DNA from: an uncultured Eubacteriales bacterium
GTDB taxonomy: Bacteria; Bacillota; Clostridia; Lachnospirales; Bianqueaceae
Reading direction: 5' to 3'
DNA length: 34,219 nucleotides
NCBI GenBank assembly: GCA_900316145.1
Contig: ONBQ01000122.1
Location: 1-34,219 of the forward strand
In this document: piece after piece, positions 1 through 34,219 of the stretch
Numbering within the stretch: position 1 is the first letter of the stretch
Layout of the letters: the number at the start of each line of letters is the position of its first letter
Translations under genes and position numbers: made by a program
Notes under the pieces: generated by a model
Databases searched by the model: none
Seen by the model: only the letters and a program-made list of their open reading frames with translations
Told to the model about the DNA's origin: nothing

Positions 1-366
1 AACACCGCCAAGGAGATCCTGGCCTTTGAGCTGACCAAGCTCGTACATGGTGAAGAGGAAGCCAAAAAGGCTCAGGACAGCGCCCGCGCTTTGTTCGGCG
101 GCGGTCCTTCCGCGGATACCCCTACCACCACCCTCACCTCTGCAGATCTGACAGATGGCAAGATCGATGTTATCACGCTTTTTCAGAAGGCCGGTCTGAT
201 CGAGACCCGTTCTGACGGACGCCGCGCCATTCAGCAGGGCGGCCTCACGATCGATGAGGAAAAAGTGGCTGATTTCACCGTTTCCTTTACCGAGGAAGAA
301 CTTGCCAAGGGACTGATGCTGCGTCGTGGCAAGAAAAAGTACATGAAAGTCGTTCTGGGTGAATGA
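1..366 (+). CDS. tyrS: Tyrosyl-tRNA synthetase, C-terminal part (5' truncated)
   Basis: The frame is open from base 1 and ends in TGA at 364-366, so only the last 121 residues are in the window. The family charges tRNA-Tyr with tyrosine in the cytoplasm. The first part (NTAKEILAFELTKLVHGEEEA, split here only as the leading helix) resembles the anticodon-binding helical region and its linker. The last ~70 residues form an S4-like RNA-binding domain, with DVITLFQKAGL, the basic SDGRRAIQQGG turn and a final RRGKKKYMKVV strand. This tail is typical of bacterial TyrRS. The catalytic HIGH/KMSKS domain lies upstream, outside the window. The gene is convergent with the MFS gene and shares a terminator hairpin with it. 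Family assignment is good; an unrelated S4 protein is unlikely given the linker. Confidence 0.88.
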   Translation, partial: NTAKEILAFELTKLVHGEEEAKKAQDSARALFGGGPSADTPTTTLTSADLTDGKIDVITLFQKAGLIETRSDGRRAIQQGGLTIDEEKVADFTVSFTEEELAKGLMLRRGKKKYMKVVLGE

Positions 367-372
367 TATACA

Positions 373-420
373 TGAAAAAGGGAGTACGAAGACGATCGTA
401 TCGTTTTCGCACTTCTCTTT
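373..420. terminator. Shared bidirectional terminator between tyrS and the MFS gene
   Basis: Arms 383-396 and 400-413 pair over about 13 of 14 positions with a 3-nt loop. A T-rich run follows on the plus strand (415-423) and an A-run precedes it (375-379), which becomes a T-tract on the minus strand. It sits between two convergent stop codons only 55 bases apart. Confidence 0.8.
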
Positions 421-421
421 T

Positions 422-1789
422 TTATGCTTTTTTCTTGCCCGGGATCATGTGTTTCAAAAGATCTCTTGCAGAACCTTCTTTATCGTTTGAAAGCTTGGGG
501 ACCAGGATCAGAACGAAACCAAGGCGAAGGATGACCTCCAGGAGGAACAAGGCTTTGTAACGGTCGAACCATCCCGTAAACCATCCATGGCTCTCACACA
601 TGTCCAAAAGCGTTCCGCCCGCCAGAGAACCCAATGTTCCGCCAACCAAAGCGGTTACAGAGGAAAACACGGCGATATACGTAGGCCTTAGATCATCCGG
701 CGAGCTGGACAACTGCATGCTGTTGGCGGCCAGATTGGCTCCGCACCAGAAGGCGGCGCCGATAAAGTTATGCAGCAGCGTGGGCCAGATGCTGCCCTTC
801 GTCTGCAACAGATAAAACGCAGGGGTAAGCGAGGCGACGATGCAAGTGATCATCATAACGCTTCGGCAGCCGTAGCGGTCCATCGCGACTCCCCATCGAT
901 TGATGCACAGGACCGTAGCGACAGAACCCGCGATCGTGGCGAAGATCATGATCTGCATGGCGTTCAAGCCCATGACGTTCATGGCGTATGGTGTCATGTA
1001 AACCCCACCCATGTTGGCCGTAAAGCACCAGGCCGTCCACATGATCAGGAAATGCACGAAGGGTTTATCCTTCAGCATGCTTTTCATGACACTGCGGATG
1101 CGCAGCTTGCTGGGCGGGGTATTATAGACCTCGGTGCAGAACCCGAAATTGATCATATCCATCATGCCGAAGGCGCCGCCGACCAGGAAGATGATGATAT
1201 AACGGCTCTGCGGCGGGAGCGTATCCAACAGCCAGGCGATCACCAGACCCATGCCCACGCTGACTACGGAAATGACGGTGTCACGATGGGACAGCCAGCG
1301 TCCTCGAATGGACAACGGCGCCAGGTCGGAAAACCACGGGAACCAGCAAACGTTGATAGCGGAAGCCATGAAAGATGAGATGCCGACCAGGAAGATCAGG
1401 GAATACAGCCGAAGCCAGCCCGGACTGGAAGGGATCAGGATCGGGATCAGGCCGAAGATCAGCCAGACCGCCCGGCTGATCAGGCCATATGTCAACAGAT
1501 ATTTTTTTCGTTTATGCGTGCGGCTGACCAGCATCGAAAACGGGATCTGCAGCAGTGCGGAAGCCTGCATCAACGCCGCTATGATGCCGAAGTGCAGGTC
1601 CTTTGCTCCCAAAGAACTGGCCAGGCCGACCATAGCGGTCGTTCCGCTGCCGCATACGATACCAAAGATCGTACCGCACAGGTTGCCGAGAAAGATAAAA
1701 TTCAGGCTGCGTCTGAAATCGCGTCTGAGACCGACTTCATCATACAGCGAGGTGAACGGTCCTCTTAAATGGATCGAAAGATGTTTCAT
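422..1789 (-). CDS. MFS-family transporter
   Basis: A 455-residue integral membrane protein with about 12 hydrophobic segments, the usual length for the major facilitator superfamily. A basic cytoplasmic loop (SRTHKRKKYLL, about residues 88-98) sits at the 2-3 loop position. A good G-x-x-x-D-R-x-G motif (GVAMDRYG, around 300) sits at the equivalent loop of the second half, so both pseudo-repeats are present. The substrate cannot be told from sequence. The gene is monocistronic: its own promoter lies just upstream and a terminator follows the stop at 422. The start at 1789 is the first Met after the promoter, with a purine-rich AAGGAG about 11 bases upstream, slightly far. Neighbours do not indicate a substrate. 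Confidence 0.85.
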   Translation of the reverse strand: MKHLSIHLRGPFTSLYDEVGLRRDFRRSLNFIFLGNLCGTIFGIVCGSGTTAMVGLASSLGAKDLHFGIIAALMQASALLQIPFSMLVSRTHKRKKYLLTYGLISRAVWLIFGLIPILIPSSPGWLRLYSLIFLVGISSFMASAINVCWFPWFSDLAPLSIRGRWLSHRDTVISVVSVGMGLVIAWLLDTLPPQSRYIIIFLVGGAFGMMDMINFGFCTEVYNTPPSKLRIRSVMKSMLKDKPFVHFLIMWTAWCFTANMGGVYMTPYAMNVMGLNAMQIMIFATIAGSVATVLCINRWGVAMDRYGCRSVMMITCIVASLTPAFYLLQTKGSIWPTLLHNFIGAAFWCGANLAANSMQLSSSPDDLRPTYIAVFSSVTALVGGTLGSLAGGTLLDMCESHGWFTGWFDRYKALFLLEVILRLGFVLILVPKLSNDKEGSARDLLKHMIPGKKKA

Positions 1790-1824
1790 ATCTTCCGCGT
1801 CTCCTTCAAAATTAATTCGTGCCG

Positions 1825-1852
1825 ATTATACCATGAAGCGTTATAATGTCAA
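1825..1852 (-). promoter_or_regulatory. Sigma-A type promoter of the MFS gene
   Basis: On the minus strand TTGACA (1847-1852) is followed by a 16-bp spacer and TATAAT (1825-1830), both perfect consensus boxes. An imperfect inverted repeat around 1871-1887 (TGATGGA-TTA-TCCATTA) lies about 20 bp upstream of the -35 and could be an activator or repressor site. Confidence 0.85.
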
Positions 1853-1899
1853 TCGAATATCCACATTTTCTGATGGATTATCCATTACAATCATGTAAC

Positions 1900-1940
1900 A
1901 AAAGAAAAACCGCAAAAGATCTTGTTATGATCTCTTGCGG
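1900..1940 (-). terminator. Intrinsic terminator of the citrate/isocitrate operon
   Basis: Read on the minus strand, arms 1929-1940 and 1910-1921 form a 12-bp stem (11 paired) with a 7-nt loop. A TTTTTCTTTT tract (1900-1909) follows. It lies about 20 bases past the icd stop codon. Confidence 0.9.
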
Positions 1941-1958
1941 CTTATTATATGCATAGGA

Positions 1959-3164
1959 TCAGGCTTCCAGGCGCTCGCGGATCGCTTTCAGGAAGTCTTC
2001 ACTGTCGACCGTCTGGATCGGAACGGTATCCGGATCGGCTAAAAGCGCCAGATCCTTAGTCATGACACCGCTTTCGATCGTATCCAGGCAGGCTTTCTCC
2101 AGTTTGTCAGCAAATTCCTGAAGTTCTAAAATGCCGTCCATCTCTCCTCTTTTTCTTAAAGCTCCGGTCCAGGCGAAAATGGTCGCGACCGGATTCGTGG
2201 AGGTCTTTTCTCCTTTGAGATACCGATAGTAATGTCTGGTGACCGTGCCATGGGCAGCTTCGTATTCATATACCCCGTCCGGGCTGACCAGGACGGATGT
2301 CATCATGGCAAGCGACCCAAAGGCCGTCGAGACCATATCGCTCATCACATCTCCGTCGTAGTTCTTGCAGGCCCAGATGAAGCCTCCCTTGGAGCGGATG
2401 ACACGGGCTACCGCGTCATCGATCAAGGTATAAAAATACTCGATACCGGCTTCTTCGAACCGATCCTTGTATTCCTCGAAGACATCAGCCATGATCTCTT
2501 TAAAAGCGCCGTCATAGATCTTGGAGATTGTATCCTTCGTTCCGAACCAAAGGCTCTGACGCGTATCCAGCGCATACTGGAAGCAGGAATGCGCAAAGGA
2601 ACGGATGGAGGATTCTTTATTGTGCATGCCCTGGAAAACGCCCGGTCCGTCGAGCTTCTGAATGACCTGACGCGTCACTTCTCCACTGTCTGAGGTGAAG
2701 ACAAGCTCCGCCGTACCGCCCTCTTTCGTCCGGATTTCGGTGTTCTTGTAAACATCTCCATAGGCGTGACGGGCGATCGTGATCGGCTTTTCCCAGCTGC
2801 GGACCGCGGGATGGATCAGACTGACCGTGATGGGGGTGCGGAAAACCGTACCATCCAGGATCGCACGGATCGTGCCGTTAGGGCTTTTCCACATTTCATG
2901 CAGGTTGTATTCGCTCATGCGCTGCACATTCGGTGTGATGGTCGCGCATTTGACAGCGACACCGTATTTCTTGGTCGCTTCCGCGGAATCGATCGTGACC
3001 TGATCGGCTGTCTTGTCACGGTTTTCAAGTCCCAGATCATAATATTCTGTTTTCAGATCCACATAGGGAAGGATCAGCTCTTCTTTGATCATCTTCCACA
3101 GGATACGAGTCATTTCATCGCCGTCCATCTCAACGAGGGGCGTGGTCATTGGAATCTTACTCAT
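1959..3164 (-). CDS. icd: NADP-dependent isocitrate dehydrogenase
   Basis: Oxidative decarboxylation of isocitrate to 2-oxoglutarate with NADP. The 401-residue protein belongs to the homodimeric, eukaryote-like subfamily II rather than the E. coli Icd type. The substrate motif KSPNGTIR (93-100), the FR at 108-109 and ARHAYGD (131-137) place S94, N96, R100, R109 and R132 at the same numbers as in the human cytosolic enzyme. The C-terminal [12 protein letters not shown] segment carries the NADP-type arginine/histidine signature. It is the last gene of the operon: its ATG lies inside the 3' end of the aconitase gene (8-base overlap), with AAGGAG eight bases before it. A strong terminator follows. 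All active-site motifs appear intact. Confidence 0.95.
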
Positions 3165-5304
3165 GGGTCTTCTCCTTCGCGAATTTGTAGTAATTCATCA
3201 GGCAGCCGTCCAACAGGATCTGCTTCTCTTCCGGCGTCAGCCCGCTCACATGCAAGGTGATCGCTTTGCTTCTGTCTGACGGATCGTTTGCATCGATCGC
3301 ATAGCCGGTCATCGTTTCTTTTCCTTCCGCGATGGCCTGACGAACGCCCGGCACGAAGATCCACTGGCCGGTCTCAAACGGGAATGCTTCAGTCGTGAAC
3401 GGCACCATGCCCCAGTTGATACAATTGGAACGGTAGCGTTTTGTTGCGTACTCGATGGCGATGTTGGCCGCTCCGCCCAGTACACGCTGGCAGGAAGCCG
3501 CCTGCTCTCTGGCGGATCCATCACCCGGTTTGTTCGCGAAGATCGCGGACCCGATGGAGGTCTTGGTCTTGTCAAAGCCGAGATCTTCCGGGCTCATGGC
3601 CGCGGTCTCTTTCGCCCTCCCAACATATTCCGGTACTCTTCTGGAAAGGGCGAACTCGGCCAGACGCAGCGGATTGGAGCGATAAGAAGAAGTCTCGCCG
3701 GAGGGGATCAGTTCATCGGTGGTCGTGACCGGATCCCGGATCACAGCATCCATGCGGACCAGAAGGTCTTCTTTCAACGGCTCGATGGTGGGCCAGTCTG
3801 TTATGTTGGGTCCCAGGATCAGTTCTGCCTTAGAATCAGGCTGGCCGACCCCCTGATAGACCCGCTTTTCGTAGATGGAGCCATCGAAATGATATGGCTT
3901 TTTCTCTACGGTATATTCGATCTCATCCGCGCCGGTCAGTACGCCTCCGGCAGCCGCCGTGGCCGCGATGGAGCGCGCATCCATCAAGGCGACATAGCAG
4001 CCTTGACCTTCGCCCGGCTTGGACCCTTCCCGGTTGGGGAAGTTTCTTGTCGTATGGCGGATGGAAAACGCGTTATTGGCCGGAACATCGCCCGCGCCGA
4101 AGCAAGGCCCGCAGAAACAAGGCTTGATCAAGGCTCCTGCCAGCAGCAGATCTTCCAGGATGCCATTGCGCATCGTTTCTTTCTGGATCGGCGTGGACGC
4201 CGGATATACGCTCAGGCTGAAGGCTCCATCACCGATCGCACCGGTCTTCACGATCGCGGCCGCTTCTTCTATGTTTTCATACAAGCCGCCCGCGCAGCCT
4301 GCGATGATGCCTTGATCGACATATACCTTTCCATCCCGGATCTTGTCCAGCATGCCAAGCGGTTCCAGGTATTTTTCTGGATCGGCCTTCAGTTCGCGGA
4401 TCGAGACCGCGTTCGAGGGATGATACGGGAGCGCGATCATCGGTTCGATCTCGGACAGATCCAGGGCCACATAATGATCATACGCGGCGCCATCGATCGG
4501 AGCCAAGTCTTGATAAGCTTCCGGACGGCCATGATCCGCATAGAATGTCCGGACCTTTTCATCCGTCTGCCAGATCGAAGACAGACAGGCTGTCTCCGTT
4601 GTCATGACATCGATCCCGATCCGTTCATCGGTGCTTAAGGAAGCAATACCGGGGCCGGCAAATTCAAGGACCGCATTCTTTACGATCCCGAAGGTTTCTT
4701 TGCACAAGGCCAAGGCCACATCATGCGGGCCAACTCCATGCTTCAAAGCGCCGGTCACATAGATCAGAACCACCTGCGGGTTCGGGATGTCATAGGTGTT
4801 CTTCAAAAGCTGCTTGACCAGTTCGGGACCACCTTCGCCGATGCCCATGGTTCCATAAGCACCATAGCGGGTATGGCTGTCCGATCCCAGCACCATCCGG
4901 CCAACACCGGTCAAGGCTTCCCTTGCGTACTGATGGATGACCGCCTGATTGGCCGGCACATAGATGCCGCCATACTTTTTCGCCGCGGACAGTCCGAAGA
5001 CATGGTCGTCTTCATTGATCGTTCCGCCGACCGCGCACAGACTGTTGTGGCAATTGGTCAGCGCGTAGGGAACGGGAAACTGATCCAGGCCGCTGGCTCT
5101 GGCGGATTGGATGATGCCCACGTAGGTGATATCGTGAGAGATCAGCGCGTCAAAACGGATATGCATGGTATCCGGATCCTTGCCCTCATCATGAGCGCGA
5201 AGGATCTGATAGGCCATGGTCTTTTCTTTTGCTTTCGGATCGATCGATCCACACGGGATCAGCTGTCCATTCTGGTAGATACAGCCGCTTTCATAATATT
5301 TCAT
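3157..5304 (-). CDS. Aconitase-family hydratase (probable aconitase of the operon)
   Basis: A 4Fe-4S hydro-lyase expected to convert citrate to isocitrate, given its position between citrate synthase and isocitrate dehydrogenase. The 715-residue sequence is nearer the YbhJ-like putative hydratase group than AcnA, AcnB or LeuC. The three cluster cysteines can be seen: C337 in GCAGGLYEN, and C398/C401 in CGPCFGAGD. The SDSHT motif (141-145) is the aconitase D-S-H-T signature, and the C-terminal swivel domain (from about 540) has [15 protein letters not shown] chose the ATG at 5304, not 5316, because GGAG sits six bases upstream and the start then overlaps the previous stop as ATGA (5301-5304). 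The exact substrate is inferred from context. Confidence 0.88.
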
Positions 5305-6701
5305 TGCTTTCTCCATTCTTCCATCTGCTCCATCAGTTCATTGTCTGTGATCGCCGTAACGCGGCCATTGGCATATTGTTCATCGACCCAGTTCTTCAGA
5401 TATACCACCAGGGGATCGGTCTTCTGGATAGACTCGCTGTCTTCCGAAACCACATGCTGTCTTAACCAGGCCGCGATGCCGGAAGCGCCTGATGTATTGC
5501 TGATCATGATACGCGGCGGGCGGTTCAGGATCGTCTTGGTGTCGAAAATATTGTAGACTTCTTCATTCTTCAGCAGACCGTCCGCGTGGACACCCGCTCT
5601 CGTTACGTTGAAGTCATCGCCAACGAAAGGTGTACGCGGTGGAATGTCATAGCCGATCTCATTCTTATAATAATCCGCGATCTCCGTGATGACCGTCGGA
5701 TCCATTCCATCAAAGCTGCCTCTAAGCTGGGCGTATTCCATGACCATCGCTTCCAGCGGGCAGTTGCCGGTGCGTTCGCCAATGCCCAGCAGCGAACAGT
5801 TGACGCCGGATGCGCCGTAAAGCCAGGCTGTAGTGGAATTGGATACGGCCCGGTAAAAATCATTATGTCCGTGGAATTCGATCAATTCCGAAGGCATGTG
5901 CGCGTAATGATGGATACCATAGATGATACCGGGAATACTTCTCGGAAGCGCCACGCCTGGGATACCGACTCCATATCCCATCGTGTCGCAGGCACGTACT
6001 TTGATCGGGACGCCGGTCTCCATCATCAGCTTATGCAGTTCGATCACGAAGGGAACCACGAATCCATAGAAATCCGCGCGGGTGATATCTTCGAAATGGC
6101 AGCGCGGACGGACTCCGATATCGATGCAGTCCTTAATGATGCCCAGGTAATGATCGATCGCCTGACGGCGGGTCATCTTCAGCTTATAAAAGATGTGATA
6201 ATCCGAACAGCTGACCAGGATGCCCGTTTCTTCCAGGCCGATGGTCTTGACCAGTTCAAAATCCTTGTGGTTGGCGCGGATCCAGCTGGTCACTTCTGGG
6301 AATTCATATCCCTTATCCAGGCATTTGAGCGCTGCCTCCCTGTCTTTTTTGCTGTACAGGAAGAATTCACTTTGGCGGATGATACCCTTCGGGCCTCCCA
6401 GTTTATGGAGAAGCTCATACAGGTGGACGATCTGCTCCGTCGTATAGGGTTCTCTTGATTGCTGTCCGTCCCGGAACGTCGTATCCGTGATCCAGATATT
6501 TTTGGGCATGCCCATAGGGACAAGACGCTGGTTGAACATCAGCTTCGGAACTTCCTCATAGCTGTAGAGCATGCGGTACAGGTTCGGTTTTTCAACATCC
6601 TGCAGCGCGTATTCAAAGTTCATGACCTCCAGCAGATTGGTCTTGGGATTCATACGAAGTTCGCCCTTCGGCGCGTTATCGAATTCTTGCTCGAAATTCA
6701 T
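5301..6701 (-). CDS. Re-type citrate synthase (DRE-TIM metallolyase)
   Basis: Probably condenses acetyl-CoA with oxaloacetate to citrate with Re-face stereochemistry, the oxygen-sensitive anaerobic route known from Clostridium kluyveri. The 466-residue protein is related to homocitrate/isopropylmalate synthases, not GltA. It has the metal-binding TDTTFRDGQQ motif (72-81), RPRCHFEDITRAD (198-210) and the HGHND metal site (277-281). A long ~65-residue N-terminal extension precedes the barrel, as in this group. Homocitrate or isopropylmalate synthase was considered. The immediate coupling to aconitase and isocitrate dehydrogenase, and the absence of leuBCD or a lysine pathway here, favour citrate synthase. 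It is the first gene of the operon, with AGGA nine bases before the ATG. Confidence 0.87.
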   Translation of the reverse strand: MNFEQEFDNAPKGELRMNPKTNLLEVMNFEYALQDVEKPNLYRMLYSYEEVPKLMFNQRLVPMGMPKNIWITDTTFRDGQQSREPYTTEQIVHLYELLHKLGGPKGIIRQSEFFLYSKKDREAALKCLDKGYEFPEVTSWIRANHKDFELVKTIGLEETGILVSCSDYHIFYKLKMTRRQAIDHYLGIIKDCIDIGVRPRCHFEDITRADFYGFVVPFVIELHKLMMETGVPIKVRACDTMGYGVGIPGVALPRSIPGIIYGIHHYAHMPSELIEFHGHNDFYRAVSNSTTAWLYGASGVNCSLLGIGERTGNCPLEAMVMEYAQLRGSFDGMDPTVITEIADYYKNEIGYDIPPRTPFVGDDFNVTRAGVHADGLLKNEEVYNIFDTKTILNRPPRIMISNTSGASGIAAWLRQHVVSEDSESIQKTDPLVVYLKNWVDEQYANGRVTAITDNELMEQMEEWRKQ

Positions 6702-6741
6702 AGTCTGATGTCCTTTCCGGATCTCTTATGTATGCTTGTAT

Positions 6742-6755
6742 AATTGTATACAATT
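6742..6755. promoter_or_regulatory. Perfect 14-bp palindrome over the -10 box (candidate operator)
   Basis: AATTGTATACAATT is its own reverse complement and covers the whole -10 element of the citrate operon promoter. Its core TTGTATACAA resembles sites used by GntR-type repressors. Binding here would block polymerase. The regulator is not identifiable from the window. Confidence 0.65.
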
Positions 6756-6771
6756 TCTAACGTTCTGTCAA
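6743..6771 (-). promoter_or_regulatory. Promoter of the Re-citrate synthase operon
   Basis: Minus strand TTGACA (6766-6771), a 17-bp spacer, and TACAAT (6743-6748). The -35 is perfect, the spacer is optimal and the -10 differs at one base. It lies 42 bases upstream of the first start codon. Confidence 0.88.
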
Positions 6772-6844
6772 TATTCATTTCATAGTAAATATCGTGCCTG
6801 ACAGGACGGATTTTGCTCAAAATGGACAAGTAAAGCGCAGATAA

Positions 6845-6906
6845 AAGAAAAGCGGCCGCTTGCAGGACGTTAGATTATATGATCCTTCAGCGCACCGCTT
6901 TTTTTC
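6845..6906 (-). terminator. Terminator downstream of ilvE
   Basis: On the minus strand AAAAGCGGT pairs with GCCGCTTTT at the base of a long, bulged stem, and AAGGAT pairs with GTCCT near the loop. The tract TTTTCTTTTAT follows the stem. It starts about 22 bases after the ilvE stop. The length (over 50 nt) is unusual for a simple terminator, but no alternative antiterminator was found. Confidence 0.75.
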
Positions 6907-6927
6907 ATTACATGATGATCTTTAAGA

Positions 6928-7950
6928 TCAGATCTCAACGAGCCAGCCTTCAGGCGCTTCGATTCGGCCCATCTGAATGCCGGTCAGTGTCTCATACAGT
7001 TTCCGTGTGATCGGGCCCATCTCGCTCATTCCGCTCGGGAAGACGATCTGCTCTCCCTTATAATCCACACGGCCTACCGGGCTGATAACAGCTGCCGTAC
7101 CGCAAAGTCCGCATTCCGCGAATTCGCGTACTTCTTCGATCGGGATCTCCCGCTCTTCCGCTTTCAGTCCTAGATAATGCTCTGCCACATACATCAGGGA
7201 GCGGCGGGTAATGGAAGGAAGAATACTGTTCGATTTCGGAGTGACTACGGTTCCGTCTTTAGTAACGAACAGGAAATTGGCTCCGCCCGTCTCTTCTACA
7301 TACGTACGGGAAGCGGCGTCCAGATACATGTTCTCATCATAACCCTCTTCGTGAGCGGTCACGATGGCATGCAGGCTCATCGCATAGTTCAGGCCAGCCT
7401 TAATGTGACCGGTTCCATGCGGGGCCGCACGGTCAAAGTCGGAAACACGGATCGTAAGGGGCTTGATGCCGCCCTTGAAATACGGACCGACCGGGGTAGT
7501 CAAGATGCGGAACTGATATTCCTCTGCCGGCTTAACACCGATGACCGGTGAGCTTCCGAACATGTAAGGACGGATGTACAAGGTAGCGCCGGTTCCAAAC
7601 GGAGGCACATAAGCTTCATTGGCCTTGACGGTCTTCTTGACCGCTTCCACGAAACGGTCTTTATCATAGACCGGCATCTCCAGACGGCGGGCGGAGTTTT
7701 CAAAACGCTCGGCGTTCAGGTCCGGACGGAATACAACGGTACGGCCGTCTTCCGTAGTATAAGCTTTCATGCCTTCAAAAACGGTCTGCGCGTACTGCAG
7801 GACTCCGGCGCACTCGTTTATTACGATGTTCGCGTCCGTGGTCAGGGTTCCTTCGTCCCAGGCACCGTTCTTATAATTGGAAACAAAGCGATAGTCCGTC
7901 TGCTGATAGCCGAACCCGAGGTTGCCCCAATCGATATTCTTCTTTTCCAT
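6928..7950 (-). CDS. ilvE: Branched-chain amino acid aminotransferase
   Basis: A PLP enzyme that interconverts leucine, isoleucine or valine with their 2-oxo acids, using 2-oxoglutarate/glutamate. At 340 residues it is the longer, eukaryote-like class IV form. The Schiff-base lysine is K184 in GHIKAGLNYA. The phosphate/cofactor region YVEETGGANFLF (217-228) follows with E220, and the substrate-side VFEGMKAY (57-64) and RRLEMP (88-93) motifs are present. It is the third gene of a minus-strand run (sugar isomerase, rubredoxin, ilvE). It starts 33 bases after the rubredoxin stop, with AGAAGG eight bases before the ATG, and is followed by a terminator. Confidence 0.95.
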   Translation of the reverse strand: MEKKNIDWGNLGFGYQQTDYRFVSNYKNGAWDEGTLTTDANIVINECAGVLQYAQTVFEGMKAYTTEDGRTVVFRPDLNAERFENSARRLEMPVYDKDRFVEAVKKTVKANEAYVPPFGTGATLYIRPYMFGSSPVIGVKPAEEYQFRILTTPVGPYFKGGIKPLTIRVSDFDRAAPHGTGHIKAGLNYAMSLHAIVTAHEEGYDENMYLDAASRTYVEETGGANFLFVTKDGTVVTPKSNSILPSITRRSLMYVAEHYLGLKAEEREIPIEEVREFAECGLCGTAAVISPVGRVDYKGEQIVFPSGMSEMGPITRKLYETLTGIQMGRIEAPEGWLVEI

Positions 7951-7983
7951 TGATAAAACCTTCTTTCGTAAAACTACTGACGA

Positions 7984-8145
7984 TTACTCCGCTTCGGAAA
8001 AGCTGTCCTTACCGACCATGCACAGGGGGCAGGTCCAATCTTCCGGCAGATCTTCAAACGCGGTGCCGGCTTCGATCCCGTTATCCGGATCGCCGACTTC
8101 TGGATCATAAACATATCCGCAAACGTCACATACATACTTTTTCAT
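7984..8145 (-). CDS. Rubredoxin, 53 residues
   Basis: A small one-iron electron carrier. The reading frame starts at the ATG whose first base is 8145 and ends in TAA at 7984-7986. The protein begins [19 protein letters not shown] and ends [18 protein letters not shown]. It has the two knuckles CxxCGY (C6, C9) and CPLC (C39, C42) and the aromatic Y/W core of classic rubredoxins. A strong GGAGG nine bases before the ATG confirms translation. Partners are not shown by the neighbours; in anaerobes rubredoxins serve peroxide and superoxide reductases or flavodiiron oxygen reductases. It lies between a TIM-barrel isomerase gene and ilvE with no terminator on either side, so it is probably co-transcribed with them. 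Confidence 0.95.
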
Positions 8146-8199
8146 GAGTGTATCCTCCTTGTGTGATATTTATTCTTTTCGGGTCCGGATCGATCGATC

Positions 8200-9111
8200 T
8201 TACGGCTCCGCGAAGAAAGCTCGTGCCATAGACAAGCAGATATCGGTAGCGCGCTTGCAGGGCTCCATACCCTCAAATTCGATGGATACATACCCGTCAA
8301 AACCGGAATCCTTGATCATGTGGATGATCTCACGGACCGGCATATCTCCCTGACCGGTAATGGAACCGCGCAGCATCATGCCGCCCAGTGTTTCGAACCA
8401 GCTGCCGTTGTCACAATTGAACATCTCGTTCTGTCCCGGAAGCTGATCCTTGCGGCGGATATAGAAGTCTTTCAGATGGATGATCTGAGCGTACGGCAGG
8501 CACTTCTTGACAGCGCCGATATTGTACTCATCGACACACAGGAAGTTGCCGACATCCAGAGTCATCTTCATTTCAGGACGCTCAAGGCCTTCCAGGATAC
8601 GGATGATCCGGTCGGAACCATTGCAATAGAAACCATGGTTCTCCAGCGTGGTGGTGATACCATACTGTGCTGCGTAATCGCACAGTTCTCTGGTACCCTC
8701 GATCATAAGAGGAAGATCCTTTTCGAAGTTCATCGGTGTGTTGGATGAGAACGGACGGCGGAAGCCGGCGATATCATGACGCATCCACTTCAGACCCAGA
8801 CGGGCCGCTGCGTCGATATGCAGCTTAACACGTTCGATCTCCGCGCGGCGCTCTTCCGGATCCGGCTTGATGAGGTCCGCGTTGACGGAATAGGTGGAGA
8901 TCTCCAGATCGATCTTCTTAGCGTATTCACGAACGCCATCGATCAGTTCCGTATTCAGGCATTTGTTCGCTTCATCGACCAGGGGCAGATGGAACGGAAC
9001 GAATTCAATATGCTCACAACCATGCTCTTTGGCCCAGTCCATCGCCTCATAAACGGTCATGCCCTCAGCCATTGCGTTGTCAAGGCAGTAAATACTGATA
9101 CCTAATTTCAT
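8200..9111 (-). CDS. Sugar phosphate isomerase/epimerase-like TIM-barrel protein
   Basis: A 303-residue single-domain protein of the xylose-isomerase-like TIM barrel (AP endonuclease 2) superfamily. The four acidic/histidine metal ligands expected of the fold are visible: E157 in TTLENHG, D186 in TLDVGNF, H212 in IIHLKDF and E278 in VSIEFEG. No signal peptide is present, so the protein is cytoplasmic. It probably isomerises or epimerises a keto-sugar or inositol derivative, but the substrate cannot be read from the sequence. It has its own promoter just upstream and heads the run with rubredoxin and ilvE. The 54-base gap to rubredoxin holds no obvious terminator. Confidence 0.82.
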   Translation of the reverse strand: MKLGISIYCLDNAMAEGMTVYEAMDWAKEHGCEHIEFVPFHLPLVDEANKCLNTELIDGVREYAKKIDLEISTYSVNADLIKPDPEERRAEIERVKLHIDAAARLGLKWMRHDIAGFRRPFSSNTPMNFEKDLPLMIEGTRELCDYAAQYGITTTLENHGFYCNGSDRIIRILEGLERPEMKMTLDVGNFLCVDEYNIGAVKKCLPYAQIIHLKDFYIRRKDQLPGQNEMFNCDNGSWFETLGGMMLRGSITGQGDMPVREIIHMIKDSGFDGYVSIEFEGMEPCKRATDICLSMARAFFAEP

Positions 9112-9154
9112 AGATGATTCTTCCTTTCTTTGCTTTGATAAAGCACTCTTTTCG

Positions 9155-9182
9155 AGTATATCACAAATCGGTGGAATATCAA
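9155..9182 (-). promoter_or_regulatory. Promoter of the TIM-barrel isomerase operon
   Basis: Minus strand TTGATA (9177-9182), a 16-bp spacer and TATACT (9155-9160) with an extended TG one base before the -10. It sits just past the stop of the upstream small gene. A 5-bp inverted repeat (GCTTT-GAT-AAAGC, 9132-9144) falls in the leader. Confidence 0.75.
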
Positions 9183-9186
9183 GTCT

Positions 9187-9498
9187 TTATTCTTCTATGA
9201 CTTCGATCGACTCCACATTTTCAAAAGTCAGATACTGGATGAATTTTTCCGGTAAAGTTTCCCCGCTCAGTTTCCCGCCGCTTTCTTCACATGCCTGGGC
9301 CATTTCATCCGCCAGACGGGTCACGACAGCCCCGCGGTGGATATAGCACGGTTCTGGATCATCGAAAAACTGAATGCTTTTTTGGATAATGGTCTCTTCT
9401 TTTAAAGGGATCTCGATCAGTGGTGCCCGAAAGACTTCTTTCCCTCCGGCAAAGATACTGAACTTCTTTTTCGTTTTTTTCTTTTTGCTGCCGAACAA
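9187..9498 (-). CDS. Small protein of unknown function, 103 residues
   Basis: I do not recognise this protein. It opens with a lysine-rich stretch (SKKKKTKKK, 4-12), followed by a compact acidic domain with predicted strands (FSIFAGGKEVFRAPLIEIPL) and an acidic end (VIEE). There is a single cysteine in PEPCYIHRG and another in AQACEES, no membrane segment and no signal peptide. The start is TTG at 9498: a GAGGGGG sequence ends seven bases upstream, while the nearby ATG at 9503 is in another frame. It begins 18 bases after the stop of the thioredoxin/DsbD-like gene and is the last gene of the fucosidase operon. The basic N-terminus could contact membrane or nucleic acid; that is a guess. Confidence 0.7.
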   Translation of the reverse strand: MFGSKKKKTKKKFSIFAGGKEVFRAPLIEIPLKEETIIQKSIQFFDDPEPCYIHRGAVVTRLADEMAQACEESGGKLSGETLPEKFIQYLTFENVESIEVIEE

Positions 9499-9516
9499 AA
9501 CATTACCCCCCTCTGA

Positions 9517-11085
9517 TTAGCGAATAAATGTCATCCAGATCATAAGCCCCGCGAAGGCCAGAAAGACCAGGCAGTTGACCAGCTTAATGATCGGGAACCG
9601 TTTTCTGGTCGATTCTGTCATATTCATGACATTGGCTCCGCCGCGGACCGCCAGGATCATGATACACTGCGGCAGGCACATAGCCGCGATATACAATACA
9701 AAGGCAAGGACCGTAAGCATACGGCTGTCAGAACCGCGGTTGAGCATATAGATGATCGTACCCAGGTAGATCTGGCCGGTGCACAGAAACTCTCCGGCTG
9801 AGATCAGTATAGCCGCCAGGAAGATCATCAGAAGCAGATATTTGCGGTTCCCATCCGCCATGACCTTCTTAATGATATTGTTGTTGAACCGGCGCAGCCT
9901 TTGCGGGAGCTGCGCGCGCACCTTGCCGTAATCCTCCCTCAACGTTGCGAAGAAATCAAGCATATTGAGGACTGCCAGATACAACGCCGCCCCGATCAAA
10001 ACGATATTCAGGACCAGCTGGACCTTGTCGATCCAGACAAAGTCGATCACGGAGACCAGGGAATACAGGCCGATGCCCAGCAGGAAATACGTTACGAACT
10101 TGCCGGCCATGAAAGTGAATCCCACTTTCAGGATCCGGCTCTTATCCATCATGATCAGGGAAAGAAGCAGGAACAGGATGGAGATCGAACAGGGGTTGAA
10201 ACCGTTGATAAAGCCGGTGAGCGCGATCGCCGGAAGGTCTCTCGCCTTCAGCGGTTCGATCTTGGAACCCGTTTTCGGATAAGCGAAGTTCAGGAAATCC
10301 CCCTGCCCGAGTGCTTTCTCCAGTCCGTTTATAATGGCGTCTCCGCCCGAAAGGTATCCTTTGGAGGAAAAGATGATCGGGACTTGCTGCTCGCTTTCCG
10401 GCACGTCATAGGCGTCAAACATGGCCCGCACTTTCTCGATGCCATCTGCCTCCGCGATACTGTAGGACTGGACCTCGACCGGTTTTCCATCGATCTCGGT
10501 CTCCAGGTCTGCCAGGTATTTTTTGACCCGTTCACAGTCATCACAGGACAAGGTGTAGAAAAAGCAGATCGTGTGCGCGTCCGGATCGACCTGGATACCG
10601 TCGAAGACAGCGCTTTTCGTATCCTCTTCCTCTGTTTCCGCTTCCTGATAAGTTGCCTTATATCCTTCGCCGTACTTGACAAAAATATCGCGGATCCCGT
10701 TGCGGATCTCCTCCAGGCCGCACAAGACATCTTCTCCGATGATGACACAAGGCACAGAGACATCCTGTCTTGTCTTTCCGATGCGGGCCAACTCCTCCTT
10801 CAGGCGGTCATTGCCGCTTTCCTGGAAGACGTTGATCGTATCGATCTCATAATGGTACTGCTCTTTGATATCTCCGACCGCTTCATTGAACACATCGAAG
10901 AACTCCTGTGTTCCGTTGCAGGTAGCGCAGGACGTTTCGTGAAAGAATAATATGGTAAAGCTGTCTTCTGTCTCTTCCGCCCGGATCTTTAGCCCGTCCG
11001 GCCATATCAGGAAGACCGCCAGCAGGCTCAGCGCGAGGCCGAGAAACCGTCCCCTTAAGCCAGCCGTTCGTTTACTATCGTTCAT
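9517..11085 (-). CDS. Membrane thiol-disulfide protein: two thioredoxin-like domains plus CcdA/DsbD-like domain
   Basis: A 522-residue redox protein. An N-terminal signal or anchor (15-30) leads into a first thioredoxin/glutaredoxin-like domain with C53-A-T-C56 and a cis-Pro-like VPC at 111-113. A second domain has C181-D-D-C184. From about 285 a polytopic membrane domain follows with about six helices. It has the CcdA/DsbD-type pair of membrane cysteines: C299 in GFNPCS and C435 in GEFLCTGQ. Such proteins pass electrons from the cytosolic thioredoxin pool across the membrane to extracytoplasmic thiols. Both soluble domains are N-terminal and probably outside the cell. The gene overlaps the fucosidase stop by ATGA (11082-11085), implying translational coupling. 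Its substrate is unknown. Confidence 0.82.
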   Translation of the reverse strand: MNDSKRTAGLRGRFLGLALSLLAVFLIWPDGLKIRAEETEDSFTILFFHETSCATCNGTQEFFDVFNEAVGDIKEQYHYEIDTINVFQESGNDRLKEELARIGKTRQDVSVPCVIIGEDVLCGLEEIRNGIRDIFVKYGEGYKATYQEAETEEEDTKSAVFDGIQVDPDAHTICFFYTLSCDDCERVKKYLADLETEIDGKPVEVQSYSIAEADGIEKVRAMFDAYDVPESEQQVPIIFSSKGYLSGGDAIINGLEKALGQGDFLNFAYPKTGSKIEPLKARDLPAIALTGFINGFNPCSISILFLLLSLIMMDKSRILKVGFTFMAGKFVTYFLLGIGLYSLVSVIDFVWIDKVQLVLNIVLIGAALYLAVLNMLDFFATLREDYGKVRAQLPQRLRRFNNNIIKKVMADGNRKYLLLMIFLAAILISAGEFLCTGQIYLGTIIYMLNRGSDSRMLTVLAFVLYIAAMCLPQCIMILAVRGGANVMNMTESTRKRFPIIKLVNCLVFLAFAGLMIWMTFIR

Positions 11086-13334
11086 GCGTTGGTCTCTGCT
11101 CCTTCACCATTCATGAAAACTTTGCCTTCCCATCCTTTTTCGGCCTTGATCTCAAACCAGCTTACCTTGCCGTTCTTCCACTCCATGTTCAGTTCCGCGC
11201 CGCCGCGAAGCTTCAGGCCTTTCACGTGGCCGCTTGCCAAAGCCTTGGGAAGCGCCGGAAGCAGGACGACCTTTCCGCCGTAATCCTGGACCAGCATTTC
11301 CGTAATGGCAGCCGCGCCTCCGAAGTTGCCATCGATCTGGAAGACGGAGCCCCGGCCCAGGGGATGATTATCCATCAGGTTATCATAGGTGCACTCCTTG
11401 AGCAGTGTATTCAGGCTTTTCAGGGTGTCTTCTTCTTTGCGGAAGCGTGCCAGAAGGATGCTGAGCCAGGCCCTGCTCCATCCGGTATATCCACCGCCAT
11501 GGGCTGCCCGACGTTCCAAAGTTGCTTTTGCCGCCTTGATCAGTTCCGGCGTATCTTCCACGGTGAACAGGTTGCCCGGATAAACCCCATACAGCTGAGA
11601 AACGTGACGATGTCCGGGTTCCGCTTCTTCATAATCATTGCGCCATTCCATGATCTGACCGTATTTTCCGATCTCGGTCTTGGGAAGGCGGTCTCTCATG
11701 GTCCGCACTTCTTCTCTGAATTCTTCATCATAACCCAGAAGCTCGGAAGCCTTGATGAACTGGTTGAACAGAACGGTCAGGATCTGATTGTCCATGGCCG
11801 GTCCCGCTGTCAAACGTCCCACCTTTCCGTTTGGCAGAATAAAGGTGTTTTCGGGGGACAGCGACGGGCAGGTGACGAGCCGTCCCTTCTCATCCTCGAT
11901 CAGGAAATCCTTAAAGAACAATACGGCCTGATACAGCGTATCATAATTCTCCTCGAGGAAGTCCAGATCATGAGTATATTCATAATGCTCGAAGATATGA
12001 GTCGACAGCCAGGCTCCGCCCATAGGCCAGTAGGTGGAAGAAATGACCTTATCCTGCGGCGCGGTGTCGGCATAGATATCGGTATTGTGATGGGCTACGA
12101 AGCCTCGGCACTGATACATGTCGCGGGCGGTCTCCTGTCCATTCCCCTTCATCCGGTTCAAGAGTTCAAATAAAGGTTCTTCACACTCGGAAAGATTCGC
12201 GGTATGGACCGGCCAGTAATTCATCTCTGTATTGATGTTGATCGTATATTTGCTGTCCCACATCGGCATGAAGCTGTCGCACCAGATCCCTTGCAAGGTA
12301 AGCGGCAAGGTGCCCGGCCTGGATCCGGAGATCATAAGATACCGTCCGAACTGATAGTACAGAGGGATCAGGCCCGGATCTTCTCCGCCATCGCGCACCT
12401 TTTGTACCCGTTCGTCCGTAGGCACGGCGCTCTTGTCTTCTACCTCGAAGGTCAGCTCCATACGGTCAAACAAGCTGCGATAGTCCTCGATGTGACGGCT
12501 TTTCAGTTCTTCATAGCTCATTTCAGAAGCTTTTTCCAGGATCCCCTTGCAGGCTCCCTCCGGAAAATCATACCGGAAGGATGTGGCCGCGGTAAAGAGC
12601 AAGGTCGCTTCCTTCGCGTCTTCCACGATCAGATGATCGCCAATGGTATAGACCTTGCCATCTTCGCAGATCCCCTTCATCATGCCACAGAACGCGATCG
12701 CATTCTCCCCGGTCGTACCATCGTAAGCAATGGTATCATCCGACAGATGCCAGGAATGGTCGATATGACGCCTGCGGTCAAAGGAGCAATCAAAGTGCAG
12801 TTTTTCCGAGCCGGACGCGGCCAGATGGATCACCAGGACTTGATCCGGATGGGAAATGAACATTTCTCTGATGTGAGTATCCTGCCCCTTCGCGTACTCC
12901 ACGCGGGCTATGGCATTGTCTAAGGAAAGAGAACGCCGATAGGAATCCGGCTGTTTATCTGACGCGATGCCGGCCCCGAACATGGGAATGAACACCTCAT
13001 TGGGATTGGGAATATGCGAACCATAGAACTGGATCGTCAGATCACCCAGCGTCTGATAGGGACGCTGTGATTCCGGCGTAGCTGTCAAAGCATACTTGGC
13101 CAGGCGCTCTGCCTCTTCGATCCGGTCATGCAGGATGTGCTCACGGATCTCGGGCAGATACCGGGCGGCGTCCGGGTTGATACGGTCTATATAGGTTCCG
13201 CCCCATACGGAATCTTCATTTAATTGAATATGTTCTTTTTCGATCCCGCCGAATACCATGGCGCCAAGACGTCCATTGCCAAGCGGCAGGGCCTGGTCCC
13301 AACGGGATGCCGGCTGTTTATACCATAATTCCAT
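11082..13334 (-). CDS. GH95 alpha-L-fucosidase
   Basis: An inverting glycosidase that removes terminal alpha-1,2-L-fucose (some members act on L-galactose). The 750-residue sequence shows the family start ALPLGNGRLGAMVFGG (16-30) and IQLNEDSVW (36-44). It has all four residues equivalent to the Bifidobacterium AfcA catalytic set: N366 and N368 in TININTEMNYW, E495 in LSPENTF and D668 in QIDGNFGG. There is no signal peptide, so it acts on imported oligosaccharides in the cytoplasm. I chose the ATG at 13334, not the start at 13355, because GGAGG lies eight bases before it. It is first in an operon with the thioredoxin/DsbD-like gene and the 103-residue protein, and is divergent from a sodium symporter. 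Confidence 0.95.
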   Translation of the reverse strand: MELWYKQPASRWDQALPLGNGRLGAMVFGGIEKEHIQLNEDSVWGGTYIDRINPDAARYLPEIREHILHDRIEEAERLAKYALTATPESQRPYQTLGDLTIQFYGSHIPNPNEVFIPMFGAGIASDKQPDSYRRSLSLDNAIARVEYAKGQDTHIREMFISHPDQVLVIHLAASGSEKLHFDCSFDRRRHIDHSWHLSDDTIAYDGTTGENAIAFCGMMKGICEDGKVYTIGDHLIVEDAKEATLLFTAATSFRYDFPEGACKGILEKASEMSYEELKSRHIEDYRSLFDRMELTFEVEDKSAVPTDERVQKVRDGGEDPGLIPLYYQFGRYLMISGSRPGTLPLTLQGIWCDSFMPMWDSKYTININTEMNYWPVHTANLSECEEPLFELLNRMKGNGQETARDMYQCRGFVAHHNTDIYADTAPQDKVISSTYWPMGGAWLSTHIFEHYEYTHDLDFLEENYDTLYQAVLFFKDFLIEDEKGRLVTCPSLSPENTFILPNGKVGRLTAGPAMDNQILTVLFNQFIKASELLGYDEEFREEVRTMRDRLPKTEIGKYGQIMEWRNDYEEAEPGHRHVSQLYGVYPGNLFTVEDTPELIKAAKATLERRAAHGGGYTGWSRAWLSILLARFRKEEDTLKSLNTLLKECTYDNLMDNHPLGRGSVFQIDGNFGGAAAITEMLVQDYGGKVVLLPALPKALASGHVKGLKLRGGAELNMEWKNGKVSWFEIKAEKGWEGKVFMNGEGAETNA

Positions 13335-13366
13335 GACGATGACCTCCGTACACACAAGATACTGTT

Positions 13367-13395
13367 ATTATAGTCCAAAAAAAGATGCAAGTAAA
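13367..13395 (-). promoter_or_regulatory. Promoter of the fucosidase operon
   Basis: Minus strand TATAAT (13367-13372) is a perfect -10. TTTACT (13390-13395), 17 bp upstream, is a 4/6 -35. The weak -35 suggests activation or tight control. The divergent symporter promoter starts 12 bp away. Confidence 0.65.
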
Positions 13396-13407
13396 CTAAT
13401 TTTTCTA

Positions 13408-13436
13408 TTGACAAGCGAACGAATGAGCGTTATACT
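13408..13436 (+). promoter_or_regulatory. Promoter of the sodium:solute symporter
   Basis: TTGACA (13408-13413), a 17-bp spacer and TATACT (13431-13436). It is near-consensus and lies 60 bases upstream of the start codon. Confidence 0.85.
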
Positions 13437-13472
13437 GTTTAACGATTTCAAGCTTTAGCGCTTAAAAGCGTT
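13428..13472 (+). promoter_or_regulatory. Candidate operator and folded leader of the symporter gene
   Basis: CGTTA (13428-13432) and TAACG (13440-13444) form an inverted repeat with a 7-base spacer that spans the -10 box. Immediately downstream, an imperfect inverted repeat centred on AGCGCT (13457-13462) extends from GCTTT to AAAAGC. A repressor bound here would control the strong symporter promoter and could affect the divergent fucosidase promoter. Confidence 0.45.
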
Positions 13473-13496
13473 GAATTAAAGAAAGGGAAACATTCG

Positions 13497-15029
13497 ATGA
13501 AACTGGCATTACTTATTCTCTACTTTGCCGTCCTGGTCGGGATCGGTCTCTACTGTCGGAAAAACGCAACTGACGTAAATGGTTTTGTTCTGGGCGGCCG
13601 CTCTGTCGGTCCCTGGCTCACCGCTTTCGCCTACGGAACTTCTTATTTCTCCGCGGTCGTATTTGTCGGTTACGCCGGTCAGTTCGGCTGGAAATATGGT
13701 ATTGCCGCCACATGGGCCGGAATCGGCAACTGCATCATCGGCTCTTTGATGGCCTGGGTCATCTTGGGACGCCGTACCCGCATCATGACGCAGCACCTGG
13801 ATTCCGCCACCATGCCGGAGTTCTTCGGCCGCCGTTTTGGAAGCAAGTCTTTGAAGATCATCGCTTCTGTCATCATCTTCATCTTCCTGATCCCTTATAC
13901 CGCTTCATTGTATAATGGTCTGTCACGTCTGTTTGGAATGGCTTTCAGCATCGACTACTCTGTCTGCATCATCCTGATGGCTGTACTGACCGCGATCTAT
14001 GTCATCGCCGGCGGCTATATGGCTACTGCCATCAATGACTTCATTCAGGGCATCATCATGCTGATCGGCATCGTGGCTGTCATTGCCGCGGTCATCGGCA
14101 GCAAGGGCGGTCTGATCGCCGCGCTGGATGGTCTGGCGCAGGTCACCGATGAAACCGTATCCACGACGCCTGGTATCTTCAACTCTTTCTTCGGACCGGA
14201 TCCCTTAAACCTGATGTTCGTTGTGATCCTGACCTCACTGGGTACATGGGGCCTGCCGCAGATGGTGCAGAAATTCTACGCCATAAAAAACGAAGGTTCC
14301 ATCAAAAAAGGCACCATCATCTCCACCATCTTCGCGCTGGTCGTGGCCGGCGGCTGCTACTTCCTGGGCGGTTTCGGACGTCTGTTCTCTGACAAGATCG
14401 ACATCGCGGCGAATGGTTATGACTCCATCATCCCGACCATGCTGGAAGGACTGTCTCCTTTCATGCTGGCTCTGGTCGTGATCCTGGTCCTGTCCGCCTC
14501 CATGTCCACTCTGTCCTCTCTTGTTATGACGTCCAGTTCCACTCTGACCATCGACTTCGTAAAGGATAATATCGTAAAGGATATGTCGGAAAAGAAGCAG
14601 GTCCTGCTGATCCGCATCCTCATCGTCGTCTTCATCGCGATCTCTTCCATCATCGCTCTGGTCCAGTACAAGAGCAAGGTCACATTCATTGCTCAGCTGA
14701 TGGGTATTTCCTGGGGCGCTTTGGCCGGTTCTTTCCTGGCTCCCTTCCTGTACTCTCTGTACTGGAAAAAGACGACCCGTCTTTCCTGCTGGGTCAGCTT
14801 CCTCTTCGGCTCCAGTCTGGCTCTGCTGGATATGTTCGTGCCGACCATCCTTCCCGTCTGGATGCGCTCGCCCATCGCCTGCGGTGCCATGGCCATGCTC
14901 ATCGGTCTGGTACTGGTCCCTGTCGTAAGCCTGCTCTCACCCAAGCTGGACAAGGATCTGGTAGATGGATGCTTTGCCTGCTACAACAAAGAGACCCGCG
15001 TACCGCAGAAAACCGCTCTTGGCGATTGA
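13497..15029 (+). CDS. Sodium:solute symporter (SSS family)
   Basis: A 510-residue membrane protein with about 13 hydrophobic segments, the usual topology of sodium:solute symporters. Family features include the N-terminal GFVLGGRSVGPW (30-41) and the discontinuous helix region FAYGTSYFSAVVFVGYAG. A later helix has LSASMSTLSSLVMTSSSTLT, where the paired serine/threonines match the usual sodium-site region. The segment GTWGLPQMVQKFYAIKN is also typical. Family members take up sugars, sialic acid, proline or pantothenate. Divergence from a fucosidase, and the nearby NanE fusion, suggest a sugar or sialic-acid substrate; this is inference. GGGA stands eight bases before the ATG. A bidirectional terminator follows the stop. 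Confidence 0.9.
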   Translation: MKLALLILYFAVLVGIGLYCRKNATDVNGFVLGGRSVGPWLTAFAYGTSYFSAVVFVGYAGQFGWKYGIAATWAGIGNCIIGSLMAWVILGRRTRIMTQHLDSATMPEFFGRRFGSKSLKIIASVIIFIFLIPYTASLYNGLSRLFGMAFSIDYSVCIILMAVLTAIYVIAGGYMATAINDFIQGIIMLIGIVAVIAAVIGSKGGLIAALDGLAQVTDETVSTTPGIFNSFFGPDPLNLMFVVILTSLGTWGLPQMVQKFYAIKNEGSIKKGTIISTIFALVVAGGCYFLGGFGRLFSDKIDIAANGYDSIIPTMLEGLSPFMLALVVILVLSASMSTLSSLVMTSSSTLTIDFVKDNIVKDMSEKKQVLLIRILIVVFIAISSIIALVQYKSKVTFIAQLMGISWGALAGSFLAPFLYSLYWKKTTRLSCWVSFLFGSSLALLDMFVPTILPVWMRSPIACGAMAMLIGLVLVPVVSLLSPKLDKDLVDGCFACYNKETRVPQKTALGD

Positions 15030-15041
15030 TCTCATACCAAC

Positions 15042-15084
15042 AAAAAAAGACGCAGTCTTGGTTCATAAGACCGCGTCTTTTTTT
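15042..15084. terminator. Bidirectional terminator between the symporter and GH3 genes
   Basis: Arms 15042-15059 and 15067-15084 form an 18-bp stem with a single mismatch and a 7-nt loop, with seven A on one side and seven T on the other. It separates two convergent stop codons 58 bases apart. Confidence 0.93.
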
Positions 15085-15087
15085 GTG

Positions 15088-17565
15088 TTATTTCGTCAAG
15101 GTGAAGATCATACTCAACAGGCGCAGACAGCAGGCATCCAGCTCCTCTTTCGCCAGCGAAAGATCATTCTTCTGCCCCAGCGCGTCAAGAATCTCCTGAA
15201 TATCGGACGGGTTGCCGGGCATGATCAGATCATTGCCTGCCTGTACACACTTTACGGCAGCGGAACCGCCATTCTGGTTCGTCGTCATCCAGTCCGTCAT
15301 GATGATACCGGTGAATCCCCATTCCTTACGCGCCGCGGTCGTGCATAGATCATAGCTGTTGGCGGTGTGTACACCATTGACCTTGTTATAGGAGGTCATG
15401 ATGGCTTTCGGGTGGGCTTCTTTGACCGCGATCTCAAAACCTTTCAGATAGATCTCACGCAGAGCCCTCTCCGAAACGATGCTGGACACGCCTCGTCTGT
15501 TTTCCTCCTGATTGTTGCAGGCGAAATGTTTGATCGTCACCGCGCAGTGCGGGTGGCTTTCCACGCCCCGGGTCAGGGCCGCGGCCATTTTTCCGCTCAC
15601 AAGCGGATCTTCTGAATAGTACTCGAAATTGCGTCCGCACAACGGGTTTCGATGGATATTCATGCCAGGCGCCAGCCAAACCTGGACGCCGGCCTCTTCC
15701 ATTTCCGTCCCGATCAGGTCTCCGACCTCTTCCATCAAGGCGGTATCGAAGGACTGCGCCAGAAGTGTACCGACCGGTATCGCGGAACAGAATTGATAAT
15801 GATCTTCCGCCCCTTCGTGCAGATACTCCGTCCCGAAGATCCGGTTTTCCAGCGCCTGATAGCCATTCATCATGTAGATGCTTCCATTTTCCGGATCAAC
15901 CTGGTAATGCTTCTGCAGGCGCAGTCCGGCCGGGCCATCTGCCAGGATGAGACGGGATACGCCCATGGATTCCAGACAAGGCGTGGTCTCGCCCGCCGCG
16001 CCAGGCACGGTATTGGCGGCTGAGCCGATGATCTCGGTGCTTAAGGCTCCCGGCTGGCCGCAGACCAAGCGGGACTTCTGCTCCGGGCTCATTTTCTGAA
16101 GGATCTGTTCAGCTTCCTCTTTCCAGGGCAGCTTATGGATGCTGTCTTTGATCCGGTTTAGGGTGAGATCCGTGATGCGTCGTTTTACCGCGTCATCGAT
16201 CACGATCATGCCCTCACAGGATGCTCTGTCCGGCATCGTCTCCGGCTTGATCTCCTTCAAGGAATCCAGCAGCGGACAAATGGGCGTCAAAGTTTCCAGC
16301 ACAGTGGTCTCCGTCAGAGACAAGCGGCACACCGTGCGGGTATCCATCTCGCCGGTCTTGTCACAAGTCTCTGTTTCCAGGATATACCAGCCTCTTTCCA
16401 TATAATACTGAGAACGGGCGGTATGATAGGAAGCCAGCCGCTCCAGGGGGAAGGTAAGCTTTACGTCTTCTTCCCGGCCGGGCTCAAGCACTCCGGTCTT
16501 GCCAAAGGCAACGAGGCGGCGGCGTTCTTTATTGCGCTCTCCCTCCGGAAGATCCGCGAACAACAAGACGACCTGGCGGCCCGCTGTATCTCCGGTATTC
16601 TGTACGGAAACCATTACACAGACCTGCCCGGCCTCCACGGCTGTCTCCGCTTTTGTAATGTCAAATGTAGTGTAGGAACGACCGTATCCGAAGGGATATC
16701 TTGGCTTCACGCCAAAGGTTTCAAAATAACGATACCCGACGTAAATGCCCTCCGTATATTTCTCCTCGATCACATTGCCGTTGTTATGGCTGAAGTTTTC
16801 GCTGCTGGGATAGTCGAAATACTGATACGCCCAGGTATCGGTCAATTTGCCAGAGGGAACGACCTTGCCCGTCAGGATGTCTGCCAGCGCGTGTCCTCCC
16901 TCCATCCCGGCCTGGGACATCAGCACCAGCGCCGAGACTTTAAGCTCATCCAGGAAGGACAGGTCTATGATCCCGCCCACGTTCAGGATGACGATGGTCT
17001 TTTCATAAAGGGTCGTGACGGTCTTGAGGTTCTCATACTCGTCCTCAGAAAGATAGTAATCCCCCGGTTCCGCCTTTCTGTCCGCCCCCTCGCCGGAGAT
17101 CCGGCTGATTACGAAAATCGCTGTTTCCGTGTCTTTTTTCTCGATCGGGCTTCCTTTTGGCATGGGCATAGGATTCGAAGCATGGGCATCATAGAGTTTG
17201 GCCCGGTTGCCCGGTTCTCCCGCGATCTCATAGATCTTCTGCTTCCACGCCTCGTAATTGGCTTTGTATTCTTCATCGTAAGATGCCAGCCAATCCTCAT
17301 TCAGGATCTCAAGGCCCGCGTCTCTGATCCCTTGCGTGATATTGACATTGCTGCGATTGTTGACCATGCCGGAACCTGTCCCGCCCTTTACGGTATAGGA
17401 AGCGCCGCCTCCATACAGAACGATCTTCTCTCCTTCTGAAAGAGGCAGAACTCCGTCATTCTCCAAAAGCACCATACCCTCTGCGGCTGCCCGTCTGGCC
17501 ACTGCCTGCGCGGCGATCTCATGGGGCGTGATCTCCATTGATGTGGTTCCCGGATACTTTTTCAT
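15088..17565 (-). CDS. GH3 glycosidase with permuted domain order
   Basis: A retaining beta-glycosidase (beta-glucosidase-like; beta-xylosidase or beta-N-acetylhexosaminidase not excluded). The domain order is permuted compared with usual GH3. The alpha/beta sandwich comes first (EGMVLLENDGVLPL, 29-42; SGEGADR, 157-163). Then comes a fibronectin-III-like domain after FGYGRSYTTF (292-301). The TIM barrel is last (about 480-815), with ADGPAG (542-547), KHFACN (679-684) and the nucleophile D758 in IIMTDWM. E159 in SGEGADR is the probable acid/base. This circularly permuted form is known from Ruminococcus albus and Butyrivibrio. The 825 residues have no signal peptide, so it is cytoplasmic. It starts 24 bases after the NanE-HD stop, with AAGGAG before the ATG, so it is co-transcribed. 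Confidence 0.93.
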   Translation of the reverse strand: MKKYPGTTSMEITPHEIAAQAVARRAAAEGMVLLENDGVLPLSEGEKIVLYGGGASYTVKGGTGSGMVNNRSNVNITQGIRDAGLEILNEDWLASYDEEYKANYEAWKQKIYEIAGEPGNRAKLYDAHASNPMPMPKGSPIEKKDTETAIFVISRISGEGADRKAEPGDYYLSEDEYENLKTVTTLYEKTIVILNVGGIIDLSFLDELKVSALVLMSQAGMEGGHALADILTGKVVPSGKLTDTWAYQYFDYPSSENFSHNNGNVIEEKYTEGIYVGYRYFETFGVKPRYPFGYGRSYTTFDITKAETAVEAGQVCVMVSVQNTGDTAGRQVVLLFADLPEGERNKERRRLVAFGKTGVLEPGREEDVKLTFPLERLASYHTARSQYYMERGWYILETETCDKTGEMDTRTVCRLSLTETTVLETLTPICPLLDSLKEIKPETMPDRASCEGMIVIDDAVKRRITDLTLNRIKDSIHKLPWKEEAEQILQKMSPEQKSRLVCGQPGALSTEIIGSAANTVPGAAGETTPCLESMGVSRLILADGPAGLRLQKHYQVDPENGSIYMMNGYQALENRIFGTEYLHEGAEDHYQFCSAIPVGTLLAQSFDTALMEEVGDLIGTEMEEAGVQVWLAPGMNIHRNPLCGRNFEYYSEDPLVSGKMAAALTRGVESHPHCAVTIKHFACNNQEENRRGVSSIVSERALREIYLKGFEIAVKEAHPKAIMTSYNKVNGVHTANSYDLCTTAARKEWGFTGIIMTDWMTTNQNGGSAAVKCVQAGNDLIMPGNPSDIQEILDALGQKNDLSLAKEELDACCLRLLSMIFTLTK

Positions 17566-17589
17566 TCTATTCTCCTTTTCTGATAACGC

Positions 17590-18774
17590 TCACTGGAAAA
17601 GTGCTTCCAGAAGCGTTAGACCTGTCTTTGTTCGGAAGACCCGTTCCTTCGCGTGTCTGATCTGTTCTTCCTGATAATGGCCTTCCACCGCGTTCACCAG
17701 GAAATCCGCCTCCAGAAGGATGCGATGATCGATCCCTGCCACCGGGTCGATCGTATGATGATGACATACCAGATATATGATCCGTTCCGTTTCATCTTCC
17801 GAAAGCCCTGTGCCTTTGAGGAAATCACGCACTAAAGGCTCGCTTTCCTTTTCCTGAAGCATTCCATCCGCCGAACCATACCTGGCCCGGCAGAAGGGAA
17901 CCGCGATATCATGTATAACGGCTGCCGTTTCCAGGATGAACCGCGTTTCCTGATCCAGACCTTCCAGCATGCCAATAGTCCTGGCGTACGCATGGACCTT
18001 CAGAAAATGCTCGATATCATGCTGGTTTCCTTCCGCGGCCAGGATCATCTTTTCAAGGATCTCCTCCACCGAAGCCCGCTTCTGGGTGACGGCCTTCTGG
18101 AACCTTGCCGCGATCTCAAGGGGTCTTGTGATCGCTCCCCCAACTACCACCGCATAGGCTCCCTGCCGAAGCATAAAGGAAGCTTCCTCCGGAGCGTGCA
18201 CTTTTCCCTCTCCGATCACTGGGATCGACAGCGTCTCAGATAATCTTCGAACGATCTCATAATCCGGTCCGGCGCTTTGCGCAGACTGGGGCGTATACCC
18301 GCTCATGGTCGTACTCACCAGGTCAAAGCCCAGCTTTTCCGCTCTTACGCCTTCTTCAAAGGTCGAAATATCCGCCATGAAGATCTGATCCGGATACTTT
18401 TCTCTCATTTCCCGCATAAAATCTTCGATCCTGGATCCATCTCCCCGCTTCTGATCAGTGCAGTCGATGGCGATGACCTCGGCGCCGGCTTTTCTTAATT
18501 CTTCCACTTCTTTGGCCGTGGGCGTGATGTACCTGTCAAAGCCCTCATACTGGATTTTGATGAGGCCGATCACGGGCAGTCCGGTCTTTTCTTTAATAGC
18601 CAATATATCACGCACGCCGCAGGTCCGGATCATGGGACTTCCGGCCTCTTTCGCCGCCAGCGCCATACGGTCCATCAAAGTCCGTTCCGGATCATACAAC
18701 GGTTCCGTTTCCAAAGCCTGGCAAGAGATGATCAGTTTTCCTTTGATCCTCTCCAGAAGCTCTTGTTTTGTCAT
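17590..18774 (-). CDS. NanE-type ManNAc-6-phosphate 2-epimerase fused to an HD phosphohydrolase domain
   Basis: Residues 1 to about 230 match N-acylmannosamine-6-phosphate 2-epimerase, which makes GlcNAc-6-phosphate in sialic acid breakdown. Visible motifs are VRDILAIK (54-61), GLIK with the likely catalytic K73, YITPTAKEVEEL, AIDCTDQKR, MADIST (133-138), STTMSGYT (154-161), GEGK (188-191) and VVGGAITRP. Standard NanE ends near here. A second domain follows (about 235-394) with HD-family metal residues H261, H288-D289, H338-H340 and D357. No stop, frameshift or internal ribosome binding site separates them, so this reads as a true fusion. The target of the HD domain is unknown; nucleotides, sugar phosphates and signalling molecules are possible. 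It is the first gene of an operon with the GH3 glycosidase. Confidence 0.9.
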   Translation of the reverse strand: MTKQELLERIKGKLIISCQALETEPLYDPERTLMDRMALAAKEAGSPMIRTCGVRDILAIKEKTGLPVIGLIKIQYEGFDRYITPTAKEVEELRKAGAEVIAIDCTDQKRGDGSRIEDFMREMREKYPDQIFMADISTFEEGVRAEKLGFDLVSTTMSGYTPQSAQSAGPDYEIVRRLSETLSIPVIGEGKVHAPEEASFMLRQGAYAVVVGGAITRPLEIAARFQKAVTQKRASVEEILEKMILAAEGNQHDIEHFLKVHAYARTIGMLEGLDQETRFILETAAVIHDIAVPFCRARYGSADGMLQEKESEPLVRDFLKGTGLSEDETERIIYLVCHHHTIDPVAGIDHRILLEADFLVNAVEGHYQEEQIRHAKERVFRTKTGLTLLEALFQ

Positions 18775-18805
18775 GCCTTAAAGCTCCTCATTTTCGATTT
18801 TTATC

Positions 18806-18814
18806 ATTGTATCA
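18806..18814 (-). promoter_or_regulatory. Extended -10 promoter of the NanE-HD/GH3 operon
   Basis: Minus strand TGATACAAT gives an extended -10 (TG one base before TACAAT, 18806-18811). No good -35 stands at 16-18 bp. It is 32 bases upstream of the start codon; GAGG (18785-18788) provides the ribosome binding site. Confidence 0.45.
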
Positions 18815-18852
18815 TACTTGATGTTCCATTTCTACAAAAAACGATATCACTC

Positions 18853-18882
18853 TTGATATTTTCCCTTCTTCTGTAGTACAAT
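18853..18882 (+). promoter_or_regulatory. Promoter of the isomerase-like gene
   Basis: TTGATA (18853-18858), an 18-bp spacer and TACAAT (18877-18882). A perfect 8-bp palindrome TAACGTTA (18888-18895) lies at the expected transcription start. GGAGG is seven bases before the ATG. Confidence 0.72.
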
Positions 18883-18916
18883 AAGCATAACGTTAAACAA
18901 ATAAGGAGGAACTTTC

Positions 18917-20341
18917 ATGTTAGTTGATACCAAAGCAAGAGTCGGCGTATTTTCCATCGCGCTTGGCGCTTATCTTCCGCAGTTTCCTTCCCTGGTCCCT
19001 GAATTCGAAGGCCAGTACGAAGCTTTTAAGAAAACCCTTCCCGATACGGTCGAGATCATCGATGGCGGTCTGGTGACCACCAAAGAGCTGGCTATGGCCG
19101 CCGGCGACAAATTCCGCGCCGCGGATGTCGACCTGGTCATCCTGCAGCTTCTGACCTACGCCACTTCCTATAATATGCTTCCCGCGGTCCGTGATCTGGA
19201 TGTACCTGTCGTTCTGGTCAATGTCCAGAAGAAAAAGGCCCCGGACTACGCCACCACTGATACCCCCACCTGGCTGGGCGAGCTCTACGCCTGCGGCGCA
19301 GTCGGTGAAATGGTCGCCGATCTGGAGCGCGCCGGCAAGCGTCACGCTGTCATCACCGGCGTGGTAGAAGGCGGAGACCCCATCGTCCAGGCCGAGATCG
19401 AAGACTGGTGCCGCGCCGCTCAGGTGCGCCGTCGCTTCCGCGACCTCAACATCGCGCAGATCGGCCGTCCCTACCCTGGCATGATGGATCTCTACATCGA
19501 CGAGACCAACCTCTACCATCGCATGTGGCTCTACACCAAGCAGTTTGACTGGGAAAAGATGTGGGCCATTGCCGATAACATCACAGACGAAGACGCCATC
19601 CGCGCCAAAGCCCAGGACATCCTGGACACCTTCGAGATCGAAGGCGGCGGCACCATCGAAAAAGTCTGGGATATGGCCAAATATGTCGTAGCCTTTGAAC
19701 AGTGGGTCAAGGATGAACAGCTTGGCCTGGTCGCCTCCCATTATGATGGCTTCGCCCAGGGCGTTGCCGGCAAGCTCGACAGCATGCTCATCCCCGCCTT
19801 CTCCATGCTCATCAAACAAGGCACCGCCTGCGCCGTAGAAGGCGATATCAAAGTCGCCATGGCCATGAGCATCTTAAAGACCATCGCCGGCACCGGACAG
19901 CTTTCCGAAATGTACTCCATCGACTTCAACGAAGACATCTGCATCATCGGCCATTCCGGCTCCGGTGACGCCGACATCTCCCAGGCTCATAAGCCCACCA
20001 TGAAGATCGTACCCGTCTTCCATGGCAAGACCGGCGGCGGCTATCTGACCCAGTTCTATCCGCCGACCAACACCCCCATCACCTTCCTTGGCATCACCCA
20101 GGACAAAGACGGACATTTCAAGTTCGTCGTCGCGGAAGGCGTCAACGAAGAAGGCCCCATCTTCATGTTCGGTGACACCAACATGCGCATGCGCTTCACC
20201 TGCGGAGCCCGCGACTTCTGCAACCGCTGGTCCGAAGCCGGCCCCACTCACCACATGGCAGCCGCGGCCGGACGCCACATCGACACCATCCTCAAAGTCG
20301 CCAAAATCTTCAACGTACCCGTCGATATAATCACCAGATGA
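18917..20341 (+). CDS. L-arabinose/L-fucose isomerase family protein
   Basis: A 474-residue cytoplasmic protein resembling L-arabinose isomerase and its homologues, which interconvert aldoses and ketoses using a divalent metal. Four residues could form the metal site with about the right spacing: E308 (VEGDIK), an acidic residue near 336-340 (IDFNED), H346 (IIGHSGSGD) and H445/H446 (PTHHMAAA). Family length and fold order fit AraA (about 500). However, it lacks close similarity to standard AraA, and no araB or araD is nearby, so the substrate (arabinose, fucose or another deoxy or amino sugar) is open. Codon use is strikingly C-ending (GCC, ATC, ACC, CCC, GAC) compared with neighbours, suggesting high expression or different ancestry. 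Monocistronic, ending eight bases before hairpin A of the inverted-repeat element. Confidence 0.8.
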   Translation: MLVDTKARVGVFSIALGAYLPQFPSLVPEFEGQYEAFKKTLPDTVEIIDGGLVTTKELAMAAGDKFRAADVDLVILQLLTYATSYNMLPAVRDLDVPVVLVNVQKKKAPDYATTDTPTWLGELYACGAVGEMVADLERAGKRHAVITGVVEGGDPIVQAEIEDWCRAAQVRRRFRDLNIAQIGRPYPGMMDLYIDETNLYHRMWLYTKQFDWEKMWAIADNITDEDAIRAKAQDILDTFEIEGGGTIEKVWDMAKYVVAFEQWVKDEQLGLVASHYDGFAQGVAGKLDSMLIPAFSMLIKQGTACAVEGDIKVAMAMSILKTIAGTGQLSEMYSIDFNEDICIIGHSGSGDADISQAHKPTMKIVPVFHGKTGGGYLTQFYPPTNTPITFLGITQDKDGHFKFVVAEGVNEEGPIFMFGDTNMRMRFTCGARDFCNRWSEAGPTHHMAAAAGRHIDTILKVAKIFNVPVDIITR

Positions 20342-20348
20342 TCTATTC

Positions 20349-20396
20349 TAAGAGGGGGGAAGGACTCCGTTACGAAGGCGTCCTTCCCCCCTCTTA
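20349..20396 (+). terminator. Hairpin A: left arm of the element, at the end of the isomerase-like gene
   Basis: Arms 20349-20365 and 20380-20396 pair perfectly over 17 bp, including six G:C pairs in a row, with a 14-nt loop containing GTTACGAAG. It starts seven bases after the stop codon. There is no T-tract after it (AACTCCCC follows), so it may stabilise the 3' end rather than terminate. Confidence 0.75.
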
Positions 20397-20515
20397 ACTC
20401 CCCTCATCCTCCCACGTTTTGGGTCCTGGAATATCTTATAAATTGCATTATCATGCCAAACCAAAACAAAAGGATACGAGAAAGAATCTAATTTTAATAC
20501 CGAACCAAATACGCG

Positions 20516-20547
20516 AAAACAGCATGCTAATCAAGCATGCTGTTTTT
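20516..20547. terminator. Central hairpin with T-tract inside the inverted repeat
   Basis: Arms 20516-20528 (AAAACAGCATGCT) and 20534-20546 pair perfectly over 13 bp around a 5-nt loop, with five T at the right (20543-20547) and four A at the left. It is a good candidate for the real bidirectional terminator between the two convergent genes. Confidence 0.82.
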
Positions 20548-20603
20548 GATAAAGCGGCAAATTGTAAATTCTGACTCCCAAAAACGTGCCTGGGTAGGGG
20601 GAG

Positions 20604-20656
20604 TTAAGAGGGGGAAGGGCCGGGCTTCGTAACTCCGAGGCCCTTCCCCCTCTTAA
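20604..20656 (-). terminator. Hairpin B: right arm of the element, at the end of the acyl-CoA synthetase gene
   Basis: Arms 20604-20621 and 20639-20656 pair perfectly over 18 bp with a 17-nt loop containing CTTCGTAAC, the exact complement of the hairpin A loop core. On the minus strand it begins nine bases past the stop codon and is followed by AACTCCCCCTACCC, not a T-tract. Confidence 0.75.
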
Positions 20657-20665
20657 AATGATTTT

Positions 20666-22300
20666 TTAGATTTGATTCTGTTGTGCGACGAGTCTTTCTA
20701 CGCCATAGCGCTTGCGCAGGGCCGGTTTTTCGATCTTGCCGGTGGCGTTGCGCGGTACGTCCGCGAAGATCACTTTCTTCGGGCGTTTGTAACGCGGCAG
20801 CTGCAGACAGAAGTCGTTGACCTCTTCTTCGGTGCAGTCCATGCCGGGCTTGATCTGGATGATCGCTCCGGTGATCTCTCCCAGGCGCTCATCCGGCAGG
20901 CCGATGACGGCAACATCCTGGACCTTGTCAAAGGTACGAAGGAAGTCTTCGATCTGGACCGGATAGATGTTTTCACCGCCGGAAATGATGACGTCCTTTT
21001 TACGATCGACAAGGAAAATGAATCCCTCTTCATCTTGCATGGCCATGTCTCCGGTATAAAGCCAGCCGTCTTTGAGCACTTCGGCGGTTGCTTTCGGATC
21101 ATTGTAGTAGCAGGTCATGACGCCGGGGCCTTTGACGCACAGTTCGCCTACATCGCCCTGCTTCACATTATTACCTTTTTCATCAACGATCTTAGTTTCC
21201 CAACGATAACCGGGGATGCCGATCGCGCCGACTTTACGGACATTTTCTACACCCAGATGGACGCAGCCCGGGCCGGTGGATTCAGACAAGCCGTAATTGG
21301 TATCATACTGATGATGGGGGAAATAATCCAGCCAGTGACGGATCAGAGATGGCGGGACCGGCTGCGCGCCGACGTGCATGAGGCGCCACTGATCCAGCTG
21401 ATAATCTTCGAGCTTGAGGCGGCCGGAATCCAGGGCAGTCAGGATCTCCTGCACCCAGGGGACCAGGAGCCAGACCAAGGTGCAATGCTCCTTGGATACC
21501 GCCTCCAGAATGACCTCAGGGTCGGTACCTTTCAGAAGCACGGCCTTGGAACCTGCGCACAGGCTGCCCATCCAATGGAACTTGGCGCCGGTATGGTACA
21601 GCGGCGGAATGCACAGGAAGGTATCTTCCCGATTGGTGCCATGATGCATCTGCTCCATTTCCGCTGCCTGCTGCAGGCTTTCATGATTATGCAGGATCGC
21701 TTTCGGGAAACCGGTCGTGCCGGAGGAGAAATAGATAGCTGCGTCATCCTCCAGGCTTAAGGGGATGTTAGGCGGCTGACTGGAGCAATCCGCAACCAGT
21801 TCCATATAGCTCTCCGCAAAGGTGGGGCATCCGTCGCCGACATAGATCAGCAGACGGCCGCGGGCCAGCTTTTCCTCAATGGCTTCGATACGGCCAATGA
21901 ACTGCGGGCCAAAGAACAGGATATGGACTTCTGCCAGATCCGCGCAATACTGGATCTCATTGGAATCGAATCGGAAGTTGAACGGCACGGCAATGGCTCC
22001 GGTCTTCAGAATACCGAAGTAGATGGGCAGCCACTCCAGACAGTTGAACATGAGGATCGCGACACGGTCCCCCTTCTGGATACCGCGGGATAAAAGCATG
22101 TTGGCAACGCGGTTGGCCTTCTCATCGAAAACGGCCCAGGTGAGCTCTCTTCGATAGGCTCTCTGCTCAGTGGATTGTACCAGGTCGTACTCTTTCCAGG
22201 TGACCTTTCGGGTATCCTTCTGGGAGGGGTTCAATTCGACCAGGGCGACCTCATCGCCGTATAAAGCATGATTTCGTTCCAGCAGATCGGTAACGGGCAT
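20666..22300 (-). CDS. Class I AMP-forming acyl-CoA synthetase / acyl-CoA ligase
   Basis: Activates a carboxylic acid to its acyl-adenylate and then its CoA thioester. The 544-residue protein carries the ANL superfamily motifs in order: P-loop SSGTTGFPK (192-200), NYGLSEST, the YTGD aspartate, the hinge DRKKDVIISGGENIYP, and near the C-terminus the catalytic lysine in NATGKIEK. There is no signal peptide. The substrate is not deducible; medium- or long-chain fatty acids, aryl acids or carnitine-like acids are possible. I chose the ATG at 22300 because AAGGA stands nine bases before it; a GTG at 22321 in the same frame overlaps that site. It shares an upstream region with the divergent amidohydrolase gene. 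Confidence 0.9.
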   Translation of the reverse strand: MPVTDLLERNHALYGDEVALVELNPSQKDTRKVTWKEYDLVQSTEQRAYRRELTWAVFDEKANRVANMLLSRGIQKGDRVAILMFNCLEWLPIYFGILKTGAIAVPFNFRFDSNEIQYCADLAEVHILFFGPQFIGRIEAIEEKLARGRLLIYVGDGCPTFAESYMELVADCSSQPPNIPLSLEDDAAIYFSSGTTGFPKAILHNHESLQQAAEMEQMHHGTNREDTFLCIPPLYHTGAKFHWMGSLCAGSKAVLLKGTDPEVILEAVSKEHCTLVWLLVPWVQEILTALDSGRLKLEDYQLDQWRLMHVGAQPVPPSLIRHWLDYFPHHQYDTNYGLSESTGPGCVHLGVENVRKVGAIGIPGYRWETKIVDEKGNNVKQGDVGELCVKGPGVMTCYYNDPKATAEVLKDGWLYTGDMAMQDEEGFIFLVDRKKDVIISGGENIYPVQIEDFLRTFDKVQDVAVIGLPDERLGEITGAIIQIKPGMDCTEEEVNDFCLQLPRYKRPKKVIFADVPRNATGKIEKPALRKRYGVERLVAQQNQI

Positions 22301-22341
22301 TACTGTATTTCCTTCTTTCACTTTATTTGTTTAAAGCTTTA

Positions 22342-22370
22342 TTGCTTTTATAGGCTAAACCATGTATAAT
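22342..22370 (+). promoter_or_regulatory. Promoter of the amidohydrolase-lipoprotein pair
   Basis: TTGCTT (22342-22347), a 17-bp spacer and a perfect TATAAT (22365-22370). Its -10 overlaps the -10 of the opposite promoter by two bases. Confidence 0.78.
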
Positions 22371-22397
22371 GATACCATAGAATTACAGGAAAGTCAA
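22369..22397 (-). promoter_or_regulatory. Promoter of the acyl-CoA synthetase gene
   Basis: Minus strand TTGACT (22392-22397), a 17-bp spacer and TATCAT (22369-22374). It occupies the same DNA as the plus-strand promoter, so the two cannot be used at the same moment. Confidence 0.72.
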
Positions 22398-23269
22398 TGA
22401 AAGGTTCAGTTATGATCATAGATTTTCACACCCATACGTTTCCGGATAAGATCGCGTCCCGCGTGATCGAATCGCTCTCTTTGAAATCCCGCACAAAGGC
22501 ATTTTCAGACAGCAGCGTGCAAGGTCTGATCACCTGTATGCAAAATGGCGGCATCGATTACGCCGTCAATCTTCCTGTGGTGACCAGACCGGATCAGACC
22601 GTCTCCATCAACCATTCTCTGGTGGACAGAAAAGAGGAACTGTTTTCGAAGGGCATCATCACTTTCGGCGGCATGCATCCTGATTTTGAAGACTATAAAC
22701 AAGAGCTTGCCTATCTGGCTGATCACGGGATCCGCGGCATTAAACTGCACCCTGCTTATCAGGGCCGAAATATCGATGACCCTTATTATCTTCGTATTAT
22801 TGAGTGCGCAAGCGATCTGGGGCTGATCGTCGTGACTCACGCCGGCATCGACATCGGGATCTACGATCACAACTATGCCTCCGTAGAACAATTGCAGAAC
22901 GTAATCCGCCTGGTCCATCCCCCGAAGTTCGTGCTGGCCCACATGGGAGGCTGGGCCTGCTGGGATGTTTTCGAAAAGGAATTGGCTGGAGCCCCGGTCT
23001 ATATCGATACTGCCTTCTCGATCGGGCCTGTCGTGCCGCGTCCGGACCTCGATCCCCCCTACCTTTCCCAAAACCTGACGGTAGAAGACGCGGTCCGCAT
23101 CATGCGGCGGCATGGTACAGAAAAAGTTTTATTCGCGACGGACAGCCCCTGGTCAGAGATGGGAGAATATGTTAAGATGATACAAAGCAGTTCCTTAAAT
23201 CCGGCTGAACAGTCCATGATCTTTTCCGGGAACGCGAAAAAATTGCTTGGAATGGAGGATCTTATATGA
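22397..23269 (+). CDS. Amidohydrolase family protein (metal-dependent hydrolase)
   Basis: A 290-residue TIM-barrel hydrolase of the amidohydrolase-2 type. The metal-site residues are seen in order: HTH at the first strand (FHTHTF), IKLHP in the middle, VVTHAG, LAHMGG and the final catalytic aspartate in FATDSPW. No signal peptide is present. Members hydrolyse or decarboxylate small amides, lactones and aromatic acids; the substrate is open. The start is ambiguous: ATG at 22397 has AGGAAAG close upstream, and ATG at 22412 (MIIDFHTHT, the usual family start) has AAAGG seven bases upstream. The stop overlaps the lipoprotein start as ATGA (23266-23269), so the two are translationally coupled. Confidence 0.87.
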   Translation: MKGSVMIIDFHTHTFPDKIASRVIESLSLKSRTKAFSDSSVQGLITCMQNGGIDYAVNLPVVTRPDQTVSINHSLVDRKEELFSKGIITFGGMHPDFEDYKQELAYLADHGIRGIKLHPAYQGRNIDDPYYLRIIECASDLGLIVVTHAGIDIGIYDHNYASVEQLQNVIRLVHPPKFVLAHMGGWACWDVFEKELAGAPVYIDTAFSIGPVVPRPDLDPPYLSQNLTVEDAVRIMRRHGTEKVLFATDSPWSEMGEYVKMIQSSSLNPAEQSMIFSGNAKKLLGMEDLI

Positions 23270-24543
23270 AAAAAAGAATCATTCCTTGGCTTCTGCTATG
23301 TATGCTTATACTGTCATCCTGCTCCTCTGCTGCCGTTTCCGCTGTGTTTGGCAAGGGCGGATCCGCTGATGCCTGGCTCCTGAAACAGACAGATGATCTG
23401 GTAGGCAGGATCAAGTCATTTTACACCTATGACTATCTGAAAATTACTTTCGGCGATGATGAACGTTCCAGCTATATTCAGGATGTCCTTTCCTCCGTTA
23501 CTTCCGCTTCCGGTGCTTCACAGGTTTCCGTTATGATATTTGACAACTACGTCAATAATCTGAAGGCGCAGTACGATAACGGAGGCGGCCTCGTTATGGA
23601 TCCCTACAACAATTCCTATAGCAGCCTTTTGCGTATAGTAAACGCATATGGTACAGACCAGATGGTTCTTTTCAATTCCATCCGTGAAAGCGGAAGCTAT
23701 TCTTCCTATCCTGAAAGCCTTTCCGGCAAGCGCGCGTTGGTCTTGTTGAACTTCGGTAAAGCTGTCGTTCTCGCTGTCTTCACGTCTGAAGCACCAGGTC
23801 TGATCGGGAATGTACAGGTCATCCCGGTCATAGAAGATGGCAGTTCCCGTCTTACCTACGACTCCATATGCGCCACCCTTGCCGCGGGTAATGCCTCTCG
23901 CACCGATTATCAGCAGGCAGATCTGAAGGATCTTCTTGATTCCTCTTCCTCTCCCTCATTAACGAAGCCTGTTACAAATTCCGAAACCCCGGAGGAATTC
24001 CTCCGCTCTTCCTCCGATGAGATGTTGGACATGGCAAAGGTCTGTCGTACGGAAGGTTATTTTAAAATGTATTACAGTCTGTCCGAAGTTACGGATCGGG
24101 CTAAGCGTATGGAAGAAGTCTTAAAAGGATCGCATGGGCCGCGTACCTGGTACAAAGGGATCCAATATGACCAGCTGGAAACACTTTTAGACTACTTTTC
24201 GTCCTCGCAAATGGACCAGCTGGGGATCGACTGGCAATCTAAGATGACGTATGGAATGATAGCGCTCCGGAAGATCGGATCGGCCGATCCAACTCTTTTT
24301 GCTTTCACCAGCAACTCACTGTGTTACTCTTTCTATGCGTCACCGGCAAACTTTTATGCATCCGCCGTTCTGATCCCCTATAGAGATGAAGAAGGTGAAG
24401 CAGCTGTTTTCATCAGCTATCAGGAAGACGGCGGCATCATAAACGCGATGGCCAGCATGATCGTATTTAATGACAGCCTGACCATGTCTGAATTCAGCGA
24501 TTTTATGACTCAGATCTCTTCTGAGACTGCCCTTCTGGATTGA
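23266..24543 (+). CDS. Lipoprotein of unknown function
   Basis: A 425-residue exported protein. Lys-Lys-Arg, a hydrophobic stretch and the lipobox L-S-S-C19 give a clear lipoprotein signal, so it should be anchored on the outer face of the membrane. The rest is not recognised. It is serine- and tyrosine-rich. Two stretches look alike in outline, each a helical part followed by a hydrophobic strand-rich part (about 50-200 and 255-410, for example LVLLNFGKAVVLAVFTSEAPG versus PTLFAFTSNSLCYSFYASPAN), joined by a Ser/Thr/Pro-rich linker (about 225-243). This suggests an old tandem domain duplication, which I infer weakly. It is coupled by ATGA overlap to the amidohydrolase. A strong terminator follows. 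Confidence 0.82.
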   Translation: MKKRIIPWLLLCMLILSSCSSAAVSAVFGKGGSADAWLLKQTDDLVGRIKSFYTYDYLKITFGDDERSSYIQDVLSSVTSASGASQVSVMIFDNYVNNLKAQYDNGGGLVMDPYNNSYSSLLRIVNAYGTDQMVLFNSIRESGSYSSYPESLSGKRALVLLNFGKAVVLAVFTSEAPGLIGNVQVIPVIEDGSSRLTYDSICATLAAGNASRTDYQQADLKDLLDSSSSPSLTKPVTNSETPEEFLRSSSDEMLDMAKVCRTEGYFKMYYSLSEVTDRAKRMEEVLKGSHGPRTWYKGIQYDQLETLLDYFSSSQMDQLGIDWQSKMTYGMIALRKIGSADPTLFAFTSNSLCYSFYASPANFYASAVLIPYRDEEGEAAVFISYQEDGGIINAMASMIVFNDSLTMSEFSDFMTQISSETALLD

Positions 24544-24551
24544 TCGGTTCA

Positions 24552-24597
24552 AAAAAACCTTCCGAAACGTAAGAACCTGCGTTTCGGAAGGTTTTTT
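24552..24597. terminator. Bidirectional terminator between the lipoprotein gene and iorB
   Basis: Arms 24552-24569 and 24580-24597 form a perfect 18-bp stem, with A-run and T-run as its base and a 10-nt loop. It serves two convergent genes. Confidence 0.95.
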
Positions 24598-24611
24598 GAT
24601 TTCTTTACCGG

Positions 24612-25178
24612 TTACTGTCTTCCCAGCAGGAAGGCCTTCTGGTTCAGCTCGATGAATCTTGGCGGCACGCACTCGGAAATAGCCTGCTGCCATTTTTCGA
24701 CCGGGATGTCAAAATAGCGGGACAAGCGTCCCATCAAGACGATGTTGACGGCTTTGACGAAACCGGCTTCCTCCGCGAGGGCCACGCAGTCCATCGCGTC
24801 CACCTGGATGCCCAACGCTTCCATCTTCTCGATCAGATCTTCCGGATAGGCGGCAGCTCCGGTGATGACCGGCATGGGATCGATCTGCTGAGTATTGACG
24901 ACGATCCGTCCGCCGGGTTTCAAGTACTCCGCGTAACGGGCGGCTTCTAGCTTTTCAAAGGAAACGATGACATCCGCCTCGCCCTTGTCGATGATAGGAG
25001 AATAGACTTTTTCGCCGAAGCGTACATAGGTCACAACGGATCCGCCGCGCTGGCTCATACCATGCACTTCGGAAACCTTTACATCATATCCTTCTGTAAG
25101 CAGGAGGTGCCCCAACAGTTTACTGGCAAGCAGCGACCCCTGGCCGCCGACGCCGACGATCATGATATTTTTTGTCAT
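24612..25178 (-). CDS. iorB: Indolepyruvate:ferredoxin oxidoreductase, beta subunit
   Basis: The smaller subunit of the enzyme that oxidatively decarboxylates aryl pyruvates (from tryptophan, phenylalanine and tyrosine) to aryl-acetyl-CoA, reducing ferredoxin. The 188-residue protein has the gamma-domain signature of 2-oxoacid:ferredoxin oxidoreductases: IMIVGVGGQGSLLAS (5-19), then EVHGMSQRGGSV (38-49), and DVIVSFEKLEAARY. The start is the ATG at 25178: AGGAGG stands seven bases before it and it overlaps the iorA stop as ATGA (25175-25178). A longer in-frame opening to 25325 is only antisense-like read-through of iorA. It is the last gene of its operon, with a terminator beyond the stop. Confidence 0.94.
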   Translation of the reverse strand: MTKNIMIVGVGGQGSLLASKLLGHLLLTEGYDVKVSEVHGMSQRGGSVVTYVRFGEKVYSPIIDKGEADVIVSFEKLEAARYAEYLKPGGRIVVNTQQIDPMPVITGAAAYPEDLIEKMEALGIQVDAMDCVALAEEAGFVKAVNIVLMGRLSRYFDIPVEKWQQAISECVPPRFIELNQKAFLLGRQ

Positions 25179-26911
25179 TCTTTCGCACCTCCTAACGCGC
25201 CGAAGCGGCACAGCTGACTGCAGACGCCGCAGCCAACGCACAGCGTATTGTCGATCACGGCTTTTCCGTTCTTGATACTGATGGCCGGGCAGCCAAGACG
25301 CATGCAGGACTTGCAGCCGATGCACTTGTCGGTATTTACGACCAGCGGCGGGTTATGCTTTACATATTTCAGAAGCGCGCAGGGACGGCGGCTGATGATG
25401 ACGGAGGCCTCCTTGGCGGCCAGTTCTTCCTTGATGGCTGTATCGCAGGCCGCAAGATCATAAGGATCTACTACGCGCACCCGCTGATATCCCATAGCCC
25501 GGCACAGAGATTCCAGATCGATCTTGCCGGCCGGATCTCCCTTGATGTTATAACCGGTAGTCGGATTCTGCTGATGGCCGGTCATACCGGTGATGGAATT
25601 ATCCAGGATGATGATGGTGGAATTGCTTTGGTTGTACGCTACATTGGCCAGACCGGTCATGCCGGAATGCATGAAGGTAGAGTCACCGATCACGGCGACG
25701 GTCTTTCCTTCGGATTCCTCGCCCAACGCTTTATTGAAACCATGGATGGCGCTGATGGAGGCACCCATGCACAGGGTCATTTCCATAGCGTTCAGCGGCG
25801 CGGCGGCACCTAAGGTATAGCAGCCGATATCGCCCAGGACGGTACATTTATTCTTGGCCAGCGCAAAGAACAGACCGCGGTGCGGACATCCCGCGCACAT
25901 GACAGGCGGACGGATGGGCAGGTCTTCCCCAAGCTTCTTGCCTTCATGGACTTCAGCTCCCAATACGGAAGCGACCATATTCTGAGAGTATTCTCCGCAG
26001 ATCGGGAACAGATCTTTTCCCGATACCTGGATCCCCAGAGCGCGCACATGATTCTCGATGATCGGATCGAGCTCTTCCACAACGACCAGACGGTCTACTT
26101 TTTCAGCGAAATCACGGATCTTCTGATCCGGCAGCGGAAAGACCATGCCCAGCTTCAGGATGGAGACTGTATCACCGAAGACCTCTTTGACGTACTGATA
26201 GGATGTGGAGGACGTGATGATACCAAGTTCGGTACCGCCCATCTCTACCCAGTTCAGATCGGAGGTTTCCGCCAGTTCCTTTAATTTCAAGGTGCGCTCT
26301 TCCACGAAGGGATGACGGCGGATCGCGTTAGCCGGAGACATGACATACTTCGCGATATTCTTGACATACGGTTTCGGCTTCGGAACGACACGTTCGGATG
26401 TCTCGACTACGCTCTGGGAATGGGCGATACGCGTGCACATCTTGATCAGGACGGGCGTATCAAAGGCTTCAGAGATCTCATAGGCCTTTTTCGCGAAGGC
26501 TAAGGCTTCTGAAGAATCCGCCGGCTCCAGCATCGGGATCTTGGCCGCTTCCGCGTAATGGCGGGAATCCTGCTCATTCTGGGAAGAATGCATGCCCGCG
26601 TCATCCGCGACACAAATGACCATACCGCCATTGACACCTGTATAAGAGCAAGTGAATAACGGATCAGCCGCGACATTCAAGCCTACATGCTTCATGCCGC
26701 AAAAACTGCGCTTACCGGCTAAAGATGCGCCGAAAGCGGTTTCCATAGCGACCTTTTCATTCGGCGCCCACTCACTGTAAACTTCATCAAACTTGGCCAG
26801 CTCTTCCGTGACCTCCGTACTGGGCGTTCCCGGATAGCTGGACACAACGCTGACTCCGGCTTCATACAAGCCGCGGGCTAGCGCTTTATTTCCCAACATC
26901 AATTGTTTCAT
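25175..26911 (-). CDS. iorA: Indolepyruvate:ferredoxin oxidoreductase, alpha subunit
   Basis: The large, thiamine-diphosphate and iron-sulfur subunit of the aryl-pyruvate oxidoreductase. The 578 residues start with the pyrimidine-binding region (SSYPGTPSTEV, 24-34). The middle has CAGCPHRG and the GDIGCYTLG and GDSTFMHSG motifs for the diphosphate/Mg site. The C-terminus has two ferredoxin-like clusters, CIGCKSCMRLGCP and CVGCGVCSQLC, about 30 residues apart, giving eight Cys. The first motif has a CxxCxxCxxxxCP spacing, as in IorA. Translation is coupled on both sides: ATGA overlaps with the upstream TrpR-like gene (26908-26911) and the downstream iorB. GGAAG precedes the ATG. All motifs look intact. 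Confidence 0.95.
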   Translation of the reverse strand: MKQLMLGNKALARGLYEAGVSVVSSYPGTPSTEVTEELAKFDEVYSEWAPNEKVAMETAFGASLAGKRSFCGMKHVGLNVAADPLFTCSYTGVNGGMVICVADDAGMHSSQNEQDSRHYAEAAKIPMLEPADSSEALAFAKKAYEISEAFDTPVLIKMCTRIAHSQSVVETSERVVPKPKPYVKNIAKYVMSPANAIRRHPFVEERTLKLKELAETSDLNWVEMGGTELGIITSSTSYQYVKEVFGDTVSILKLGMVFPLPDQKIRDFAEKVDRLVVVEELDPIIENHVRALGIQVSGKDLFPICGEYSQNMVASVLGAEVHEGKKLGEDLPIRPPVMCAGCPHRGLFFALAKNKCTVLGDIGCYTLGAAAPLNAMEMTLCMGASISAIHGFNKALGEESEGKTVAVIGDSTFMHSGMTGLANVAYNQSNSTIIILDNSITGMTGHQQNPTTGYNIKGDPAGKIDLESLCRAMGYQRVRVVDPYDLAACDTAIKEELAAKEASVIISRRPCALLKYVKHNPPLVVNTDKCIGCKSCMRLGCPAISIKNGKAVIDNTLCVGCGVCSQLCRFGALGGAKE

Positions 26912-27225
26912 TCTACTTCCTTGCTTTCCTCTTGATTGATTTGATCCATCCGATCCAGGATCTCACTGATGCATCCTGTTCCATAATTCAACATGCGATT
27001 GACACGGCTGATCGTAGCAGAACTGGCATTGGTCTTCTCTTTGATCTCCGTATAGACCTGATCATGGTGAAGCATGGTCGCGACTTCAAATCGTTGTTCG
27101 ATGGACCGAAGCTCGGTCATGGCGCAGAGATCCTCAAAAAACTGCCGGCATTCTTCCAGGTCTTTCAGCTGCAGAATGGCTTTATACAAAGCATCGTCAT
27201 GCTTTCTCGTGATCTGTTTGCTCAT
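26908..27225 (-). CDS. TrpR-like (YerC/YecD family) regulator
   Basis: A 105-residue all-helical DNA-binding protein of the TrpR-like YerC/YecD family. The N-terminal helices (about 8-45) are followed by EQRFEVATMLHHDQVYTEIKE and a helix-turn-helix at about 55-80 (TEIKEKTNASSATISRVNRML), matching the TrpR fold. TrpR in E. coli is a tryptophan-sensing repressor. The YerC group lacks a firmly known ligand. Here it is the first gene of the ior operon and overlaps iorA by ATGA, so it is a likely autoregulator of aryl-pyruvate oxidation. The start at 27225 has only a distant AAGGA (about 12 bases), so translation may be weak. Confidence 0.88.
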   Translation of the reverse strand: MSKQITRKHDDALYKAILQLKDLEECRQFFEDLCAMTELRSIEQRFEVATMLHHDQVYTEIKEKTNASSATISRVNRMLNYGTGCISEILDRMDQINQEESKEVE

Positions 27226-27268
27226 GCTAGAAATATTCCTTTCCCCATGCGCGTACTTTTACTTCTAT

Positions 27269-27297
27269 ATCATATCATCTTTTTTGCAAATAGTAAA
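27269..27297 (-). promoter_or_regulatory. Promoter of the TrpR-like/iorAB operon
   Basis: Minus strand TTTACT (27292-27297), a 17-bp spacer and TATGAT (27269-27274). The site is AT-rich and moderately conserved. Confidence 0.6.
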
Positions 27298-27315
27298 CAA
27301 AAAATTGTTCAATGC

Positions 27316-27344
27316 TTTAAACTATCGAAAAAATGTTGTATACT
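27316..27344 (+). promoter_or_regulatory. Promoter of the GntR-type regulator gene
   Basis: TTTAAA (27316-27321), a 17-bp spacer and TATACT (27339-27344). Start codon 23 bases downstream, with AAGGAGG at 27351-27357. Confidence 0.55.
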
Positions 27345-27366
27345 GGAGTAAAGGAGGCATCCCTTT

Positions 27367-28413
27367 ATGGATCATACTTCATTGAAATACCAGCTTATCC
27401 AGAAAGATCTGAAGGCCCGGATCGAAAGCGGCGAATTCGCAGAAGGCTCAAGTCTTCCTTCCGAGCGCCGTCTGAGCCAGGATTATGGCGTGCAGCGGGA
27501 AACCTTGCGCAAAGCCTTGAAACTGCTCCGCGATGAGGGATATGTGGCGGCGGTCCCCGGATCCGGCAACCGGGTCATCTACCACGCGCAGGAACCGGCG
27601 GAATCTCCCTCACGGATGATCGCTTTCATCATCTCCGGCGATATGGACCGGCAGGCGCAGCTCTACCATATCCAGGTCTGCAACTACCTGGAAGATTACT
27701 TCCGTCCCCGGCAGATCAATGTTCTCTTTGCCAAGCTGGGGAGCGGCGAAGAAATGCCATCCATCCTGACCCGGACCGACCGCATCTACGGGATCATCTG
27801 GGTCTCCCATATCGAAGAACGATTTCTGGAAGAAGCCAGAAAGGCTTCTATCCCCTGCCTGCAGCTGGCATCAGACTACCCTCTCTTCCCTCGAATCAAC
27901 TATGCGGATTTTGCTGCCGGCTTTGACGCGACCAAGCATCTGCTTTCTCAAGGGTGCCGGCGTATCGCCTTTATAGGCGGTATTCGTGGTTCGGTCACCC
28001 GGGAGCGCTATCACGGGTATCTGGAAGCCCTTGCGACCTATGGTCTGACTCCGGACAAGAACCTGGTCATCGAGGGCGACTGGTCCTATACAGCGGGACA
28101 GCTGGCTGCCAGACGTCTTCTTCAGCAGACTCCCTTGGTGGACGGTGTGCTTGGCAGCAATGACATGACAGCGATCGGCGCCTTGAAAACGTTTCAGGGG
28201 GCCGGTCTTCAGATCCCGCAGCAGATCCGCGTGATCGGCATCGATAATATCGACGAGGGAAAAAGCTGTGTTCCCTCTTTATCCACGATCGCGGTCAGTC
28301 AGAAGGACATTGCCCGCACCGCGTATCTGCTTATGCTGGAGCTTTTAGAAGGCCGTCCCGTTCCGGAAGAGATCATCATCCCCGGCCATCTGATCATCCG
28401 TGAATCCACTTGA
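27367..28413 (+). CDS. GntR-type DNA-binding domain fused to LacI-type sugar-binding domain
   Basis: A 348-residue transcription regulator, built like AraR. Residues about 5-75 form a GntR winged helix (SSLPSERRLSQDYGVQRETLRKALKLLRDEGYV is the characteristic span). Residues 82-348 form a periplasmic-binding-protein-like domain with a LacI-type core (RIAFIGG, GVLGSNDMTAIGAL and VIGIDNIDEG). It should bind DNA as a dimer and release it when a sugar binds. It lies directly upstream of alpha-galactosidase and sulfatase, its probable targets. The stop TGA (28411-28413) is part of the galactosidase -35 box. The effector may be galactose, melibiose or a related galactoside (inference). Confidence 0.93.
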   Translation: MDHTSLKYQLIQKDLKARIESGEFAEGSSLPSERRLSQDYGVQRETLRKALKLLRDEGYVAAVPGSGNRVIYHAQEPAESPSRMIAFIISGDMDRQAQLYHIQVCNYLEDYFRPRQINVLFAKLGSGEEMPSILTRTDRIYGIIWVSHIEERFLEEARKASIPCLQLASDYPLFPRINYADFAAGFDATKHLLSQGCRRIAFIGGIRGSVTRERYHGYLEALATYGLTPDKNLVIEGDWSYTAGQLAARRLLQQTPLVDGVLGSNDMTAIGALKTFQGAGLQIPQQIRVIGIDNIDEGKSCVPSLSTIAVSQKDIARTAYLLMLELLEGRPVPEEIIIPGHLIIREST

Positions 28414-28439
28414 CGCTGCCCGGATCCTGAGTTTATAAT
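28410..28439 (+). promoter_or_regulatory. Promoter of the alpha-galactosidase/sulfatase operon
   Basis: TTGACG (28410-28415), an 18-bp spacer and a perfect TATAAT (28434-28439). The -35 overlaps the stop codon of the upstream regulator gene. Confidence 0.78.
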
Positions 28440-28445
28440 GGGATC

Positions 28446-28515
28446 GAACCGACTTTGAACCGTACTCTGGTATCACAGATACCGGTTCCAACTTCTCCGA
28501 ACTTCGGAACTTTTT
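28446..28515 (+). promoter_or_regulatory. Structured leader with repeated GAACCG boxes before alpha-galactosidase
   Basis: GAACCG occurs at 28446-28451 and 28457-28462 (11-bp pitch) and inverted as CGGTTC at 28483-28488. GGTATC-ACA-GATACC (28469-28483) is a perfect 6-bp inverted repeat. Further on, GTTCC (28485-28489) can pair with GGAAC (28506-28510), and five T follow (28511-28515) just before AAGGAGG. The two foldings share the bases of GGTTC. This could be an operator for the GntR-type regulator, an attenuator, or both. The stems are short. Confidence 0.45.
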
Positions 28516-28527
28516 AAGGAGGCTTTT

Positions 28528-30714
28528 ATGAGCATCATATTCCAAGAGTCCACTCGGACATTCCGCCTGAACGCGAAAAACACGACCTATATGTTTAAGA
28601 TCCTAGATGATGAAGGATTTATGGCCCACGCCTATTGGGGCAAGAAACTCAGTGATACTGACGCGTCCTATATCGTACGCCGCATCCCCTCTCCCTCTGT
28701 GATGGAAAGAGAACGGGCTACCATTCTGGATACCATGCCGCAGGAATTCCCGTCTGAAGATGTCGGTGATTTCCGAGAGGCTGCTTTTGGGCTTCTTGAC
28801 AGCGAAGGTCATGAAGGATGCTCTCTTCTCTATGATTCTCATGCCATCTATCCCGGCAAGCCGGCGCTTAGCGGCCTGCCTGCCACATTCGGTTCCGAAA
28901 AAGACTGCGAGACCCTGGAACTCACATTGAAAGACCCGGTCCTTGGCATCAAAGCCATCCTGCTCTATACGGTTTTTGAAGATCTGGATGTCATTGCCCG
29001 CAGCGTACGGATCGTAAATGAAGGAAAGGCTCCTGTCCGCCTGACCCGGGTTCTGTCCGCCAGTGTTGATTTTGACCGGGAAGACCTGGATATGGTGTCC
29101 CTGTGGGGCGGCTGGGCCCGTGAAAACAACGCGCAGCGTGTTCCCATTCAGCACGGGATCCAGAAGGTCGAATCCGCCCGCGGTGAATCCAGCAACACCT
29201 ACCATCCGTTCATGGCTTTGATGGCTCATGACGCGACAGATGACTTTGGCGAAGTCTATGGCTTTAACTTCGTCTATTCCGGCAACTTCATCGCCGAAAC
29301 GCAAAAAGAACAGCACGGCTATATCCGTGCGCTCATGGGCATCAACCCGCAGCACTTCGGCTGGAAACTGGTCCCCGGTGATTCTTTCCAGGCTCCGGAA
29401 GTCATTCTGGTCCATTCATCCGAGGGTCTGTCCGGGATGACGCGCACCTATCACGATCTGTACCGGCAGCACCTGGTCCGCGGAAAGTACGCGCATGCTC
29501 TGCGTCCGGTCCTCATCAACAACTGGGAAGCGACCTATTTTGATTTCAATACCGAAAAGCTCCTGGAGATCGCCTCTTTGGCGGCCAAACAAGGCATCGA
29601 ACTGTTCGTCATGGATGACGGATGGTTCGGCTCCCGCCGTTCTGACAACGCCGGTCTGGGCGACTGGTATGTCTGCGAAGATGTACTGCCGGGCGGTCTG
29701 AAGCCCTTGGCGGATGGCATCAACGCCCTTGGCATGAAATTCGGTCTGTGGATCGAGCCGGAAATGGTCAACGAAGATTCCGACCTGTACCGCGCGCATC
29801 CGGACTGGGCGATCCAGATCCCGGGACGCAAGCACAGCCGCAAGCGCAACCAGCTGGTCCTGGACTTCTCCCGCAAGGAAGTCGTTGACTATATCTATGG
29901 CATGATCCATAAAGTGCTTTCCAGCACCAATGTGGAATATGTCAAGTGGGATATGAACCGCACCCTCACCAATCTGGGCTCTTACGCTCTGGACGCCGAT
30001 CGCCAGCAGGAACTCTCCCATCGTTATGTCCTGGGGGTATATGATATGCAGAACCGCCTGACAACGGACTTCCCCCAGATCCTTCTGGAGAACTGCTCCA
30101 GCGGCGGTGCCCGTTTTGACCCCGGTATGCTCTACTATAGCCCGCAGATCTGGACTTCTGATAATACCGATGCCATTGCCCGACTGAAGATCCAGGCCGG
30201 TACGGCTCTTATGTATCCGCTGTCTACGATCGATGCCAACATCAGCATCGTGCCCAATCATCAGACCGGCCGTATCACCCCGTTCACCACGCGCGGCGAT
30301 GTTGCTATGTGCGGCACCTTTGGCTACCAGCTGGATATCACCAAGCTGACTGAGGAGGAACTGAGCCTCATCCCGAAGCAGGTCGAGAACTACCATCGTT
30401 TCAATCCGCTGGTCACGACCGGTGATTATTACCGCCTGCATGATATTTTCACTCAGGACAGCTGGGACAGCTGGATGATCGTTGCCAAGGACCGTTCCGA
30501 AGCGCTCGTCACCTATGTGCAGATCCTGGCCCAGGGCGGCGACATGATCTTCCCAAAGGTCCGCCTGAAGGGGCTGGAAGCTGACAGCTTCTACCGGATC
30601 GAAGGAACTGACACCGTCGTATCCGGCCAGCTGCTGATGCAGTCCGGTCTGCAGATCGATCTTAAGCGCGGCGACTATGTGTCCGCTTCCGTGCACCTGA
30701 TCCGCGAGGCATAA
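28528..30714 (+). CDS. GH36 alpha-galactosidase
   Basis: A retaining exo-alpha-galactosidase of glycoside hydrolase family 36, 728 residues, matching the Geobacillus/Lactobacillus group. The N-terminal beta-sandwich domain (1-310) precedes the TIM barrel. The nucleophile is D475 in YVKWDMNR and the acid/base is D545 in WTSDNTD. Their 70-residue separation equals that of characterised GH36 enzymes. Other conserved motifs are FVMDDGWFG (360-368), GLWIEPEMV (406-414), LDFSR (445-449) and ENCSSGGARFD (521-531). No signal peptide, so raffinose-, melibiose- or glycan-type galactosides are probably cleaved after import. AAGGAGG is seven bases before the ATG. The sulfatase gene follows after 42 bases. 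Confidence 0.96.
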   Translation: MSIIFQESTRTFRLNAKNTTYMFKILDDEGFMAHAYWGKKLSDTDASYIVRRIPSPSVMERERATILDTMPQEFPSEDVGDFREAAFGLLDSEGHEGCSLLYDSHAIYPGKPALSGLPATFGSEKDCETLELTLKDPVLGIKAILLYTVFEDLDVIARSVRIVNEGKAPVRLTRVLSASVDFDREDLDMVSLWGGWARENNAQRVPIQHGIQKVESARGESSNTYHPFMALMAHDATDDFGEVYGFNFVYSGNFIAETQKEQHGYIRALMGINPQHFGWKLVPGDSFQAPEVILVHSSEGLSGMTRTYHDLYRQHLVRGKYAHALRPVLINNWEATYFDFNTEKLLEIASLAAKQGIELFVMDDGWFGSRRSDNAGLGDWYVCEDVLPGGLKPLADGINALGMKFGLWIEPEMVNEDSDLYRAHPDWAIQIPGRKHSRKRNQLVLDFSRKEVVDYIYGMIHKVLSSTNVEYVKWDMNRTLTNLGSYALDADRQQELSHRYVLGVYDMQNRLTTDFPQILLENCSSGGARFDPGMLYYSPQIWTSDNTDAIARLKIQAGTALMYPLSTIDANISIVPNHQTGRITPFTTRGDVAMCGTFGYQLDITKLTEEELSLIPKQVENYHRFNPLVTTGDYYRLHDIFTQDSWDSWMIVAKDRSEALVTYVQILAQGGDMIFPKVRLKGLEADSFYRIEGTDTVVSGQLLMQSGLQIDLKRGDYVSASVHLIREA

Positions 30715-30756
30715 TATCCTGGCAAACTTTTGACAAGAAGAAAAGGAGGCATATGT

Positions 30757-32190
30757 ATGGATCGTCCTAACGTATTATTGATCCTTTGCGATGAAATGCG
30801 CGGCGATTGCCTGGGGATAGCCGGTCATCCGGATGTAAAGACTCCCTGGCTGGATACTTTGGCCTCTTATGGCGTTCGATATCCGAACGCCTTTTCTTCC
30901 TGCCCTACCTGCATTCCCGCCCGCGCCGCGATCCACACCGGCATGAGCCAGGAGCATCACGGACGCGTTGGATACCAGGACGGTGTAGCCTGGCGCTATC
31001 CACATACCTTGGCCGGAGAGTTTACCGCCGCCGGCTATCAGACAGCCTGTGTCGGGAAGATGCATGTGCACCCGCTGCGCAATACCCTGGGGTATGAGCA
31101 GGTGGAACTGCATGATGGGTATCTGCACTACTACCGCAGGCCGGACACGCCCGGTTACGAAGACCAGCGTCTGGCCGATGATTACTTCTACTGGCTGAAG
31201 GAACAGCTTGGTCCTGCGGCGGACGTGACTGACAGCGGCTTGGACTGCAATGCCTGGGTGGCCCGTCCCTGGCCGTACGAAGAGCGCCTGCATCCGACCC
31301 ATTGGGTCACGGACCGGTCTCTGGATTTCTTCCGCAGGCGGGACCGGAACAAGCCGTTTTTCCTGACCGTCTCTTATGTCCGCCCCCATGCTCCGTATGA
31401 TCCGCCTCAGGTTTACTGGGATATGTACAAGGATCAGACGTTCTCAACTGTCTCCGTTGGCGACTGGGCTGATGCCCCGGCTGCCGGCCGTATTGCCAAT
31501 TCCGAATCGGCGCCTTCCGATCCGGAGCTTCTGCGTCAGGCCCGCATCGGGTATTATGGCTGCATCACACAATTGGATCACGAGATCGGACGGCTGTATA
31601 TGTCGTTGCTGGAACAGCAGCTCCTAAGCAATACAGTCATCTTATTTGCTTCCGATCACGGTGAAATGCTCGGAGACCACCATTTTACAAGAAAGTCTCT
31701 TCCCTATCAGGGCAGCATCCAGGTTCCCATGATCCTGTGCGGTCCCACCGTTTTCGGCCGGGAAGGCACCGTCGATCCCCGTATCGTGGAGCTTCGGGAC
31801 ATCATGCCGACCTTGCTTTCCAGCGCAGGCGCGCCGGTTCCCGATTCCGTAGATGGTGTGGATATCGTCAATGGTCCTAAGCGTACCTATCTGCACGGCG
31901 AGCATCTGCGTGGGGATCTGTCCCATCATTTCATCGTCACACAGAAGGACAAATATATCTGGTTCTCAGTGACCGGAAAGGAACAGTATTTTGATCTGGA
32001 AAGCGACCCCAGAGAACTCCATGACCGGATCCAAGATCCGGCCGTCCAGGACCGCATCCTGGAGCTTCGCGCTCTTATGACTGAATGCCTGAAAGACCGG
32101 GAAGAAGGATTTGTGGAGGTCAGGAACGAAGCCCCTCAACTGATACCGGGCCGTCCGCTGGTCAGTATCCTGAAAAACAGCCGTATCTGA
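30757..32190 (+). CDS. Sulfatase (type I, Cys-type formylglycine)
   Basis: Removes sulfate ester from a carbohydrate or aryl substrate. The 477-residue alkaline-phosphatase-fold protein begins MDRPNVLLILCDEMRGD, with D12 and E13 at the metal site. The nucleophile motif is C52-I-P-A-R, the cysteine form that must be converted to formylglycine. The second metal pair is D300-H301 in FASDHGEMLGD, and SLPYQGSIQVP follows. The sulfatase-modifying enzyme is not in the window. There is no signal peptide, so it acts inside the cell. I chose the ATG at 30757: AAAGGAGG stands seven bases before it, while a TTG at 30730 would place that site inside the gene. Co-transcribed with GH36; a galactose-sulfate substrate is plausible but not shown. 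Confidence 0.92.
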   Translation: MDRPNVLLILCDEMRGDCLGIAGHPDVKTPWLDTLASYGVRYPNAFSSCPTCIPARAAIHTGMSQEHHGRVGYQDGVAWRYPHTLAGEFTAAGYQTACVGKMHVHPLRNTLGYEQVELHDGYLHYYRRPDTPGYEDQRLADDYFYWLKEQLGPAADVTDSGLDCNAWVARPWPYEERLHPTHWVTDRSLDFFRRRDRNKPFFLTVSYVRPHAPYDPPQVYWDMYKDQTFSTVSVGDWADAPAAGRIANSESAPSDPELLRQARIGYYGCITQLDHEIGRLYMSLLEQQLLSNTVILFASDHGEMLGDHHFTRKSLPYQGSIQVPMILCGPTVFGREGTVDPRIVELRDIMPTLLSSAGAPVPDSVDGVDIVNGPKRTYLHGEHLRGDLSHHFIVTQKDKYIWFSVTGKEQYFDLESDPRELHDRIQDPAVQDRILELRALMTECLKDREEGFVEVRNEAPQLIPGRPLVSILKNSRI

Positions 32191-32209
32191 TATAAATTCT
32201 GCAACATAA

Positions 32210-32249
32210 AAGACCGACATCTTCCGCGAAGATATCGGTCTTGTTTTTT
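32210..32249. terminator. Terminator between the sulfatase and VanX-like genes
   Basis: Arms 32210-32224 and 32228-32242 form a 15-bp stem with one mismatch and a 3-nt loop, with GTTTTTT (32243-32249) after it on the plus strand. It can act weakly in the other direction for the convergent gene. Confidence 0.88.
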
Positions 32250-32907
32250 ATCGTTTCATGTAAGCCGTCGATACCGGGAACTCAAAATAGGTATCCGGAA
32301 ACGGCTCATCTTTCAAGGAAAAATGCCACCATTCGCAGCTAAGAGGCTGGAACCCGTTACGCACCATCGCCTTCTGAAGGAACATACGATTCTCATACTG
32401 TTCCTGCGTCACTCCCTTATGATCCGGATGAGATACCTCGCTGAACAGATCGAAGGGACTTCCCATATCCACCTCTTTGCCGGTCTTCATGTCGAGCAGA
32501 GTCAGATCCACAGCACTCCCCCTGCTATGGCTGGACTGCTTCGCGATATAGCCTTTCGCGAAGAGCTCCTGCTTTTCCAGATCCGGGTAAAAAAACGGTT
32601 TCATGCGCAGATCCAGGTCATCGATGCCCCACAGCACAAAATGCTTAACGGCGGATGCCGGGCGGTAGGCGTCAAAGACTTTCAACCGGAATCCCTGGGC
32701 ATTGACCTCATTGCTGACACTTTTCAAAGCGCGCGCCGCTTCAATGGTCAAAAGGGCGACAGGCTCTTCATATCCATCGATCCTCTCCCCGATAAAATTG
32801 TAGGTGGAATGATACCGGATCTCCTGGATGATGCCCGGAACGAAATCCCCCAGCACGACAAAATGCGAAGGATCCATCGTAACCTTATGCTTATAATCCA
32901 CTTCCAT
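32248..32907 (-). CDS. D-alanyl-D-alanine dipeptidase (VanX/DdpX type)
   Basis: A zinc dipeptidase that splits D-Ala-D-Ala. The 219-residue sequence has the VanX signature: R82 in DAYRP, then the zinc ligands H127 and D134 in SSHSRGSAVDL, and the catalytic E192 with zinc ligand H195 in CEWWHF. No signal sequence is present, so the protein is cytoplasmic. It lacks vanH/vanA ligase genes around it, so a role in peptidoglycan turnover or D-Ala nutrition is more likely than vancomycin resistance. It starts 17 bases after the DUF1015 gene stop, with GAGGGG seven bases upstream, so the two are probably co-transcribed. Convergent with the sulfatase gene. Confidence 0.92.
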   Translation of the reverse strand: MEVDYKHKVTMDPSHFVVLGDFVPGIIQEIRYHSTYNFIGERIDGYEEPVALLTIEAARALKSVSNEVNAQGFRLKVFDAYRPASAVKHFVLWGIDDLDLRMKPFFYPDLEKQELFAKGYIAKQSSHSRGSAVDLTLLDMKTGKEVDMGSPFDLFSEVSHPDHKGVTQEQYENRMFLQKAMVRNGFQPLSCEWWHFSLKDEPFPDTYFEFPVSTAYMKR

Positions 32908-32924
32908 GATGATCCCCTCTCTGA

Positions 32925-34157
32925 TCAGAATTCGTGAATAAACAGGCCGCTTCTAAGCTTCGGCTCGAACCAGGTCGATTTGGGCGGCATCAGAAGCCCC
33001 GCATCCGCCACGCTGAGCAATTCCTGGATATCCGTCGGATACATGGCAAACGCAGCTTTAGCATCCAGCGAGCAGCGACGTTCCAGCTCACCTAAGCCGC
33101 GGATACCCCCGACAAATGCGATGCGCGGGTCATTCTTCGGATCCGTGATGCCAAGGACCGGTCCCAGAAGGACATCCTGCAGGATGCTGACATCCAGACC
33201 CTTGACCGGATCTTCAGACTGATCCTCCGGACGAACACAGCACTTGTACCATTTTCCGCCAAGGTACATGGAAAACTCACCCTTATGGGCCGGATGCGGA
33301 TCTCCCTCTAATTCAGAAACCTCAAACAGCTCTTTCATTTTGCAAAGGAAGGACTCTTCCTCCATCCCGTTCAGATCCTTGACCACACGGTTATAATCCA
33401 GGATCTTCAGCTCCTTGTCCGGGAACAGGACGGATAAGAAGAAGTTGAATTCCTCTTCTCCTGTATAGTCAGGATCTTCTTCCCGCCGTTTCAGCGCCAC
33501 CTTGACGGCGGAAGCCGCTCTGTGATGGCCATCCGCGATATAAATACCATCCATGCGGGCAAAGGCCTCCTGAATGGCTTTTGTATCCTCTTCAGACGTG
33601 ATCTGAAAGACCCGGTGACGGATCCCGTCATCCGCCGTAAAATCATACAGCGCCTGCTGTTGTTTTGCCCGCGCAACTGCTTCCAAAATGACCGGATCTT
33701 CACGGTACGCGAGGAAGATCGGTCCCGTTTGCGCGCTTAAGGTATCGATATGGCGGATCCTGTCCTGTTCTTTCGCCGCCAGGGTATTTTCGTGACGCTT
33801 GATGACTCCGTTCAGGTAATCATCCACGGAGGCTGCGGCTGTGATGCCGGTCTGCGTCCGTCCGTCCATGGTCAGTTCATAGACATAGTAAGTTCTTTTC
33901 TCATCCCGGATATACTTGCCGGCATTAATATCAGCCTCCAGAAGCTGAGCGGCCTTCTGATAGACCTCCGGCGCGTACATATCCTGCTCATCCGGAAACT
34001 GTGTCTCCGGGCGGTCGATCCGAAGAAAGGTGTTCTCATCGCCCAGGACCTTCTCTTTGGCTTCCTTGCGGTCATATACATCATAGGGCAAAGCTGCTAT
34101 TTTATCGGCCATTCCTTCTGCCGGTCTGACACAGGGAAACGGTTTGATCAATGCCAT
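32925..34157 (-). CDS. DUF1015 family protein
   Basis: A 410-residue soluble protein of the conserved DUF1015 family, whose biochemical activity is unknown to me. Typical motifs are visible: the N-terminal IKPFPCVRP (4-12) and AALPYDVYDRKEA. The middle has RHENTLAAKEQDRIRHID, and then DGIYIADGHHRAASAVK, whose D-G-H-H-R run is the most conserved and probably functional patch. Members are common in Firmicutes, often near serine biosynthesis genes, which are not in this window. I chose the ATG at 34157 because AGGAG stands eight bases before it; an upstream opening to 34199 runs through a hairpin. It is first in an operon with the VanX-like gene. Confidence 0.85.
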   Translation of the reverse strand: MALIKPFPCVRPAEGMADKIAALPYDVYDRKEAKEKVLGDENTFLRIDRPETQFPDEQDMYAPEVYQKAAQLLEADINAGKYIRDEKRTYYVYELTMDGRTQTGITAAASVDDYLNGVIKRHENTLAAKEQDRIRHIDTLSAQTGPIFLAYREDPVILEAVARAKQQQALYDFTADDGIRHRVFQITSEEDTKAIQEAFARMDGIYIADGHHRAASAVKVALKRREEDPDYTGEEEFNFFLSVLFPDKELKILDYNRVVKDLNGMEEESFLCKMKELFEVSELEGDPHPAHKGEFSMYLGGKWYKCCVRPEDQSEDPVKGLDVSILQDVLLGPVLGITDPKNDPRIAFVGGIRGLGELERRCSLDAKAAFAMYPTDIQELLSVADAGLLMPPKSTWFEPKLRSGLFIHEF

Positions 34158-34177
34158 AATTGGATCTCCTTTTAGAA

Positions 34178-34208
34178 TAAAAGAAATGACAGCCGCCAAA
34201 CGACTGCC
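34178..34208 (-). terminator. Probable terminator of a gene beyond the right edge
   Basis: On the minus strand GGCAGTCG (34201-34208) pairs with CGGCTGTC (34188-34195) over 8 bp with two G:U pairs and a 5-nt loop. ATTTCTTTTATT follows. It lies just upstream of the DUF1015 gene. The stem is short, so read-through is possible. Confidence 0.5.
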
Positions 34209-34219
34209 TTATATAATAA

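Follow-up and report, generated by a model that had tools for sequence, protein, structure and literature searches.

The NanE–HD Reading Frame and Its Neighbors

The window, by which we mean the whole 34,219-nucleotide stretch analyzed here, contains on its minus strand a single ATG-to-TGA reading frame (17590–18774; 394 codons, 394 aa) that encodes a NanE barrel (residues 1–231) followed by an HD domain (residues ~234–394), both intact and in one polypeptide. An earlier note on this DNA had placed the two domains in one frame, and the matches to PF04131, NF002231, and PF01966 bear this out. The features are as follows.

18082–18774, minus strand: NanE epimerase domain, residues 1–231 (PF04131, NF002231, and solved-NanE matches)
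17593–18075, minus strand: HD hydrolase domain, residues 234–394 (PF01966, family-invariant positions, AlphaFold model, and fold matches)
18070–18087, minus strand: junction, approximately residues 230–235 (NanE homologues end and stand-alone HD proteins begin)
15088–17565, minus strand: permuted GH3 glycosidase, outside the fusion and downstream of NanE (Pfam domain order and congener orthologues)

In the full-length model, both domains are confident (mean pLDDT 92.8, pTM 0.76), with the lowest confidence at residues 211–230, and comparison with solved NanE enzymes gives Z 27–32. A promoter and terminator scan returned matches at chance level only.

The GH3 gene lies on the same strand, its start codon 24 nt past the stop codon of the HD part. 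Its Pfam domains run in the order GH3_C (31–278), Fn3 (332–396), and GH3_N (593–818), in agreement with the earlier description of the enzyme as permuted. N-acetylglucosaminidases of the NagZ kind carry the signature KHFPGHG...D(S/T)H, at the place of which the window GH3 has KHFACNNQEENR, and the protein's best NCBIfam matches, to models of alpha-arabinopyranosidase and beta-glucosidase, do not reach the cut-off. Because the NagZ signature is missing and these are the closest models, the GH3 gives no pointer to amino sugars.

Divergently beside the NanE–HD gene lies a fucose/arabinose-isomerase-like gene (18917–20341), which is absent from this place in three congeners and has the highest GC3 among the window genes measured (0.743). 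Elsewhere in the window, the 522-aa product of 9517–11085 has SfLAP/DsbD-like membrane and glutaredoxin-like matches, but these are weak and none reaches its Pfam cut-off; a congener homologue with 59% identity lies in L071.

The Epimerase and Hydrolase Domains

PF04131 matched residues 34–230 with E = 4.7e-60 (202.5 bits; cut-off 27), and the NCBIfam model of the NanE subfamily, NF002231, scored 274.5 bits over residues 2–231 (cut-off 189). The solved NanE enzymes of S. pyogenes and C. perfringens are 49–50% identical to this domain, with Z ~31–32. All six residues of the active-site set are present (Q19, R50, K73, D135, E189, and R217), aligning in that order with Gln11, Arg40, Lys63, Asp124, Glu180, and Arg208 of S. 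aureus NanE, in which six catalytic or binding residues are known from mutagenesis and structure and which dimerizes via its C-terminal helix (PMC8482478). The HD domain comes straight after this helix; by analogy, a NanE dimer bearing two HD domains is plausible. The same genome has one nagA gene above cut-off and four DHDPS-family genes, a complement compatible with an ordinary ManNAc-6-P route.

PF01966 matched residues 254–346 of the second domain (E = 1.5e-5; 25.7 bits against a gathering cut-off of 22). When this domain was aligned with 46 homologues, the metal set H256, H288/D289, H339/H340, and D357 was unchanged in all 47 members, so that the metal residues are indeed kept among homologues. 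The set proposed in the earlier note was correct for H288/D289, H339/H340, and D357 and needs revision elsewhere: position 261, given there as the first His, is Y in 19, H in 18, and W in 7 of the 47 members, and the first His is instead H256; H338, also included there, varies (38 of the 47 members have H). The invariant positions of the alignment include H256, H288, D289, G304, Q307, H339, H340, E355, D357, N361, E364, T382, and G385, and the window domain keeps 14 of 14 family-invariant positions.

What might such a domain hydrolyze? An AlphaFold model of the HD part alone (residues 235–394; window 17593–18072) reached a pLDDT of 97.7, and its best matches are HD hydrolases (Z 13–16), the YpgQ-like enzymes being closest (Z 15–16; 15.0–15.1 for YpgQ, 5DQV/5DQW) and alarmone hydrolases and PgpH following at Z 12–14. 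The top sequence-profile match is the HD-GYP protein 4mcw (E = 3.3e-6). The full motif of the polynuclear HD phosphodiesterases is H..HD..H..HH..D (PMC8177086), and its middle His is missing here, with no conserved His between H288/D289 and HH in the 47-member alignment. Among NCBIfam models, none spans the HD family; the window domain has no match, and scattered members have weak ones. Characterized HD phosphatases of similar fold use nucleotides as substrates, and those of YpgQ are NTPs and dNTPs (PMC8177086). Given the activity of YpgQ, a nucleotide-type compound is our best guess and, by this analogy, the most likely substrate of the HD domain.

Relatives of the HD Domain

The HD family, which has no name, comprises very widespread clostridial stand-alone proteins, mostly of 160–180 aa (47 aligned members). 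The genes neighboring 15 of these stand-alone HDs share no common theme: neighbors recur only between species pairs that are near-identical and in two SbcCD pairs, and the 15 neighborhoods showed no amino-sugar genes and no link to signaling genes. Genomes from different families can carry nearly the same HD protein (L074/L083), and plasmid and phage records hold a few relatives with 34–49% identity; none was found in viral contigs. The scattered contexts, the plasmid and phage relatives, and the cross-family copies fit a mobile HD gene.

In the tree, the window HD falls into a 13-member clade (support 100/99) that otherwise consists of stand-alone proteins from several bacterial families, and the HD of congener G001 sits in another clade, with that of G005. 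G007, which belongs to the same family as the window genome, has a stand-alone HD in the window HD's clade, so that the donor may lie within the family and lateral transfer from outside is not required.

Two other enzymes carry a domain of this HD family C-terminally: a Cof-type HAD phosphatase (PF08282, 2.3e-53; 438 aa; L138, G610:C66) and a carbon-nitrogen hydrolase (CN_hydrolase, PF00795, 9.1e-40; 449 aa; L140, G237:C8). The three fused HDs lie at three separate places in the tree, so the joins look independent; such independent fusions to unrelated enzymes suggest that the HD domain was attached opportunistically and is no marker of amino-sugar metabolism. Two further loci have related arrangements: a tandem pair of HD paralogues in the same reading frame with a stop between them (L114, G297:C146), and an HD that follows, in the same frame, ~150 residues without a Pfam family (L139, G605:C1), which may be a fusion or a mis-called start.

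Distribution of the Fusion and the Congener Locus

We surveyed more than 1,100 genomes at four levels (genus/family, order, class, and phylum), drawn evenly at one genome per species, with the surveys partly overlapping. Separate NanE and HD genes were many, and the NanE–HD fusion occurred in one genome, so that there is a single fused sequence (n = 1), from one draft genome, and the architecture is not conserved in related genomes, a point the earlier note had raised. In the survey match lists, no genome placed a NanE gene less than 20 kb from an HD gene, and a scan of genome contigs yielded 16 matches of the NanE type plus a weak one (L047), with no fusion among them. L054, which resembled a 396-aa NanE frame, was rejected; its NanE stops at a TAG, and a YhcH-like gene and a gene for a ROK-like kinase lie next to it. 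Long open frames in G691 (665 aa), G297 (351 aa), and G234 were checked as well, and none is a fusion in the frame of the HD. Literature searches found no described NanE–HD protein, and the earlier note, too, named NanE fusions to sugar kinases but none to an HD domain; the architecture is new, a modest finding.

Three congeners (G001–G003) have a NanE orthologue of 237–238 aa (66–69% identity) with no HD, in the gene order AMP-ligase (90% identity), NanE, permuted GH3 (74–75%), which is syntenic with the window. There, the NanE stop and the GH3 start codon are at most a few bases apart, and the HD unit of the window is placed exactly between NanE and GH3. A profile search for the HD family found no second copy in the window genome and a single copy in G001; nothing convincing turned up in G002 or G003. 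The direction of change, gain here versus loss in the congeners, rests on these three genomes. The earlier note had named two outcomes that would count against its reading, a fusion confined to this assembly with separate genes in close relatives, and poorly conserved metal residues in the HD domain; close relatives do carry an unfused NanE at this locus, but the metal residues are conserved.

The first residue of the stand-alone HD relatives aligns with ~A234, and the NanE relatives terminate around residues 233–238; the join consequently retains essentially all of both proteins. It is nearly clean, consisting of a whole NanE minus its stop and a whole HD minus its start. The remaining two forward frames have stops near the junction, so the shared open frame is not trivial.

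Origin and Meaning of the Fusion

We consider it likely that a lineage-specific gene fusion has tethered two enzymes whose activities are not consecutive steps of one route. This reading builds on what was observed: one continuous frame, catalytic sets that are intact in both domains, orthologues at the same locus that lack the fusion, an HD family of otherwise stand-alone proteins, and its independent joins to other enzymes. The ancestor would have carried the NanE–GH3 pair that persists in the three congeners; a separate HD phosphohydrolase gene would have been inserted between the two, and the loss of the NanE stop and the HD start would then have produced one protein with both enzymes. The NanE part would dimerize via its C-terminal helix and go on converting ManNAc-6-P to GlcNAc-6-P, and the HD part would hydrolyze a small phosphorylated substrate of its own, most likely of the nucleotide type as in YpgQ, with the two activities simply tethered. 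The fusion is probably fortuitous, a mobile HD hydrolase joined to a working epimerase, and both parts are probably active and not coupled.

Could the choice of partners nevertheless be more than chance? Fusion to three metabolic enzymes could hint at a shared metabolite-repair theme. The HD domain would then be a mobile damage-control module, put time and again on the C-termini of metabolic enzymes (NanE, HAD phosphatase, and CN-hydrolase), and in a truly bifunctional NanE–HD it would act on, or protect against, some compound of the ManNAc-6-P/GlcNAc-6-P route. We see a small chance that this is so.

A true bifunctional amino-sugar enzyme, in which the HD domain receives its substrate from the epimerase and removes the phosphate of ManNAc-6-P or GlcNAc-6-P, or else eases sugar-phosphate stress, is unlikely. 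Such an enzyme would agree with the two intact active sites, with the position of the gene 24 nt upstream of a glycosidase, and with the route-compatible genes of the genome (the single nagA and the four DHDPS-family genes). On the other hand, the congeners keep the NanE–GH3 pair without the HD, which leaves the dedicated amino-sugar route of the earlier note unsupported. The amino-sugar role proposed there for the HD domain fares no better, as the family stands alone in scattered contexts with no amino-sugar neighbors, is fused elsewhere to unrelated enzymes, and has similar-fold phosphatase counterparts that use nucleotides (PMC8177086), while the GH3 is unlike an N-acetylglucosaminidase.

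Less likely again is that the HD domain degrades or senses a signaling nucleotide (an alarmone or a cyclic dinucleotide) and so tunes the epimerase. The profile match to the HD-GYP protein and the fold similarity to alarmone hydrolases and PgpH point in this direction, but the family lacks the middle His of the H..HD..H..HH..D motif, the HD genes have no link to signaling genes, and the fusion is unique to one genome.

Is the fusion itself real? Adjacent but separate NanE and HD genes would look fused if an assembly or base-calling error had erased the stop between them; the genome is a draft (199 contigs, 92% complete), the fusion is known from this assembly alone, and one base change could mask a stop at codon 232. 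Yet the gene order of the contig agrees with that of the congeners on both flanks, and both parts stay in frame with family-like residues on either side of the junction. Given this synteny and these residues, a base-level error at the junction appears unlikely, and we regard the artefact as distinctly improbable; even if it were true, NanE and HD would be neighbors here and nowhere else sampled. Least probable of all is that the gene yields two products, the full fusion and a free HD from an internal start. In its favor, the in-frame GTG at residue 236 and ATG at 243 sit where stand-alone HD proteins start, and a GGAGGAG lies 12 nt ahead of ATG243. Against it, this spacing exceeds the usual, the purine stretch is explained by consecutive glutamate codons, and translation from residue 243 would lose most of the first helix.

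For the NanE protein itself the gain is small, and no new pathway is supported. The broader interest lies in an uncharacterized, very widespread clostridial HD family that has become attached independently to at least three unrelated enzymes, each time at the C-terminus. The fusions to the HAD phosphatase and the CN-hydrolase may hint at its substrate: if the family acts on a common cell metabolite, the fusions are clues to what that is; otherwise, they illustrate how readily a small mobile enzyme can be added to others with no functional link between them.

Comparison with Known Systems

The fusion has the barrel, the active-site residues, and the C-terminal helix in common with the NanE family (PF04131; C. 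perfringens 4UTT and S. aureus 6VVA), and differs from these enzymes in the 160-aa HD domain that follows the helix. With the stand-alone clostridial HD proteins of 160–170 aa (e.g., G354 L082 and G381 L086), the window HD shares 52–55% identity and the 14 invariant residues; those proteins are separate genes, whereas the window HD is joined to NanE.

The YpgQ-like hydrolases (5DQV/5DQW, 2PQ7, 2QGS, and 3DJB) share the HD fold (rmsd 2.3–2.7 over 138–145 residues) and the H..HD..D set, but their identity to the window HD is only ~21–23%. Unlike them, the window HD family has an additional invariant HH pair and an invariant Q307 between HD and HH. The substrate residues of YpgQ, which is ~22% identical to the window HD, are R136, F140, H158, and H25. 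Finally, L141 (G908:C59) encodes a 574-aa protein that combines a kinase-like N-terminus with a C-terminal NanE. In this kinase–NanE, as in NanE–HD, the epimerase is part of a multi-domain protein; however, its partner is N-terminal and kinase-like, plausibly serving a neighboring step, and there is no HD domain.
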